Shown here one piece after another: positions 1 to 64,000 of a DNA stretch of 64,000 nucleotides (positions are counted from its first letter, which is position 1; each line of letters opens with the position of its first letter). Below the pieces are notes generated by a model. It was given only the letters and a program-made list of their open reading frames with translations, was not told where the DNA came from and did not search any database. The stretch is taken from positions 62,001 through 126,000 of the forward strand of contig CABJAN010000007.1 of the NCBI GenBank assembly GCA_902363515.1, in the 5' to 3' direction. This DNA is from Bacillota bacterium (GTDB taxonomy: Bacteria; Bacillota; Clostridia; Lachnospirales; Lachnospiraceae). The translations under genes were made by a program, and so were the position numbers.

Positions 1-296
1 TTCTGACGGAAGGTAATGTTTTCTCTTCCTTCCTCCTTTGCCTTTTCTGCTGCCTTTAGCATCATCTCTTCTGAAATATCAATGGCTGTAATTTTCTTCA
101 CATATTGGGACAAAGGAATAGTCGCGTTTCCCGTACCACATCCTATTTCCAGCATGGTGTCCTCTGGTTTCAAAAAAGGAATAGAACGCTTAATGGTTTT
201 CTTATAGGCATTTTCATACACAGAAAGCACTTGTTCATCAAACACTTTTGAACGTTTGTCCCAGAAACGGGAGCTTTTGTTTTCTTCTTTTTCCAT
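1..296 (-). CDS. Class I SAM-dependent methyltransferase (3' end outside window)
   Basis: The first 98 codons are visible; the C-terminus lies beyond the left edge. The start ATG is at 296, just after the stop of the upstream gene at 299, so the two are probably translationally coupled. The visible part contains the SAM-binding motif I LEIGCGTGNATIP, followed by the motif II-like segment ITAIDISEEMM, which is typical of small Rossmann methyltransferases acting on small molecules or cofactors. The substrate cannot be read from this fragment. It is the last visible gene of the operon that starts with maf. Confidence 0.8.
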   Translation of the reverse strand, partial: MEKEENKSSRFWDKRSKVFDEQVLSVYENAYKKTIKRSIPFLKPEDTMLEIGCGTGNATIPLSQYVKKITAIDISEEMMLKAAEKAKEEGRENITFRQ

Positions 297-298
297 CT

Positions 299-562
299 TT
301 ATCCCTCCACAATGAGATATTGTCCTCCCGGCAAAGCAAACACTTCGCTGGCATCTTCCAGTTCTTCCAGGGACATGCCATCCACATCCATTCCGTTTTC
401 TTCAAAATAGTCTCTTACTTCTTCCAGGGAATCTACCACTGCTGCCATACAGTCTTCCAGAAAAGCCTCTGCTTCCTCTTCGGTCTCTGCTACCGGCTCT
501 GCAAATAGCTGTCCCTGATTTTTTAAAAAGGTTAAAATACATTCTTCACTATACTCATACAT
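299..562 (-). CDS. Small acidic hypothetical protein (87 aa)
   Basis: Not recognised. The protein is very acidic, with many Glu and Asp and only three basic residues, and it ends in a short hydrophobic stretch (FALPGGQYLIVEG). No signal peptide, membrane segment or metal motif is visible. It lies 63 bases downstream of the HAD phosphatase, and its stop almost touches the methyltransferase start, so it belongs to the same operon. A cytoplasmic role is likely from the composition; nothing more can be supported. Confidence 0.65.
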   Translation of the reverse strand: MYEYSEECILTFLKNQGQLFAEPVAETEEEAEAFLEDCMAAVVDSLEEVRDYFEENGMDVDGMSLEELEDASEVFALPGGQYLIVEG

Positions 563-625
563 AGCTTCTCTTCCTCCTTGTTTTCTTGTTGTATGCTTAT
601 GCAGTGCTTCCTGCTGTCATGCCTG

Positions 626-1288
626 TTATCTGCCCCTTCTGGCAATATCCAGAATTTCCTGCGGCTTGTCAACAATCACATCTGCCTCATGTTCTTCCAG
701 CTCTGTCCGCGGACGAAAGCCCCAGGTAACCCCAATGGTCAACATCCCCGCTGCCTTTCCGGTGTCCATATCCGTATTAGTATCTCCACAATACAGACAT
801 TCCTCTGGTTTTACTCCAAATTCTCTGGCAATAGCCAAAGCCCCAAGAGGCGATGGTTTTCTGGGAATCTCTGCTGTCTGTCCCTGAACCTTATGAAACA
901 TCTGCTCTCCGAAAATTTTATGTACCACTTCTACGGCAGCCTCATGGGGTTTGTTAGAAAATACCGCAATTTTAAGTCCCTGCTGCTTTAGCCCTTCCAG
1001 CAATGCCACAATCCCCTCAAAAGGTTTTACATGGTAAAAGGGATTCTCTCCAAACCATTTGCGGTACAGCACACGCACCGCATCATAATCTGCCTCATCT
1101 CCGCCCGGCACAGCAGCCAGCATCCTGCGTACCAGTTCGTCCGCCCCATCTCCTGCATAGAAATTATAATCTTTTACCGGAATGGGTGGCAGGCCAAACT
1201 CTTTTAAAGTTTTATTTCCCACATAGGCAATAGATTCCACCGTATCTGCAATGGTTCCGTCTAAATCAAAAATACATGCTTTATACAT
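626..1288 (-). CDS. HAD-family phosphatase, phosphoglycolate phosphatase-like
   Basis: A 220-residue HAD subfamily IA hydrolase. Motif I is DLDGT at residues 8-12 (nucleophile Asp8, acid/base Asp10). Motif II is the Ser in VFSNKP near residue 110, motif III is the Lys of RKPSP near 143, and motif IV is CGDTNTDMDTG near 168. A helical cap domain follows motif I, as in Gph and PpaX. It probably removes phosphate from a small metabolite such as 2-phosphoglycolate, or releases phosphate from pyrophosphate; the exact substrate is not visible. The start lies 3 bases after the maf stop, so it is the second gene of the operon. Confidence 0.85.
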   Translation of the reverse strand: MYKACIFDLDGTIADTVESIAYVGNKTLKEFGLPPIPVKDYNFYAGDGADELVRRMLAAVPGGDEADYDAVRVLYRKWFGENPFYHVKPFEGIVALLEGLKQQGLKIAVFSNKPHEAAVEVVHKIFGEQMFHKVQGQTAEIPRKPSPLGALAIAREFGVKPEECLYCGDTNTDMDTGKAAGMLTIGVTWGFRPRTELEEHEADVIVDKPQEILDIARRGR

Positions 1289-1291
1289 TTT

Positions 1292-1879
1292 TCACCACTT
1301 TCCGGGGTTTATCCCCATCTCTTTTAATTCCTGATACAAACGCGCTGCCGGAAGTCCTACCACATTGTTATAATCTCCATGGATTTCCCTGACAAAAATT
1401 CCGGCCTTTCCCTGTATTCCATAGGCTCCAGCTTTATCCATCGGCTCTTTGGTATCCACATAGCGCTGAATTTCTTCCTCAGACATAGGATAAAACACTA
1501 CCTTTGTCATCACATGAAACGTCCGCTGTCTCTCCTGTCCCTCTTCCCTGTCCAGAAGGGTAACTCCTGTATATACCTCATGGCTGCCTCCCTGAATACT
1601 TCTCAGCATCTGCCTGGCCTCTTCCTGATCTTTTGGCTTTCCCAGGATTTTCCCATTGACAGCCACTACTGTATCTGCTCCGATTACCAGTATATCTCCC
1701 TCTGTTTTCAAAAACACTTCCCTGGCCTTTTGCTCAGACAATTCCTCTACCACCTCTGCCGGATCCGATACGGTAATCTGTTCTTCCCCTTGGCCTGGAC
1801 ACACGGTAAATGGAATCCCTGCTCTTTCTAATAACTCCCGTCTTCTGGGAGATGCACTTGCAAGTATGATATTCTTCAT
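1292..1879 (-). CDS. maf: Maf-family nucleoside triphosphate pyrophosphatase
   Basis: A 195-residue Maf/Ham1-fold protein. The N-terminal signature ILASASPRRRELL (residues 4-16) and the GADTVVAVNGKILGKP segment near residue 67, which holds the catalytic Asp, are diagnostic. The family hydrolyses non-canonical or excess dTTP, UTP and modified nucleotides to monophosphates and pyrophosphate. It limits misincorporation and has been linked to septum formation. It is the first gene of the operon behind a good promoter at 1907-1935. The length matches the family. Confidence 0.93.
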   Translation of the reverse strand: MKNIILASASPRRRELLERAGIPFTVCPGQGEEQITVSDPAEVVEELSEQKAREVFLKTEGDILVIGADTVVAVNGKILGKPKDQEEARQMLRSIQGGSHEVYTGVTLLDREEGQERQRTFHVMTKVVFYPMSEEEIQRYVDTKEPMDKAGAYGIQGKAGIFVREIHGDYNNVVGLPAARLYQELKEMGINPGKW

Positions 1880-1906
1880 GTTCTGCTGCTCTCCTTTTCT
1901 GTATTT

Positions 1907-1935
1907 AGTATAGCCTCACTTTATTTTCTATGCAA
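1907..1935 (-). promoter_or_regulatory. SigA-type promoter of the maf operon
   Basis: On the minus strand a TTGCAT -35 (1930-1935) and a TATACT -10 (1907-1912) are separated by 17 bases, 28 bases upstream of the maf start. Confidence 0.7.
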
Positions 1936-2059
1936 CCATAAGTTTTTATAAAATTTTCTCAAAACCCCTTCCCTTCTCCTCCTAAAAAGGATTATAATGG
2001 AGAATATATCAATCATTACTCACTATATAAAAAACATATTTCGGAAAGGAATTAAAATT

Positions 2060-2500
2060 ATGGGAAGTTTCAGTAAAAAACTTTTAGGCGTCAGCGCTCT
2101 TGGAGCTGCTGCCGGTGCAGCAATTTATTATTTCAAGAAAAAGAAAGAAGAAAATCCAGGTCTGCAGGAAGAATTCGCAGATTTCCAGGATAATCTCAAA
2201 GAAACTGCGGCCTCTGCTGTCCATGTTGCTTCCAAACTCAAAGAAGTGGTAGAACAGTCTGTAGATGAAGCTGTAAGCAAGGTAAAAGAGCATACCGATG
2301 ATTTTGTAGATGATGATATTTTTGAAGAAGAAGACTTAACCGAAGCTGTCAGTGAAGCTGCCAGTGAGGCTGCTGATGCAGTAGAAGACACGGTAAAAGA
2401 AACCGTGGAAAAAGCAGAAGAAGCTGCCGAAGCACTGTTTGAAGAAGAGGAAGAAACACAGGAAACTACAGAAAACGAAGATACCGAAAAAACAGAATAA
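2060..2500 (+). CDS. Hypothetical YtxH-like protein with one membrane segment and a long acidic tail
   Basis: The start at 2060 is chosen because GGAAAGGA lies 9 bases upstream; an in-frame ATG at 1997 lacks such a site. The 146-residue product begins MGSFSKKLLGVSALGAAAGAAIYYFKKKKEE, a short Ala/Gly-rich membrane helix followed by lysines. The rest is an acidic helical tail with Ala/Glu repeats (AVSEAASEAADAVE and similar), probably coiled coil. This resembles the YtxH general-stress type of surface-anchored protein, but no specific function can be assigned. A TATAAT at 1993-1998 may be its -10. The next gene starts 24 bases downstream. Confidence 0.7.
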   Translation: MGSFSKKLLGVSALGAAAGAAIYYFKKKKEENPGLQEEFADFQDNLKETAASAVHVASKLKEVVEQSVDEAVSKVKEHTDDFVDDDIFEEEDLTEAVSEAASEAADAVEDTVKETVEKAEEAAEALFEEEEETQETTENEDTEKTE

Positions 2501-2524
2501 CCAAAAAAAGGACGAGGATACGTT

Positions 2525-3043
2525 ATGGATAACCAATTATTTGAACAGGCAAAATCTGACGATATTTTGTCAAAAGAGCTGATTTCTTTTCTCCTGGAAA
2601 CCATGGAATACAACAGCTTGAGCTTTATCAATGATGCTATTGAAATTTTAAAAGTATTAAAAATCCGTATTGAACGTGGTGACAAGATTACGGATGAAGT
2701 TTCCAGACAGGTGTATGAAAAAAAGAATTTTGAAGCCTTTGTAAAGAAACATTTTTCTGAATACATCTATCACCAGGTATTTTCTTCTTCCGGCAAAAAA
2801 GAAAAGTCCTATTTCAGCCTGGAGCCCTGTGAAGGCGGCTATGAATTGATTCTCTCAGACAAGAGCAAAAAAGTTTACAAATGGATTTCCAGTCTCAATG
2901 AAAAATTTTCTCTTGTCTACATGATTGCCACACACGTTGTATACGTAAAAAATGTCCGCACCAAAACTTATTCTCCTTTCATTTCTGCAAACGGAAAATA
3001 CTGCAGATACGATGAAAGCATTGGAAAAATCATGGAAATCTGA
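2525..3043 (+). CDS. Hypothetical protein (172 aa)
   Basis: Not recognised. It is a soluble-looking, mixed-charge protein with a helical N-terminal half (residues 1-75) and a C-terminal half rich in aromatic and beta-forming residues (YFSLEPCEGGYELILSDKSKKVYKWI). No catalytic motif, signal peptide or transmembrane stretch is visible. A ribosome site AAAAAAGGACGAGG precedes the ATG. It follows the acidic membrane protein by 24 bases and is followed by a large terminator, so the two form a small operon. Confidence 0.65.
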   Translation: MDNQLFEQAKSDDILSKELISFLLETMEYNSLSFINDAIEILKVLKIRIERGDKITDEVSRQVYEKKNFEAFVKKHFSEYIYHQVFSSSGKKEKSYFSLEPCEGGYELILSDKSKKVYKWISSLNEKFSLVYMIATHVVYVKNVRTKTYSPFISANGKYCRYDESIGKIMEI

Positions 3044-3082
3044 TTATAGAAGCATTACAACTATCATTTCATATCATAATTG

Positions 3083-3170
3083 AAAAAGAAAACTGTTGCA
3101 TATCATAAACAGCAATCGGGAAGCACTATACACTTCCCGATATGCGTCCCTATGCAATAGTTTTCTTTTT
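3083..3170. terminator. Bidirectional terminator with a nested hairpin
   Basis: The outer stem pairs 3083-3094 (AAAAAGAAAACT) with 3159-3170 and extends, after one wobble pair, with TTGCAT/ATGCAA. Inside it is a second perfect hairpin, ATCGGGAAG (3115-3123) with CTTCCCGAT (3133-3141). It lies between convergent genes, and the T/A runs allow termination on both strands. Confidence 0.75.
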
Positions 3171-5415
3171 AGTAGCTTAATCCAAAGTTTAATTCATAAT
3201 AATTTCCTGCCATATCCCGGTAAGCATAGGCTTTTCCATTTTCATCCTTCATATCCTCTGGCATATAAATATCTTTGTCATATCCGGGAACATCATTAGG
3301 GCTTACACATACCCCGTTTTCATTTACTGCCAGTACAGAATCATCCTTTGGCAATGTAACAGGCAGCTTACCTACAGGTGCAAAATTGCCGAAGATTACA
3401 TCTAAAGTTGCCTCTGGATACGTATCAAATCCAGCCAGAAGCACATCTGCCAGGGCTTCAATATTTCCTACTTCCCAGGCCAGGGTAAAGTTAATATTTG
3501 CAATGACTTTTCCACCTCTTTGGTGAACTATTTTGGCAATTTCACGTAATCTTCCCAGACCATGCAATGTAGTTTCTTTGTGTGTTTCTTTCTCCGGTTT
3601 TCCTTCTTCATCTACATTGCAGACTTCTTTTTCCTCACAGATATCCAATTCCAGATATCCTGGTGTGGCATTGAAATATTCTCCACTTGATGGTGACACC
3701 ATAAAAATGGCAAAGTCAGCTTCCTCTGGGTTCTCCGTCAAGGTTACATTTCCAAGCATTTCCCTCAGTGCTTTCGTAGCCTGTCCCGCTTTTTTCGCAT
3801 CTTTCTGAAATGCCTCTGCATACACTTTCTTCCCCGTCAGCTTTTCTTTTGTTAATGGCAAGATGTTATTATTTTTCAGTAAAACAACACTCTGGCGATG
3901 GACTTTTTCAGCCTCTTCCCAGTCTTCCCTTGCTGTTGTTACTTCTTTTGCCTTTTGGGCATCACGGTAAGGATTCTCAAACATTCCAAGCTGAAACAGC
4001 TCTGTCAGGGTTCTTGTTACAGCCCTGTCCAAGGCTTCATCTGTAAGCACCAACTGCTCTTTGGTAAATCCTTTTGGTACCGGATGGGTATCATAATAAT
4101 CATTTTTTCCTCTGCGGTAGGCCTCCATTCCGGCCTCATTATCAAACAAACCACTGATAATATCCACACCGGCATGATTCACAGCAAAGCCAATTCGCTC
4201 CGGAATATCCAGCATTTCTACGCCCCAGCACATATTATGGGCAATTCCTGTATCTGAATTAATATATCCTTCAAATCCAATCTGTTCCCGCAGCATATTC
4301 TGAATAAACGGACGGTTATAAGCAAAACCATATGGCTCAAATTCCATAACATTTCCCAGACAATCCTGCTGTTTTTTGCTCTTTTGGGCAGATGGCTTGG
4401 AATAATAAGGCATAATGGAAGAAGTATGGTTCTTTACTGCAGCCTGAAAGGCCGGAATATGATATTTCTGCAAAGAATCTTCTGTGGCATAAACATTCCA
4501 CTGCCCTGCAGCATAGTGAGGATCAAATCCATTTTCTCTTGCTCCGCCTCCCGGAAAATGTTTGGTTGTCATAGCTACACCATTTTCTGTAACTCCTTCT
4601 TTGCTTCCCTGTATTCCCGGAATCAGGTGTTCCATAATTTCACATACCAGTTCCGGATCTTCTCCAAATGTACCATAAGAGCGCTGCCATCTTGGGTCTG
4701 TCATAATATCCGCCATATACATATAGCCCTTTCTCAATCCACAGGCATTCCACTCTCTTTTCACACAGTCTGCAAAGCGGTCTATAAGTTCAATTCCTGC
4801 ACCTTTAACCGCTGCTGCAATCCCCAGAGTTCCCGGCCACGTAGCAAACACTCCTGCCGCATCGTTCATTCCGAACACCACTTCTCCATTTTCATTCCTG
4901 GAATTAGAAGCCACGCTAACAGGAATAAAATGCTGACATTCCTCTGCCACCGCATGAAGCTGGTTCATCCAGTCTGTCATATCCTCTGCAGTAGCATTTG
5001 CCCGCAAAATCAAATGACGGGAGAACCATTCTTTTAGCAAAGTTGAGGTTCCCGGTAAATGCTGTTCTCCAAAAATGGTTTTTCCTGTAAACTCTCCTTC
5101 ATCTAAAGTGCCGCTTTCATCTAAAATCAGCTCCTGGGTTTCCATGCTGGAGCCTGGAACCGGATATTTTCCCATTCTCCAGTCAGAAATAAAGAGCTGC
5201 GCAATCTTTTCCTCAACTGTCAGCTCTTTTACATAGGCCAAAGCTCTGGTTTTCGCGGGCAGTCTCCAGTCATCAAAAGGCTTCATCTGGCCGCTTCCGT
5301 CTAAATCTTTGAAATAAAGGCCATCCTGTTCTATGACTTTCCTGCTTACGCTTGCAATCACCGGACCGTCCGTATTCTTATAATATTTTACATATTCTGC
5401 TGCTTTTCCTGCCAT
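3169..5415 (-). CDS. Glycoside hydrolase family 3 (beta-glucosidase-type)
   Basis: A 748-residue GH3 enzyme without a signal peptide, hence probably cytoplasmic. The N-terminal barrel carries LTVEEKIAQLF, KHFPGGGARENGFDPHYA (the KHF segment) and the nucleophile Asp in the GYINSDTGIAHN context. The C-terminal alpha/beta sandwich contains SVVLLKNNNILPLT and DVLLAGFDTYPEATLDVIFGNFAPVGKLPVTLP. The family releases terminal beta-linked glucose or xylose from oligosaccharides or glycosides; the exact sugar is not visible. No fibronectin-type tail is evident beyond the FGLSY end. It appears monocistronic, with its own promoter upstream and the nested terminator downstream. Confidence 0.9.
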   Translation of the reverse strand: MAGKAAEYVKYYKNTDGPVIASVSRKVIEQDGLYFKDLDGSGQMKPFDDWRLPAKTRALAYVKELTVEEKIAQLFISDWRMGKYPVPGSSMETQELILDESGTLDEGEFTGKTIFGEQHLPGTSTLLKEWFSRHLILRANATAEDMTDWMNQLHAVAEECQHFIPVSVASNSRNENGEVVFGMNDAAGVFATWPGTLGIAAAVKGAGIELIDRFADCVKREWNACGLRKGYMYMADIMTDPRWQRSYGTFGEDPELVCEIMEHLIPGIQGSKEGVTENGVAMTTKHFPGGGARENGFDPHYAAGQWNVYATEDSLQKYHIPAFQAAVKNHTSSIMPYYSKPSAQKSKKQQDCLGNVMEFEPYGFAYNRPFIQNMLREQIGFEGYINSDTGIAHNMCWGVEMLDIPERIGFAVNHAGVDIISGLFDNEAGMEAYRRGKNDYYDTHPVPKGFTKEQLVLTDEALDRAVTRTLTELFQLGMFENPYRDAQKAKEVTTAREDWEEAEKVHRQSVVLLKNNNILPLTKEKLTGKKVYAEAFQKDAKKAGQATKALREMLGNVTLTENPEEADFAIFMVSPSSGEYFNATPGYLELDICEEKEVCNVDEEGKPEKETHKETTLHGLGRLREIAKIVHQRGGKVIANINFTLAWEVGNIEALADVLLAGFDTYPEATLDVIFGNFAPVGKLPVTLPKDDSVLAVNENGVCVSPNDVPGYDKDIYMPEDMKDENGKAYAYRDMAGNYYELNFGLSY

Positions 5416-5450
5416 GTTCCTACCTCCTGTACACGTACTTTGATACTCTT

Positions 5451-5493
5451 ATTATATACAAGAATACCATAGAAATATAGGAACGATTTCTAT
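5451..5493 (-). promoter_or_regulatory. GH3 promoter region with inverted-repeat operator candidate
   Basis: A TATAAT -10 lies at 5451-5456 (minus strand). A perfect inverted repeat, ATAGAAAT (5469-5476) with ATTTCTAT (5486-5493), covers the expected -35 position. The -35 hexamer itself is poor, which fits a regulated promoter. Confidence 0.5.
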
Positions 5494-5516
5494 ACTTTTT
5501 TGCAGAATTTTCAGCA

Positions 5517-6263
5517 CTATTCCAGTTGTCCCAGTTCTTCTAAAATCTGCCTCTTATACTCCAGAAATTCCGGCGTCAGGTTAAAATCCTCCCGCCTTGG
5601 TTTTGGCTCACGGATTTTGATTTCTGCGGTAATACTTCCCGGCTGTCCTGTGAGCAGGTAAATCCGGTCAGACAAAAGAATCGCCTCATCAATATCATGG
5701 GTAATAAAAATCGTAGACAAATGAATCTGTTCCATGACCTTTAAATACCATTTGTGCATGGCGCTTTTTGTCAGAGTGTCCAGGGCAGAAAAGGGTTCAT
5801 CCAGAAGGGCTATTTTGTCTGAAAACATATAGGTCCGCAAAAGAGCTGCCCTTTGGCGCATCCCTCCGGAAAGCTGGCTTGGATACTTTTTTTCTGTTCC
5901 TTCCAGTCCAAATTCCGGAAAATAAGAACAGGCTTTTTTTCTGGCTTCTTTCTTTTGTTCTCCCTTAATAATAAGAGGCAGCGCCACATTGTCTTCTATG
6001 GTGCGATAGGGAAGGAGTAAATCTTTTTGCAGCATATAGCTCACATTTCCGGGCTGTCCGGTAATGTCTTTTCCATCCAGAAACACCTGGCCTTCTTCTG
6101 GTTTTAACAGACCGGAAATCACATTAAACAGCGTTGTTTTTCCTCCTCCGCTGACTCCCAGAAGGCTCACCAGTTCGTTGTCACGAAGTTCCAAAGTCAC
6201 ATCTTTTAAAATTTCCTGGTCATCAAAAGCCTTGGAAATATGTGAAACCTTTAATTGTGCCAT
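5517..6263 (-). CDS. thiZ: ABC transporter ATP-binding protein, thiamine-precursor uptake
   Basis: A 248-residue ATPase of the nitrate/taurine/HMP-type importer group. Walker A is GVSGGGKTT (residues 37-45), the signature is LSGGMRQR, Walker B is IALLDEPFSALD, and the switch His is in IFITHDIDEA. It energises import of a pyrimidine thiamine precursor by the adjacent lipoprotein and permease. It is the last gene of the riboswitch-controlled operon, 17 bases after the binding-protein gene. The substrate assignment rests on the TPP riboswitch and the NMT1-type binding protein. Confidence 0.85.
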   Translation of the reverse strand: MAQLKVSHISKAFDDQEILKDVTLELRDNELVSLLGVSGGGKTTLFNVISGLLKPEEGQVFLDGKDITGQPGNVSYMLQKDLLLPYRTIEDNVALPLIIKGEQKKEARKKACSYFPEFGLEGTEKKYPSQLSGGMRQRAALLRTYMFSDKIALLDEPFSALDTLTKSAMHKWYLKVMEQIHLSTIFITHDIDEAILLSDRIYLLTGQPGSITAEIKIREPKPRREDFNLTPEFLEYKRQILEELGQLE

Positions 6264-6280
6264 TGTTCCTCCAACCTCTC

Positions 6281-7294
6281 TTACTTTGGCAGATACTCAT
6301 TGGAGAACCCTGCATTTTCGGGAATTTCTGTCTCTGACAGACCATTTTCATTGAGCCACTGATAGAATGCATTCCATCTGGCAGGATCAATATATCCCCA
6401 CTGTTCTACCTCTGCTTTGTACTCGTCTTTTAAGTATTCCTGGCTTGCCAAAACCAGATCTTTGTCTAATTCCGGTGAAGCTTCACAGAGAATTTCTGCT
6501 GCTTCTTCCGGCTTTTCTATGGCAAATTCATATCCTTTTTTCAAAGCTTTTAAAAAGGCTTTTGCAGTTTCCGGTTTCTCTTCCAGGAAGGAATTGTTGG
6601 CAATCACCACAGGAGTATAATAGTCAAATACCGGATTGATATCTTTAAACGCAAAGTAATCTGTTTCCAGTCCCGCTACCTCTGTGGCTACTCCGGCCCA
6701 GGCATAAAAGACCCAGATTGCATCTACAGAGTTTGATTTTAAAGCAGAAACTTCATCGGTAACCGTACTTGGAATCATCTCTACTTTACTGAAGTCTCCA
6801 CCGTCCTGTTCCACTACATTTTTAACCATTGCTTTTTCCACAGGTGCATCCCAGGTAGCATATTTTTTTCCTTCCATGCCCTTGGGAGTATCCATGCCTT
6901 CCCCTTTTCTGGAAATAATTCCGGAGGTATTATGCTGGATCAAAGCTGCTACTGCTGTAGTTGGAAGGGCATTTTCTCCGGCAACCCCCGGCGCCATGGA
7001 ATCCTGAAAAGACACGCCAAACTGCGCCTTACCGGAAGCTACCAAAGCATCTGCTCCATCCTCAGGCGGCTGCACAATTTCCACTTCCAGGCCTTCCTCT
7101 TCAAAATATCCCTGATCCTGTGCCACGTACAAACCAGTATGGTTGGTATTTGGTGTCCAGTCCAGTACAAAGGTAATTTTTTCCTGTTCTTTCTTTGCTG
7201 TTTCGCCTTCTTTTTCTGCTGGTTTTTCCCCACAGGCTGCCATGGAAAATACCATACTTGCGCATAAAAGAACTGCCGCAATTTTCTTTTTCAT
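6281..7294 (-). CDS. thiY: NMT1/THI5-type substrate-binding lipoprotein
   Basis: A 337-residue lipoprotein. A signal peptide with lipobox MAAC (Cys21) is followed by a charged linker and then the characteristic FVLDWTPNTNHTGLYVAQDQGYFEEEGL opening of the NMT1/THI5 family. These proteins bind formylaminopyrimidine or HMP precursors of thiamine. It lies between the permease and ATPase genes and is under the TPP riboswitch at 8464-8562, which supports a thiamine-pyrimidine ligand over taurine or nitrate. Confidence 0.88.
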   Translation of the reverse strand: MKKKIAAVLLCASMVFSMAACGEKPAEKEGETAKKEQEKITFVLDWTPNTNHTGLYVAQDQGYFEEEGLEVEIVQPPEDGADALVASGKAQFGVSFQDSMAPGVAGENALPTTAVAALIQHNTSGIISRKGEGMDTPKGMEGKKYATWDAPVEKAMVKNVVEQDGGDFSKVEMIPSTVTDEVSALKSNSVDAIWVFYAWAGVATEVAGLETDYFAFKDINPVFDYYTPVVIANNSFLEEKPETAKAFLKALKKGYEFAIEKPEEAAEILCEASPELDKDLVLASQEYLKDEYKAEVEQWGYIDPARWNAFYQWLNENGLSETEIPENAGFSNEYLPK

Positions 7295-7315
7295 CCTCTT
7301 TTGTCCACCTTTCTG

Positions 7316-8092
7316 TTATTTCACATGCTCCCATGGCATGACTTTCTTCTGCAGAATATCTACCAGATTCATCAGCAGCAAACTGATAATGGAAATCAAA
7401 AAAATCACTGCAAACATCTTGTCATAAGAGAATGCTTTTTTTACTCTTGTCATGTAAACACCCAGACCTTCAAATCCCCCAAGCCATTCTGAAATCACAG
7501 CTCCTACTACAGAGTAGGATACAGAAATACGCAGACTGGCAAAGAAATGGCTCATAGCTCCAGGCAGTTTGATACAACGGAAAATCTGCAGATTTCCGGC
7601 TCCCATGGAACGCATAAGACGAATCATATCCTGGTCTGCAGACTTAAATCCATCTAATAGTCCTACGGTAATGGGGAAAAAGGTTACGATTACAATTAAA
7701 ATCACCTTGGGCAGCATTTCATATCCAAACCAGAGCACCAGAAGCGGCGCAATAGCTACTGTAGGAACTGTCTGAGTCAGTACAATCAAAGGATAAAATG
7801 CCTGATAAACCTTCTCAAAGCGTTCCATAATCACTGCCATAAAAGCTCCCACTGTCACACCGAAAAACAACCCAAGAGCAGCCTCTGCCAGAGTCACTCT
7901 GGCATGCTGCATCAAAAGGCCGAAATCCGCAAAAAAAGCCTTTACCACATCTACCGGAGACGGCAGCATATAATGAGGCACCAGACCTGCCCATGATACT
8001 GCCTGCCATAAAATCAAAATCCCTGCCAGAGCGGAAAAAGTCCAGAATTTACTGGTGATGCTTCGTGACTTTTCTTTCAATGGTAAGTACAT
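7316..8092 (-). CDS. thiX: ABC transporter permease, thiamine-precursor uptake
   Basis: A 258-residue BPD-type inner-membrane permease with about six helices. The EAA-loop region reads SMGAGNLQIFRCIKLPGAMSHFFASLRIS, the ATPase contact segment of the SsuC/TauC/ThiX group. Its start overlaps the end of the upstream gene by 44 bases. GGAAGGAG abuts the ATG directly, so an in-frame TTG at 8080 is a possible alternative start. It probably forms the membrane channel for the neighbouring lipoprotein and ATPase. Confidence 0.83.
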   Translation of the reverse strand: MYLPLKEKSRSITSKFWTFSALAGILILWQAVSWAGLVPHYMLPSPVDVVKAFFADFGLLMQHARVTLAEAALGLFFGVTVGAFMAVIMERFEKVYQAFYPLIVLTQTVPTVAIAPLLVLWFGYEMLPKVILIVIVTFFPITVGLLDGFKSADQDMIRLMRSMGAGNLQIFRCIKLPGAMSHFFASLRISVSYSVVGAVISEWLGGFEGLGVYMTRVKKAFSYDKMFAVIFLISIISLLLMNLVDILQKKVMPWEHVK

Positions 8093-8345
8093 CTCCTTCC
8101 GGTTTGTAGCTCACTTTAATATAAGCTGCCACAGAAGGGGCTCCTGCCTTCACTGCAATGTGCTGACACTCCTTTACAATGTCCATCAGTTCATCATAAT
8201 CTCCCTCAATGGTGGTCTCAAAAGGTCCTACATAATAGTTGTTTCCCGTACTTTTAATATAGGCAATAACCTCATCAACAATACGGATTAATTCTTCATC
8301 ATCTGCTGCAGCCGGTAAAGACTGAATTGCTACACTTGCGTTCAT
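8049..8345 (-). CDS. MTH1187/YkoF-type thiamine-binding protein
   Basis: A 98-residue protein of the MTH1187 (DUF77) family. It starts NASVAIQSLPAAAD and contains the conserved YVGPFETTIEGDYDELMDIVKECQ segment. Family members bind thiamine or its pyrimidine moiety and are often encoded with HMP transporters. It is the first gene after the riboswitch terminator, with a cGGAGGA-type site (AGGAGGAA) before the ATG. A cytoplasmic carrier or sensor role for the imported precursor is inferred. Confidence 0.8.
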   Translation of the reverse strand: MNASVAIQSLPAAADDEELIRIVDEVIAYIKSTGNNYYVGPFETTIEGDYDELMDIVKECQHIAVKAGAPSVAAYIKVSYKPEGDVLTIERKVTKHHQ

Positions 8346-8375
8346 GCTTTCTTCCTCCTATGGATTATTTTTAAA

Positions 8376-8412
8376 ATAAAAAAACTCCTGTTAGGGTCTA
8401 CCTGACAGGAGT
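8376..8412 (-). terminator. Rho-independent terminator of the TPP riboswitch
   Basis: On the minus strand a 12-bp imperfect stem, ACTCCTGTCAGG (8401-8412) with CCTAACAGGAGT (8384-8395), is followed by a T run. It lies between the aptamer and the first gene, as expected for an OFF switch by premature termination. Confidence 0.85.
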
Positions 8413-8463
8413 AACTATCACAATCATATTATAATGGATTAGTCTAAGCCTTATAATATCTTC

Positions 8464-8562
8464 CTCTATGATTCCTACGCCGGCATTACCCGGATCAGGT
8501 ATATGGGTCTAAAACGAATCGGTTTTATTCTCAGCCGGACTTCACCAGCTCCCCTAACGTGT
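8464..8562 (-). promoter_or_regulatory. TPP riboswitch aptamer (THI element)
   Basis: Read on the minus strand, the aptamer has the conserved GGCTGAGAAT pyrimidine-sensing segment and later ACCTGATCCGGGTAATGCC followed by GGCGTAGGAA, the classic thi-box. It lies directly after the promoter at 8567-8595 and before the terminator at 8376-8412. The operon should be repressed when thiamine pyrophosphate is abundant. Confidence 0.95.
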
Positions 8563-8566
8563 TTAC

Positions 8567-8595
8567 AGTGTACTTGATTTGTCATAAAAAGTCAA
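8567..8595 (-). promoter_or_regulatory. Promoter of the thi operon
   Basis: TTGACT (8590-8595) and TACACT (8567-8572) are spaced 17 bases apart on the minus strand. The -35 overlaps the stop codon of the upstream regulator gene, and transcription would start at about 8560, right at the aptamer. Confidence 0.75.
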
Positions 8596-10010
8596 GGATT
8601 ACTTTTTTCCCAGACTTTTTTTAAGATTTTTATGGCCTGTGAAAGTTCTTTTTCGCTCATACAGGCATAGCCCAGAAGGACTTTTTGAGATGTTTTGGGA
8701 TTCCCTGAAATGCAGTATTCTGACAGTCCATATACCAGGATTCCAGCCTGTTTTGCTCTTATCACTGCTTCCTGTTCTGTCAGCCCATTGCAAAAGGCAA
8801 GCACCAGATGTACCCCTGCATACTCTCCTGACACCTGACAGATTTCTGCCATTTCTTCCTTTAAATATTTCAAAAGAAAATCGTGTTTACTCTTATAAAT
8901 TCCACGCATTTTATTTAAATGCCGCTGGTAATATCCCTCCTGTAAGAAGAGTTCCAATATCTTCTGATCCACCCTGGAAACCGTTACCGAAAACGGATGT
9001 TTCTGATTCTGGTACTGCTTCATGAGTTTTACAGGAAGCACCATATAGCTTACTCGTATAGAAGGCGCCAGGGACTTGGAAAACGTCCCCATATAAATCA
9101 CACAATCATGGTTATCAAAGCCCTTTAAGGCCGGAATGGGCTTTCCTTTATAGCGGAATTCACTGTCATAATCGTCTTCAATAATGTATCTTCCCTCCTG
9201 CTTTCCTGCCCAGGATAGCAGCTCCATACGTCTGCTTAAAGGCATCACAGTTCCCATGGGAAATTGATGGGAAGGCATTACATAAACAATCTCACCGTCT
9301 GTATGTTCCAGCTCCATAACGTTCAGTCCGCTGCCATCCTGCCCTACAGTTTTTACCTGAAATCCCATGTGAAGAAAGTCATAATAGGCAGTAAGATAAG
9401 TTGGATCTTCCATAATAATCTTCTTATTTCTATCCAGAATAGTTCCAAGAAGCATTAAAAGATAATCGTTTCCGGCGCCAATGAGAATCTGCTCTGCACT
9501 GCAATGAACCCCTCTTGCCTGGTACAGATAATCTGCGATTTCCTGTCGAAATCCCGGCTCTCCCCAGGGATTTCCAAGCTGGAAAAGATTACTGTCCGCC
9601 TCTTTTAAAACTCTTCTGGATAATTTCTGCCAGGTATTATAAGGAAAGCTCCTGGCGTCAATACCATTTAAGGCAAAGTCATAATCTGACCTTGCCTTAT
9701 CCTCTTCCTGCTTTAAAATTTTGTTATCCATTGCAGACTTTTTACAAAACGTATACAGTCCCTGGATATTACAAACATAGTACCCTTTACATGGTACTGC
9801 TTCCAGATATCCCTCAGAAACCAACTGGTCATAAGACAGTTCTGCAGTGCTTCTGCTGATAGAAAGACTCTTTGCCAGCATTCTGGAGGAAGGCAGCTTT
9901 TCTCCTGCCTTTAAGTGCCCCTGCTGAATCTCTGTCTTCACATATTCACAGACCTGTTCATACAGCGGAACTTCTGATTTTGAATCTAAGGGAATCATAA
10001 ATTCCTGCAT
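8592..10010 (-). CDS. MocR/PdxR-type regulator (GntR HTH fused to aminotransferase-like domain)
   Basis: A 472-residue fusion. Residues 1-75 form a GntR winged helix (VPLYEQVCEYVKTEIQQGHLKAGEKLPSSRML). The rest is an aminotransferase class I fold with the PLP-binding Lys in YMGTFSKSLAPSIR and the IIEDDYDSEF motif. MocR proteins sense pyridoxal phosphate or an amino-acid adduct and often control vitamin B6 or GABA genes. No pdxS/pdxT genes are in view, so the target is unknown. It starts 15 bases downstream of glnS and is probably co-transcribed with it. Its stop overlaps the thi promoter. Confidence 0.88.
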   Translation of the reverse strand: MQEFMIPLDSKSEVPLYEQVCEYVKTEIQQGHLKAGEKLPSSRMLAKSLSISRSTAELSYDQLVSEGYLEAVPCKGYYVCNIQGLYTFCKKSAMDNKILKQEEDKARSDYDFALNGIDARSFPYNTWQKLSRRVLKEADSNLFQLGNPWGEPGFRQEIADYLYQARGVHCSAEQILIGAGNDYLLMLLGTILDRNKKIIMEDPTYLTAYYDFLHMGFQVKTVGQDGSGLNVMELEHTDGEIVYVMPSHQFPMGTVMPLSRRMELLSWAGKQEGRYIIEDDYDSEFRYKGKPIPALKGFDNHDCVIYMGTFSKSLAPSIRVSYMVLPVKLMKQYQNQKHPFSVTVSRVDQKILELFLQEGYYQRHLNKMRGIYKSKHDFLLKYLKEEMAEICQVSGEYAGVHLVLAFCNGLTEQEAVIRAKQAGILVYGLSEYCISGNPKTSQKVLLGYACMSEKELSQAIKILKKVWEKSNP

Positions 10011-10024
10011 GGTTCTTCCCCTGT

Positions 10025-11704
10025 TTATTTTAATTTAAAGGAACTTTTTAAGGATACAATTCTGTTAAATACCGGGCTTCCTGGTTTGCTGTCATGACAG
10101 TCTGCACAGAAAAATCCGTTTCTTACAAACTGGAATCGGTCATAGGCTTCTGCTTTGCCAAGTTCCGGTTCCACCATACAATCCTTCACAACCGTAAGAG
10201 AGTTTGGATTCAGGTTCAGACTTCCATCCTCCTTGTTATAAACACCTTTTTCTTCGTCTACAATGTTCTCATACAGACGACATTCCGCCTTCACAGCAGT
10301 GTCTGCGCATACCCAGTGAATGGTTCCTTTGACCTTTCTGCCATCCGGAGAGTTTCCTCCTTTTGAAGCAGGATCATAAGTACAATGAATCACAGTAACA
10401 TTGCCTTCTTCATCCTTTTCCACACCGGTACAGGTAACAAAATATGCATTCATAAGACGTACTTCATTGTCCGGATACAGACGTTTATACTTCTTCACAG
10501 GCACTTCCATAAAGTCTTCCCGTTCAATATACAACTCTCTTCCAAAAGGAACCTGTCTGGAACCAAGTTCTGGATTTTCCATGTTATTTGGTACTTCCAG
10601 ATACTCCATTTCACCTTCCGGATAGTTGTCAATCACTACCTTCACAGGGTCTAAAATTGCCATCATACGAGGCGCTTTCATCTTCAAATCTTCCCGGATA
10701 CAATATTCCAGCATAGCATAATCTACAGAGCTGTTTGCCTTGGAAACACCGCACAGTTCCACAAATTTCTGAATGGATTCCGGTGTAAATCCACGTCTTC
10801 TAAGTGCTGCAATAGAGACCAGACGTGGATCATCCCAGCCATCTACAATACCGTCTTCTACCAGTTTTTTAATATATCTTTTTCCTGTCACCACGTTGGT
10901 AAGATACAGTTTTGCAAACTCAATCTGTTTCGGTGGATGTGCATATTCCAGTTCTCTTACCACCCAGTCATACAATGGTCTGTGGTCTTCAAACTCCAGG
11001 GTACAGATAGAGTGGGTAACACCTTCAATGGCATCTTCAATAGGATGAGCGAAGTCATACATTGGGTAAATACACCACTTATCTCCTGTGTTGTGGTGGG
11101 TCATATGTGCCACGCGGTAAATAACCGGGTCTCTCATATTAATGTTAGGAGATGCCATATCAATTTTAGCGCGAAGTACCTTACTTCCGTCTTCAAACTC
11201 TCCGTTTTTCATTTTTTCAAACAATTCCAGGTTTTCTTCCACACTTCTGTTTCTGTATGGGCTTTCTTTTCCAGGCTCTGTCAGAGTTCCTCTATATTCT
11301 CTGATTTCCTCTGCTGTCAGGTCGCAGACAAAGGCTTTTCCTTTCTTAATCAGCTTTACTGCTGCTTCATACATCTGCTCAAAATAATTGGACGCAAAAT
11401 AGAGGCGGTCCTCCCAGTCTGCGCCAAGCCATTTAATATCTGCTTTAATAGATTCCACAAACTCTACCTTTTCTTTTGTAGGATTGGTATCGTCAAAACG
11501 CATGTTAAACTTTCCATGATATTTCTGTGCCAGCCCATAATTTAATAAAATAGATTTTGCATGTCCAATGTGCAGATAGCCATTTGGTTCCGGTGGAAAT
11601 CTGGTACAAATTTCCTCATATTTTCCCTCTTCCAGGTCTTTTTCAATAATCTGTTCAATAAAGTTTTTTGAAACTACGGTTTCTTTCACAGTCTCTTTTT
11701 CCAC
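10025..11704 (-). CDS. glnS: Glutaminyl-tRNA synthetase
   Basis: A class I synthetase with the HIGH-type motif [17 protein letters not shown] and the GlnRS-specific [10 protein letters not shown] and [31 protein letters not shown] segments. The anticodon-binding beta-barrels form the C-terminal half. The GTG at 11704 is preferred because GGAGGA ends 6 bases upstream. An upstream in-frame ATG at 11848 would run deep into the thioesterase gene and add a non-family leader. The product is then 559 residues, normal for bacterial GlnRS. It charges tRNA-Gln directly, whereas many Firmicutes use the GatCAB route. Confidence 0.93.
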
Positions 11705-11778
11705 GCCTGTTCCTCCATCTGTTTTTATTCTAGAAACTATACTACCATAAAAATTTTCTTTTTCAAAGGATTTTTTTC

Positions 11779-12228
11779 TCAGCTTCCGGCAATCATAAAG
11801 TTTGCAGTGGCCGTAGCAATAAGCTGTCCTGTTTTCTGGGAATGGCACTGCGCATGCACACTGCAGATACGTTGTCCTGCGCGGTCTGTCTGTGCAGTTA
11901 CCAGCAAAGCATCCTGAGCCATTCCAGGAGACAGATAATTTATATTTAAGTTAATGGTAGGAATAATCTGATTTTTACTCACACTACGTACAATCACCCC
12001 ACAGGTAGTGTCAATGGCTGCCGCAATGAGACCTCCATGCATGGTTGCCATATGATTCAGTTCCCAGCTCTGAATGGGGAAACGAAGGGTGACACTCTTT
12101 TTTTCATAATTACAGGAATAAAACTCCACCTGCATTCTGCTGTACAAATGGTCCGGAGCTTTAGGGTATAACCGCTCCATGCTCTCCCTTATTTCCCGTT
12201 CCATTTTTTCCTGCATGGTTTCTTCCAT
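11779..12228 (-). CDS. PaaI-type hotdog thioesterase
   Basis: A 149-residue single hotdog domain. The helix motif [18 protein letters not shown] carries the HGG...D signature of PaaI/YbgC-like acyl-CoA thioesterases, and [11 protein letters not shown] is the following strand. It probably hydrolyses an acyl- or aryl-CoA, but the substrate is unknown. It is flanked by truA (21 bases upstream) and glnS on the same strand. Confidence 0.85.
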
Positions 12229-12249
12229 GATTTCTTCCTCTCTTCCTTA

Positions 12250-12996
12250 TCAATCTTTGTTTTCATATCGGACTTCCAGCAAGGTCAGCCCCCTTGCCGG
12301 AGCAGTAAAACCTGCCAGTCCTCTGTCACATCCATTTAAAATTTCTTCCATGGTATCCGGCTTTCTCTCTCCCCGTCCTACTTCAATTAAGGTTCCCACC
12401 AGAATCCTTACCATATTATATAAAAATCCGTTCCCTGTAAAGGTAAGTATAATTTCCTGTGAAAGTTCCTGAATTTCGATGTTGTAAATCGTCCGAACCG
12501 AAGATTTCTTCATCTTTTTGTTAGAGCAAAAACTCTTAAAATCATGGGTTCCTTCCAGGATTTTTGCCGCTTTTCTCATGGCATTTACATCCAGATTTTC
12601 GTGAAGAGGACATTGATATTTCCGCTCAAAAACATTCTTGTGAATTCCTGCTGCAATGCGATAACAGTACACTTTTTCTCTGGCATTTAGGCGGCTGTGA
12701 AATCGCTCTTGTGCCTCTGTCACTCTTACAATCTCAATATCTTCCGGCAGATAATAATTGAGATATGCACAGATTTCTTCGCAGGTTTTCTCTGTTTCAA
12801 ACAAAGCATTTGCCACCTGTCCTTTGGCATGCACACCCGCATCTGTGCGCCCTGCTCCCTGAACAGACACCTGTTTTCCACACATTTTAGACAGCACATC
12901 TTCTATCTTTCCCTGAATGGTATTATCTGTATCTTTTTGCTTTTGCCAGCCTCCGTATCTGGTTCCATCATATTGAATATCCATACGATAATTCAT
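12250..12996 (-). CDS. truA: tRNA pseudouridine(38-40) synthase
   Basis: A 248-residue TruA. The opening MDIQYDGTRYGGWQKQ and the catalytic loop GAGRTDAGVHAKGQVA (active Asp near residue 52) are diagnostic, and NGFLYNMVRILVGTLIEVGRG is the conserved C-terminal motif. It isomerises uridines 38-40 in the tRNA anticodon arm. It lies between the AEC transporter and the thioesterase, with gaps of about 20 bases, in one transcription unit. Confidence 0.95.
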   Translation of the reverse strand: MNYRMDIQYDGTRYGGWQKQKDTDNTIQGKIEDVLSKMCGKQVSVQGAGRTDAGVHAKGQVANALFETEKTCEEICAYLNYYLPEDIEIVRVTEAQERFHSRLNAREKVYCYRIAAGIHKNVFERKYQCPLHENLDVNAMRKAAKILEGTHDFKSFCSNKKMKKSSVRTIYNIEIQELSQEIILTFTGNGFLYNMVRILVGTLIEVGRGERKPDTMEEILNGCDRGLAGFTAPARGLTLLEVRYENKD

Positions 12997-13015
12997 GATT
13001 TCTATCCTCTTTTTT

Positions 13016-13948
13016 CTATAAAATTTTCTGATAAAATGCCACCATAACCGGCATGGTAAGAATGCTTAAAATCACTGACATCACGTTCACTGCTCCTGCC
13101 TGTTCTTCATGGTTATGAAACAGACTTGCCATCTGGGTTACCGTTGCTGCCACCGGAGCTGCGATTGCCAGAAACAGAATGAGCAGCACATCTTTTGCAA
13201 AGGGAATGGTCACTGTAACTTTGGAAATCCATAAAACCAGTATCATCAAAGCCGGACAAAACAGCAGCCGCCCTGCACAGACCAGCCAGTTTCTCCCTGA
13301 TAAAAAAACGCTTTTTAAATCCGCAGCCGCCATAATCATTCCAATCATCAGCATACACACAGGGCCTACAATGCCTCCCATAGAAGACACGGTATCTCCC
13401 AGGACTCCCGGCAGTTTTGTATTGGTAAAAAACAAAATAAGCCCTATGGCAATAGCAATAACATTGGGATTTCCCAAAATTTTTTTCACACTTACCTGAG
13501 ACTTTCCTCCAATTAAGCCTACGGTATGAGTCCAGAAGAAAAAAGTCTGCACCATAATAAAAGCGCAACAGTAAAAAACCTGTTCCTGTCCCAGCAAAGC
13601 AGAAACCAAAGGAATAATAATATTTCCTCCGTTAGAATAAATCACAGAGGCCTTTTCAATAGGACTCATGTTCCATTTCTTTCCCAGAAGCCCTACTACA
13701 ACAATAAACAGCACATGCATCAGCACTGCAAATCCGGCTGCCAGAAGAAGCCCCTTCATTTTTTCCGCTGAAAATTCAATCTGAAAACTGTCAATGACCA
13801 CACAGGGTACAATAATGTACAAGGTCAGGGCAGAAATCACCGAACTTTGACTGCTTTTTACAAGTTTCGTTTTTACTGCCGCAAATCCCATCAAAATCAT
13901 GAGCATCATGGACAACATTTGTCCCAATAGCAATATACTTAATTCCAT
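13016..13948 (-). CDS. AEC-family transporter
   Basis: A 310-residue membrane protein with about ten hydrophobic helices. It belongs to the auxin efflux carrier family: the N-terminal MLMILMGFAAVKTKLV, the NGGNIIIPLVSALLG crossover and the C-terminal AAPVAATVTQMASLF segments fit. In bacteria these carry malate, other organic acids or unknown solutes. It appears to be the first gene of the unit running into truA, thioesterase, glnS and the MocR regulator. Confidence 0.85.
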   Translation of the reverse strand: MELSILLLGQMLSMMLMILMGFAAVKTKLVKSSQSSVISALTLYIIVPCVVIDSFQIEFSAEKMKGLLLAAGFAVLMHVLFIVVVGLLGKKWNMSPIEKASVIYSNGGNIIIPLVSALLGQEQVFYCCAFIMVQTFFFWTHTVGLIGGKSQVSVKKILGNPNVIAIAIGLILFFTNTKLPGVLGDTVSSMGGIVGPVCMLMIGMIMAAADLKSVFLSGRNWLVCAGRLLFCPALMILVLWISKVTVTIPFAKDVLLILFLAIAAPVAATVTQMASLFHNHEEQAGAVNVMSVILSILTMPVMVAFYQKIL

Positions 13949-13992
13949 TTCTTTCTTACTATTCCATCCCTTCTTCCATTTTCTGCTTTTCT

Positions 13993-14031
13993 ATTCTATC
14001 ACGAATCCCCTGTTCTGTCACTGTAGAACAG
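13993..14031 (-). promoter_or_regulatory. Promoter of the AEC gene with inverted repeat over the -35
   Basis: GTGACA (14016-14021) and TAGAAT (13993-13998) are 17 bases apart on the minus strand. The arms CTGTTCT (14010-14016) and AGAACAG (14025-14031) form a perfect 7-bp inverted repeat around the -35, a possible operator. Confidence 0.5.
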
Positions 14032-14045
14032 AAAAGACGGTATAG

Positions 14046-14078
14046 AAAAAGGCCATTGCACTATGCAACAGCCCTTTC
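14046..14078 (-). terminator. Terminator after the XRE regulator gene
   Basis: The minus strand reads a GGGCTGTTGCA/TGCAATGGCC hairpin followed by TTTTTC, directly downstream of the regulator stop at 14083. Confidence 0.7.
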
Positions 14079-14082
14079 CTTC

Positions 14083-15165
14083 CTACTTACACATTTCTTT
14101 TAACCGGTTCATCCGTTCCTCAAACCGCTCATCTTCTCTTAAAAACGCCCCATCTTCTCCCTTCTCCACATTATCCAGGACACGCTCCAGAAGCACCCCA
14201 TAACTTTTTTGAATTTCTCCTGCTTCTTGCTTTTCGCTCCGCTCTATCTCTTGAAAAAGAATACTTTTTTCGTATTTTGCATTCTCCGGATTCATGAAAA
14301 ATGCCAAAAACTGCTCCAGAAGTTTCCAGGTCTCTTCTGTTTTTCTTCCTTCCAAAGCCAGGGTCAGAAGCGCGCTATATGGATTTACTCCAGGGATTTT
14401 CAACATACTTGCTATTTGATAATATATTTGCCCAATCTGTTTGGCACGTTCCTGTTTCCCCAGTTTTAAGCAGGTAAGTACATACATATCTATACTTGTC
14501 ATCAGCCCTGCCCCTTCCTTTAGCATCTTCATTTCCAGACATTCTTTTGCCTCTTCATACTTTTCCTGACGCATATAAAATCCCGGATAAATATCCTCTT
14601 TTTTGATATAGTTTTCCGGAAGCTGGCTTAATAAATCTTCTGCTTTTTGAAACTTTTCCTGGTTTATGGCATTTAAAACATTATAATAAATTGCTGTGTC
14701 TGACACTGCTCTCTCCGGGCTTTTTGCCGCATAGTCCAAAAGTTCCTGCCCCTTTTTTATAAAGGTTTCCCTCCACTTTTTATTGGTTTCACCTGCCATC
14801 ACAGCCGCCCCATTGTAAATACCTCCAAGGTTCAGGTAAAGCTGTCCGCAACCAGGATATTTATGAAGATATTCCTCCCCCATGGCAAAGGCTTCTTCAT
14901 ACTTTTCTTTAATAAGTTTCATGGAAATTTCATTGGCAAGACCTCCGATTTCTTCCTCGCTTAATTCCTCCTGAAAATTCAAAAGTGTATTCACATCTGT
15001 GCCCAAAAGTCTTGCCAGAGGGGCTAACAGCATCACGTCGGGCATCGAATTGCCATTCTCCCACTTGTTCACTGCCGGCGCAGATACTCCCAGCAAATCA
15101 GCCACCTGTTCCTGTGTCAATTTTTTCTCTTTCCGCAAACTACGGATTAATTCTCCTGTTTTCAT
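14083..15165 (-). CDS. XRE-family regulator with TPR-like sensor domain
   Basis: A 360-residue protein. Residues 3-60 form a Cro/C1-type helix-turn-helix (IRSLRKEKKLTQEQVADLLGVSAPAVNKWENG). The remainder is helical with repeated hydrophobic helix pairs (GEEYLHKYPGCGQLYLNLGGIYNG) that look like tetratricopeptide units. Such regulators usually bind a peptide or partner protein. It stands alone, with a palindrome upstream at 15241-15252 that may be its own operator. The adjacent sodium:alanine symporter could be a target, but this is inference. Confidence 0.82.
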   Translation of the reverse strand: MKTGELIRSLRKEKKLTQEQVADLLGVSAPAVNKWENGNSMPDVMLLAPLARLLGTDVNTLLNFQEELSEEEIGGLANEISMKLIKEKYEEAFAMGEEYLHKYPGCGQLYLNLGGIYNGAAVMAGETNKKWRETFIKKGQELLDYAAKSPERAVSDTAIYYNVLNAINQEKFQKAEDLLSQLPENYIKKEDIYPGFYMRQEKYEEAKECLEMKMLKEGAGLMTSIDMYVLTCLKLGKQERAKQIGQIYYQIASMLKIPGVNPYSALLTLALEGRKTEETWKLLEQFLAFFMNPENAKYEKSILFQEIERSEKQEAGEIQKSYGVLLERVLDNVEKGEDGAFLREDERFEERMNRLKEMCK

Positions 15166-15240
15166 ATTAAATTCCTCTCTTTGTTTTATTCAAGAGAAAA
15201 GCTTTTCTTCTTACTTACAGAATACAGGAAAAATCTCGTT

Positions 15241-15252
15241 TTCACAAGTGAA
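15241..15252. promoter_or_regulatory. Perfect palindrome upstream of the XRE regulator
   Basis: TTCACAAGTGAA is a perfect 12-bp palindrome located 76 bases upstream of the regulator start. Size and position fit an XRE operator, possibly autoregulatory. Confidence 0.4.
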
Positions 15253-15289
15253 GGGATTTTAACTTTCAGGCAAAAAAAGTAACTGTGTG

Positions 15290-16654
15290 TTATGTTTTTC
15301 TTTTTCCATACTGTACCTGTTTTCCAAGAAAAAATAAGGCTATGAGATTGGGAATTGCCATCATTCCATTTAATACATCAGACAATTCCCATATCATCTG
15401 CGGCGCCAGCATACACCCAGGAAGGGTAAGCAGACTATACACCAGACGATAGGTTTGCGCCCCTTTTTCCTTACCAAGATAATATGCCGTCTGCTCTCCA
15501 AAATAAGACCAGCCCACAATGGTAGCAAAGGCAAAAAGCACCGTTGATATTGCCAAAATCTGCTCTCCATAAGGAATTACCCTTCCAAATGCCATCCCTG
15601 TAAGAGTGGTTCCATCAATAGCTTCCAGCCCGTTTGCAATGTGATTTTGAAAGACTTCCGGCTCATAAACACCACTGACTAAAATAACCAGCGCTGTGAT
15701 GGTACAAACCACCATGGTATCAATAAAAATTTCTAAAATCCCCCACATCCCCTGAATTTCCGGCTCCTTTACATCCGACTGTGCATGAGCCATAACAGAA
15801 GAACCAAGCCCGGCTTCATTGGAAAAAATCCCTCTGGCAATCCCCATACGGACAGCCTGCCCCACACCATAGCCTGCCACGCCTCCTGCTGCCTGGCGCA
15901 GTCCAAAGGCCTCTGAAAAAATCAATGCAAAGGCTCCCGGAATCTCTTTTCGAAAAACAAAAAGTACCCCTATGGCGCCGCCCAGATACAGCACTGCCAT
16001 GAAAGGTACCAGTTTCTCCGTAAGTCCGGCAATCCGTTTCATCCCGCCTGTCACCACCACAGCAACGCCTATGGTACACAGAACTCCGGAAACAAAGGGA
16101 GACACATGAAAAGCATGTTCCAAACCTTTTGCCATGGCATTTCCCTGAACCATGTTTCCCATACCAAGAGAAGCCCCAAGGCAGCACAGGGCGAACGCCA
16201 CTGCCAGTGGCTTACATCCAAGCCCCCGCTCCATATAAACCATGGCTCCTCCTACCCATCTGCCATGTTCATCCTGATAGCGGTACTGAATTCCCAGATA
16301 ATTCTCTGCATAATTGGTCATCATGCCAAAGAAAGCAGACACCCACATCCAGAAAATTGCTCCCGGACCTCCAAACACCAGGGCTGTAGCAACACCTGTA
16401 ATATTTCCGGTTCCAAGAGTTGCGGCAAGAGCAGTACAAAAAGATTGGAACTGTGACATGGCATGGGCTTCTCCGGTCTTTCGCACTTCTTGTTTCCGAA
16501 AGAGAACCCCAAGGGTATTTCCCAGCCATATCCGAATACCGGTAAGCTGAAAAAAACCGGATTTTATAGTAAAACGGATACCCGTTGCCAAAAAGAAAAT
16601 CAGCATTCCAGGACCCCAGACAAAACTCTGGAGCATATGTATAAACTGAGACAT
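15290..16654 (-). CDS. Sodium:alanine symporter, AGCS family
   Basis: A 454-residue transporter with about ten membrane helices. AGCS hallmarks are the LGTGNITGVATALVFGGPGAIFWMWVSAFFGM block (residues 80-111) and IARGIFSNEAGLGSSVMAHAQSD in the middle. The family couples sodium influx to uptake of alanine or glycine. It appears monocistronic. Its upstream neighbour is the divergent GNAT pair, and only a weak 4-bp hairpin with a T run follows the stop. Confidence 0.92.
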   Translation of the reverse strand: MSQFIHMLQSFVWGPGMLIFFLATGIRFTIKSGFFQLTGIRIWLGNTLGVLFRKQEVRKTGEAHAMSQFQSFCTALAATLGTGNITGVATALVFGGPGAIFWMWVSAFFGMMTNYAENYLGIQYRYQDEHGRWVGGAMVYMERGLGCKPLAVAFALCCLGASLGMGNMVQGNAMAKGLEHAFHVSPFVSGVLCTIGVAVVVTGGMKRIAGLTEKLVPFMAVLYLGGAIGVLFVFRKEIPGAFALIFSEAFGLRQAAGGVAGYGVGQAVRMGIARGIFSNEAGLGSSVMAHAQSDVKEPEIQGMWGILEIFIDTMVVCTITALVILVSGVYEPEVFQNHIANGLEAIDGTTLTGMAFGRVIPYGEQILAISTVLFAFATIVGWSYFGEQTAYYLGKEKGAQTYRLVYSLLTLPGCMLAPQMIWELSDVLNGMMAIPNLIALFFLGKQVQYGKRKT

Positions 16655-16736
16655 AACAGGACGCCTTTCAGGGTTTTGTTCATGTTATGCTAAGAGAATG
16701 GGGAACATGATGAAAAAATGAAATTTTTATAAGCTA

Positions 16737-16765
16737 TTGCGCTTGTCTCAAATTCATTATATAAT
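16737..16765 (+). promoter_or_regulatory. Promoter of the small-protein/GNAT pair
   Basis: TTGCGC (16737-16742) and TATAAT (16760-16765) are spaced 17 bases apart. A strong GAAAGGAG ribosome site follows at 16775-16782, ahead of the ATG at 16792. Confidence 0.75.
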
Positions 16766-16791
16766 TTAAAAAAAGAAAGGAGCAAAATAAT

Positions 16792-16974
16792 ATGTCAACA
16801 TCTGTTTTTGAAAAAGAATTTGTATTAACAGACCCAGTATCTATAAGAAATTTTTTAAAGCTGGAATTGGATGACTCACTTGCTGCACCAATTTCTCAAA
16901 CTTCTTATACAGCACAAGAACGAGATCGGAGTGAAAAATTATTAAGCCAGTTCTTATCCCACTCAAAACATTAA
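16792..16974 (+). CDS. Small antitoxin-like protein upstream of a GNAT gene
   Basis: A 60-residue protein, MSTSVFEKEFVLTDP at the N-terminus and an ERDRSEKLLSQFLSHSKH tail. It does not show the classic DUF1778 ribbon-helix-helix pattern. Its 3' end overlaps the reading frame of a GNAT domain, and the pair layout (tiny gene with strong ribosome site, then an overlapping acetyltransferase) resembles GNAT toxin-antitoxin modules. The antitoxin role is inferred from this layout only. The pair is AT-richer than its neighbours. Confidence 0.6.
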   Translation: MSTSVFEKEFVLTDPVSIRNFLKLELDDSLAAPISQTSYTAQERDRSEKLLSQFLSHSKH

Positions 16975-17537
16975 TTACCAAGACAAACAGAGAAGCTGAA
17001 ATACAAGAAATTTTATCCTCTTTTTGTTGTACAAAAGATAAAGATATTGAGGATTTTCTTTTAACAAAAGCTGTTACTTTTGAAAAGTTAGGAAAAGCCC
17101 GCACATATCTGGTCTGCAGCAAAGAACAATTAGAAAATTCTTTCTGTTCTTCCCCTCTTATCATTTATGGTTACATTTCTATTGCACTAAAAGTTTTATC
17201 CTTATCTCCTGATTTTTCCAACCGTCTCCGAAAGGAATTAGATGGCTTCAGTGCCAAGCTACATGGATTCCCTGTCAATGCTTTTCCCTGCTATCTTATT
17301 GGACAGCTTTCCAGGAATTCTAATGTGCCAAACTCCTCTTTATCCGGCGAAAAACTACTTTCTTTTGCCTATGATATTATCCAATCTGCTGTTGACGTTG
17401 TAGGAGGCCGTTACATGATGATTGAGTGTTCCAATCACACAAAACTGATTCAATTCTATAAAAACAACCACTTTCAGGAATTAAATCCCTCCATATATTC
17501 TCAACAGCCCATGGTACAAATGATTCGTAAACTCTAA
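16938..17537 (+). CDS. GNAT acetyltransferase with non-standard start, overlapping the upstream gene
   Basis: The frame is open from 16935 to the stop at 17537 and encodes a GNAT-like protein of about 199 residues. It contains IEDFLLTKAVTFEKLGKARTYLV, GFPVNAFPCYLIGQLSRN (core beta-4 region) and the C-terminal CSNHTKLIQFYKNNHFQELN typical of GNAT toxins and relatives. No ATG, GTG or TTG lies ahead of the conserved core. The best site is ATT at 16938, 6 bases after GGAG (16928-16931) inside the upstream gene. Alternatives are a start at ATT 16941, a frameshift fusion, or a decayed gene. Confidence 0.6.
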   Translation: MIKPVLIPLKTLITKTNREAEIQEILSSFCCTKDKDIEDFLLTKAVTFEKLGKARTYLVCSKEQLENSFCSSPLIIYGYISIALKVLSLSPDFSNRLRKELDGFSAKLHGFPVNAFPCYLIGQLSRNSNVPNSSLSGEKLLSFAYDIIQSAVDVVGGRYMMIECSNHTKLIQFYKNNHFQELNPSIYSQQPMVQMIRKL

Positions 17538-17539
17538 TT

Positions 17540-18010
17540 CTACAAAATCGTCTCCATCCCCACTTTCTGTGGTTTCAAGCCGCAGGATTCGTAGAACTTC
17601 TGTGCGCTTTCATTACAGCTCCACACATTCAGAGTCACATTATAACAACCTTCTGCTTTTGCAAATTTCAGCACTTCCTCATAAAGGGTTTTCCCGATAT
17701 GTTGTCCTCTTAGCGCTTCATCCACACATAAATCATCAATATACAAGGTTTTGATGTCTGTCATAATATTGTGATTCAAAAACTGCTTGAAAATGCAAAA
17801 GGCATATCCAAGAACCTTATTCTTCTCATCCACTGCCACAAAAACAGGCCTGTTATCGTCCTGAATAATTTCCGCTAATTGTGCGTCTGTATATTTTTTC
17901 TGTCCATACTGAAATAAATCTGGTCTGCCCCTGTGATGAACCAGGCATACTTGCATTAAAAGTTCATTAATCCGTTCCATATCCTGTTGCTGTGCCCTGC
18001 GTATTACCAT
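17540..18010 (-). CDS. GNAT family N-acetyltransferase
   Basis: A 156-residue complete GNAT domain. The acetyl-CoA-binding motif is RGQHIGKTLYEEVLKFAKAEG, preceded by the beta-4 strand TLYIDDLCVDEA, with the C-terminal NESAQKFYESCGLKPQKV. It acetylates an unknown amine. Its stop lies two bases from the stop of the convergent GNAT gene, and no terminator fits between them. Confidence 0.87.
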   Translation of the reverse strand: MVIRRAQQQDMERINELLMQVCLVHHRGRPDLFQYGQKKYTDAQLAEIIQDDNRPVFVAVDEKNKVLGYAFCIFKQFLNHNIMTDIKTLYIDDLCVDEALRGQHIGKTLYEEVLKFAKAEGCYNVTLNVWSCNESAQKFYESCGLKPQKVGMETIL

Positions 18011-18053
18011 GATTTTCTATCCTCCTCTTACCTTTTTCAAATCTCTGATGATA

Positions 18054-18088
18054 AAAATGGGGCTGCTTCATAGCGCAGCCCCGTTTTT
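18054..18088. terminator. Terminator of fba
   Basis: A perfect 8-bp stem, GGGGCTGC (18059-18066) with GCAGCCCC (18075-18082), is flanked by AAAAA on the left and GTTTTT on the right, so it can act in both directions. Confidence 0.85.
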
Positions 18089-18100
18089 GTCTTTCTTTTT

Positions 18101-18970
18101 TTATTCAAATGCTTTTCCAACAGAACCGAAGAGTTCCATTTTTTCTTTGATTGTAGCGCAGATTGCGTCAAATCCTGGTTTTAATAATTTACGTGGGTCA
18201 TATCCTTTGCCCTCGTTGTCTTTTCCGGCTTCAATGTATTCACGTGTAGCTGCAGCGAAAGATAACTGGCATTCTGTATTTACATTGATTTTGGATACGC
18301 CTAAATCAATGGCTTTTTTAATCATGTCTGCAGGGATTCCTGTACCGCCGTGAAGAACTAATGGCATTTCACCTGTTAATTTCTGGATGTTGTCCAGAAC
18401 GTCAAAGCGAAGTCCGCCCCAGTTTTCAGGATATTTTCCATGAATGTTTCCGATACCTGCTGCCAGCATATCAACGCCTAAGTCAGCAATCATCTTGCAT
18501 TCCTTTGGATCTGCACATTCGCCCATACCTACAACACCGTCTTCTTCTCCGCCAATAGAACCAACTTCAGCTTCCAGAGAAAGTCCAAGACCTTTGCACA
18601 CACCCGCTAATTCTCTTGTTTTTGCAACGTTCTCTTCGATTGGATAATGAGAACCATCGAACATAATAGATGAGAAACCAGCTTTGATGCATTTGTAGCA
18701 TCCGTCATATGTACCGTGGTCTAAGTGAAGAGCAACCGGAACGGTAATGTTTAATTCCTCAATCATAGCTTTTACCATATCTGCAACGGTTTTAAATCCG
18801 CACATATATTTTCCTGCACCTTCAGAAACACCTAAGATAATTGGGGATTTGCATTCTTCTGCTGTAAGCAGGGCTGCTTTTGTCCACTCCATATTATTGA
18901 TATTGAACTGACCTACTGCATAATGTCCTGCTTTTGCTTTTTTTAACATTTCTGCTGCTGATACTAACAT
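18101..18970 (-). CDS. fba: Class II fructose-1,6-bisphosphate aldolase
   Basis: A 289-residue zinc-dependent aldolase when started at the ATG at 18970, which has GGAGG 8 bases upstream; an in-frame ATG at 19003 lies inside the promoter. Zn-binding and catalytic segments are ALHLDHGTYDGCYKCIKAGFSSIMFDGSHYP, EAEVGSIGGEEDG and LVLHGGTGIP. It splits fructose bisphosphate to DHAP and glyceraldehyde 3-phosphate. It is transcribed divergently from the phosphofructokinase, so two successive glycolytic steps share one intergenic control region. Confidence 0.95.
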   Translation of the reverse strand: MLVSAAEMLKKAKAGHYAVGQFNINNMEWTKAALLTAEECKSPIILGVSEGAGKYMCGFKTVADMVKAMIEELNITVPVALHLDHGTYDGCYKCIKAGFSSIMFDGSHYPIEENVAKTRELAGVCKGLGLSLEAEVGSIGGEEDGVVGMGECADPKECKMIADLGVDMLAAGIGNIHGKYPENWGGLRFDVLDNIQKLTGEMPLVLHGGTGIPADMIKKAIDLGVSKINVNTECQLSFAAATREYIEAGKDNEGKGYDPRKLLKPGFDAICATIKEKMELFGSVGKAFE

Positions 18971-19001
18971 AATAATGACCTCCAATTTAAAGTTTACATT
19001 C

Positions 19002-19029
19002 ATTATAACACATTTTCTGTGCCAGGCAA
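19002..19029 (-). promoter_or_regulatory. Promoter of fba
   Basis: TTGCCT (19024-19029) and a perfect TATAAT (19002-19007) are 16 bases apart on the minus strand. Confidence 0.7.
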
Positions 19030-19102
19030 GTATTTCTTAATGCAATTCCTACAATTTCATGGTAGAATAAAGAGCAAGAATATGATTCAAGAAAGGAATA
19101 CA

Positions 19103-20335
19103 GTGATTTCTATGAGTATGAATAATTTAATTGTAGGCCAGTCCGGCGGACCAACCGCAGTCATTAACAGCAGTTTATATGGCGTTGTATCAGAAGGATT
19201 GCGCCAGCCTTCTATTGGTACTGTATATGGTATGGTAAATGGCATTGAAGGTTTTCTGGCAGGACGTGTTCTTAGTTTTGAAGAAGCCCTTCCGGGACAG
19301 GAATTAGAAAAATTAAAAACCACTCCAGGCGCTTATCTTGGCTCCTGCCGCTATAAGCTTCCGGAAAATCTGGAGGATCCTGTATATCCCCTCCTTTTCC
19401 AGAAGTTTGAAGATCTGGGCATTGGATATTTCTTCTATATCGGCGGAAATGATTCCATGGATACTGTAAGTAAATTATCAAGATATGCAGAAAAAACCGG
19501 AAGTTCTATCCGTATTATCGGAGAACCCAAAACCATTGACAATGACCTGGTTCTCACAGACCATACACCTGGTTTCGGAAGCGCTGCCAGATATGTGGCA
19601 TCTACAGTAAGAGAAATTGTCATTGATGCCAATGTATATGAAACAAAATCTGTAACTATTGTGGAAATTATGGGACGTCATGCAGGATGGCTTACTGCTG
19701 CCAGCGCACTTGCCAGAAAACACGTTGGGGATAATCCTCTGCTGATTTATCTTCCGGAAACAGATTTTGACCAGGAAGCTTTCCTTGCAAAAGTGGAAAC
19801 CTGCTTTGAAAAAAATCCAAATGTCATTGTCTGTGTATCTGAGGGAATCCATGATCAGGAAGGTACTTTTATCTGTGAGTATGATAATAGTGTAGGAACC
19901 GACACCTTTGGTCACAAAATGCTGGCTGGCTGCGGCAAATACCTGGAAAATCTGGTGAGAAATCGTCTTGGTGTAAAAGCCCGCTCTGTTGAATTAAACG
20001 TAAGCCAGCGCTGCTCTGCTTCCATGATGTCAGCCACAGACCAGAGGGAAGCTGTGATGGCAGGAGAATTTGGTGTAAGAGCTGCCTTAAAAGGTGAAAC
20101 AGGTAAAATGGTTTCCTATGTAAGAACCTCCAATCTTCCTTACCGCATGACTCTTGGGCTGGAAGATGTAAATGCAATCTGCAACCAGGAGAAAACGGTT
20201 CCTCTGGAATGGATTTCCGAAGATGCTTCTGATGTAACAGAAAAATTCTTTGCTTATGCCCTTCCACTGATTCAGGGCAGTGTGGAAATTCCTCTGGGAA
20301 CAGACGGACTTCCCGTATTTGCATCCAGAAAATAA
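19103..20335 (+). CDS. pfp: Pyrophosphate-dependent phosphofructokinase
   Basis: About 410 residues with the PFK fold. NLIVGQSGGPTAVIN forms the phosphate-binding loop. Two residues indicate pyrophosphate as phosphoryl donor: the Asp of GGNDS (Gly in ATP enzymes) and the Lys of EPKTIDNDL (Gly in ATP enzymes). The substrate segment is IVEIMGRHAGWLTAA. GTG at 19103 is chosen because AAAGGA ends 5 bases upstream; ATG at 19112 or 19118 is possible. It phosphorylates fructose 6-phosphate reversibly. It is divergent from fba, and a weak -10 TAGAAT lies at 19063. Confidence 0.9.
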   Translation: MISMSMNNLIVGQSGGPTAVINSSLYGVVSEGLRQPSIGTVYGMVNGIEGFLAGRVLSFEEALPGQELEKLKTTPGAYLGSCRYKLPENLEDPVYPLLFQKFEDLGIGYFFYIGGNDSMDTVSKLSRYAEKTGSSIRIIGEPKTIDNDLVLTDHTPGFGSAARYVASTVREIVIDANVYETKSVTIVEIMGRHAGWLTAASALARKHVGDNPLLIYLPETDFDQEAFLAKVETCFEKNPNVIVCVSEGIHDQEGTFICEYDNSVGTDTFGHKMLAGCGKYLENLVRNRLGVKARSVELNVSQRCSASMMSATDQREAVMAGEFGVRAALKGETGKMVSYVRTSNLPYRMTLGLEDVNAICNQEKTVPLEWISEDASDVTEKFFAYALPLIQGSVEIPLGTDGLPVFASRK

Positions 20336-20340
20336 TATTT

Positions 20341-20394
20341 AAAAAGCATGAGTGCTTTGCCCGTTTTTCTTCTGGCATAGCATTCATGCTTTTT
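20341..20394. terminator. Bidirectional terminator between pfp and the RND gene
   Basis: AAAAAGCATGA (20341-20351) pairs with TCATGCTTTTT (20384-20394), and the stem continues through a wobble to TGCT/AGCA, giving about 16 pairs. Convergent genes flank it. Confidence 0.8.
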
Positions 20395-20403
20395 CTACAT
20401 TTT

Positions 20404-23400
20404 TTATTCTTTATCCTCTAACCGTTTTTCATCTTTCTGATAACTCTTATGATTTAAAATATCATAGATACATGGTACTACGAACAAGGTCAGAAGGGTT
20501 CCGTAAAGGAGTCCTCCGATGGTAACAATAGCCATTGGCTGTACCATATCGCCTCCCATGCCAAGTCCCATAGCCATGGTAACCAGACCCAGCACTGTGG
20601 TCAGGGCTGTCATAATAATGGGGCGCAGGCGGTCTTTTCCAGCCTTGGCAATGGCTGCATATTTCTCCATACCTTCTTTTCGCATCTGATTAATATAATC
20701 TACCAGCACGATTCCGTTATTTACAATAATGCCAGAAAGCATGACAAAACCAATCATGGCAATAATGCTGACAGGCTTTCCGGTCAGCAAAAGTCCCAGA
20801 AATCCTCCGGTAAACGCCAGGGGAATGGTAAACATGATAATAAATGGTGACAGCAGGGACTGGAACTGAGCTACCATAATCAAATACATAAATACCAGCG
20901 CCAATACCAGCATAAGCATGAGCTGTCCCATAGCTTCGTTGATAGTTTCATCCTCTCCTGTCATCTGTCCACGATAGCCTTCCGGCATATGGTAATCATC
21001 CAGCATCTTCTGAACCTTCTGGCTTACCAGACCAATATTATAGCCAGTGGCAATTTCTGCGGACACAGACACATAGCGGCTCTGGTCTTCCCTTGTAATC
21101 GCCTGGGGCGTAAAGGAATCTTTAAATTCCGCAAGCTCTCCTACCAGAACCTCTCCCTTTTTGCCTTCGCTGTCTGTATATTCCACTGGGATTTTTCCAA
21201 TGGATTCTCTTGTCATGGTTTCTTTTGCATCGCTCTCTACATAAACCTCATAGTCCTTAGCTGCTGTAGAAATAGTGGTTGCAGATGCTGCCTCTGCCAG
21301 TTCTTTATTAATAGCCTGGAACACCTGTGCTACCGTAAGATTATATTCCATGGCTTTTTCTTTATTTACAATGACTTCATACTCAGCATCTGCATCCTCC
21401 AGGCCATCACTGACATTCTGGGTTCCTTTGATGCCCTCCAGTTTCTTTGCCAGATCTTTTGCAATGCTCTGCAGCTCATCCAATTCTTTTCCACTGATTT
21501 GAATATTGATGCCGCTGCCTCCCAGGGCGCTCATGTCCATGGAGTCCGTAGAAATCTGGATTTCACAGTCTTTCACGTCCTTCGTGCGTTTTTTGATTTC
21601 TTTTTCCAGTTGGGCATTGTTCAGTGTTTTTTCCTCTTTCAGCACCAGATACATGGTGACTGTATTGGTATTACTTTCTCCCGACATCATAGAGGAACCG
21701 GAAGCCATAGCACCTATGGATTCAATATCTTTGATATCTGAAATCTTCTCCATCACTTCATTGGATTTGGCTGCTGTCTCTTCCAGAGGGATTCCCTTTT
21801 CTGTGGTAATGGTCATGGTCACCTGGGTGCTTTCCATGGATGGGAAAAATTCTGTTCCTTTGCTGATGGAAAGAACAGCGCTTAAAAGGAACAAGCCTAA
21901 AGCTCCCAAAAGTACCCAGGTTTTATGATGCAGCGCTTTTAAAATGAGCTGACTGTAGCCTTCCTGTAGTTTATCCAGGAATCTGGACTGCTTTTCTTCT
22001 GTTTTCTGCAGCAGTCCTGCAGACATCATGGGCACCACAGTCAGCGCCACAAGCAGGCTTGCTGCCAGAGAGTAAGCAATAGTCAGTCCCATCTCCACAA
22101 AAAGCTGCCTGGTAATCCCCTCTGTAAAGACAATGGGAGCAAACACACAGACCGTTGTGAGGGTGGAAGAAGTAATGGCTCCTGCCACCTGCTTTGCGCC
22201 TTCAATAGCCGCTTTTCTGGCCGGAACACCTTCATTACGCATACGGTAAATATTTTCAATTACAACAATGGAGTTATCTACCAGCATTCCCACCCCAAGA
22301 GCCAGGCCGGAAAGGGAAATAATGTTTAAGGTAACCCCTGAAAAATACATCATGACCAGCGCTGCTACAACGCTAATAGGAATGGAGCAGGCAATCACAA
22401 AGGTGGGACGGACACTTCGAAGAAATACAAACAGGATGAGAACAGCCAGAATGCCTCCGTAAATCATGTTCTGCATAACCGATTGAATTACCATGTCAAT
22501 ATAAATCCCCTGATCCATCAACGTTGTAAAATGCAGTCCCTTTTCTTCTTGTTCCAGGCTCTCCATACGGTCTAAAATTTTGTCTGTTACCTCTCCTGTG
22601 GAATATCCGGTCTGCTTCTCAATGGTGAGCATAACCCCGGGATTGCCATTAATAACTGCATAAACTTCAGAGGAATCATCCGTCACCTGAATCTCTGCTA
22701 CATCAGAAAGCTTAATGGGATCCAGACCTTCCAGCCCTAAATCCAGAATCACCAGGTCTTTTAACGTATCTACATCCTGAACCTTTTCTCCCACCCGGAC
22801 CAGATAATCTTCTTTGTCTTCCTGGACATAGCCTGCAGGCATTGCAAAGTTTTCTGCTGCCAGAATTCCTTTAATCATGTCCTGTGTAAGAATAGTATGT
22901 AAATCTGTCTGTTCCTGAATCTGTTCCTTTGCTGCATCTAATTGTTCTTTTCCCGCATCAATCTGGCTTTGCGCTGCCTGCATCTGGGAGGTGCTTACTT
23001 CTATTTTCGCTGCTGCAGAGCTCATCTGTACTGCTGCTAAAATCTTCTGGGTCTCCAGTTGCACTTCTGCTGCAGACATCTGGCTTTTTCCGGATTCCAG
23101 TTGTTCTCTGGCCTGATTAAGTTTCTCTTTTCCCTGGGTAATCTGAGCCAGTCCCGCATCTAGCTGAGCCTGGGCCTGGGCAATTTGAGAAAGCCCGCTG
23201 TTTGCCTCTTCAATTCCCTTATTAATTACCTCGATATCCATAAGCGCAAGACCTTCATTTAAGGTTTGCAGTTGGGCCTGGGCTTCTGTTTTTGCCATGT
23301 TGAGACTGTCTAACTGGGCGTTCATTTTCCCAATGGCATTTTGCAGCTCCTGCTGCTCCTCCGGCGTCTGTGCCTGTTCCAACTGGCTTTCTAACTGGGC

Positions 23401-24411
23401 AATGCTTTCTGTTGCTGTGGCAATCTGAGTTTCCAACTGTGCAATGGTGTTTTCCAGTTCCTGCTTCCCTGCTGCAGCCTGATAATATTCATTTTTGGCT
23501 GCTGTCAGTTCTTTTAACATGGCTTCTATTGGAGCTCTGGAGGCAGTCAGTACCTCTCCCTGTTTCTCCAGTTCTGCCTGTTTTTCTTCCAGAGTCTGAA
23601 GCTGGGCAGAAATTTCCTGTAATCCTGCCTGCATTTGTTCCTTTGCCTGACTTAACTGGGCGCTTCCCTGTCCAATCTGCCCTGCCGCAGCCTGCTGTCC
23701 GCTCTCCAACTGCTGCCTGCCGCTTTCTAACTGCGCCTGGCCTTCTTCCAACTGTTTCTGGGCATCCTGAAGTTTCTGCTCTTCTCCTGCAAATTTTCCA
23801 TTGATGGCATCTTGTACCTTTTGGTTTACCCCATCAATTTTATCTTGCTGAAGTTCCACACGAATCTGTTCTGTTACGCCACCGGAAACGCTGACTCTTG
23901 CCACCCCGGCAATGCTTTCCATTTCCTGCAGAATATGATTCTCCACATAATCTGTGGTCTGGGGCGCAGTAAGACCATCCATATCCACTGCCGCTACAAA
24001 AACAGGCAGCATATCTGGATTTAATTTCATAATCATGGGATTTCCAACGCTTTCATCCCAGTATCCCTTTATCTGATCCAGATTTTCCCGCATCTCCAGT
24101 GTAACGGAATCCATATTTGCATCTTCGGAAAATTCCAGAATAACAACCGAAGCATTCTCACTGGAAACAGAGCTTACATTCGTAATATTGCTTACTGTAG
24201 CCATACTTTGTTCAATGGGTCTGGTAACCGTCTGTTCTACGGTCTCAGGACTTGCTCCCGGGTAGGTGGTCATAACCATGGCATAGGGCATATCCATACT
24301 TGGCAGCAAATCTGTGTTCATTTTTGTGAAGGATACCACTCCCAAAATCAGCACAAGAACCACTGCCACCACCACGGTGTACGGTTTTTTTACACTATAA
24401 CGCGATAACAT
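20404..24411 (-). CDS. RND efflux permease with large coiled-coil insertion
   Basis: A 1335-residue HAE1/AcrB-type pump, about 270 residues longer than Gram-positive relatives such as SwrC. The N-terminal helix is followed by TTYPGASPETVEQTVTRPIE. The central membrane block includes LVDNSIVVIENIYRMRNEG (residues 700-730), and the C-terminal one TGKPVSIIAMIGFVMLSGIIVNNGIVLVDYINQMRKEG. Residues about 200-505 are a Gln/Glu/Leu/Ala-rich coiled coil with QLxxGxxQLxxA repeats inserted in the first extracytoplasmic loop. No adaptor or outer-membrane gene is adjacent. It probably exports lipophilic compounds or lipids. Confidence 0.92.
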   Translation of the reverse strand: MLSRYSVKKPYTVVVAVVLVLILGVVSFTKMNTDLLPSMDMPYAMVMTTYPGASPETVEQTVTRPIEQSMATVSNITNVSSVSSENASVVILEFSEDANMDSVTLEMRENLDQIKGYWDESVGNPMIMKLNPDMLPVFVAAVDMDGLTAPQTTDYVENHILQEMESIAGVARVSVSGGVTEQIRVELQQDKIDGVNQKVQDAINGKFAGEEQKLQDAQKQLEEGQAQLESGRQQLESGQQAAAGQIGQGSAQLSQAKEQMQAGLQEISAQLQTLEEKQAELEKQGEVLTASRAPIEAMLKELTAAKNEYYQAAAGKQELENTIAQLETQIATATESIAQLESQLEQAQTPEEQQELQNAIGKMNAQLDSLNMAKTEAQAQLQTLNEGLALMDIEVINKGIEEANSGLSQIAQAQAQLDAGLAQITQGKEKLNQAREQLESGKSQMSAAEVQLETQKILAAVQMSSAAAKIEVSTSQMQAAQSQIDAGKEQLDAAKEQIQEQTDLHTILTQDMIKGILAAENFAMPAGYVQEDKEDYLVRVGEKVQDVDTLKDLVILDLGLEGLDPIKLSDVAEIQVTDDSSEVYAVINGNPGVMLTIEKQTGYSTGEVTDKILDRMESLEQEEKGLHFTTLMDQGIYIDMVIQSVMQNMIYGGILAVLILFVFLRSVRPTFVIACSIPISVVAALVMMYFSGVTLNIISLSGLALGVGMLVDNSIVVIENIYRMRNEGVPARKAAIEGAKQVAGAITSSTLTTVCVFAPIVFTEGITRQLFVEMGLTIAYSLAASLLVALTVVPMMSAGLLQKTEEKQSRFLDKLQEGYSQLILKALHHKTWVLLGALGLFLLSAVLSISKGTEFFPSMESTQVTMTITTEKGIPLEETAAKSNEVMEKISDIKDIESIGAMASGSSMMSGESNTNTVTMYLVLKEEKTLNNAQLEKEIKKRTKDVKDCEIQISTDSMDMSALGGSGINIQISGKELDELQSIAKDLAKKLEGIKGTQNVSDGLEDADAEYEVIVNKEKAMEYNLTVAQVFQAINKELAEAASATTISTAAKDYEVYVESDAKETMTRESIGKIPVEYTDSEGKKGEVLVGELAEFKDSFTPQAITREDQSRYVSVSAEIATGYNIGLVSQKVQKMLDDYHMPEGYRGQMTGEDETINEAMGQLMLMLVLALVFMYLIMVAQFQSLLSPFIIMFTIPLAFTGGFLGLLLTGKPVSIIAMIGFVMLSGIIVNNGIVLVDYINQMRKEGMEKYAAIAKAGKDRLRPIIMTALTTVLGLVTMAMGLGMGGDMVQPMAIVTIGGLLYGTLLTLFVVPCIYDILNHKSYQKDEKRLEDKE

Positions 24412-24440
24412 ATTGTGTCCTCCTATTTAGTTCTGAAAAA

Positions 24441-24469
24441 ATTATAATAATTCTAAAATTTGAAGTCAA
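24441..24469 (-). promoter_or_regulatory. Promoter of the RND gene
   Basis: TTGACT (24464-24469) and TATAAT (24441-24446) are 17 bases apart on the minus strand. GGAGGA precedes the ATG. Confidence 0.8.
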
Positions 24470-24482
24470 TCCATTTCCTCAC

Positions 24483-24498
24483 AAATACAGTTGTATTT
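24483..24498. promoter_or_regulatory. Inverted repeat between the divergent RND and AIM24 promoters
   Basis: AAATACA (24483-24489) and TGTATTT (24492-24498) are perfect 7-bp arms around a 2-base centre. The site covers the AIM24 -35 hexamer and lies just upstream of the RND -35, so one repressor could control both genes. Confidence 0.45.
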
Positions 24499-24519
24499 TT
24501 TCATGCCTTTTTGTATAAT
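24491..24519 (+). promoter_or_regulatory. Promoter of the AIM24 gene
   Basis: TTGTAT (24491-24496) and TATAAT (24514-24519) are 17 bases apart. Confidence 0.75.
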
Positions 24520-24563
24520 CAGTACATATGATAGATTTCAGGAGAAATGAAAGGGGGATTTTC

Positions 24564-25322
24564 ATGTTTCATATTTCAAATTTTACCAGCAACGATGACA
24601 TTCAGGTGCTTTCCAAGCTGGGGCCTTTTACGGTGATTGAATACCTTAGAGATTTAAGTGTTACACCTTCGGATGCACAGACCGCCTATTTCTGTAATGC
24701 CATGAATGTGCGGAAGCGTCAGGTAATCTGTGACACCAGCAAAGCCAACGTTACGGTTCAGGCAGGAGCCATGCAGTGGATGGTGGGCAATGTACATGCC
24801 ACTACCGGTTTAAAAGGTGTTGGGGACTTATTCGGCAAGGCAGTTCGCGGAAAGGTTACCGGAGAGTCGGCAATCAAGCCAGAATATACAGGAGAGGGAA
24901 TCCTGGTTTTAGAACCAACCTACAAGCATCTGCTCCTTCTGGATTTAGAAGACTGGAATGGCTCCATTGTCTTAGATGACGGTCTGTTTCTGGCCTGTGA
25001 TTCCAGCCTCAAACACAAAGCGGTCATGCGTTCCAATCTTTCTTCTGCTGTTGCCGGAAATGAAGGTCTCTTTAACCTGGGTATTGTGGGAAATGGTGTG
25101 GTCTGCCTGGAATCTCCCTGTCCCAAAGAAGAGCTGGTGGAAATTTCCCTGCAGGATGATGTGTTAAAGATAGATGGCAATATGGCTATTGCCTGGAGCG
25201 GAAGTCTGGACTTTACCGTAGAACGCTCCGGCAAAACACTCATTGGTTCTGCCGCCTCTGGAGAAGGTCTGGTAAATGTTTACCGCGGAACCGGAAAGGT
25301 ACTTCTGGCTCCGGTTTTATAA
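24564..25322 (+). CDS. AIM24 family protein
   Basis: A 252-residue protein rich in beta strands. The central TVQAGAMQWMVGNVHATTGLKGVGDLFGKAVRGKVTGES and the end TLIGSAASGEGLVNVYRGTGKVLLAP are typical of the AIM24/TRAP-like fold. Bacterial members have no settled function; some are linked to envelope stress. The ATG at 24564 has AGGGGGA 6 bases upstream, whereas the in-frame ATG at 24528 has no good site. It is divergent from the RND pump and shares a palindromic control site with it. Confidence 0.85.
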   Translation: MFHISNFTSNDDIQVLSKLGPFTVIEYLRDLSVTPSDAQTAYFCNAMNVRKRQVICDTSKANVTVQAGAMQWMVGNVHATTGLKGVGDLFGKAVRGKVTGESAIKPEYTGEGILVLEPTYKHLLLLDLEDWNGSIVLDDGLFLACDSSLKHKAVMRSNLSSAVAGNEGLFNLGIVGNGVVCLESPCPKEELVEISLQDDVLKIDGNMAIAWSGSLDFTVERSGKTLIGSAASGEGLVNVYRGTGKVLLAPVL

Positions 25323-25333
25323 GATTTGGTATA

Positions 25334-25370
25334 AAAAGTAGAGTAGGCCATATGGCGCTACTCTACTTTT
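25334..25370. terminator. Bidirectional terminator
   Basis: AAAAGTAGAGTAG (25334-25346) pairs perfectly with CTACTCTACTTTT (25358-25370). The right arm contains the last codons and the stop of the convergent response-regulator gene. Confidence 0.85.
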
Positions 25371-26059
25371 AACATACGGTATCCTACCCCGATATGGGTC
25401 TGAATATACTGAGGCGCATTGGGCTGTTTCTCTATTTTCTTCCTGAGTGTTGCCATGAACACTCTCAGAGATGCCACATCATTGTCCCAACTGCTGCCCC
25501 ATATTTTCTGTGTAATAAACGTATGGGTCAAAACCTTTCCCACATTTTTGGACAGAAGACTTAACAACTTATATTCTATGGGCGTCAAGTGAAGTTCTTC
25601 CCCATCCAGATAAGCACATCCTGCTGCATAATCAATCCTGAGACTTCCATTTTGGAAAATAGCAGACTCTATCTGTACCTCTCCCTGCATCATGGCTAAC
25701 CTCCTCTGCGTTACCCGCAGTCTTGCCAGCAGTTCTTCTACGGAAAAGGGTTTTGTCAGATAATCATCTGCGCCTGCATCCAACGCGTCAATTTTATCTG
25801 TATCCTCACTTCTGGCACTGATTACAATAATCGGCATATTGGACCAGGTCCGCACCTTTTTGATGACTTCTATTCCATCCATATCCGGCAGCCCCAAATC
25901 CAGCAGCATAATGTCCGGATTGTGAGAAGAAGCCTCCACAATGGCAGTTTCCCCGCTTGGCGCTGTAAGGTATCGGTAATCATGGGTTTTCAAGGTGGTT
26001 GTAATAAGATTTCTCACCGGCGCGTCATCTTCTACTACTAAAATCAGATTTTTATTCAT
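25358..26059 (-). CDS. KdpE-like response regulator (OmpR family)
   Basis: A 233-residue receiver plus winged-helix protein. The acidic pocket is VVEDD, the phosphoacceptor is Asp54 in DIMLLDLGLPDMDG, and KPF holds the conserved Lys. The DNA-binding domain contains LTPIEYKLLSLLSKNVGKVLTHTFI. The ATG at 26059 is used; upstream codons lie inside the kinase gene. It overlaps that gene by 8 bases. It resembles KdpE, but no kdpFABC is present, and the neighbouring potassium genes trkH and trkA are the obvious targets. Confidence 0.9.
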   Translation of the reverse strand: MNKNLILVVEDDAPVRNLITTTLKTHDYRYLTAPSGETAIVEASSHNPDIMLLDLGLPDMDGIEVIKKVRTWSNMPIIVISARSEDTDKIDALDAGADDYLTKPFSVEELLARLRVTQRRLAMMQGEVQIESAIFQNGSLRIDYAAGCAYLDGEELHLTPIEYKLLSLLSKNVGKVLTHTFITQKIWGSSWDNDVASLRVFMATLRKKIEKQPNAPQYIQTHIGVGYRMLKVE

Positions 26060-27614
26060 GTAGTTGTACCTCCCCTGCTGGTAATGTAATGGTAAAAATA
26101 GTTCCATGAGGCTGATTATCAGAAACGGTAATCTCTCCTTCATGAGCATTGATAATGGACTTGCACAAAGACAACCCAAGTCCCAGGCTTCTTCTGCTGT
26201 CTGCCACTTTGTTTGCCCCACTGTAAAACATTTCAAATACATGGGCTTTCACTTCATCCGGGATTCCTGGTCCATTGTCTGCAATCTGAATTTCCACCAG
26301 GTTTTCCTTCTGCCTGGTGTGAATCCAAATCTCTGAACCAGGCGGCGTATATTTAATGGCATTGTCCACAATATTAATAATAGTCTGCACCATAAGACGG
26401 GCATCCACCTTTACCAGAAGGAATTCCTCCTCACTGCTTACTGTAATGGTGTGTTCCACGCTCTTACGGTTCACATGGCGCAAAGCTTCCATAATCACTT
26501 CATCTACAAGCTCTGCGGAAGCCTTCAGATTCATACGTCCTTTCTCAATTCTGGTTACTGAAAGAAGATTCTCCACCAGATTAATGAGCCACATAGAATC
26601 ATCATAAATATCGGTATAGATTCCCATTTTTGTCTCTTCATCAAACTCTTTTCCATTTGCCATAAGATTGCTGGCATTTCCTGAAATAGAAGTAAGTGGT
26701 GTGCGCAGATCATGAGAAATGGCACGCAGCAGGTTGGCACGTAGCTGCTCATTTTTAGCCAGAATAGCTGCCTCTTCCTTTTCCCTGGCATTTTTCTCAC
26801 TTTCCAGAGCCAGGGCACACTCTCCTAAAATAGACAGGACAATACTGTTTACAAAATCATCCATACGGGAATCTTCCATGACAATTCCTACCACACCATA
26901 CACCTGCTCATTAATGCGGATAGCCAGATACAGGCACTGACACTCCGGAAAATTCCTGGTAAAAGCCCCTGCCCGCCGGTTATGTTCCCATACCCACTGT
27001 GCAACCTGTCTTTCTTTTTCCCCAGTACAGGACTGATTCTCTTCCTTTCCCTCCTGCCAGAATAAATGAGGTTCTCCCAGATTACCCTCCTGCTCCAGAT
27101 AAACAATAATATTCTTCCCCAGAAGCTTTCCCAACTGATTTGCCATTGCTGTGATAATCTGATTCCTGTCCTGAGCCTGCTGCATCATCTGATTGGTATC
27201 AAAAAGAATCTGGGTTCTATAAGCAGCCCTGGTTGCCTGACTGGCCGTGTTTTTCAGACGGATTGCCAGAGAGCCGGTAATAAATGCCACAATAAACATA
27301 ATGAGAAAGGTCACCGGATAGCCCTGGTCATAGGCTAAAAAGGTAAATTTCGGATAAGTAAAGAAAAAATTAAAAATCAGCACACTGACCAAAGACGCAA
27401 TGAGACTATATGCCCTGTGCGTGGTTACTACAGAGATAATCAGCACGCCTAAAATATACACTGCAATAATATTAGCTTCTGTAAATCCGCATCCGTAAAA
27501 GAAAAAACCAATCAGTGTAGCAAGAACTAAAATCAGGATACTTTTCCAGATATCCCCAAACGAAAGGGCGAATAAACTTCTGCCAGTGTTTAAAATGCTT
27601 TTTTTCTGCTTCAT
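26052..27614 (-). CDS. KdpD-like sensor histidine kinase lacking the N-terminal KdpD domain
   Basis: A 520-residue kinase. Residues 20-120 form the DUF4118 four-helix membrane domain of KdpD. A GAF-like region spans about 135-275. The HisKA motif is AISHDLRTPLTS with phospho-His at 301, and the ATPase boxes are DNAIKYTPPG, DNGPGIP and GLGLSLCKSI. The long cytoplasmic KdpD/USP sensor of E. coli KdpD is absent, so sensing must use the membrane and GAF parts. It lies between the TrkA gene (13 bases) and the response regulator (overlap). Confidence 0.9.
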   Translation of the reverse strand: MKQKKSILNTGRSLFALSFGDIWKSILILVLATLIGFFFYGCGFTEANIIAVYILGVLIISVVTTHRAYSLIASLVSVLIFNFFFTYPKFTFLAYDQGYPVTFLIMFIVAFITGSLAIRLKNTASQATRAAYRTQILFDTNQMMQQAQDRNQIITAMANQLGKLLGKNIIVYLEQEGNLGEPHLFWQEGKEENQSCTGEKERQVAQWVWEHNRRAGAFTRNFPECQCLYLAIRINEQVYGVVGIVMEDSRMDDFVNSIVLSILGECALALESEKNAREKEEAAILAKNEQLRANLLRAISHDLRTPLTSISGNASNLMANGKEFDEETKMGIYTDIYDDSMWLINLVENLLSVTRIEKGRMNLKASAELVDEVIMEALRHVNRKSVEHTITVSSEEEFLLVKVDARLMVQTIINIVDNAIKYTPPGSEIWIHTRQKENLVEIQIADNGPGIPDEVKAHVFEMFYSGANKVADSRRSLGLGLSLCKSIINAHEGEITVSDNQPHGTIFTITLPAGEVQLHE

Positions 27615-27627
27615 GTTTCTTTCCCCG

Positions 27628-28275
27628 TTAAATATGGAAACATTTCTGAATATCTTTATGACTTCCCAGTACTAAAAGCACATCCTTACCAGAGAGCATG
27701 GTCTGGGAAGAGATATTGGGATTCAGCTTTCCTTCTCTTTTCACTGCCATAATATTTACATTATACTTTCTTCGTATATCCATGCCCCCTATGGTTTTCC
27801 CGTCCCATTCCTCTGGCACGGAAACCTCAAAAATGGCATAGCCGTCGTCAAGCTGCACATAATCAAAAATGTGGTCTGAACTATAACGGATGGCAGTCCA
27901 GGATGCCAGTTGTTTCTCCGGATAAACGATTTCATCTGCTCCATTTCTAAGCAAAAACTTTGCGTGTACATCCCTGGCTGCTCTGGCCACCACCAGCTCC
28001 GCCCCCAGTTCTTTTAACAGGGCAGTGGTTTCCAGAGAACTCTGGAAGTTATCCCCAATGGCCACAATACACACATCAAAGTTTCGCACGCCTAAAGACT
28101 CCATAAATTCTTCGTTGGTACTGTCTCCGATCTGTGCGTTGGTGACAAAGGGAAGAACCTCTTCTACCCGCTCTTCCTGTATATCTACTGCCATAACCTG
28201 ATGACGCAGTTCATTTAATTTCATTGCAACATGTCTTCCGAATCTTCCCAGACCGATTAATAAAATTGATTTCAT
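27628..28275 (-). CDS. TrkA/KtrA-type potassium channel regulatory subunit
   Basis: A 215-residue cytoplasmic RCK protein. The NAD/ATP-binding loop LIGLGRFGRHVAMKL begins the RCK_N domain, and the second half is an RCK_C domain ending with SGKDVLLVLGSHKDIQK. RCK subunits gate TrkH/KtrB-type channels in response to nucleotides, and RCK_C domains often bind c-di-AMP. The gene starts 11 bases after the TrkH gene, so the two make one potassium uptake system. Confidence 0.92.
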   Translation of the reverse strand: MKSILLIGLGRFGRHVAMKLNELRHQVMAVDIQEERVEEVLPFVTNAQIGDSTNEEFMESLGVRNFDVCIVAIGDNFQSSLETTALLKELGAELVVARAARDVHAKFLLRNGADEIVYPEKQLASWTAIRYSSDHIFDYVQLDDGYAIFEVSVPEEWDGKTIGGMDIRRKYNVNIMAVKREGKLNPNISSQTMLSGKDVLLVLGSHKDIQKCFHI

Positions 28276-28286
28276 TTTCTGCTCCT

Positions 28287-29642
28287 TTATCCTACTGTAA
28301 TTTTTTCCTGAGGAAGTTTTGATACATTTTTATGTGTAATGGAAAATGCGGCAAATACCAGGGTCAGTCCGCCGACTCTGCCAAAAAACATCAGCAAAAT
28401 CAAAATAATCCTGGATATTATACCAAGCTGAGGCGTAATGCCAAGAGACAGTCCTACCGTTCCAATGGCTGAGGCTGTTTCAAACAGACATGGCAGCATA
28501 GGCAGCTTTTCTATACAGCTAATTGCCAGTCCTCCCATAAAAAACAGACTCAGATACATCATCAGAATGGTTGCCGCATTGCGGACCGCTTCCTGTGGTA
28601 TTCTCCTGCCATACATGTGAGCGCTTTCTCTTCTTTGGAATACAGAAATGGCCGAAGAAATCATAACTGCCACAGTAGTGGTTTTCATACCTCCTGCAGT
28701 GGAACCGGGTGAACCTCCGGTAAGCATAAGCACAATCATAATTGCCAGACCTGCTTCTGTCAGTTTCGTTAAATCTACGGTATTAAACCCGGCTGTCCTT
28801 GGGGTCACTGACTGGAAAAAGGACGCAAGAATACGCTCTCCTGTGGAGAATTCTTCCCACTGGCTGCCCGAAAACTCCATAAAATAGAAATACAGTGCCG
28901 GTACTACAATCAATGCCCCTGTAACCGAAAGAATCACCTTACTTTGCATCCTGTATTTTTTCAGATGCCAGGTATGGGAACGGATATCATCCCAGGTCAG
29001 AAAACCAATACCGCCGGAAACAATCAAAAACATAATTGCCAGATTTATCACCGGATGTCCCGCATAGGCTGTGAGAGAGGAAAAGGGGCTGTTTATCCCC
29101 ATAAGGTCAAACCCTGCATTGCAAAATGCAGAAACCGAATGAAACAGAGCATACCAGATTCCCCGGAAGAAACCAAATTCTTTGCAGAAAACCGGAGCCA
29201 TCACAGCCACGCCAACAGCCTCTATGAGCATGGCAGTTTTTAAAATAAATCCTGTCAGCCGGACAATCCCTCCCACATGAGGGGCTGCAATAGCCTCCTG
29301 CATGGTGCTTCTCTGCATGAGGCCGATTTTACGTCCTGATACCATAGCAATGGAAATTGCTACAGTCACCACCCCCATACCTCCAATCTGAATCAGCAGC
29401 ATAATTACTACCTGTCCGAAGGTGGACCAGTAGGTTGCTGTATCGTGGAGCACCAGCCCTGTTACACATACTGCTGAAGTAGATGTAAAAAGAGCATCTA
29501 AAAAGGATGCGCCCCCTGATCCTGCCGTAGAAATAGGCAGCATCAGCAGAAAACATCCTATGAGAATAACCATTACAAAACCAAAGCTTATGATTCTGAA
29601 TGATGAAAAATGACTTTTAATTTTTTTACCGGATTGTATCAT
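28287..29642 (-). CDS. TrkH/KtrB-type potassium uptake channel
   Basis: A 451-residue membrane protein with four pseudo-repeats. The filter segments are TSTSAVCVTGL, SAFCNAGFDL, TPRTAGFNT and AIGTVGLS. The third repeat has GGSPGSTAGGMKT, the intramembrane loop region of Ktr/Trk channels. It imports potassium driven by sodium or membrane potential and partners the RCK protein encoded next. The start at 29642 follows an in-frame stop two codons upstream. The repeats at 29663-29745 lie in its promoter zone. Confidence 0.93.
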   Translation of the reverse strand: MIQSGKKIKSHFSSFRIISFGFVMVILIGCFLLMLPISTAGSGGASFLDALFTSTSAVCVTGLVLHDTATYWSTFGQVVIMLLIQIGGMGVVTVAISIAMVSGRKIGLMQRSTMQEAIAAPHVGGIVRLTGFILKTAMLIEAVGVAVMAPVFCKEFGFFRGIWYALFHSVSAFCNAGFDLMGINSPFSSLTAYAGHPVINLAIMFLIVSGGIGFLTWDDIRSHTWHLKKYRMQSKVILSVTGALIVVPALYFYFMEFSGSQWEEFSTGERILASFFQSVTPRTAGFNTVDLTKLTEAGLAIMIVLMLTGGSPGSTAGGMKTTTVAVMISSAISVFQRRESAHMYGRRIPQEAVRNAATILMMYLSLFFMGGLAISCIEKLPMLPCLFETASAIGTVGLSLGITPQLGIISRIILILLMFFGRVGGLTLVFAAFSITHKNVSKLPQEKITVG

Positions 29643-29662
29643 ATCCTATGTACCTGCCTCCA

Positions 29663-29745
29663 TATCTTTATGTAGTCTTAATTATTCCATAAGCACGATA
29701 AAATCCGTATAAAGATATTTTAACACGTATTAAGATTATATAAAG
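29663..29745. promoter_or_regulatory. Repeat-rich control region ahead of the potassium operon
   Basis: ATAAAGATAT occurs inverted at 29663-29672 and direct at 29709-29718. CGTATAAAGAT (29706) recurs as CGTATTAAGAT (29726), exactly 20 bases apart. A 17-base inverted repeat with 15 matches joins 29666-29682 and 29729-29745. This pattern suits an OmpR/KdpE-family dimer operator. Confidence 0.5.
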
Positions 29746-29933
29746 AAGTCCAAAATCCAGGAAACAGGAACTATAACTGCCATACTTCCCAGGCACACGG
29801 TTGTGAGGACAAACATAGGCATTGCAACAAACATAGCTGCAAACGAAAGATAGGGGTGACAGCAGGCAAACTTTTCAGCTTTTCTATCAAAATTTTTTTC
29901 TAATGTATGTATTTTCTTCAAAAATGTTATCAT
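29736..29933 (-). CDS. Small membrane protein (65 aa) upstream of trkH
   Basis: Not recognised by family. The N-terminal 28 residues are basic (LKKIHTLEKNFDRKAEKF) and the rest is hydrophobic, with one or two membrane helices (LSFAAMFVAMPMFVLTTVCLGSMAVIVPVSWILDFF). GGAGGGAGAAG precedes the ATG. Its stop lies inside the operator-like repeat in front of trkH, and another repeat copy lies 20 bases upstream of its start. A role with the potassium system is inferred from position only. Confidence 0.6.
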   Translation of the reverse strand: MITFLKKIHTLEKNFDRKAEKFACCHPYLSFAAMFVAMPMFVLTTVCLGSMAVIVPVSWILDFFI

Positions 29934-29952
29934 ACTTCTCCCTCCTTACAAG

Positions 29953-29962
29953 ATAAAGATAT
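29953..29962 (+). promoter_or_regulatory. Third copy of ATAAAGATAT
   Basis: The exact 10-mer found twice in front of trkH recurs here, upstream of the small membrane protein gene. This fits one regulator acting on both. Confidence 0.4.
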
Positions 29963-30027
29963 CATGTAAGGAATAAATTTGGGAAAAAGATAAATCTTAA
30001 AAAGTTAAGGCTTTTTAAAGAAACGAA

Positions 30028-30984
30028 TTATTCCTGCTGCTCATCCTCATAAATCTTCTGGATTTCCTGGGATAATTCCCGGTTTAAATCGTCCAGATCA
30101 ATTCCTATGCCGCTTCCCGGATAAAGGCTCTGACTTGGTTTTGACTTTTCGTACTGCTTTTGCCCTACTGTATATTCCTGGGTTTTTTGCAGTTCTTCTC
30201 TGGTTTCTGCCTCTGTCTGCACCTTTTCCTGGTTCTTTTTTGCAGATTTTCTTTTTTCTTCCGGTTTTTCCTCTTCTCTGCTCTTTTTTACATGGGTAAC
30301 TTTGGTTTTCTTTACCACTTTCTTTTTTCTTTTTGCCAGGTGCCCCGGTCCTCTCTTCTTTTGCGGGCGGTGGAACAGGGATGCTTCCCAGTCTTTTCCC
30401 CTCATAAAGGGAGCCGCCTGTACTGCAATACCAATGGCAGCCATAATTATTCCCAAAATCAGTTCTCCGGCTCCCGCATCTTTTTCCAGCATTTTCATAA
30501 GAAGATGAATACCGCCGATACCACCGCAGACAGCAGTAATTCCAATCATCATCTGCGCTTCATAGCCAAGAGCCAGGGTTGCGGCAAAAATACCGGCTAC
30601 CAGAGCAATCATATGCTGCGTCATAGTTGGTTCCTGGAAAAAAGAGACCACCAGGAAATAAACCAGACCTGTACACATGAAAAAAATTCCGAATTTGTAC
30701 AAAAGCCATGCCAGAAGTCCCAAAATCAGGGCTCCTCCTGCTGCACATAAAATCGCCATCATTTTATCCTGCAAAAGAAAATACCCTGCCGCCGCGCCGG
30801 CTCCTCCACCTATGAGAATTCCCAGGATACATCCCCAGACCTTCCTCAAACGGTATCCCATAAAACAGTTTAAAAAGGCAAAGACCGTTCCTCCAAAATA
30901 CAGGACAATCAGATAATGTTTGGGAATCAATCCCCACAGATTCTTAATCCATTGCAGCAATTCTGCAATCTGTACATTACTCAT
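30028..30984 (-). CDS. Membrane protein, DUF4203/TMEM198-like, with charged C-terminal tail
   Basis: 318 residues. Positions about 20-195 hold seven to eight short, Gly/Ala-rich membrane helices (GCILGILIGGGAGAAAGYFLL and similar), the pattern of the DUF4203/TMEM198 family. From 205 on the chain is highly basic and then acidic (KKKVVKKTKVTHVKKSREEEKPEEK), ending in a conserved-looking GIGIDLDDLNRELSQEIQKIYEDE helix, probably cytoplasmic. Function unknown. It begins 3 bases after the DUF5662 stop. Confidence 0.72.
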   Translation of the reverse strand: MSNVQIAELLQWIKNLWGLIPKHYLIVLYFGGTVFAFLNCFMGYRLRKVWGCILGILIGGGAGAAAGYFLLQDKMMAILCAAGGALILGLLAWLLYKFGIFFMCTGLVYFLVVSFFQEPTMTQHMIALVAGIFAATLALGYEAQMMIGITAVCGGIGGIHLLMKMLEKDAGAGELILGIIMAAIGIAVQAAPFMRGKDWEASLFHRPQKKRGPGHLAKRKKKVVKKTKVTHVKKSREEEKPEEKRKSAKKNQEKVQTEAETREELQKTQEYTVGQKQYEKSKPSQSLYPGSGIGIDLDDLNRELSQEIQKIYEDEQQE

Positions 30985-30986
30985 AC

Positions 30987-31523
30987 TTACATTCCTTTCA
31001 GATATACATGCTTCATATAGTTCAGTGTTTCCTTTTCCCCCTTATCTGCCAGCATCCTGAGCAGAAATTCCAAATCCCGGTTGGTGTCCTCATGCACAAA
31101 CCAGAGCTTGTCTTTGCTGCGAAGAAAATATGCCAGGGGCGCCTCATCTGTATAGGTATCAGGATGATAATTCCTGGATGCGCTGATGCGGTCTGCCACC
31201 ATCTCTGCAATATATTTTCTCGGCATGGGTACTCCGTGGATAACCGTATCACAGTGGATACCGTAATCTACCCAGTGCTCAAAATGATGCTTGTTTCTTC
31301 CATAATGATGAATCCAGGCAGTAGAAAGTCCTGTGGCTTCCCGCTCTGCATTATTGGGACTTCTGTTTCCCTGGTAATATTTGCATCCCACAGAAAATTC
31401 GGTCCAGGAATACTTAGACAAGTCATGAAGCAATCCCTGTTTATAAAGTCCTATTCGGAAACAATACTTCATCACTAAAAGCTTGTGCCTTGTAATCGTT
31501 TTAAAATGCTGCCAGATCCCCAT
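30987..31523 (-). CDS. DUF5662 family protein
   Basis: A 178-residue soluble protein. The N-terminus MGIWQHFKTITRHKLLVMKYCFRIGLYKQGLLHDLSKYSWTEF is the family hallmark, with many His residues later (HHYGRNKHHFEHWVDYG). The HD-S and HHYGRNKHHFEHW patterns suggest a metal-binding helical phosphohydrolase-like fold, but no activity is established. Its start overlaps the end of the GH13-like gene by 49 bases, so it depends on that transcript. Confidence 0.82.
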   Translation of the reverse strand: MGIWQHFKTITRHKLLVMKYCFRIGLYKQGLLHDLSKYSWTEFSVGCKYYQGNRSPNNAEREATGLSTAWIHHYGRNKHHFEHWVDYGIHCDTVIHGVPMPRKYIAEMVADRISASRNYHPDTYTDEAPLAYFLRSKDKLWFVHEDTNRDLEFLLRMLADKGEKETLNYMKHVYLKGM

Positions 31524-33388
31524 AATGTTTCATCCTGCTTTCCTGTTAATATGATTAATGTTCTGGGCGGTACCTGGATACTCTTTTCCTGCACCAGAAC
31601 CCCCTCCTCTAAAAATCCTCCCTGGTTTTCCTCATCTGTACGGGCTTTCACCGTCCAGCAAATCTCCTCAGGCGCTCCGGGCAGAGCAATTTCATGAGAC
31701 ATCCAGTGAAAATTCCAGGCAAAAAACAAAAATTCACCTGGTCTGTCGCAGTAATCCTTGCAATACATCATCCCCAGATGCCGAAGCCCCGGATCTTTGG
31801 ATACAAACCACGCCTGGCTGGTGTGGCAGGATACATCCGGATAGCCCAAAGCTCTGTAATCCGTTCCCTTTAGCTCCTGTTCTAAATGGAGGATTTTCTC
31901 CTTTTTGCGAAAGGCAATGGCCTGTTTTACAAAAGTAAATAATTCCTCTCTGGTTTTTCTCTGATTCCAGTTAATCCAGGTGAGTTCATTATCCTGACAC
32001 CAGGCATTGTTATTTCCCTTCTGGGTTTGTCCCCACTCATCTCCCTGAAAAATCATGGGCGTTCCCTGGCTGAACAGCAAAAGCCCAAAAGCATTTTTCA
32101 GCTGCTGCAGACGAAGTCTGGTAATTTCCTTTCTTCTGGTAGGCCCTTCTGCCCCACAGTTCCAGGTGCAGTTGTACTCTTTTCCATCCTGGTTGTTTTC
32201 TCCATTTTCCTCATTGTGGCGTTCTTCATAAGAAACCATGTCCATCATGGTCATTCCATCCTGATCTGCCATGTAATTAATGACCCCGTACTGTCTGGGA
32301 TTTCTCCTGCTGCGGAACAAAAATTCCTCTGCTGTATTTTCGTCTCCTTTTAACATATGGCGCATACCATAGTAAAAGCCTTCGTTATATTCCGCGCCAT
32401 TTTTATAATCCGGTTCCTTGTTTCCATAAATCCGTTCTCCGTCCAGAAATCCAAATAACAGCTTGGTTTCTGACAGCAGCGGGTCTTTTAGGAACAATTC
32501 CTGACACACATTACCAATAATGCGGAATCCGTCAACATGGTATTTTAGCTTCCAGTAGCGCACAATATCCAGCATTTTCGCCGGTTCCATAGTGTGATCA
32601 AAATAAAATTCCATCAGACATTCCAGCCCTGCCTCATGAAGGGCATTTACCATATGGCAAAATTCCTGCACCGGATTCTGGGAGCCACTGAATCCGGCTT
32701 TTGGTACATAGTAAAAGGCCTCTCCCGTATACCCCCATACATTGATTTTTGTCTTTTCTTCTCTTCGCTTCTCTTCTGCCTGAGGATATTTTCCCTGTCT
32801 TGTTTTGGACTTTACAATTTCCTGATACTCATATGCTGGCATCAGCAAAATTCCTGTGACACCAAGCTCCTGAAAATAAGGAATTTTCTGTTCTATTCCC
32901 TGAAAGGTTCCTTTTTTCCGTACACCGGAACTTCTATGCATGGTAAAACTACGCACCTGTAATTTATAAAGCACTGACTCACTGAAAGGCTTCGGTACAA
33001 AATCCCTGTCTGTCCAGGAAAAATCCTTCTCCTGAATCACACCGCACATCTTCGGTTCTTCACCGATTTCCATGTGGACGCCAAAGGGCGGTACATTTTT
33101 CAGCGCTCTGGCACAGGTATCCTGATAAATTTCTCCATCAATACGGTAGTTATAACAAATTTCTCCCTTGGAAAGTCCTTTTATAAGCAGGGAGACCAGA
33201 TTTCCCCTCCTGCTTTCTTCTGGAAAAGGAATCTCTATGGTCTGGATTTCTCTGTTTTTCTTTTGATACAATAGCAGAGCGGCTTCCTTTCCCCGTGATA
33301 ATTCTAATGTAAATTCATATCCTTCTTTTGTCTTTTTTACTCCCGGATACGTTGTATTCCCAGAAGCTGCCTGTATTCTTGTCTCCAA
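31475..33388 (-). CDS. GH13 isoamylase/debranching-like protein without catalytic residues
   Basis: 637 residues: an N-terminal CBM48-like beta domain (to about 110), a GH13 barrel (135-510) and a C-terminal beta domain. It is clearly related to GlgX/isoamylase (NCTWNCGAEGPTRRKEITRLRLQQLKNA, GTPMIFQGDEWGQTQKGNNNAWCQD). The active-site motifs are altered: motif I FDHT instead of YNHT, motif II DGFRIIG with Ile291 in place of the nucleophile Asp, motif III without the acid/base Glu (KLLFGFLDG near 309-317), and motif IV ADQDG with His changed to Gln. It is therefore probably non-catalytic, perhaps glycogen-binding or regulatory. Confidence 0.85.
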   Translation of the reverse strand: METRIQAASGNTTYPGVKKTKEGYEFTLELSRGKEAALLLYQKKNREIQTIEIPFPEESRRGNLVSLLIKGLSKGEICYNYRIDGEIYQDTCARALKNVPPFGVHMEIGEEPKMCGVIQEKDFSWTDRDFVPKPFSESVLYKLQVRSFTMHRSSGVRKKGTFQGIEQKIPYFQELGVTGILLMPAYEYQEIVKSKTRQGKYPQAEEKRREEKTKINVWGYTGEAFYYVPKAGFSGSQNPVQEFCHMVNALHEAGLECLMEFYFDHTMEPAKMLDIVRYWKLKYHVDGFRIIGNVCQELFLKDPLLSETKLLFGFLDGERIYGNKEPDYKNGAEYNEGFYYGMRHMLKGDENTAEEFLFRSRRNPRQYGVINYMADQDGMTMMDMVSYEERHNEENGENNQDGKEYNCTWNCGAEGPTRRKEITRLRLQQLKNAFGLLLFSQGTPMIFQGDEWGQTQKGNNNAWCQDNELTWINWNQRKTREELFTFVKQAIAFRKKEKILHLEQELKGTDYRALGYPDVSCHTSQAWFVSKDPGLRHLGMMYCKDYCDRPGEFLFFAWNFHWMSHEIALPGAPEEICWTVKARTDEENQGGFLEEGVLVQEKSIQVPPRTLIILTGKQDETLWGSGSILKRLQGTSF

Positions 33389-33412
33389 ACGGGCACCTCT
33401 TTTCTTTTATTT

Positions 33413-34972
33413 TTATGATTCTTTGCATCTCTTTTCCATATAATCGTAAACTTCCGGCACATCCTGTTCATTGGAAAGCACCACCAGTACATCTCCTGCC
33501 ATAAGCTGTGTTTTTCCTTTTGGAATTAATTCTGTGGCGTTTCGCCTCACTGCCACCAAAAGGCAGCTTACAGGCCAGTCCTCCTGGCTTACAGTCTGAT
33601 TTTCCAGAGGACTTCCATGGGCAATCACAAATTCCTGTAATACCTTTTCTCCCCGCTCTTCACACACCTGTATGCCCTTGCTCCTTAACAGGTTTCCCAG
33701 AAGGCTTTCATAAATGGGTTCTGATTTCACAGCAGTTGCAGTAAGGTAAGCCACAATAGCTACCAGAGACATGGAAAGCATCTGGCTCACCTGCCCTGTC
33801 ATTTCAAAAATCAGAATAATTCCTGTAATAGGCGCTCTCACAATAGCGGTAAAATATCCTGCCATGGCAAGGAGTACAAAATTGCTGATATAAGAGGCAT
33901 CCAGCCCCAGAAACTCTGCTGCAAAGGTGCTGTAAGCCCCTCCAATTAAGGCTCCCAGAACCAGCAGTGGGAAGAAGATGCCCCCAGGCGCTCCGGAACC
34001 AAAGCAAATCAGGGAAAATAAAAATTTCGCTGCCAGCAAAAATAACAGTGCCGGAAGCACCATGCTGCCGCTGGCTGCCTGGTCAATGAGATGGTGACCA
34101 CTTCCCAGAATTTCCGGCATCACAAGACCCAGCACACCTGCCAGAAGAAACGGAATCAGCAGTCTGGTGGTTTCGTTTAAGCTCTTGTTTTTCTTATAAA
34201 GTCCCTGTACCCACAAGGTCATTTTATTATAAAAAGCGCCTAATAGCCCCAGTAAAATTCCCAGAATCACAATGTGCCAATAATACTGTGGCTCCACCTC
34301 CAGTCCAATATCAAACTGAAATACAGAGTCAAATCCCATAAACTGACTGGAAATGTAGTCTGCTGTAATGGAGGCTGTCATAACGGAAATCAGCACAGAC
34401 ACGGAAAAGTTCTTGTGAATTTCTTCCAGAGAAAACATTACTCCGGCAAGAGGCGCATGAAAAGCCGCTGCCAATCCGGCGCTGGCTCCGCAGGTAAGAA
34501 GATATTTCTCCTCTGTTTTCTCTCTGTCCAAAGCTTTAGACACTGCTTTTCCTGCCATAGCTCCAATCTGAATAGACGGACCCTCCCGCCCAAGAGAAAG
34601 TCCGGAAAACAAAGAAAGAAATCCACCTAAAAATTTTGCCGGAAGAACCTTCCACCAAACCTGATCCAGTTTTCCCATCATTTCCCCTTCTACCTGTGGA
34701 ATCCCGCTTCCTGAGATCATAGGTTCATACTTCACTAACTTTCCTACGATACAGGCCATGGCAAACAAAACAAAAAACCAGAGACCAGCAATCACCGGAT
34801 AGGTTCTTGCATATCCCAGCACCCATTCCATGCCTTTTCCTGCATATTCCAGAACAACTCTATAGAGAAGCACCACAATTCCTGCTACAATTCCCACCAG
34901 AAAGCCCTCTCCCGTAAGAATCGCCTTGAAATGTGCTGCCCGTTTTAATAAATGTGATGTATTCTTCTTCAA
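33413..34972 (-). CDS. ClC-type chloride channel/transporter with RCK_C tail
   Basis: A 519-residue ClC protein with the anion-site motifs GSGIPQVEG (residues 95-103), GREGPSIQIG with the gating Glu, and GAPGGIFFPLLVLG. A cytoplasmic RCK_C/TrkA_C-like domain follows residue 430 (IPKGKTQLMAGDVLVVLSNEQD). It exchanges or conducts chloride and protons, and the tail may bind a ligand. It is the first gene of the unit with GH13-like, DUF5662 and DUF4203. Its promoter carries a near-consensus catabolite-response site. Confidence 0.92.
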   Translation of the reverse strand: MKKNTSHLLKRAAHFKAILTGEGFLVGIVAGIVVLLYRVVLEYAGKGMEWVLGYARTYPVIAGLWFFVLFAMACIVGKLVKYEPMISGSGIPQVEGEMMGKLDQVWWKVLPAKFLGGFLSLFSGLSLGREGPSIQIGAMAGKAVSKALDREKTEEKYLLTCGASAGLAAAFHAPLAGVMFSLEEIHKNFSVSVLISVMTASITADYISSQFMGFDSVFQFDIGLEVEPQYYWHIVILGILLGLLGAFYNKMTLWVQGLYKKNKSLNETTRLLIPFLLAGVLGLVMPEILGSGHHLIDQAASGSMVLPALLFLLAAKFLFSLICFGSGAPGGIFFPLLVLGALIGGAYSTFAAEFLGLDASYISNFVLLAMAGYFTAIVRAPITGIILIFEMTGQVSQMLSMSLVAIVAYLTATAVKSEPIYESLLGNLLRSKGIQVCEERGEKVLQEFVIAHGSPLENQTVSQEDWPVSCLLVAVRRNATELIPKGKTQLMAGDVLVVLSNEQDVPEVYDYMEKRCKES

Positions 34973-35008
34973 TGCTTCCCCTCCTTTTCATCCCTCATTG
35001 TATGTTTA

Positions 35009-35037
35009 TTATACGTGTCTCAGTATGAAATTGCAAA
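35009..35037 (-). promoter_or_regulatory. Promoter of the ClC unit
   Basis: TTGCAA (35032-35037) and TATAAT (35009-35014) are 17 bases apart on the minus strand. Confidence 0.75.
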
Positions 35038-35047
35038 CGCTTTCTTC
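35032..35047. promoter_or_regulatory. Candidate cre (CcpA) site
   Basis: TTGCAAACGCTTTCTT matches 15 of 16 positions of the Gram-positive catabolite-responsive element consensus WTGNNARCGNWWWCAW. It overlaps the ClC promoter -35, a position where CcpA would repress. Confidence 0.45.
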
Positions 35048-35057
35048 CTGCCAGAGG

Positions 35058-35086
35058 TTGCATTCCCCCCTGGTATCTGATAAAAT
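35058..35086 (+). promoter_or_regulatory. Promoter of the DUF1292 gene
   Basis: TTGCAT (35058-35063) and TAAAAT (35081-35086) are 17 bases apart, upstream of the gene at 35129. Confidence 0.7.
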
Positions 35087-35128
35087 ACAGAAAGAAAAAC
35101 TATTACATATAGAAGAAAGAGGTCAAAT

Positions 35129-35536
35129 ATGAGTGACGAAACTTATACAGCAAATTTAGAAAGCTGCAATCCAAGTGATTGTGCATCCTGTACAGCCAAC
35201 TGCTCCAGCGCCGGAGGACAAAATCAGGGAACCATTCCAAATGTTCCAAACCCAACCATTAAATTAACACTGGACGATGATTCTGTTTTAGAATGTGCTG
35301 TTTTAACCACTTTCCCGGTGGAAGAATTTGGGGAATACATTGCGTTAGTTCCTTTAAACAAAGATGGGAAAAATACTACAGGCGAAACCTATCTGTTCCG
35401 CTATGCAGAAGAAAATGATAACCCGGTTATCACCAATATTGAACGGGAAGATGAGTACATGGCAGCAGCAGAAGCCTTCCATGACTTCATCGCAAACCTG
35501 AAAAGCGAAACAGAACTTTCCGAAGAGGATAAATAG
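35129..35536 (+). CDS. DUF1292 protein with Cys-rich N-terminus
   Basis: 135 residues. Residues 11-27 contain four cysteines (CNPSDCASCTANC), a possible metal site. The rest is a DUF1292 (YrzB-like) domain, IKLTLDDDSVLECAVLTTFPVEEFGEYIALVPL followed by YLFRYAEENDNPVITNIEREDEYMAAAEAF. DUF1292 proteins are small, acidic, common in Firmicutes and of unknown function. The four-Cys extension is not part of the core domain. The gene is followed by the structured element in the terminator at 35545-35711. Confidence 0.85.
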   Translation: MSDETYTANLESCNPSDCASCTANCSSAGGQNQGTIPNVPNPTIKLTLDDDSVLECAVLTTFPVEEFGEYIALVPLNKDGKNTTGETYLFRYAEENDNPVITNIEREDEYMAAAEAFHDFIANLKSETELSEEDK

Positions 35537-35544
35537 TGAAGCTG

Positions 35545-35711
35545 AAAAGTAAGGGACTGTCGTATGATGACATAACATTTCGGAATATTTATACAGTTCC
35601 GGCGAATTTGCCGAGTACCCTTTGAGACTACAGGTTCAAAGGGAGCGCAGGCTGAGCTGGAAATGTATAAATATTCTCTATATGTCTTTCGTGCAACTGC
35701 CCCTTACTTTT
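35545..35711. repeat. Structured intergenic element, copy A, nested in a terminator stem
   Basis: The outer stem AAAAGTAAGGG (35545-35555) pairs with CCCTTACTTTT (35701-35711), and GACATA (35569) with TATGTC (35681). The core is a long stem, GAATATTTATACA (35583-35595) with TGTATAAATATTC (35664-35676), plus TTCC/GGAA. Inside are GGC-GAATTT-GCC (35601-35612), CCCTTTGA/TCAAAGGG (35618-35643) with TACAG in the loop, and a GCGCAGGCTGAGC strand. Copies B and C share these loops. Its right arm contains the dut stop. Confidence 0.75.
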
Positions 35712-36219
35712 TAGTTGTACTTCCTAAACCGCCATTTCTCACTGCTGTGGCATCATCATCTTCCGTAATGCCGTATTCCAGGAAAATCCCTTGGGCAAAT
35801 CCGGTTCCGGCAGCCACATTTACCGTTTTTCCTTCATTGGAATCATTGGTAATTTTTATAAAAATGTGACCCTCATTGTCTGAATAAAAATAGTCGCTGT
35901 CAATAATTCCTACCGTATTATTTAACTGCAAACGATATTTAAACCCAAGACCGCTTCTCGGATAAATCTTTAAGACCCATCCAAGTTCCATTTCTGCCCG
36001 GATACCGGTTGGCATTTTCAGTGTTTCCCCTGGTTTCAGTTCAAAATCCACAGGGCTGAAAAAGTCATAGCCAGCGCTTCCTGCAGTAGCTCTTTTGGGC
36101 AGCTTAATATTTTCATAAATGCTTTTGATGGTTGCTTCCTCTGTGCCTGGAAAAGCATCCTTCCAGCCTTCTAAAAATTGTTCTTCACTTACCTTATGAA
36201 ATTTTGCAATCCGTTTCAT
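35704..36219 (-). CDS. dut: dUTP diphosphatase (trimeric dUTPase)
   Basis: 171 residues. Motif 1 is AGSAGYDFFSP, motif 2 is YPRSGLGFKYRLQLNN, motif 3 is GIIDSDYF (catalytic Asp), and the C-terminal arm is RNGGLGSTTKK, the nucleotide-covering motif 5. A 40-residue N-terminal extension precedes motif 1. It converts dUTP to dUMP and pyrophosphate, keeping uracil out of DNA. It starts 8 bases after nrdG, so two deoxynucleotide genes are co-transcribed. Confidence 0.93.
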   Translation of the reverse strand: MKRIAKFHKVSEEQFLEGWKDAFPGTEEATIKSIYENIKLPKRATAGSAGYDFFSPVDFELKPGETLKMPTGIRAEMELGWVLKIYPRSGLGFKYRLQLNNTVGIIDSDYFYSDNEGHIFIKITNDSNEGKTVNVAAGTGFAQGIFLEYGITEDDDATAVRNGGLGSTTKK

Positions 36220-36227
36220 AATTCCTC

Positions 36228-36725
36228 CTAATCGTGCAGCACCACACTGCCTGCTTCTAATGATTTTTTCACATCAACCACTCTCTGGTTTGTGCTTCCC
36301 TTCCATTTCAGGGAAACATCCCTTTGTTCCAGAATAAATTTTCCATCTACCACAACATCCAAATAGGACAGAATCTCCAAATCCTGTATTTCTTCCCAAA
36401 AATACCCGGTATACAGCCAGATGGTTTTCTTTGGATATTTTTCTTTTAATTCTTTTGCAAAGGCAGTAACTTCCAGGCGATTGCCCCGATAGAGAGGGTC
36501 TCCTCCTGAAAAAGTAATTCCTGCTACATAAGATTTTCCCATCTGCTCATAAATTTCCTCTTTGGCAGTCTCATCAAATTCCAGACCGCCTTTTGGATCC
36601 CAGGTAATGGGATTCTGGCATCCTTTACACCCATGGCTGCATCCCGCTACCCAAAGTACCACCCGAAGTCCGTCTCCGTTTAACATATCTTCTTTCGTAA
36701 TATTGTGATACCGCATGTATGTCAC
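36228..36725 (-). CDS. nrdG: Anaerobic ribonucleotide reductase activating protein
   Basis: A 165-residue radical-SAM activase. The iron-sulfur cysteines are Cys29, Cys33 and Cys36 in AGCSHGCKGC, and the SAM-binding GGDP is in GITFSGGDPLYRGN. It generates the glycyl radical on NrdD. The nrdD gene, usually adjacent, is not in this part of the window, so the activase is separated from its partner. It is followed by dut. Confidence 0.93.
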   Translation of the reverse strand: MTYMRYHNITKEDMLNGDGLRVVLWVAGCSHGCKGCQNPITWDPKGGLEFDETAKEEIYEQMGKSYVAGITFSGGDPLYRGNRLEVTAFAKELKEKYPKKTIWLYTGYFWEEIQDLEILSYLDVVVDGKFILEQRDVSLKWKGSTNQRVVDVKKSLEAGSVVLHD

Positions 36726-36754
36726 CTCTTCGTCTCTTAAACAAAAAGAGTTAA

Positions 36755-36829
36755 TGCATTAAATACAGATCAGGAATATTGATACAGTTCCGGCGAATGT
36801 ACCAATATTCTGAAATGCTGCTTAATGCA
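36755..36829. repeat. Structured intergenic element, copy B (internally deleted)
   Basis: GGAATATTGATACAGTTCC and GGCGAATGTACC (36773-36802) match copy A over about 30 bases with three differences. The central CTTTGA hairpin is missing. The stem closes as GAATATTG (36774-36781) with CAATATTC (36803-36810), and outside it TGCATTAA (36755-36762) pairs with TTAATGCA (36822-36829). It lies between pnp and nrdG. Confidence 0.65.
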
Positions 36830-36857
36830 ATAACCCCTCTCTTCCTAATTTATCTTT

Positions 36858-38951
36858 TTATGCTTCTTCCTGAACGTCTTTCATGCTGAAGCTGATGCGT
36901 CCCATTTTATCTTTTCCAAGGCATACTACTTTTACTACATCTCCAAGGGAAAGAACATCTTCTACTTTGTTGATTCTTTCTTTGGCAATTTTAGAAATGT
37001 GAACCATTCCTTCTTTTCCAGGAGCAAATTCCAGGAATGCGCCAAATTCTTTGATGCTGATTACTTTTCCTGTGAAAATCTGTCCTTCTTCAAAATCTGT
37101 GGTAATAGTTTTAATATATTCAATGGCTTTGTCCATCATCTGCTGGTCAGTACCACATACAGAAACTGCACCGCTGTCATCAATATCAATCTTTACACCT
37201 GTTTCGTCAATAATGGCATTGATGGTTTTACCTCTCTGTCCTACTACATCGCCGATTTTTTCAGGGTCAATCTGAATCTGAACAATCTTTGGAGCATATT
37301 TGCTCACAGTTTTGCGCGGTTCGGCAATACATTTTTCCATTACTTCTGTCAGGATGTATTCTCTTGCTTCTTTGGTTCTGGCAATAGCTTCTTCAATAAT
37401 CTGTCTTGTCAAACCGTGAATTTTAATATCCATCTGGATTGCTGTAATACCGTCATGAGTACCAGCCACCTTAAAGTCCATGTCTCCGAAGAAGTCTTCC
37501 AGACCCTGGATATCAGTGAGTACCAGATAATCATCATCTGTTTCCCCTGTTACCAGACCACAGGAAATACCAGCTACCGGTTTCTTAATTGGCACGCCTG
37601 CTGCCATAAGAGACATGGTAGATGCGCAGATACTAGCCTGAGAAGTAGAACCATTGGATTCAAAAGTCTCAGATACAGTACGGATAGCATATGGGAACTC
37701 TTCTACTCCAGGAATCACTGGAACCAAAGCTCTCTCAGCCAACGCTCCATGACCGATTTCACGGCGTCCCGGTCCTCTGGATGGTTTTGTCTCACCTACA
37801 GAGTAGGATGGGAAATTATAGTGGTGCATATAGCGTTTGCTTACTTCAAACTCATCCAGTCCATCCAGTCTCTGTGCTTCTGATAATGGAGCCAGAGTAG
37901 TAATAGTACAAATCTGAGTCTGTCCTCTTGTAAACATGGCAGAACCATGAACTCTTGGTACAATATCTGTTTCTGCTGCCAGAGGACGAATCTGTGTGAT
38001 TGCTCTTCCGTCCGGACGTTTGTGATCTTTTAAAATCATCTTACGAACCGTCTTTTTCTGATACTGGTATACAGCTTCACCAAGAACTGCCAGCCATTCT
38101 TCATTTTCGGCAAATGCTTCTTCTAATTTTTCTGTAATCTGACGGATGTTTTCCTCACGAACCTGTTTTTCATCTGTGAAAACAGCTTCTTCCATTTCTT
38201 CCGGTGTTACAATCTCTTTGATTGCTGCAAATAATTCTTCCGGAACAGCACAGCTTTCATAAGCATGTTTTTCTTTTCCGCATTCTGCAACAATGGTATC
38301 AATAAAAACAATGATTTCCTGATTTACTTCATGAGCCTTGAAGATTGCTTCAATCATCTTATCTTCCGGAATCTCATTAGCGCCAGCTTCAATCATAATG
38401 ACTTTTTCTCTGGTAGATGCAACAGTAAGCTGTAAATCAGAGATTTCCTTCTGTGCCAGGGATGGGTTCACTACAAATTCTCCGTTTACCATACCAATCT
38501 GGGTTGCAGCACATGGACCGTCAAAAGGAATATCAGAGATGCAGGTAGCAATAGAAGAACCAATCATAGCTACTACTTCCGGGTTACATTCCGGGTCAAC
38601 TGCCATAACCATATTGTTTAAAGTTACGTCATTTCTGTAATCCTTTGGGAATAACGGACGCATAGGACGATCAATGACACGGGATGTTAGGATTGCATGT
38701 TCACTTGCTTTTCCTTCTCTTTTATTAAATCCTCCCGGAATTTTTCCTACAGCATACATTTTTTCTTCGTATTCCACACTTAATGGGAAGAAATCAATTC
38801 CTTCTCTTGGTTTATCGGATGCAGTTGCAGTACACAAAAGGGTAGTGTCTCCATAATGCATAAACGCTGCGCCATTGGCCTGTTTTGCCACACGTCCGAT
38901 ATCTACGGTCAGGGTTCTGCCTGCCAGATTCATTGAAAAACTCTTGTACAT
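36858..38951 (-). CDS. pnp: Polynucleotide phosphorylase
   Basis: A 697-residue enzyme with two RNase PH cores, the second containing GRREIGHGALAERAL, then a KH domain (IDPEKIGDVVGQRGKTINAIIDETG) and a C-terminal S1 domain (GQIFTGKVISIKEFGAFLEFAPGKEGMVHIS). It degrades RNA 3' to 5' phosphorolytically. The start MYKSFSM at 38951 has AAAGGAG 7 bases upstream; the earlier in-frame ATG at 38969 overlaps this site. It follows rpsO in the conserved rpsO-pnp order, with a leader hairpin that may serve autoregulation. Confidence 0.96.
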   Translation of the reverse strand: MYKSFSMNLAGRTLTVDIGRVAKQANGAAFMHYGDTTLLCTATASDKPREGIDFFPLSVEYEEKMYAVGKIPGGFNKREGKASEHAILTSRVIDRPMRPLFPKDYRNDVTLNNMVMAVDPECNPEVVAMIGSSIATCISDIPFDGPCAATQIGMVNGEFVVNPSLAQKEISDLQLTVASTREKVIMIEAGANEIPEDKMIEAIFKAHEVNQEIIVFIDTIVAECGKEKHAYESCAVPEELFAAIKEIVTPEEMEEAVFTDEKQVREENIRQITEKLEEAFAENEEWLAVLGEAVYQYQKKTVRKMILKDHKRPDGRAITQIRPLAAETDIVPRVHGSAMFTRGQTQICTITTLAPLSEAQRLDGLDEFEVSKRYMHHYNFPSYSVGETKPSRGPGRREIGHGALAERALVPVIPGVEEFPYAIRTVSETFESNGSTSQASICASTMSLMAAGVPIKKPVAGISCGLVTGETDDDYLVLTDIQGLEDFFGDMDFKVAGTHDGITAIQMDIKIHGLTRQIIEEAIARTKEAREYILTEVMEKCIAEPRKTVSKYAPKIVQIQIDPEKIGDVVGQRGKTINAIIDETGVKIDIDDSGAVSVCGTDQQMMDKAIEYIKTITTDFEEGQIFTGKVISIKEFGAFLEFAPGKEGMVHISKIAKERINKVEDVLSLGDVVKVVCLGKDKMGRISFSMKDVQEEA

Positions 38952-39019
38952 ATTTTTTCTCCTTTTCATTCTTATGGCATGCTTCTAAAAAGCAATGTTT
39001 TTTCTTTCTGTCCGAAACA

Positions 39020-39056
39020 ACTGAAAAAAGCACTTTGGACAAATACGCTTTTCAGT
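39020..39056 (-). promoter_or_regulatory. Leader hairpin between rpsO and pnp
   Basis: On the minus strand ACTGAAAAGC (39047-39056) pairs with GCTTTTTTCAGT (39020-39031), 69 bases upstream of the pnp start. PNPase autoregulation acts through a leader stem in other bacteria, so a similar role is possible. Confidence 0.45.
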
Positions 39057-39105
39057 GGTCTCGGTACCAGAATTCTTCTGCCCTTTTGAAAATGCCTTCT
39101 TCGTG

Positions 39106-39132
39106 AAAAACAGGGCGGAAATTTTCCCGCCC
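39106..39132 (-). terminator. Terminator/attenuator after rpsO
   Basis: GGGCGG and CCGCCC pair on the minus strand, followed by TGTTTTT, 17 bases beyond the rpsO stop. It should reduce read-through into pnp. Confidence 0.75.
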
Positions 39133-39148
39133 CGTCTCCTGGTTCTGA

Positions 39149-39415
39149 TTATTTTCTAAGACCTAAACGCTCAATTAAAGCACGGTATCTTTCAATATCA
39201 GTTTTCTTCAGATATGCAAGTAATCCACGTCTCTGACCTACCATTTTCAGAAGACCTCTTCTGGAATGATGATCTTTGTGGTTGTTCTTTAAGTGCTCTG
39301 TGAGCTCCTGGATTCTGGCTGTTAAAACAGCAACCTGTACTTCCGGTGAACCTGTGTCACCTGGTGTTCTTGCATATTCTGCCATAATAGCCTGTTTCTT
39401 TTCTTTAGAAATCAT
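39149..39415 (-). CDS. rpsO: 30S ribosomal protein S15
   Basis: 88 residues, the standard S15 length. [35 protein letters not shown] and [20 protein letters not shown] are the 16S rRNA-binding helices. The ATG at 39415 has GGAGG 8 bases upstream; an in-frame ATG at 39430 overlaps this site. It binds 16S rRNA early in 30S assembly. It has its own promoter and a leader of about 100 bases that could be an S15 autoregulatory site. Confidence 0.96.
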
Positions 39416-39523
39416 GTTTGTTTCCTCCATTAATTTTTTATCATCTCTCTGTTGGAAATCGCCAGTGATTAAGAAATGGTTGGAGATTCCTGTTTCTGAA
39501 CCATGGCTGTTCTCAACGTTCTG

Positions 39524-39552
39524 AGTATACCACAGGAACCGTAGGTTGTAAA
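39524..39552 (-). promoter_or_regulatory. rpsO: Promoter of rpsO-pnp with ~100-base leader
   Basis: TTTACA (39547-39552) and TATACT (39524-39529) are 17 bases apart on the minus strand. The leader to the ATG at 39415 can form several short stems, such as GGAAATC/GATTTCC-type pairings, compatible with S15 feedback control. Confidence 0.7.
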
Positions 39553-39574
39553 GACTCTTTCTGATTTTCCTTCT

Positions 39575-40327
39575 TTATATAAGCCGAACGCCCCAGACAG
39601 CATTCTGCCAGTTTACCGGAGATATTTTAATACCCGTAGCAGCGCTGCTGGCATGTACAACTTGTCCGTTTCCAAGATATAAGACCACATGGTAAATAGC
39701 TCCTCCATCTGCGTAAAAAATCAAATCCCCTGTCTGAAGCTGTTCCAGGGACACTCTGGTTCCTGCCTGTGCCTGATCTGCTGCAACTCTTGGCAGAGAA
39801 ATCCCAAAATTTCTGTATACACTCTGGACAAAGCCGGAGCAGTCTGCGCCGCTTGTCAGACTGGTTCCGCCCCAAACATAGGGATTGCCCACAAATTGCA
39901 GTGCAAAGTCGGCAATCTCCTGTCCTTTTCCGGCTGTATTCATTTCTACGTTTTCTACTTTGTATGCATAGACAGGTTCTTCTCTGCCTGTACGTCTTAA
40001 ATAAGTTTCCTGATTCATACCTGTTTCCAGATATGATTTGTACACATACCCTTCTATTTCTTCTGACTCAATATAACACCACGCGCCCTCTTCCTTTTTG
40101 ACCTCACAATATCCGTCTTTGGGAAGCCGGGCAATTACTGGGTATTCCATTCCCGCGCCTTCCCGGATATTTAAGCAAGTGGAAACTTCTGCATATGCCA
40201 CCTGATTTTCTTCCGGCATTTCCTCCGGCGCACCGTAAACAGTTCCGGTAAAAGCCAAAATACCTGCCAGAATCCCTCCCATACCAAAAATCCGTTTATG
40301 CTGTAACCGCTGTTTTAATTTCTGCAT
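39575..40327 (-). CDS. NlpC/P60 endopeptidase with SH3 domain, exported
   Basis: 250 residues. A signal peptide (GMGGILAGILAFTGTVYGA) is followed by a bacterial SH3 domain (residues about 45-105, CLNIREGAGMEYPVIARLPKDGYCEV) and an NlpC/P60 domain. The catalytic Cys is in GADCSGFVQSVYRNFG and the His in IYHVVLYLGNG. It cleaves peptide stems of peptidoglycan. It is transcribed after the Na/Pi gene, but a strong terminator separates them. Confidence 0.92.
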   Translation of the reverse strand: MQKLKQRLQHKRIFGMGGILAGILAFTGTVYGAPEEMPEENQVAYAEVSTCLNIREGAGMEYPVIARLPKDGYCEVKKEEGAWCYIESEEIEGYVYKSYLETGMNQETYLRRTGREEPVYAYKVENVEMNTAGKGQEIADFALQFVGNPYVWGGTSLTSGADCSGFVQSVYRNFGISLPRVAADQAQAGTRVSLEQLQTGDLIFYADGGAIYHVVLYLGNGQVVHASSAATGIKISPVNWQNAVWGVRLI

Positions 40328-40349
40328 CCTATACTCCTTTACAAAAGTT

Positions 40350-40421
40350 TTCTGTTAAAAAACGTAAAGAGGCTGCTGCAATGTCTGCCGGATTTTCCGG
40401 CGCGCTTTTTGCAGCAACCTC
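40350..40421 (-). terminator. Terminator with nested hairpin after the Na/Pi gene
   Basis: The outer stem GAGGTTGCTGCA/TGCAGCAGCCTC (40410-40421 with 40369-40380) encloses a second perfect hairpin, GCCGGA/TCCGGC (40387-40401). A TTTACGTTTTTT tail follows on the minus strand. Confidence 0.8.
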
Positions 40422-40449
40422 ATCTTTTGTATTTGTTGTATGGTTTTTG

Positions 40450-42117
40450 TTATTTTGTATTTCCTGTGGTATGGAAACCGGAAAGCTCTTCCGGCTCTTC
40501 ATCCAGAATGGAAAAAGCAATGTTGGTGGCATGATCTGCCACTCTTTCCAATCCTGAAATCAAATCAGAAAAAATCATACCAGCCTCAGGGGTACACTGA
40601 TTCCTGGTCAGACGCTGTACATGGGATTCCTGCATATCCCGCTCCATCTGGTCAATGCGGTCCTCCAGCTCCAGAATTTCCTGCAAGTGCTTCCGGTCAT
40701 TTTGGGAAAACATATCCATGGAATACTGCATAATCCGGATAACACTGTCCAGCATCCTGGAAAGCTCACTTTGAGCCTCCTGGCTAAACTGAATGTTTTT
40801 TTCTTTTCTTGTCACAGCAGAATCTGCCACATTTTCCGCATGATCCCCGATTCTTTCAATATCATTGACTACGTGGAACAATCCGCCGATATTCTTAATA
40901 TCATCAATAGGCAGACTGCTCTGGTTAATGCTTACCAGATAGTTTGTAATGGCATGATTCATGTAATTTATATTTTTTTCTGTTTCATAGACCTTTTGAA
41001 TCTCCTGCTCATCCAGAGTAATCAGGGCATTCATGGCTCTTGTAAGATTGGTAGCCGCCAGATTTGCCATGCGGTCCAGCTCTTTTGTCACTTCCACAAC
41101 TGCTGTACTTGGTGAGAATACGCTGGAAGGGCCTATGTACTCCAACTGAAAGCCTTCTTTCTTCTTCTCTGTTCCCCTATCCGGAATAAACAGATAAGTA
41201 AGCTTTACAAGCCACTGTGCAAATGGGAACAAAATGATCAACTGGAAGACTTTAAAGAAGGTATGGGCATTTGCCACACATCTTCCTACGTTATTGCCGG
41301 AAATCTGACGGATTCCCGCTTCAATCCAATTTTCACCAACCAACAGAATCACAGCAATCACGATAGTTCCTATTACATTAAACAAGAAGTGAATCATTGC
41401 TGCGCGTTTTGCGTCTTTGTTGCCGCTGACACTTGCCAGAAGCGCTGTGGTACAGGAACCGATATTACATCCCAGAATAATGTAAAAACAAATCCACAGA
41501 GGAAGCAATCCTTGCTGTGCCATTAAAAGTACGATGCTGACCGTTACAGAAGAGCTCTGGATAATTGCAGTAACCACAAAACCAATCAAAATTCCTAAAA
41601 GGGGATTATTCAGTCCGGCAAGGAGATCCACTACAAAGGGGGACTCTTTCATCCCTTCCATGCTTCCTGACATTAGAGACAGACCCATGAAAAGCACACC
41701 AAAGCCCACAATGACTTCCCCAACCTGTTTGATTTTCTGATTCTTGCAGAACATGGTAACCACAACACCGCAAATGAGGAACACCGGCGCTGCCTGTGAC
41801 AGATTAAAGGCCACAAGCTGGGACGTAATGGTAGTACCTACATTGGCTCCCATAATAATTCCAGCCGCCTGAACCAGGTTCATAAGGCCTGCGTTTACAA
41901 AGCTGACTACCATAACCGTAGTGGCGCTGGAAGACTGTACAATAGCACAAAACAACATTCCAAACAGCATTCCGATAAATCGGTTCTTGGTAAAGAAAGC
42001 CAGGAACCCCCTCATCTTTGCTCCTGCTGCTTTCTCTATGCTGTCACTCATGACCGTCATACCATATAAAAACAGTCCAAGCCCTCCAACCAGCGACAAT
42101 ATGTTTTCTATACTCAT
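40450..42117 (-). CDS. Na+/phosphate cotransporter with PhoU-like domain
   Basis: 555 residues. Two Na/Pi repeats each carry a QSSS motif (AIVQSSSATTVMVVSF near 60 and AIIQSSSVTVSIVLLM near 190), the substrate site of the NptA/PNaS family. The cytoplasmic C-terminal 210 residues are helical and PhoU-like (NDIERIGDHAENVADSA, ISGLERVADHATNIAFSI). It imports phosphate with sodium. It lies 82 bases downstream of ribF and may be read from the translation operon. Confidence 0.92.
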   Translation of the reverse strand: MSIENILSLVGGLGLFLYGMTVMSDSIEKAAGAKMRGFLAFFTKNRFIGMLFGMLFCAIVQSSSATTVMVVSFVNAGLMNLVQAAGIIMGANVGTTITSQLVAFNLSQAAPVFLICGVVVTMFCKNQKIKQVGEVIVGFGVLFMGLSLMSGSMEGMKESPFVVDLLAGLNNPLLGILIGFVVTAIIQSSSVTVSIVLLMAQQGLLPLWICFYIILGCNIGSCTTALLASVSGNKDAKRAAMIHFLFNVIGTIVIAVILLVGENWIEAGIRQISGNNVGRCVANAHTFFKVFQLIILFPFAQWLVKLTYLFIPDRGTEKKKEGFQLEYIGPSSVFSPSTAVVEVTKELDRMANLAATNLTRAMNALITLDEQEIQKVYETEKNINYMNHAITNYLVSINQSSLPIDDIKNIGGLFHVVNDIERIGDHAENVADSAVTRKEKNIQFSQEAQSELSRMLDSVIRIMQYSMDMFSQNDRKHLQEILELEDRIDQMERDMQESHVQRLTRNQCTPEAGMIFSDLISGLERVADHATNIAFSILDEEPEELSGFHTTGNTK

Positions 42118-42199
42118 GTTTTTCTCCTTCGTAATAAGACGGACAGGCTGCCACCCGTCCTTACTTTAAGCATAACGAATGTTTCCCTGCTTGTCCATA

Positions 42200-43117
42200 T
42201 TATTTTTCAAAAAAACTTCGACCTGTTTCTACATCCCTGTCCAACTGTTTCTTTAATTCTTCCAAAGATGCAAATTTTTTCTCTGGTCTTAAATATTTGT
42301 AAAAACGCACCTCAGCCTCTTGTCCGTATAAGTCCTCATTGCAGGCAAAGAGATAGGTCTCAACCCCCAAAAAGTTTTCTTTCACAGTTGGTTTATATCC
42401 TACATTGGTGATTCCCTGATAAACACGGTTTCCAATCAAAGACTGGGTAATATAAACCCCATTTGGGGGAAGTTTTTTCACCTTTGGAGGAATGAGATTT
42501 GCAGTAGGAATCCCAATAGTTCTTCCAAGCTGCCGCCCGTGGACAATCTCTCCCCTGGTAAAGTAAGGATATCCAAGCAAGTCATTTACCTTTTCCATAT
42601 TGCCTTTTTCCAGTTCTTCTCTTATATAGGTACTGCTGATATCTAGATTTCCATCTTTTTCCTTCTCCAGAACCTGTACCTGAAAGCCATAAATTTCCCC
42701 AAGTTCAGCCAGCATCCTGGGATTTCCCCTGCGTTCATAGCCAAACCGGAAATCCGGGCCAACTGCCACAAACCCGGTCTGAAGCCTGTCAACTAAATAT
42801 TCCTTCACAAACTGCTCTGGCTCCATATGCATCAGTTCATCTGTAAAAGGACATTCTGCCAGAATATCCACGCCAAATGCTTCTGCCAGTTCTCTTCGTT
42901 CTTCATAGGTCAGAAGAAACTTAGGCGGCATATGCAGCATATGACTTCTTGGGGGAACATCAAAAGTAAACACCACGGTTCTCCACTGTTTCTGTTTATG
43001 CGCTTGTATACATTCGATTAATTTCTGATGGCCTCTGTGAAGTCCGTCAAATTTCCCCAGGGTTACTGCACTTTTCCAAGGAGCTTTTACATGAGGAATC
43101 TGTGTTGTATAAATCAT
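42200..43117 (-). CDS. ribF: Bifunctional riboflavin kinase/FAD synthetase
   Basis: 305 residues. The N-terminal FAD synthetase domain has VTLGKFDGLHRGHQKLI and VGPDFRFGYERRGNP. The C-terminal flavokinase domain has GRTIGIPTANLIPP and GVYITQSLIGNRVYQGITNVGYKPTV. It makes FMN and then FAD from riboflavin and ATP. The start overlaps the truB stop by 4 bases (ATGA coupling), the usual truB-ribF arrangement. Confidence 0.95.
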   Translation of the reverse strand: MIYTTQIPHVKAPWKSAVTLGKFDGLHRGHQKLIECIQAHKQKQWRTVVFTFDVPPRSHMLHMPPKFLLTYEERRELAEAFGVDILAECPFTDELMHMEPEQFVKEYLVDRLQTGFVAVGPDFRFGYERRGNPRMLAELGEIYGFQVQVLEKEKDGNLDISSTYIREELEKGNMEKVNDLLGYPYFTRGEIVHGRQLGRTIGIPTANLIPPKVKKLPPNGVYITQSLIGNRVYQGITNVGYKPTVKENFLGVETYLFACNEDLYGQEAEVRFYKYLRPEKKFASLEELKKQLDRDVETGRSFFEK

Positions 43118-44028
43118 AATTTCTCCTTATTATGCCGGAAATCCTCCGGGGTACAGAAAATCCGTTCCGGCTTATACTGGCGCGTCTCCTCCTGATACGC
43201 ATAAATCCCAACAAAAACATGGGTACTGGTATACATCCTTACCCTTTGAAACCTCTGCTGCTTCCTGTCAGGAACCGGGTTTCCGTTTTCCAGTAATTTA
43301 TCCAATCTGGGCTCTGTTTCATAAGCCGGCAGATGAGAAAACATTTCTTCCACTGTAACAATCCGTTCCAAAATCCGTCCCTCTTTTGCCAGAGCTTCAA
43401 TCTCTGAAAGTTTCAGACTGTCAGAAAGATGAAACCGGTCTACCTGGGTTCGAAGGAGTTTGTCCATACAACCTCCGCAGCCCAGTTTTTCCCCAATATC
43501 ATAACACAAAGTACGGATATAAGTTCCTTTGGAACAGGTGACAGAAAAGGTTACATAGGGCAGTGAAATTTCCTGAAGCTGTATGTCATAAAAAGTTACC
43601 GGTCTTGGCTTACGCTCAATTTCTATGCCTTCTCTTGCCAGCTCATATAATTTCTTCCCCTGGACTTTCAGCGCAGAATACATGGGAGGAATCTGCATCT
43701 GTTCTCCCAGAAAGCTCTCCATACATGCCCTGACTTCCTCGTCTGTACAGGAGACCAAAGTTTCCTTTAGAATCCTTCCTGACTTATCCTGGGTATCCGT
43801 TGTGATTCCCAGATGCAGCACTGCCTCATAGGTTTTTCGCTTATCTGTCAGCATGGAACAAAGCTTTGTTCCTTTTCCAAGACACACAGGAAGCACCCCT
43901 TCTGCATCCGGATCCAGAGTTCCTGTATGCCCGATTTTCTTCTGCTTTAAAATTCCGCGCAGTTTTGCTACCACATCATGAGATGTGTAGCCTTTTTCTT
44001 TATATACATTAATGATTCCGTTTAGCAT
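43114..44028 (-). CDS. truB: tRNA pseudouridine(55) synthase
   Basis: 304 residues. The opening NGIINVYKEKGYTSHDVV and the catalytic GHTGTLDPDAEGVLPVCLGKGTK (Asp39 in the GTLDP motif) define TruB. The C-terminal part is less conserved. It makes pseudouridine 55 in the T arm of tRNA. It lies 10 bases after nrnA. Confidence 0.95.
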   Translation of the reverse strand: MLNGIINVYKEKGYTSHDVVAKLRGILKQKKIGHTGTLDPDAEGVLPVCLGKGTKLCSMLTDKRKTYEAVLHLGITTDTQDKSGRILKETLVSCTDEEVRACMESFLGEQMQIPPMYSALKVQGKKLYELAREGIEIERKPRPVTFYDIQLQEISLPYVTFSVTCSKGTYIRTLCYDIGEKLGCGGCMDKLLRTQVDRFHLSDSLKLSEIEALAKEGRILERIVTVEEMFSHLPAYETEPRLDKLLENGNPVPDRKQQRFQRVRMYTSTHVFVGIYAYQEETRQYKPERIFCTPEDFRHNKEKL

Positions 44029-44037
44029 GAATGTTTC

Positions 44038-44994
44038 TCACTCTTCTACTAATTGTTTTTCTATAATTTCCAGCAGATTATTCATGACATCATAAACTGA
44101 CCCGTGGAAGGTACAGCCAGCCGCCAGAACATGACCGCCGCCTCCAAAATAAGATGCCACTTCATTGACATTCACCTTTCCTTTTGAGCGCAGACTCACT
44201 TTAAATTCCTGGGGCTTTACTTCATAAATGAAAATTGCCACTTCTACGCCTTTAATAATGCGAAGCTGCTGAACAATGCCATCTAAGTCCTTAGGCTCTA
44301 CGTGATAGAAATCCATCATCTTCTTTTTCACAACTCCGATGACACATTTTCCATCCATAAGGAGAATACTCTCCATGAGACATCTGCCCAGAATCTGATT
44401 CTGCACATAGGTTTTCTCATAGAAGGATTCCTCCACAATTTTTGTAAACGGAATGCCCTTTTCCATGAGCTTTGCCGCAATACGCATGGTCTCCGGTGAT
44501 GTACAGGAATATTGAAATACTCCGGTATCGTGAACCATTCCTGTATAAATAGCCTCTGCCACTGCTTTTGAAACCTTTTCTTCTTCTAAAAGTGTGTATA
44601 AAACCTCACAGGTTGAACTGGCATCCGGACGGATTTCATTTACATCCCCAAGTCCCCGGTTGCTGATATGATGATCAATACACACCCTTTTTTTGGCAGT
44701 TTCGTAAGCTTCTTCTGCAACCCCAATGCGATTCTTATCGCTGACATCCAGGGTAATCAACAAATCATACACCTTTCCTGTCTGATAAACCGTTTTGATT
44801 TCCTCAAAACAGGACAGAAAGGAAAACTGCGCTCCCGGCTGTTCCAGATATACATCTGCTGCAATATCCGGATAATTTTCTTTCAAATAAAGGTACAATC
44901 CCATACAGGAACCAACGCAGTCACCATCCGGACGCACATGTCCGGCAATGGCAACTGTATTTATTCCCTTTAATTCATTGGCTATCTTCTCCAT
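44038..44994 (-). CDS. nrnA: DHH/DHHA1 nanoRNase/pAp phosphatase
   Basis: 318 residues from the ATG at 44994, which follows an AGGAGGTGCAGGAAG stretch and overlaps the rbfA end by 20 bases. DHH motifs are AGHVRPDGDCVGS, LDVSDKNR and CIDHHISN; the DHHA1 domain ends with YFGGGGHVLAAGCTF. The enzyme degrades 2-5 nucleotide RNAs and may dephosphorylate pAp, and some members hydrolyse pApA from c-di-AMP turnover. Confidence 0.93.
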   Translation of the reverse strand: MEKIANELKGINTVAIAGHVRPDGDCVGSCMGLYLYLKENYPDIAADVYLEQPGAQFSFLSCFEEIKTVYQTGKVYDLLITLDVSDKNRIGVAEEAYETAKKRVCIDHHISNRGLGDVNEIRPDASSTCEVLYTLLEEEKVSKAVAEAIYTGMVHDTGVFQYSCTSPETMRIAAKLMEKGIPFTKIVEESFYEKTYVQNQILGRCLMESILLMDGKCVIGVVKKKMMDFYHVEPKDLDGIVQQLRIIKGVEVAIFIYEVKPQEFKVSLRSKGKVNVNEVASYFGGGGHVLAAGCTFHGSVYDVMNNLLEIIEKQLVEE

Positions 44995-45361
44995 CTTCCT
45001 GCACCTCCTCTTTTCTGGTGACCTGGTCAATGAGTTTTGACATGGTAACACCATACTCGATGGATTCGTCCAGTATAAAACGAATTTCCGGAGTGTTTCT
45101 CAGGTTTATACTTTTTGCAAGCTGTCTGCGAATATAACCCTCTGCATTTTTCAGTCCTGCAATGGTATTCTTCTTCGCCTCGTCATCCCCTAAAACACTG
45201 ATATATGCCCTGCAAGTTTTTAAATCCGGCGCAACCTCCACACCTGTTACAGAGGTCATAGGATGGATGCGGGGATCTTTAATGCCCTCCCGGATGAGAT
45301 TTGCCAGCTCATGTTGAACCTCTGCATTCACCCGGGTGTTTTTAATACTGTTTTTTCTCAT
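44975..45361 (-). CDS. rbfA: Ribosome-binding factor A
   Basis: 128 residues. It has the single KH-like RbfA fold with VNAEVQHELANLIREGIKDPRIHPMTSVTGVEVAPDLKTCRAYISVLGDDE and LRNTPEIRFILDESIEYG. It assists 16S rRNA 5'-end maturation and 30S assembly. It lies 20 bases after infB, the conserved order. Confidence 0.95.
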   Translation of the reverse strand: MRKNSIKNTRVNAEVQHELANLIREGIKDPRIHPMTSVTGVEVAPDLKTCRAYISVLGDDEAKKNTIAGLKNAEGYIRRQLAKSINLRNTPEIRFILDESIEYGVTMSKLIDQVTRKEEVQEDGEDSQ

Positions 45362-45381
45362 ACTATCCTCTCTGTCTGTTC

Positions 45382-48153
45382 CTATCTTGGAACTTCTACC
45401 ATGGTATATGCTTCTACGCGGTCTTCTTCCTTAATATCGTTGAAATCTTCAAACACAAGACCACATTCATATCCAGCCTTTACTTCTTTTACATCATCTT
45501 TGAAACGTTTCAGAGAAGCCAGAGCTCCTTCAAAAATCTGTTCTCCGTCTCTGGTAATACGAACCTGACAGTTTCTCTGGAATACACCGTCTAAAACATA
45601 GGAACCGGCAATATTGCCTACGCCGGAAGCCTTGAAAATCTGACGTACTTCTGCATGACCCAGAACTTTCTCTTCAAAGACAGGATCCAGCATACCTTTC
45701 ATAGCAGCTTCCACATCTTCGATGGCCTGGTAAATAACTCTGTAAAGACGTAAATCTACACCTTCCTGTTCTGCCACAGATTTTGCAGTAGCATCCGGAC
45801 GGACATTAAATCCAATGATAATGGCATTGGATGCACTTGCCAGCGTTACGTCAGACTCATTGATGGCTCCTACGCCCCCATGAATGACTTTTACTACTAC
45901 TTCTTCATTAGACAGTTTTACAAGACTCTGTTTTACCGCTTCCACGGAACCCTGAACGTCTGCTTTGACAATCAGAGGCAGCTCTTTCAGATTTCCTGCC
46001 TGAATCTGGCTGAACAAATCATCCAGAGACATTTTTGCTTTTGTTTCTTCCAGCAGACGGTTCTTATTCTCAGAAACAAAGGTAGCTGCAAAGTTCTTCG
46101 CTTCCTTGTCATTGTCTGTTACTACCAGGATTTCTCCTGCATTTGGCACATCACTTAATCCCAGGATTTCTACCGGAGTAGACGGACCTGCTTCTTTGAC
46201 TCTTCTGCCCTTATCGTCAATCATTGCACGAACCCTGCCTGAGCATGCTCCTGCTGCAATAAAATCTCCAACTTTTAAAGTACCCTTCTGTACTAAGATG
46301 GTCGCAACCGGACCTTTTCCTTTATCCAGCTCCGCTTCGATTACCAGACCTCTTGCTTTTCTGTTTGGATTTGCTTTAAGCTCTGATACTTCTGCAGTAA
46401 GAAGAATCATTTCCAGAAGGTTGTCAATACCTTCTCCTGTATGAGCAGAAACCGGTGCAAATACGGTACTTCCGCCCCAGTCTTCCGGAATCAGTTCGTA
46501 TTCTGATAATTCCTGTTTTACTCTCTCAATGTTTGCACTTGGCTTATCAATTTTGTTAATGGCAACAATAATTTCCACCCCTGCTGCCTTGGCATGGTTA
46601 ATAGCTTCTACTGTCTGTGGCATCACACCATCATCTGCCGCTACCACTAAAATAGCAATGTCTGTAGCATTGGCACCACGCATACGCATAGCAGTAAACG
46701 CCTCATGTCCCGGTGTGTCCAGGAAGGTAATCTTCTGTCCGCCTACACTTACCATATAAGCGCCGATATGCTGTGTAATACCACCAGCCTCTCTGTCTGT
46801 TACATGGCTTTTTCTGATATAGTCCAAAAGAGAAGTTTTACCATGGTCAACGTGACCCATAACACAGACAACCGGTGGTCTGGTTACTAAGGTATCTTCC
46901 GGTTCTTCTTCTTCTCTTAACAGTTCTTCAATAACATCCACCTTTTCTTCCTGCTCGGCAATGATATCATAATCCATGGCAATTTCCTGGGCTTTTTCAA
47001 AGTCGATTTCATGGTTTACCGTAACCATGACGCCTTCCATAAATAATTTTTTCACAATTACAGATGGCTGCATCTTCATCTTATCTGCCAGTTCGCGGAT
47101 GGTCATTTTTTCCGGAAGTGTAATTTCCTTTACCTCTTCCTTCTTTTCTTCCTTTGGATGTGTAACAGGCTTCTGAAGCTGCATTGCTTTTGGAATTTTC
47201 TGAGTCTGACGGCGTCCGCCCTGATTTGGACGTTTGCCCTGATTCTGGTACTCATCTCTTCTGTTATCTTTTTTCTTATTTTCTCTGTTTGCTTTGCGGC
47301 TGTCTTTCTCTACAAACTCCAGATTTGGTGCGTCAAACTTTCCGCCCTGTTCTCTTCTGGAATCTCCTGGCCTTCCTTCGTTTCTGCCTCCAAAACGGTT
47401 GTTGGAACGTTCCCCGTTATTCCCCTGGAAACGGTTATTCGAACGTTCTCCCTGACGTCCCTCTCCGTTATTATTGCCAAAACGATTTCCGGGACGCCCC
47501 TGCTGCTGACGATTCTGGCGGTTTTCTCCGTTTTGATTATTATAACGGTTTCCCTGACGGTTTTCTCCGTTATTATTATAGCGGCCTCCCTGGCGGTTTT
47601 CTCCGTTATTATTATAGCGGCCTCCCTGACGGTTTTCTCCGTTGTTGTTATAGCGGCCTCCCTGACGGTTCTCTCCGTTGTTGTTATAACGTCCCTGCTG
47701 CTGACGGTTCTGGCGGTTTTCCCCGTTGTGATTATTGTTTGAACGGTTGTTATTAGAACGATTATTTTTATTTTCTTGTCTCATAGAATCTTGCGTACCT
47801 CTGTTTTCGCCCTGACGGTTTCCCTGGCGTTTTTCTTCATTTTTCTGTTCTGTATTGGTATTTGCCTGGCGCTGGGGTTTCTGCTTACGCTCCTGGCCAT
47901 GGCTTGCATTCTGAGGACGGAATACCTGAATTAACTTCTTCTTAGGCTTCTCCCCATCCCCGTTTTTTCCATTTTCTTCCTGAACTGTGGCAGAACTTTT
48001 TTTGAAATTTGCTCTTACCATATCTGCGTGGGCATTTTCTACATTGCTCATGTGGCTTGTTAACTCTATGTGCTGAGATTTTAAGAAATCTAAAACCTCT
48101 TTGTTTGTTTTGTTTACTTCCTTTGCGAGTTCATAAACTCTGATTGTTGACAT
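45382..48153 (-). CDS. infB: Translation initiation factor IF-2
   Basis: 923 residues. The N-terminal IF2_N motif (residues 2-35) is followed by a 230-residue disordered stretch rich in Asn, Arg, Gly and Gln. A second IF2_N domain and the GTPase domain follow, with [14 protein letters not shown] (G1), DTPGHEAF (G3) and NKIDKP (G4), then domains II-IV. It brings initiator tRNA to the 30S subunit. AAGGAGG lies before the ATG, and the start overlaps the ylxQ gene by 40 bases. Confidence 0.97.
47526..47700 (-). repeat. infB: 36-bp tandem coding repeats in infB
   Basis: About five consecutive units encode [16 protein letters not shown] dodecapeptides ([25 protein letters not shown]). The DNA units are nearly identical, so the array can expand or contract in frame. 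Confidence 0.85.
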
Positions 48154-48488
48154 ATATTGCCCTCCTTTTTGTCCTGATGTCCCATATCATCCAGCTTCTT
48201 TTTCATCGCCACAGCGAACTGTTCCTGTGTCACTGCTATACAGGCACGATACTCTTTTCCTATGGCTGTTCCCAATTCCTCCTTTGAACCAATGTTATAA
48301 AAAGGCACTTTATAATACGTACACATATCACGAAATTTTTTTCTGGTATTTTCTGACGCATCCTCTGCAATCAAAACCAGATAAGCGGTTCTGCCTTTCA
48401 CTGCTTTTTCAGTAGCAAACTCACCGCTTACTACCTTTCCGGCCTTTGCTGCAAGACCGATAAGGGATAATTCTTTACGAATGTTCAA
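48114..48488 (-). CDS. ylxQ: L7Ae-family ribosomal protein YlxQ
   Basis: About 124 residues of the L7Ae/L30e fold ([46 protein letters not shown]). The likely start is the TTG at 48488, giving the family-typical short N-terminus with AGGAG 10 bases upstream; an in-frame ATG at 48518 is an alternative. It overlaps the ylxR end by 14 bases and infB by 40. Relatives bind kink-turn RNA or act in ribosome function. Confidence 0.85.
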
Positions 48489-48753
48489 GATTCTCAAACT
48501 CCTTTTCCAGGTTTTCATACACAGACTTTGGAATTGCCATTTTCAGGGAACGCTCCAGTCCTTTATTTTTTATTGCCTGCAAAAGACAGGATTTTTGAAA
48601 ACACAGATAGGCACCTCTTCCGTTTTTTCTGCCCGTAGCATCCAGGATAATTTCATCCTCTGTGGTTTTCAGCACCCGCATCATTTCTTTTTTGCTTTTC
48701 ATTTCTCCACATCCTACGCATTTGCGCATTGGAATTTTACGAACTGTACCCAT
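48475..48753 (-). CDS. ylxR: YlxR family RNA-binding protein
   Basis: 92 residues, DUF448. The signature is RKCVGCGEMKSKKEMMRVLK followed by GRKNGRGAYLCFQKSCLLQAIKNKGLERSL. The positively charged cleft of homologues binds RNA or nucleoid. It lies 9 bases after nusA in the standard order. Confidence 0.93.
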   Translation of the reverse strand: MGTVRKIPMRKCVGCGEMKSKKEMMRVLKTTEDEIILDATGRKNGRGAYLCFQKSCLLQAIKNKGLERSLKMAIPKSVYENLEKEFENLEHS

Positions 48754-48762
48754 ATGTCCACC

Positions 48763-49926
48763 TTACTCTTCCGTTTGTTCTTCTGCCTGTTCTTCCATGG
48801 AGAACTCCGGTTCTTCCTGCAGTTGTTCCGCTTCTTCCCCACCTTGAGGTGCTTCATAAGCTTCCTCTTCATAGAGATTCAGTTCTCCTGCTTCTCTTGC
48901 CTGGGATTCGCTCTTAATATCAATCTTATATCCTGTAAGTCTGGCAGCCAGTCTTGCATTCTGTCCTTCCTTACCAATGGCAAGTGAAAGCTGGAAGTCC
49001 GGTACAATAACCATAGCGGTCTTTTCATCCGGATCAGCCAAAACAGAAATAACCTTTGCAGGACTTAACGCATTCTCAATCAGAAGCGCCGGATTATCAC
49101 TCCAGTTAATAATATCAATTTTTTCTCCGCGCAGCTCTTCCACAATGGAATTTACCCTTGCGCCATTCATACCAACACAGGCACCTACAGGATCTACATC
49201 CGGATCATTGCTCCATACTGCAATCTTAGTACGGGAACCTGCCTCTCTGGCAATGCTCTTAATTTCTACTGTTCCGTCCTTTACCTCTGTAACCTCTGCC
49301 TCAAAAAGACGTTTTACCAGTTCCGGATGTGTTCTGGAAACCAGAATCTTAGGACCTTTCGGCGTATCTTTTACTTCCAGAATGTATAACTTAATTCTCT
49401 CTGTAGGCTGGAATACTTCTGTTTTTACCTGCTCGTTTTCTGTAAGCACTGCATCTGCTTTTCCAAGATTAATACTATAATTTCTTCCCATGCTTCTCTG
49501 GACAATACCAGTAACAATGTCTCTCTCTTTTCCGTAATACTGATTGAAAATCACTTTTCTCTCTTCTTCGCGGATTTTCTGAAGAATCACGTTCTTTGCA
49601 TTCTGGGTAGCAATACGTCCGAACTGTTTTGATTTCACTTCCACGTTTACCACATCTCCCAGAGTGTACTGGGAATGCATCATTCTGGCATCTGCAAGGC
49701 TGATTTCTGTCACCGGGTCCTGCACCTCTTCCACTACTGTCTTCTCTGCAAACACGCTGAAATCACAGGTCTGTGGATTAATGTTTACTTTAATGTTATC
49801 TGCTTTCCCAAAATGGTTTTTGCATGCCTGAATCAGAGATTGCTCAATGGCCTCAAGCAGTGTGTCCTTGCTGATAGATTTTTCTTTTTCCAGAATATTC
49901 AGCGCTTCTAATAATTCTGTATTCAT
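48763..49926 (-). CDS. nusA: Transcription termination/antitermination factor NusA
   Basis: 387 residues: an N-terminal RNAP-binding domain (to about 130), an S1 domain (DIVTGIVQRSMGRNYSINLG), KH1 (GACVGMNGARVNSIVEELRGEKIDIINWSDNP) and KH2 (QLSLAIGKEGQNARLAARLTGYKIDI), then an acidic Glu-rich tail. It modulates pausing and termination. The acidic tail has no repeat domains, as in other Firmicutes. Confidence 0.95.
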   Translation of the reverse strand: MNTELLEALNILEKEKSISKDTLLEAIEQSLIQACKNHFGKADNIKVNINPQTCDFSVFAEKTVVEEVQDPVTEISLADARMMHSQYTLGDVVNVEVKSKQFGRIATQNAKNVILQKIREEERKVIFNQYYGKERDIVTGIVQRSMGRNYSINLGKADAVLTENEQVKTEVFQPTERIKLYILEVKDTPKGPKILVSRTHPELVKRLFEAEVTEVKDGTVEIKSIAREAGSRTKIAVWSNDPDVDPVGACVGMNGARVNSIVEELRGEKIDIINWSDNPALLIENALSPAKVISVLADPDEKTAMVIVPDFQLSLAIGKEGQNARLAARLTGYKIDIKSESQAREAGELNLYEEEAYEAPQGGEEAEQLQEEPEFSMEEQAEEQTEE

Positions 49927-49967
49927 GTTTCACTTTCCTCCTAAATATACAAATCGTCTAAAGGTTC

Positions 49968-50432
49968 TTAAAAATCAAAGGCAAGACGAATCAGCGCAAT
50001 ATCCGACTTCTGGAAGGTTTTTTCCTCTCCCTCGCAATCAATCGTCACACTGTTTTCATCATATGCAGTTAAAATACCATAAAATTCCTTTTCCCGATTC
50101 ACCGCCCGGTAGGTACGGATTTCCAGTTCTTTGCCCATGCTTCTTTTGTAGTCCTTCTCTTTTTTCAAAGGTCTGCCAAGTCCCGGTGAGCTCACTTCCA
50201 TGATATATGCTTCTTCAATAAAATCCTCTTCATCCAGTTTCTGTGAAAAAGCCCTGCTGACAACCTCACAGTCATCCACAGTAATTCCCTGTGGCTTATC
50301 AATATAAGCTCTCAGATAATAATTACTTCCCTCTTTTACATACTCCACATCCACCAGTTCAAACCCATGTGCCTCCACAATGGGGGTAATCAGGGCTTCT
50401 GCTTTCTGTTCATAAGTCTCCCTTTTGCTCAT
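49968..50432 (-). CDS. rimP: Ribosome maturation factor RimP
   Basis: 154 residues from ATG 50432, which follows AGAAGGTGAGAGC. Motifs: AHGFELVDVEYVKEGSNYYLRAYIDKPQGITVDDCEVVSRAF and YIMEVSSPGLGRPLKKEKDY. It helps 30S assembly. It heads the conserved rimP-nusA-ylxR-ylxQ-infB-rbfA-nrnA-truB-ribF operon; gaps are short or overlapping throughout. Confidence 0.94.
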   Translation of the reverse strand: MSKRETYEQKAEALITPIVEAHGFELVDVEYVKEGSNYYLRAYIDKPQGITVDDCEVVSRAFSQKLDEEDFIEEAYIMEVSSPGLGRPLKKEKDYKRSMGKELEIRTYRAVNREKEFYGILTAYDENSVTIDCEGEEKTFQKSDIALIRLAFDF

Positions 50433-50481
50433 GCTCTCACCTTCTTTCCAAAAATTGCCCTTTTGAGAAAGGGTACACAAA

Positions 50482-50520
50482 CGATAAGAGTGGACCGTCT
50501 GGCCCACTCTTATGCTATCG
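50482..50520 (-). promoter_or_regulatory. Hairpin upstream of rimP
   Basis: ATAAGAGTGG (50484-50493) and CCACTCTTAT (50504-50513) form a perfect 10-bp stem between the upstream lipoprotein gene and rimP, without a strong T run on the minus strand. It may be a rimP leader element or a weak terminator. Confidence 0.45.
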
Positions 50521-50591
50521 TAATTATCAAGTTCTCTTTAAGGATAGCACTATTCTGCCAAACATGCAAGCCCCTTTTTCTCTGTTCCCTT

Positions 50592-51758
50592 TTAATTCCA
50601 CACAATAATCAGTAAATTATCCCATCCGCCATAATAAATCTGCCAGGAAACCTGCTGACCCGGAGATAAATTTCCTGTATTCTGAACCACTTCCTGAAGC
50701 AAAGTTCCATTTACCATATCTGCCACTGCCTGGTCATAGGCTTCCCTGGAAGCAAAACACAGTTCTGTGGTATGGGCTTCTGCGCTTACCGTCTGCAGCA
50801 GTTCCTGATACATCTGATTTCTGTCATAGCCTTCATACCAGCAGCCTTTTCTTTTATAATAATTGTAGCTGTCATCTTCACAAACAGGAAGCGGAATGGT
50901 TCCATCTGCCTTGTGAGTGGGCTTTAGCATCTTGTCATTGCAGCACAGGTAGCTGTAAAAGATGTCCACTCCAGAAGCTTCTGCAGCTGAATATCCGGGG
51001 GTTCCCCAGGTGGTATCTACATAATAATAAGCATCCTGAATTTTCACCAGGTTCCACGCATGTCCTGCCTCACTGCCATTGGTAACCGTACCTGTTACTA
51101 ATGTACAAAAGATTCCCATCTGGTTCAAAAGATACTGTGTTGCCTTGGCATATCCCATGCAGACACTGCTTTTTCCCAGAAAAACGCTTTGGATATTCTG
51201 ATTATTCGGGCTGGTTTCATTATAATCCACCTTATGAATTAAAGTCTCATATACATACTTGATTTTTTCATAAGTATCTGCATCAGAAGGGATTCCCGAA
51301 AGCCATTCCTTTGCTGTGGCTTCGATTTCTGTCTTTACCTGAGCTGCTGCCTCCTGGCTCATAAGATAGTCAGGAAGCACCTTCATACCTGCGGTGCCGC
51401 CCCCTGGCCAGGTTTCTTCGTAATACCGGAATCCTCCTTCTGTCCAGAAATATTCCGGGTGGTCTGTCATAACCATATTTGCCACAGCTTCCAGTCTGTC
51501 TTTGGCAATGGGACCTACTCTGATTTCTTTCTCAAAGGCTTCCAGGCCTGCCATAAGCTGTCTGTATACCTGTTTTTCTTCTTCTGACAAGGTCTGATAT
51601 CCATAATACAAATCTGCCTGCTGCTGTGTAACTGTGCTCTCTGTCTCAACCCCAGAGAGATTTCCCACTCCCGGTATATCCTCCATTCTGCATCCACACA
51701 GGCCAAGAAGCAAAAGAAGCACCAGAATACTTTGTTTTATCTTCCTTTTGACTTCCAC
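50592..51758 (-). CDS. Transglutaminase-like lipoprotein
   Basis: 388 residues from the likely GTG start at 51758 (an in-frame ATG at 51785 overlaps the parC stop). A hydrophobic signal with lipobox LCGC near residue 23 indicates a membrane-anchored extracellular protein. The transglutaminase-like triad is Cys in KSSVCMGYAKATQYLL, His in EAGHAWNLVKI and Asp in YYYVDTTWGTP. Such proteins are often proteases or peptidoglycan-linked hydrolases. It follows parC by 23 bases and may be in the same unit. Confidence 0.87.
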   Translation of the reverse strand: MEVKRKIKQSILVLLLLLGLCGCRMEDIPGVGNLSGVETESTVTQQQADLYYGYQTLSEEEKQVYRQLMAGLEAFEKEIRVGPIAKDRLEAVANMVMTDHPEYFWTEGGFRYYEETWPGGGTAGMKVLPDYLMSQEAAAQVKTEIEATAKEWLSGIPSDADTYEKIKYVYETLIHKVDYNETSPNNQNIQSVFLGKSSVCMGYAKATQYLLNQMGIFCTLVTGTVTNGSEAGHAWNLVKIQDAYYYVDTTWGTPGYSAAEASGVDIFYSYLCCNDKMLKPTHKADGTIPLPVCEDDSYNYYKRKGCWYEGYDRNQMYQELLQTVSAEAHTTELCFASREAYDQAVADMVNGTLLQEVVQNTGNLSPGQQVSWQIYYGGWDNLLIIVWN

Positions 51759-51781
51759 ATCATCCCTGCCTTCCTTATCTG

Positions 51782-54028
51782 TCAAACACGGATTTTTGTG
51801 CCTTTTGTATCCCGTTTTGCCAGTTTCAGTTTATTTAAAACCACCTTTTTATTTTTGTACTCAATCTCATACTCTGTTCTGTTTTCCAGCATATATGCAT
51901 GTTCCACCAGATCCTTCTCACTCATACGTATCCCCCTGACACCCAGCGCTGTTTTCTTTTTCTCTGGTATCTCTTCTTTTAAAAACTTCAAGAAGTAACC
52001 ATCCCTTGTCTGAATAACCAGATGCTCCATGGGTTCTGCATTTTGCACCAGGATTACAGTATCCTCTTCTCCCAGCTTTGTAGCCGCTATGGTTCTTTTA
52101 GATACATCAAACTCACTGCCTGCTACCAGCTTTACCATACCTTTTGCAGTAACAAAACACAACCTTCCTTCCTTAATGCCAGCCAGACATCCCACATAAA
52201 CAATTTGTTCCTGTGCGCTGTCATAATTGCTCACATTATCCACCGGTGTTCCCTTATCCCTGAGTTTTCCAAAAGGCAGATCCAGCACCTTGATGCTATG
52301 CATTCTTCCTGAATCTGTAAAAAGACAGATTTTATCTGTATTCATACAGGAGAATACATATTTATTTTCGCTGTCTGCTGCCTCCTTGTTTCTCTCATAG
52401 GTGTTTTTATCTATGGTTCTGGCATACCCAAAACGATCCATTAAGAATACCACTTCCATTTCTTCTATTTTCTTTTCTTCATAGACCGCCTCTGCCGCAT
52501 TCTCTACAACAGTACGTCTTGGTTTCGCGTATTCTCTTTTAATCTTCTTTAAATCTTCTATAATCACAGCCGCCATGGAATCATAATTTGCCAGAATATC
52601 TTCATATGTTGCGATCCGTTTCATGGTTTCTTCATGTTCCTGCATCAGAGTCTCTATTTCCAGACCTATCAGTTTATACAACCGCATATCCAGAATTGCC
52701 AAAGCCTGGCGCTCTGTAAAATGCAATTTCTGCGCCTGCTTCTGGCTGGTCTTGGTCTTAAACCGGATTCCCTCTGTTTCACCTTTTATGAGACAGTTTT
52801 TCACCTGTTCCCTGCTCTTACTTCCTCTTAAAATCTCAATAATCAAATCAATGACATCACAGGCTTTTATCAGACCTTCCTGCACTTCCCTGTTTTCCTG
52901 TTCCTTTTTCAGCAGATTCTGATACTTTCTGGTGGCAACGTCAAACTGAAAATCCACATGATGCTCAATAATCTGCCTGAGTCCCAGGGTCTCCGGCCTG
53001 CCCTCTGCAACAGCCAGCATATTCACACCAAAAGTATCTTCCAATCTGGTCTTTTTATACAGCATGTTCTTGAGATTTTCCACATCCGCGCCTTTTTTCA
53101 GTTCCAGAACAATGCGGATACCTTCCTTGGAAGACTGATTGGAAATATCTACAATATCTGTGGTTTTCTTGGTCTCTACCAGAGAGGCAACATCATTTAA
53201 AAACTTCCCGATATTGGCTCCCACCATGGTGTATGGGATTTCTGTGATGACCAGAAGATTTTTTCCATTCTTTCCCTTCTCAACCTCCACTTTTCCCCTG
53301 AGTTTTATCTTGCCAGTTCCAGATTCATAGATGGAGAGCAAATCATCCTTATTTACCACCAGACCCCCTGTAGGAAAGTCCGGTCCTTTAAGAAAGTGCA
53401 TAAGCTCCTGAACCGTAATATCATTATTTTTCATATAGGCAATAACGCTGTCAATCACTTCCCCCAGATTGTGAGGCGGAATACTGGTAGCCATTCCAAC
53501 TGCAATTCCGTCTGCGCCATTAACCAGAAGATTGGGAATCCGTACCGGAAGTACCTCTGGTTCCTTCTCCGTCTCATCAAAATTTGGTACAAAATCCACC
53601 ACATTCTTATCCATATCGCTTAAATAGACTTCCTGAGTGATTTTCTGCAGTCTGGCTTCTGTGTATCGCATAGCCGCTGCCCCGTCGCCTTCAATGGAAC
53701 CAAAATTTCCATGTCCGTCCACCAGGGGCTGTCCCTTCTTAAATTCCTGAGCCATAACCACCAGGGCGTCATAAATTGAACTGTCCCCATGAGGATGATA
53801 TTTACCCATAGTATCTCCTACAATACGGGCACATTTACGATACGGTCTGTCATACCGGATTCCCAGCTCATACATATCGTACAATGTTCTCCTCTGAACA
53901 GGCTTTAACCCGTCTCTTACATCAGGAAGCGCCCTGGCGATAATAACACTCATGGCATAATCAATGTAGGATTTCTGCATAATTTCCGAATATTCTGTTC
54001 TGATAATATGATCTTGTATTTCTGCCAT
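51782..54028 (-). CDS. parC: DNA topoisomerase IV subunit A (ParC-type)
   Basis: 748 residues of type IIA topoisomerase A subunit. The catalytic Tyr is in [11 protein letters not shown], and the quinolone region is [18 protein letters not shown] with the sensitive Ser and Asp. The C-terminal domain lacks a canonical QRRGGxG GyrA-box (the region reads [14 protein letters not shown]), which favours topoisomerase IV over gyrase. It unlinks daughter chromosomes with ParE. It follows parE by 10 bases. Confidence 0.88.
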
Positions 54029-54038
54029 ACTGCACCTC

Positions 54039-56508
<2,470 letters not shown>

Positions 56509-56609
56509 ATTACTTATCCTTTCTCACTTATCCGTAAATTCTCCCACGATAAGGTCTTCTGTATCATATCTCATTTCCATGATATTTTCAAATCTTTCTT
56601 TTCTCTTTC

Positions 56610-56639
56610 ATTATACAGAACATACGTTCTATATGTCAA
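56610..56639 (-). promoter_or_regulatory. Promoter of PAP2-parE-parC containing a LexA box
   Basis: A perfect TTGACA (56634-56639) and perfect TATAAT (56610-56615) are 18 bases apart on the minus strand. In the spacer, AGAACATACGTTCT (56617-56630) contains GAAC-ATAC-GTTC, fitting the Gram-positive SOS consensus GAACRNRYGTTC. Confidence 0.75.
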
Positions 56640-56680
56640 CACTTTTTTATTTTGTATTTTTTTGCAAAAAAGTGTTGACA
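56634..56680. repeat. 15-bp perfect inverted repeat carrying divergent -35 boxes
   Basis: TGTCAACACTTTTTT (56634-56648) and AAAAAAGTGTTGACA (56666-56680) are exact inverted copies separated by 17 bases. Each arm holds a consensus TTGACA facing outward, for PAP2-parE and for tRNA-Glu. Confidence 0.85.
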
Positions 56681-56703
56681 TTTAAAAAGGTTTGATGTAT
56701 TAT
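56675..56703 (+). promoter_or_regulatory. Promoter of the tRNA-Glu gene
   Basis: TTGACA (56675-56680) and TATTAT (56698-56703) are 17 bases apart, just upstream of the tRNA at 56714. A TATAAT three bases further on would give a 20-base spacer. Confidence 0.7.
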
Positions 56704-56713
56704 AATCAAGCAC

Positions 56714-56785
56714 GGTTCGTTGGTCAAGCGGTTAAGACGCCGCCCTCTCACGGCGGAAACACGGGTTCGATTCCCGTACGAACTG
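56714..56785 (+). tRNA. tRNA-Glu (anticodon CTC)
   Basis: A complete cloverleaf. The acceptor GGTTCGT pairs with ACGAACT (first pair G-U), the D arm is GTC/GAC, the anticodon stem CCGCC/GGCGG holds the loop CTCTCAC with anticodon CTC, and the T arm ACGGG TTCGATT CCCGT is standard. The discriminator base is G at 56785. The CCA end is not encoded. It decodes GAG. Confidence 0.95.
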
Positions 56786-56787
56786 CT

Positions 56788-56819
56788 AAGGAAATATTCG
56801 GAAGGATATTTCCTTTTTT
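56788..56819 (+). terminator. Terminator after tRNA-Glu
   Basis: AAGGAAATAT (56788-56797) pairs with ATATTTCCTT (56806-56815), followed by T's, between the tRNA and the PHP gene. Read-through would supply the PHP gene, which has no clear promoter of its own. Confidence 0.8.
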
Positions 56820-56844
56820 GTTATACAAAAACGGAGGATATAAC

Positions 56845-57681
56845 ATGAACTCTTTGATTGATCTTCATACACATTCCACTGCCTCAGACGGTACTTTAAC
56901 CCCAACTGAGCTTCTCTCTCTTGCAAAGGAACAGCATTTAAAAGCAATCGCACTAACAGACCACGATACTACTGCAGGATTAGAAGAAGCAGAACAGGCA
57001 GCGATTAAGAATCATATAGAACTGGTTCCCGGCATTGAATTTTCTTCTACCTGGAACGGTAGCAGTGTTCATATTGTAGGACTTGATTTTAACTGGAAAG
57101 ACGCCGGTTTTCAGGAGACTCTGGCTAAATTCCAAAGTTCCCGAACCCGGCGCAATATCAAAATGATTGCCCTTCTTCAAAAAGAAGGCTTTCACATCTC
57201 TATGGAATCTGTACAGAACGCTTTTCCAAACAGCACCTGTACCCGCGCAAACCTTGCCAGATTTCTGGTGGACAATGGTGAAATTCCCTCCATGCGGGAA
57301 GCCTTTGACCGCTACTTAGGTGACCATGCCAAATGCTATGTTCCAAGAGAAGAAGTTACACCGGCCCAGACTATTGACTTGATTCACCAGTGCGGAGGTA
57401 TTGCTGTTTTTGCCCACCCCGTACTGTGCAGATTTTCCATGCCAAGACTGGAAGAACTGATTTTAGAACTAAAGAAATCCAATCTGGATGCCCTGGAAGT
57501 TTTTTATTCTACCTACACACATTCTGACCAGACATCCATGGCACGTCTGGCAGAAAAATACCAGTTAAAATCCTCTGGCGGCAGTGATTTTCATGGTAGC
57601 AACAAACCCCTTATCCATCTTGGCACAGGAAAGGGCAATCTGAAAATTCCATACACGGTCCTGGAAAGCCTTCGCTCTTAA
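56845..57681 (+). CDS. PHP-domain phosphoesterase (RNase AM/TrpH type)
   Basis: 278 residues from ATG 56845 with GGAGG 7 bases upstream. Metal-binding PHP motifs are DLHTHSTASDGTLTP, LTDHDTTAG, GIEFSST, VFAHPVL and SGGSDFHGSN. Relatives are 3',5'-bisphosphate nucleotide phosphatases or 5'-3' exonucleases (RNase AM, YciV) that trim RNA ends. It is encoded directly after the tRNA-Glu terminator. An in-frame start at 56692 would cross the tRNA and is rejected. Confidence 0.9.
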   Translation: MNSLIDLHTHSTASDGTLTPTELLSLAKEQHLKAIALTDHDTTAGLEEAEQAAIKNHIELVPGIEFSSTWNGSSVHIVGLDFNWKDAGFQETLAKFQSSRTRRNIKMIALLQKEGFHISMESVQNAFPNSTCTRANLARFLVDNGEIPSMREAFDRYLGDHAKCYVPREEVTPAQTIDLIHQCGGIAVFAHPVLCRFSMPRLEELILELKKSNLDALEVFYSTYTHSDQTSMARLAEKYQLKSSGGSDFHGSNKPLIHLGTGKGNLKIPYTVLESLRS

Positions 57682-57694
57682 AGAATCGAATAGG

Positions 57695-57712
57695 GACATC
57701 GTTTGGCCGAAT
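57695..57712 (+). repeat. Fragment D of the structured intergenic element
   Basis: GACATCGTTTGGCCGAAT matches the 5' end of copy C (GATACCGTTTGGACGAAT at 61121) at 15 of 18 positions. The similarity stops at the end of the permease gene, so copies flank the sigma/ABC cassette. Confidence 0.5.
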
Positions 57713-57713
57713 A

Positions 57714-58925
57714 TCATATCTTTGATCGTTTAGCCCATACACGAATTGCAAAAGGCAAACTTACAATTCCTAAAGTAACAGGAATTGTAAGTAGCAAATA
57801 TGGTGACCATATCGTTTTTCCAAATAGGCTATACGCATTTGTTCGGAAAATATCTGTTGGGTCACCTACAAACGGGACAAGTTCAAGAACTTTTTGTCCC
57901 CACAGTGGTAAAAATTGTGCAATCGACATCGGAACAAAAACTATTGCTAAACTAAGCAAAAGTGAAGCATAGTTGGATCGTGTAAGCGCCGAACATAACA
58001 GAATAATACCCGTATATCCAAGCGTTGCTAACAGCAGATAAGCATACTCATATATTTCTGCCTGTAATACAGTCCAAGGCGCAGTGGCAATCAACTTAAT
58101 GCACTGTATCGGCATATCTGCACCACCTGTACCCAAAAAAACAATTTGCAGAAAAATAGAACTGAATACAATAATTGCATATAATTCTAATGCAAATAAG
58201 AGTGAAACAAGCACCTTGATACCCGCTAATTTCCTCCAACCGTTTTTGGTAGTTGAAATGAGTGCTTTTGTATTATTATGCCACTCTCCCGAAAATGCAG
58301 GTGCAATCGCGATCGCAAGAAAAATAGCAAAAACAACACCGCAGCCGCTTATAAAATCAGATGTAATAAAAGCCCACCCCTCAGTCCAACGATATTGCAA
58401 AGGAAATTCTACCTCTTCGTCCATATTTAAGAAATATTCTTTCTCCTTATCTGTCTGCCAATTTATATCAAGAAAATTTTCCAGAGCTTTTTCCCGTCGT
58501 TCTTCAAAATTTGTTAATTGTGTTGGATCAACATAACGGATCATAAGATACGGTTCATCTGCCTTTTCAAGTTCCGGCCAAAGAATTTTAACCCATGAAT
58601 TTAAGCTCTTCCAATCTGTCATTTCATAATCGGAAATTTCATCATTCTGTACTTGTGCCTGATAATCCTTTACCATTTCCTGTAAAGTTTCATCTGTTAA
58701 ATCACCTTCCCACTGTTTGGCATATTCCTGTTTTTGACGAATATTAGAATATCCATCAAAATTATTTCCAAATGAACTGGTAAAGTCATCTTGAGAGCCA
58801 AATGTAAACCATTGATAAGAAAGCAATCCACCGAAAATCACAATATAGAGAAAGCAAAGCAACACACCTATTTGAACACTTTTTCTGCGCCATAGTTTTC
58901 TATGTTCATATTTGAATAATTCCAT
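57714..58925 (-). CDS. ABC-2 type permease
   Basis: 403 residues. One N-terminal helix (VQIGVLLCFLYIVIFGGLLSY) is followed by an extracytoplasmic domain of about 130 residues and then five to six helices (FAIFLAIAIAPAF, LYAIIVFSSIFLQIVFLG, LLLATLGYTGIILLCSAL and so on). It is an export-type permease paired with the ATPase encoded just upstream. The substrate is unknown. Codon use and AT content differ from the flanking genes. Confidence 0.82.
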   Translation of the reverse strand: MELFKYEHRKLWRRKSVQIGVLLCFLYIVIFGGLLSYQWFTFGSQDDFTSSFGNNFDGYSNIRQKQEYAKQWEGDLTDETLQEMVKDYQAQVQNDEISDYEMTDWKSLNSWVKILWPELEKADEPYLMIRYVDPTQLTNFEERREKALENFLDINWQTDKEKEYFLNMDEEVEFPLQYRWTEGWAFITSDFISGCGVVFAIFLAIAIAPAFSGEWHNNTKALISTTKNGWRKLAGIKVLVSLLFALELYAIIVFSSIFLQIVFLGTGGADMPIQCIKLIATAPWTVLQAEIYEYAYLLLATLGYTGIILLCSALTRSNYASLLLSLAIVFVPMSIAQFLPLWGQKVLELVPFVGDPTDIFRTNAYSLFGKTIWSPYLLLTIPVTLGIVSLPFAIRVWAKRSKI

Positions 58926-59807
58926 TTATTCAGCACCTCCATCTTCTGTCGGAAAAAAGGACAGATATAAATCCTCTAAAGTTGCCCTACATGGCACAGC
59001 TTCCAAAGATGGACATTCATTGGATATAATCCTTAATGTTACATCCTCTCTATTCGAATGATGAAGATTTGCAACTGTATATTTAAGCTCCCATTTTTTT
59101 AATTCATGTTCTGGTACAGTTAATTCCCATACTTTTCCCTGTGCATATGACACAAGTTCCTCAATAGAGCCTTGAAGAATAAAGGTTCCTTTTTTCATCA
59201 AAAACACTTCATCTGCAATAGCTTCTATATCTGATACAATATGTGTTGAAAGTAGTACAATTTTATCACTTGCCCAATCTGATAAAATATTCCTCAACCG
59301 AACACGTTCTTTGGGATCAAGACCTGCTGTTGGCTCATCTAAAACTAAAATCTTCGGATTATTCAATAGAGCCTGTGCAATCCCAAGTCGTTGCTTCATT
59401 CCACCAGAAAAAGTTTTAATTTTTTTTGTTGCCATATTTTCTAGTCCAACAGTTTCAAGCAATGCACGTGATTGTTTCTTTGCATTATAACGGGGAATGC
59501 CCTTTAATGCTGAAATATAAAGCAAAAATTCCTGTGCCGTATAGTTTGGATAATAGCCAAACTCTTGGGGCAGATACCCCAGAAGATTGCGATATGCACT
59601 TCCCATTTCAAAAATACTGCGTCCATTATAATGAACATCTCCACTTGTCGGTTCCAAAATACCGCATAACATACGCATTAAAGTGGTTTTGCCTGCACCG
59701 TTTGCTCCCAAAAGACCATAAACTCCCGGTGTCATCGTAGCACTAACACAATCTACCGCAATTTTAGATTTGTAATGTTTTGTCAGCTTATCAAGCGATA
59801 CCTCCAT
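58926..59807 (-). CDS. ABC transporter ATP-binding protein
   Basis: 293 residues. Walker A is GANGAGKTT (residues 34-42), the signature is FSGGMKQRLGIAQALL, and Walker B is KILVLDEPTAGLDP. The C-terminal 70 residues are a variable extension, as in drug or bacteriocin exporters of the CcmA type. It starts within the last codons of the preceding membrane gene (17-base overlap) and its stop abuts the permease start. Confidence 0.93.
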   Translation of the reverse strand: MEVSLDKLTKHYKSKIAVDCVSATMTPGVYGLLGANGAGKTTLMRMLCGILEPTSGDVHYNGRSIFEMGSAYRNLLGYLPQEFGYYPNYTAQEFLLYISALKGIPRYNAKKQSRALLETVGLENMATKKIKTFSGGMKQRLGIAQALLNNPKILVLDEPTAGLDPKERVRLRNILSDWASDKIVLLSTHIVSDIEAIADEVFLMKKGTFILQGSIEELVSYAQGKVWELTVPEHELKKWELKYTVANLHHSNREDVTLRIISNECPSLEAVPCRATLEDLYLSFFPTEDGGAE

Positions 59808-60546
59808 ACATTTTACCTTCTTTCCATGTTTTTATCAGCAGCGATATTTCTTTTGTAAAAAATCCCATAAATAATACAAATGTTATAAACCAAACTCCTA
59901 TTGCAGAAATATCGTAAATTGCAGGGAACCAATGTGCAAGCGTACCTGCAAAAGCACTTACTCCCAAGCATGATACAACACTGCATTGTATTGCGTACCG
60001 TTCTCTTTTTCTCATATTCCAAAGTGTCAATATTAAACATCCTAAAAACGGAACAATGACATACATAATGAGCTGAATAAGTGTTACCGGATATTCTGCA
60101 ACAACAATAGCAAACCAGCATATTACCGTTAAACAGACAATTTGAGCAGCTCCGGCTAATATAAGTTTTGCTAAAATAATCTGTGCTGCAGAAGCTCTTG
60201 TGACTGCTTCAATTTCTCCCATTCCAAAAATGCTACTTTGATAAAAGGAGGGCAAACACGCTAAAATCAACAACGGTATAAACATTGAAATAACATTCGG
60301 CGTATTAAGAATTGAAAAAACGCCTGCACAAATGAATATTAATACGATTCCCTGAGATATCCATAAACGCCAGCCTATATGTCGCATAACGTCTGACAGG
60401 AACTGCCAAAATTTTGTTCGTTCTTCAGGTATAAGATTTAACTGCTTTTGCTGATTTAATATTGTAGTGCATATCTGTTGAGTTGCTTTTAATCGTTTTG
60501 GTTCAGGACCATTTTGTAATATAGACTGCAATTCATGTTTTTTCAT
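59791..60546 (-). CDS. Membrane protein of the sigma/ABC cassette
   Basis: 251 residues. A cytoplasmic N-terminal region of about 65 residues (LQSILQNGPEPKRLKATQQICTTILNQQKQLNLIPEERTKFWQFL) precedes five to six helices. No family was recognised with certainty. Because it follows the sigma gene directly and precedes the exporter, it may be an anti-sigma-like sensor or a second permease. Confidence 0.7.
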   Translation of the reverse strand: MKKHELQSILQNGPEPKRLKATQQICTTILNQQKQLNLIPEERTKFWQFLSDVMRHIGWRLWISQGIVLIFICAGVFSILNTPNVISMFIPLLILACLPSFYQSSIFGMGEIEAVTRASAAQIILAKLILAGAAQIVCLTVICWFAIVVAEYPVTLIQLIMYVIVPFLGCLILTLWNMRKRERYAIQCSVVSCLGVSAFAGTLAHWFPAIYDISAIGVWFITFVLFMGFFTKEISLLIKTWKEGKMYGGIA

Positions 60547-60547
60547 A

Positions 60548-61057
60548 TTATCTTTTCTCCTTTCTCAATATCATCAGCGCAGCTCTAACACGACTTTGCA
60601 CAGTTCGCGCAGGTATACCAAGAATTTGCGAAATTTCACGAAAGCTAAACTGTTCTCCACAATGAAGTATAATAACTTCCCGTTGTGCTGAATTTAATAA
60701 ATTAAGTAAATATCTTATCTGATCCCAATCCTCAATTTTCTGTAAATTTTTATCTTCTATGGATATATGATCTTCAAGTTCCAGTGTGGTTTGTTTACGG
60801 TTTTCATCAATACATAAATGATGCGCAATCGTGTATAAATAAGCTCTAAATGATCCGCGTTGTTCATAAGAATCAATATCACGAAACACTCTTAAAAATG
60901 TTTCCTGTGTTAAATCTTCTGCGTGGTCTGTATTATAGCAATGCCAAGTACAATAACGAAGAATGGAGGGATAATGCTTTTCTATCAATTCATTTGCATA
61001 TTCTGTATTTCCTCGTTGAATCTGTAAAATTAATTTTTCATCATTCAATGGCATCAA
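60548..61057 (-). CDS. ECF-type sigma-70 family RNA polymerase sigma factor
   Basis: 169 residues. Region 2 contains HAEDLTQETFLRVFRDIDSYEQRGSFRAYLYTIAHHLCID, and region 4 contains AQREVIILHCGEQFSFREISQILGIPARTVQSRVRAALMIL. Size and domains are those of an ECF sigma factor. It sits one base before the membrane protein gene and should control the cassette, probably including itself. Confidence 0.9.
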   Translation of the reverse strand: MMPLNDEKLILQIQRGNTEYANELIEKHYPSILRYCTWHCYNTDHAEDLTQETFLRVFRDIDSYEQRGSFRAYLYTIAHHLCIDENRKQTTLELEDHISIEDKNLQKIEDWDQIRYLLNLLNSAQREVIILHCGEQFSFREISQILGIPARTVQSRVRAALMILRKEKR

Positions 61058-61120
61058 TCCTCCTTCCTAAAATATATAACGCACGAACAGTTCAAAAGGA
61101 TTAAATCAATCACAAAAAAA

Positions 61121-61200
61121 GATACCGTTTGGACGAATCTGTCGATTGCGCCTTGAAATTACAGTCTCAAGGTGAACGCAGACTGAGCGTAAACGGTATC
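61121..61200. repeat. Structured intergenic element, copy C
   Basis: The outer stem GATACCGTTT (61121-61130) pairs perfectly with AAACGGTATC (61191-61200). Inside: GAC-GAATCT-GTC (61132-61143), CCTTGA/TCAAGG (61151-61172) with TTACAG in the loop, then GAACGCAGACTGAGC. Stems differ from copy A but remain paired, while loops are shared. On the minus strand a TTTTTTT run follows, so it can terminate lepB transcripts. Confidence 0.8.
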
Positions 61201-61227
61201 CTTATTCTTTTTACATCACACTTCTCT

Positions 61228-61728
61228 TTAAAAAAGACACTTTCCAATCACTTCTCTTTTCACATCCACCAGCCCAATGGCTTCCATGCGGCTGTCCGCA
61301 GATACATTCCGGTGATCACCCATGACAAACAGCTTGCCTTCTGGTATGTACACATCCAGATTTTCTGTTTTCATGGGCTCATCCAGGTAGTTCTCTTCCA
61401 GCTTTTCTCCATTAATGTAAACCTCATTATCCAAAATTTCCAGATGCTCTCCCGGCAGACCAATCACCCGCTTAATAATCTGTGTTTTCTCCGGTATTTT
61501 CTTAGATGCTACAATAATATCGCCACGTTTCAGATTCTCTTCCTTTAGAAAACCAGTCTGCAAAAGCAATACCTGACCGTCCTGCAAAGTGGGCTCCATG
61601 CTGTCTCCCTCTACCACCGCAATTCTGAAAAACTGGGAACAAAGAAAAGCCAGCAAAAGTCCAAAAACCACCGGCTTTCCCCAGTCCACCAGAAAACTTC
61701 TTATTTTCTTCCAGACAGAGGCTTTCAT
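61228..61728 (-). CDS. lepB: Signal peptidase I
   Basis: 166 residues with one N-terminal membrane anchor (VVFGLLLAFLCSQFFRIAVV). The catalytic Ser43 is in EGDSMEPTLQDGQ and Lys86 in IIKRVIGLPGEHLEI; box E is VMGDHRNVSADSR. It removes signal peptides from exported proteins. It lies 2 bases after ppk in the same unit. Copy C of the structured element acts as its terminator. Confidence 0.94.
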   Translation of the reverse strand: MKASVWKKIRSFLVDWGKPVVFGLLLAFLCSQFFRIAVVEGDSMEPTLQDGQVLLLQTGFLKEENLKRGDIIVASKKIPEKTQIIKRVIGLPGEHLEILDNEVYINGEKLEENYLDEPMKTENLDVYIPEGKLFVMGDHRNVSADSRMEAIGLVDVKREVIGKCLF

Positions 61729-61730
61729 GT

Positions 61731-63869
61731 CTACGCCTCCTCCGGCGCCTGTGCCGGCACAAAAATCCTGTCATGAATAAGATTTTCCGGCAGCATACCC
61801 CGCCTGGTTGCTTCCTCACAGAAATATTCCTGAGAATTTATCAGCTGCTTGCCACGTTTGTCGATTTTTTCGTAGGTTCCATCCTTCTGAAGCACATGTG
61901 CCTTCACATTATCTGCAAGCTGAATCTCCAAAATATGTTTGACCTCTTCTTTGATTTTCTCATCTTCCACCGGAAATACAATCTCTACACGTTTATCCAG
62001 ATTTCTTGGCATCCAGTCCGCACTTCCCATGAAAATCTGTTCTCTTCCGTCACTGTAAAAATAAAAGATGCGGCTGTGTTCCAGGAAATTACCCACAATG
62101 GAACGTACTGTAATGTTCTCACTGATACCGGGAATTCCCACCTTCAGACAGCAGATGCCCCGGATAATCAAATCAATCTGAACCCCTGCCGCACTTGCTG
62201 CATACAAGGCTGCAATAATATCCCGGTCACACAGGGAGTTCATCTTCGCTACAATTCTGGCTTTTTTCCCTTCCAGAGCCCGCTCCCGTTCCATTTCAAT
62301 TAAATGCAGGAAACGGTTCCGCATCCAAAGGGGAGCTACCACCAGCTTATTCCAGCTTCTTGGTTCCGAATAACCGGAAAGCATGTTAAAGACTGCAGTA
62401 GCATCCTCTCCAATCCTGGCGGAACAAGTCAAAATTCCACAGTCTGTATAAAGCTTTGCAGTAGAATCATTATAGTTCCCGGTTCCAAGATGCACATATC
62501 TGCGGATTCCCTCTTCCTCCTTACGCACCACAAGGGTAATCTTACTGTGGGTCTTTAACCCAAGAAGGCCATAAATAACATGGCATCCTGCTTTTTCCAG
62601 CTTCTTCGCCCAGACAATGTTGTTCTCTTCGTCAAATCTGGCCTTTAGCTCTACCAGCACGGTCACCTGTTTTCCGTTTTCTGCTGCCTGAGCAAGAGCT
62701 GCCACAATAGGTGAATTTCCGCTGACCCGGTACAAAGTCTGCTTAATGGCAAGTACCTGTGGGTCTTTGGAAGCCTGGCGCACAAAATCCACCACTGGCT
62801 TAAAGGTCATATAAGGATGATGAAGCAAAATATCCTGTCTGCGAATCTGGGTAAAAATATCTTCCTCTGTCATCATCTGAGGAACCGGCGCCGGCACATA
62901 AGCAGGTGTTTTCAGCTCCTCAAAGCCTTCCAGCCCATACATTTTCATAAGAAACGTCAAATCCAGAGGGCCATTCACTGCATAAATGTCCTCCTCTTTC
63001 ATGCGAAACTCTGTTTTTAAAATCTTCAAAAGACGGGAATCCATTTTTTCGTCTACATCCAGGCGGATGACTTCTCCCCACTGACGTTTCTTAATCTGTT
63101 TCTGAATCTCACTTAATAAATCTGCTGCCTCATCCTCATCAATGGTCAAATCCGCATTTCGGATAATACGGTAAGGACAGGCGCACACCACCTGATTGCT
63201 TAAAAACAGCTTGCCAATATTTCGTTCAATAATCTCTTCCAGGAGAATCACTGCCTTTTTCCCTTCCTTCTGGCAGGGAATTTCCACAATCCGCGGAAGT
63301 ACGGAAGGCACCTGCACAGTTGCAAATTCCAGCTCTTCCTTCTCCTTTTTCCCCTTTTTTAAAATCAAAGCGCCGATATTCAGGGTTTTATTTCTTACCA
63401 GAGGAAAAGGTCTTGCACTATCCATGGCCATGGGCGTAAGCACCGGATAAATGCTCTCCTCAAAATATTGGTCGGTAAAAGCCTTCTGCTCTTTTGTCAT
63501 AGCTTCATGGCTTTCCACCACCACAAGCCCTGCTTTTCTAAGAGCCGGAAGCAGAGAACGGTTGTAGGTACTGTACTGAGTCTGTATGAGATTTCTGGTC
63601 ACCGGAGCCAGCATAGCCAGTTGTTCCTTGGGAGACAATCCTGCAATATCCGGCTTGGTATACTTTGCATGAACCATATCCTTTAAAGACGCCACACGTA
63701 TCATAAAAAACTCATCCAGATTCGATGCTGTAATACTGAGAAATTTCAACCGCTCAAATAATGGTATGGACTTATCCCTTCCCTCAGACAGCACACGCTC
63801 ATTAAATCCTATCCAGCTCAGTTCCCTGTTCCGGTAATATTCCGGTTTCGTATATTCTTTTAAATCCAT
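61731..63869 (-). CDS. ppk: Polyphosphate kinase 1
   Basis: 712 residues of PPK1. The N-terminal ELSWIGFNERVLSEGRDKSIPLFERLKFLSI is typical, the catalytic-His segment is RRYVHLGTGNYNDSTAKLYTDCG, and the second conserved motif is DRDIIAALYAASAAGVQIDLIIRGICCLKVG. It polymerises the gamma-phosphate of ATP into polyphosphate and can reverse. GGAGG precedes the ATG. It lies 15 bases after a gene whose tail looks like an exopolyphosphatase. Confidence 0.95.
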   Translation of the reverse strand: MDLKEYTKPEYYRNRELSWIGFNERVLSEGRDKSIPLFERLKFLSITASNLDEFFMIRVASLKDMVHAKYTKPDIAGLSPKEQLAMLAPVTRNLIQTQYSTYNRSLLPALRKAGLVVVESHEAMTKEQKAFTDQYFEESIYPVLTPMAMDSARPFPLVRNKTLNIGALILKKGKKEKEELEFATVQVPSVLPRIVEIPCQKEGKKAVILLEEIIERNIGKLFLSNQVVCACPYRIIRNADLTIDEDEAADLLSEIQKQIKKRQWGEVIRLDVDEKMDSRLLKILKTEFRMKEEDIYAVNGPLDLTFLMKMYGLEGFEELKTPAYVPAPVPQMMTEEDIFTQIRRQDILLHHPYMTFKPVVDFVRQASKDPQVLAIKQTLYRVSGNSPIVAALAQAAENGKQVTVLVELKARFDEENNIVWAKKLEKAGCHVIYGLLGLKTHSKITLVVRKEEEGIRRYVHLGTGNYNDSTAKLYTDCGILTCSARIGEDATAVFNMLSGYSEPRSWNKLVVAPLWMRNRFLHLIEMERERALEGKKARIVAKMNSLCDRDIIAALYAASAAGVQIDLIIRGICCLKVGIPGISENITVRSIVGNFLEHSRIFYFYSDGREQIFMGSADWMPRNLDKRVEIVFPVEDEKIKEEVKHILEIQLADNVKAHVLQKDGTYEKIDKRGKQLINSQEYFCEEATRRGMLPENLIHDRIFVPAQAPEEA

Positions 63870-63884
63870 GGGAAAATCCTCCTT

Positions 63885-64000
63885 TTATTTCCGCTTCCTG
63901 CACTTTAAAATGGGCCGTATGCTAAAAATTTCCTCAAAGAAATCACCTGGTTCTTCCAAAAGCCCACGTTCCAAAGTCATATCTTCTCTGGCTGTTACTG
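63885..64000 (-). CDS. C-terminal fragment of a probable Ppx/GppA exopolyphosphatase
   Basis: Only the last 38 codons are in the window (ending EEIFSIRPILKCRKRK, stop at 63885). The MTLERGLLEEPGDFFEEIFSIRPIL pattern resembles the tail of clostridial Ppx/GppA phosphatases, which are usually encoded next to ppk. Assignment rests on position and this short match. Confidence 0.45.
   Translation of the reverse strand, partial: VTAREDMTLERGLLEEPGDFFEEIFSIRPILKCRKRK

Follow-up and report, generated by a model that had tools for sequence, protein, structure and literature searches.

Among known systems, the REP/RAYT elements are dispersed imperfect hairpins. Hairpins also serve as targets of transposition: Furi et al. 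(2016, PMC4923244) report for IS1272 and TnSha1, which belong to the IS1182 family, that integration takes place in either orientation at hairpins, many of them terminators, and that part of the hairpin is lost bluntly, with no target duplication. Here, we describe a repeat family with two copies, A and C, in the window, that is, in the whole 64-kb stretch of DNA that was analysed. With a probability of about 0.78, the family is non-autonomous, MITE-like mobile DNA of the IS1182 type, in which a palindrome of ~150 bp surrounds a folded 54-nt core. The observation is mainly a mobile DNA element, rather than an orientation-specific RNA, and its mechanism is a variant of the known IS1182-type hairpin replacement. 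The family is real, high in copy number, and probably undescribed; no described element of this kind was recognised in the open-licence literature, where absence is not proof of novelty.

Anatomy and distribution of the repeat

The initial annotation had presented copies A and C as a conserved RNA structure of no recognised class, and both are present where it placed them. The motifs GAATYT, TACAG, and GCAGRCTGAGC, which it listed as common to the two, were confirmed in the window, and Rfam indeed holds no family for either copy at gathering or permissive thresholds. Copy C gave a Glutamine-II hit of 19.6 bits (cut-off 33) and an ilvH hit of 23.6 bits (cut-off 55.1), both of which are far too low and do not recur in copy A. 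Elsewhere in the window, Rfam families reach their gathering score at just two places, a TPP riboswitch (8453-8565, minus strand) and a tRNA (56714-56785, plus strand). Copy A runs wider than the 35583-35676 first proposed (Table 1), with boundaries fixed by its arms and by analogy with site S5, described below. On its left, an ORF ends at 35536; on its right lies a minus-strand ORF (35704-36219), whose end at 35704 places its stop codon on the first bases of the right terminator arm. The orthologous intergenic site of copy A, downstream of the neighbouring ORF, was not recognised by eye in 12 relatives.

Table 1. Coordinates of the two copies in the window and of their parts.
Feature	Position	Strand	Description and basis
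Copy A, whole element	35553..35703	+	151-bp imperfect palindrome; ends GGGACTGTCG.. / ..CAACTGCCCC
Left host terminator arm AAAAGTAA	35545..35552	.	sequence; partner is 35704-35711
Right host terminator arm TTACTTTT	35704..35711	.	sequence
Copy A conserved core, 54 nt, at apex of palindrome	35604..35657	+	pattern and model match
Copy A, P2 helix, 5' side, GCC	35610..35612	+	pairs with 35650-35652; two-sided family changes
Copy A, P3 apical stem, 5' side, CCCTTTGA	35618..35625	+	two-sided changes
Copy A, P3 apical stem, 3' side, TCAAAGGG	35636..35643	+	two-sided changes
Copy A, P2 helix, 3' side, GGC	35650..35652	+	two-sided family changes
Copy C	61121..61200	+	core in short arms GATACCGTTT / AAACGGTATC; sequence, 62.2-bit model match, neighbours
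Copy C conserved core, 54 nt	61135..61188	+	pattern and model match

The ends of copy A are close to IS1182-type ends, which are absent from copy C, and the history of C is therefore less certain. The pattern TACAG-N6-14-GCAGRCTGA has two matches in the window, a number reached in none of 100 shuffles. Single-strand folds of both strands of A and C (89 to 148 nt) gave z values from -4.03 to -7.56, each of the four being better than all 200 shuffles. Copy A scored 74.6 bits with model R1, against the tabulated score of copy C, and the model found no third window copy; R1 was built from 26 sequences that include A and C, so that high scores of these members arise by construction.

In Blautia, the element is typically a ~150-nt imperfect palindrome in which an outer stem (GGRGCTGTCGCATTA/TAATGCGACAGCYCC) is followed by an internal loop, a middle stem, and the core. 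Many Blautia copies have their outer and middle stems in common; by eye, those of G001 and G003 follow the same plan with different stem sequences, and window copy C and the L116 locus are among the copies with unrelated arms. At L116, L123, and L095, which represent a single orthologous position in three genomes, the element is a tandem dimer with a spacing of ~146 bp, and the arms differ yet pair. The element carries no transposase gene of its own: the copies measured are 148 and 151 bp long, and no ORF of at least 80 aa was called within copy A.

A genome collection was scanned with the pattern GAATYT-N15-23-TACAG-N9-17-GCAGRCTGAGC, and 24 of the 33 stretches returned are true copies by inspection, from Blautia species or bins, Candidatus Egerieimonas, one uncultured Firmicutes bin, and one Merdivicinus bin. 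Nine chance stretches (two from Sphingomonas and one each from Acidocella, Photobacterium, Anaerolineae, Dyadobacter, Siphonobacter, Chromatiales, and Rhodobacteraceae) were removed before alignment, and the 24 were combined with window copies A and C into alignment A1 and model R1. The covariance-model search proposed in the initial annotation did reveal further copies with covariation, up to 79 per genome. In the 11 genomes reached via the loci, the number of matches ranges from 1 to 79 (E up to 0.01); with the limit set at 0.001, there are 79 in Candidatus Egerieimonas (G001), 39 in Blautia sp. Marseille-P3201T (G003), and 19 in G311. Among 20 genomes of the genus that includes Blautia sp. 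An81 (G004), 13 have the element and seven have none (E up to 0.0001), and weak copies are found in two of five genomes of a second genus. It was detected in 3/299 genomes of a family-wide and 3/392 of an order-wide sample, both lower bounds, since the filters were strict and 12 to 15 candidates were scored in each genome. Neither copy A nor copy C was matched in phage and plasmid collections, and 17 pattern stretches in viral_contigs were all judged chance by eye.

Some loci have features of their own. At seven places in G001 (L127-L133), two or three copies lie within 1 kb, in (-,+) order at six of them and in a repetitive non-coding stretch at several; no shared gene and no autonomous element was found between the copies of these close inverted pairs or groups. 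The sole copy of the Merdivicinus bin G009 (L043/L052) lies in a stretch that has 99% identity to the G004 site and is near-identical to one from a bin of Candidatus Blautia pullistercoris (L032/L063), which is probably bin contamination.

Replacement of terminator hairpins

The mobile-element reading follows from a decisive clean empty site, S5, with the same integration mode as that published for IS1272. Eight copies were compared with their orthologous sites across 14 genomes, wherever a match was found. At S5, a plain hairpin occurs in G002 and G006 and a 148-bp copy stands in its place in G004; 33 nt (ACGCAGCTACAGAATCAAGCTCTGTAACTGCGT) were replaced with no target duplication, and the flanks are identical at 59/60 and 50/50 positions. 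This is the only clean empty site, and none was found at the further comparison sites. S3, S4, S6, and S8 are less clean and are consistent with it: each has a plain terminator in at least one relative, and some outer bases are retained around the element, an agreement that may partly stem from the element's own GG/CC ends. The view that the element inserts into terminators, already put forward in the initial annotation, is supported by these comparisons, most cleanly by S5. S2 and S7 have core-less palindromes in relatives, which we read as remnants and which could also be precursors. At two sites a new copy lies within the apex of an older copy, and un-nested orthologues exist. A site in G010 and G011 resembles hairpin replacement, the hairpin of G011 being possibly a remnant itself, and site 1 in G008, seemingly empty, proved to be a remnant without its apex.

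Host bases beyond the outer stem show more left-right complementarity than shuffled ones. Of 110 copies from outside the window, 21 were usable, their outer stem fitting a strict pattern; in these, 7.86 of 14 positions are left-right complementary against 6.24 after shuffling, a value reached in 0/2000 shuffles. A first terminator test was weak: 39/108 copies and 31/108 controls have a T run at the end of one or the other arm. With a wider search range the counts were 60/108 and 30/108, and 26 and 4 for T runs on both sides; the range was picked after the first test, which makes this the weaker evidence.

The ends of the element resemble IS1182-type ends of related genomes, with GGGGCTGTCG in common. 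Such ends are GGGGCTGTCGGGAAAT in G313 (six copies), GGGGCTATCGGGAAAT in G007, and GGGGCTGTCGCACTAA / TTAAAGCGACAGCCCC in G311. The outer stem GGRGCTGTCGCATTA has 10 bases in common with the G313 end, and the G311 end GGGGCTGTCGCACTAA agrees with the commonest outer-stem form, GGGGCTGTCGCATTAA, at 15/16 bases. At the remaining IS1182-type loci, the two ends either were not both found or are different, such as AAGGGCACTGAAAAA at one G003 locus, and the conserved core was not found in any IS1182-type locus examined. A match to a transposon end, which the initial annotation had named as counting against its proposal, was thus obtained for the outer stem and not for the core. G313 has the six insertion-sequence copies and lacks the element; one of the six is flanked by AAAAGTAAGGGG/CCCCTTACTTTT, resembling the terminator around copy A, and the flanks do not pair at all six. 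IS1182-type genes (PF13751) were found in five of 12 genomes searched, namely the carriers G003, G004, G007, and G311 and the non-carrier G313. They were not found in six carriers (G001, G002, G006, G008, G010, and G011), and metagenome bins, of which there are several among the carriers, may miss multi-copy insertion sequences.

On this evidence, the element would consist of inverted IS1182-type ends (GGRGCTGTCGCATTA / TAATGCGACAGCCCC) enclosing the conserved folded core. An IS1182-type transposase, presumably acting in trans, would insert it either way round into hairpins, mostly intrinsic terminators. The stem-loop would be swapped bluntly for the element without target duplication, as is seen at one clean site and consistent with four less clean ones. 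The product would be a longer two-way hairpin that may remain able to act as a terminator. Copies would later change by paired substitutions, loss of the apex, and nested insertion of new copies, all of which are seen in relatives. Window copy A would be such an insertion; copy C may, with less certainty, be an older or rearranged copy of which only the core is left in a plain terminator. The core is probably a folded single strand, putatively bound by the transposition machinery or by a host protein.

The conserved core and alternative readings

The core has the plan GAAUYU-GYC-GA-GC..., apical stem, ...GC..-A-GRC-UGA. Several details of the initial annotation were revised here. It had taken GGC/GCC around GAATTT as a conserved pairing; the conserved helix P2 joins G-Y-C (35610-35612) to G-R-C (35650-35652), and GAAUYU sits in an internal loop facing UGA. 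TACAG had been regarded as a constant loop, and the apical-loop columns of the family vary among 108 sequences, in which the internal loops are nearly invariant and the stems covary. The inner-stem pairing held, and the length assigned to it in copy C did not, being 8 bp (CGCCTTGA/TCAAGGTG, with one G-U), equal to copy A.

Covariation itself is strong. In the 26 sequences of alignment A1, two-sided changes occur at 14/24 pairs, and none of five measures was reached by any of 500 shuffles. A wider alignment, of 112 matches (108 distinct) drawn from 80 fetched loci and the window, has 94.5% of its cells paired, with two-sided changes at 19/24 pairs; it was fitted to the model and is thus biased towards the structure. 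The 16 orthologous comparisons show no broken pairs, a result that is built in since the pairs are defined by the fold itself. The covariation reported in the initial annotation stands; its use as the mark of a functional RNA as such is not supported, in view of strand-neutral copies, an antisense copy C, and an IS1182-like outer stem.

The core is more conserved than its surroundings. Over 14 orthologous comparisons, some of which share a locus, global alignments with indels counted gave an identity of 699/755 (92.6%) for the core, 497/605 and 503/599 for the arms, and 6092/8110 (75.1%) and 6456/8106 (79.6%) for the flanks. This conservation above the flanks is left unexplained by the mobile-element reading, and so are copy C, whose arms are without IS1182-type ends, and the copies of G112 and G320 in another genus, which lack IS1182-like ends and consist of a core of ~46 nt in near-perfect, locus-specific arms, ~15 to 30 bp long by eye; a T run was seen by eye at the end of none of these six. 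Either the core is a separate unit, or the arms were rebuilt by fold-back template switching after insertion. A tentative alternative, with perhaps one chance in four, is that the 46-54-nt core is a separate unit, a putative protein-recognised folded strand that is older than the IS1182-type ends and can be independent of them, forms the apex of hairpins whose arms are unrelated in two or more genera, and is selected after insertion. Beside a full copy, locus L085 of G112 contains half a core, the right half only, between the short, pairing arms CCTCCCC/GGGGAGG. Next to the RR-side copies of G112 and G320 (L266/L291), both genomes have a second long hairpin, separate from this repeat family, with the apical palindrome TGGTCAGCTGACCA and arms GACCGTTTCCGG.. 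/ ..CCGGAAACGGTC.

Better conservation of the core at orthologous loci, together with invariant internal loops and covarying stems, would also be expected of a conserved 3'-end or regulatory RNA whose structure is selected after transcription, dispersal being secondary. On the core strand, G-U mismatches are in mild excess of A-C ones (95 and 42 cells), which points the same way, 37 of the G-U cells being at one pair. Such an RNA is nevertheless improbable, because the gene context lacks a consistent strand. Neighbours were assigned by simple longest-ORF calls, and 104/112 copies are flanked on both sides: 54 lie between convergent genes, 22 in sense and 21 in antisense between co-directional genes, and seven between divergent genes. 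Among 129 background gaps of at least 60 bases, taken by the identical method from 20 stretches of G011 and the window, 19 are convergent and 22 divergent; the binomial tests on context assume independent copies, and some are orthologous or paired. Location at gene ends without strand preference argues against a cis-acting RNA. The T run of copy C is on the minus strand, the strand of both called neighbours, so that its core is antisense. High copy number, patchy presence, and the lack of an Rfam match also disfavour the RNA.

A still slimmer chance attaches to DNA fold-back template switching as the process that makes or keeps the arms palindromic, with paired changes being mutational and the core the fold-back point. 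The near-perfect arms of G112 and G320 differ at each locus pair, and at the araC-side site of G112 a loop that occurs once in the core-less G320 is present again, inverted, as the right arm. Two variable apical-stem pairs show no wobble intermediates among the 108 sequences. Against this, many Blautia copies share outer and middle stems, and S5 is a clean replacement; template switching may act on top of transposition, not instead of it. Movement as a REP-like element, through recognition of folded single-stranded DNA by a Y1 (IS200/RAYT-like) transposase, would suit dispersed imperfect hairpins with bulged stems and insertion at hairpins, and it is very improbable, as Y1 genes (PF01797) occur in 7/16 carriers and 4/10 non-carriers (G001, G002, G003, G005, G006, G008, G312, G318, and G319 being the carriers in which none was found) and the blunt stem-loop replacement at S5 fits IS1272 instead.

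Significance and comparison with known systems

The preferred reading, IS1182-type mobile DNA, exposes a pitfall for RNA discovery: strong covariation with constant loops can signal a mobile DNA palindrome and not an RNA. It also adds a further, abundant case of terminator-hairpin replacement as a mode of transposition, with natural empty sites. If the core does have its own partner, some gut Blautia would have one binding site at dozens of gene ends per genome. If the core is a separate unit, a transposon family would have been turned into dozens of protein-bound hairpins, placed at the ends of genes throughout the genome.

Like REP/RAYT elements, the present element occurs as dispersed imperfect hairpins; it differs in having IS1182-type ends, and Y1 was not found in 9/16 of its carriers. 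In being short, non-coding, high-copy, intergenic, and hairpin-forming, it resembles the MITE-like Correia, RUP, and ERIC elements, as portrayed by Delihas (2007, PMC2229807), from which it differs by its IS1182-type ends, the replacement of terminator hairpins, and a core retained as the arms change. With IS1272 and TnSha1, as described by Furi et al. (PMC4923244), it has in common the targeting of hairpins, most of them terminators, the blunt loss of a stem-loop, the lack of target duplication, and insertion in both orientations. Those two elements encode a transposase, whereas the present one is ~150 bp long with no called ORF of at least 80 aa in copy A, and it is palindromic over its full length, with a conserved folded core.
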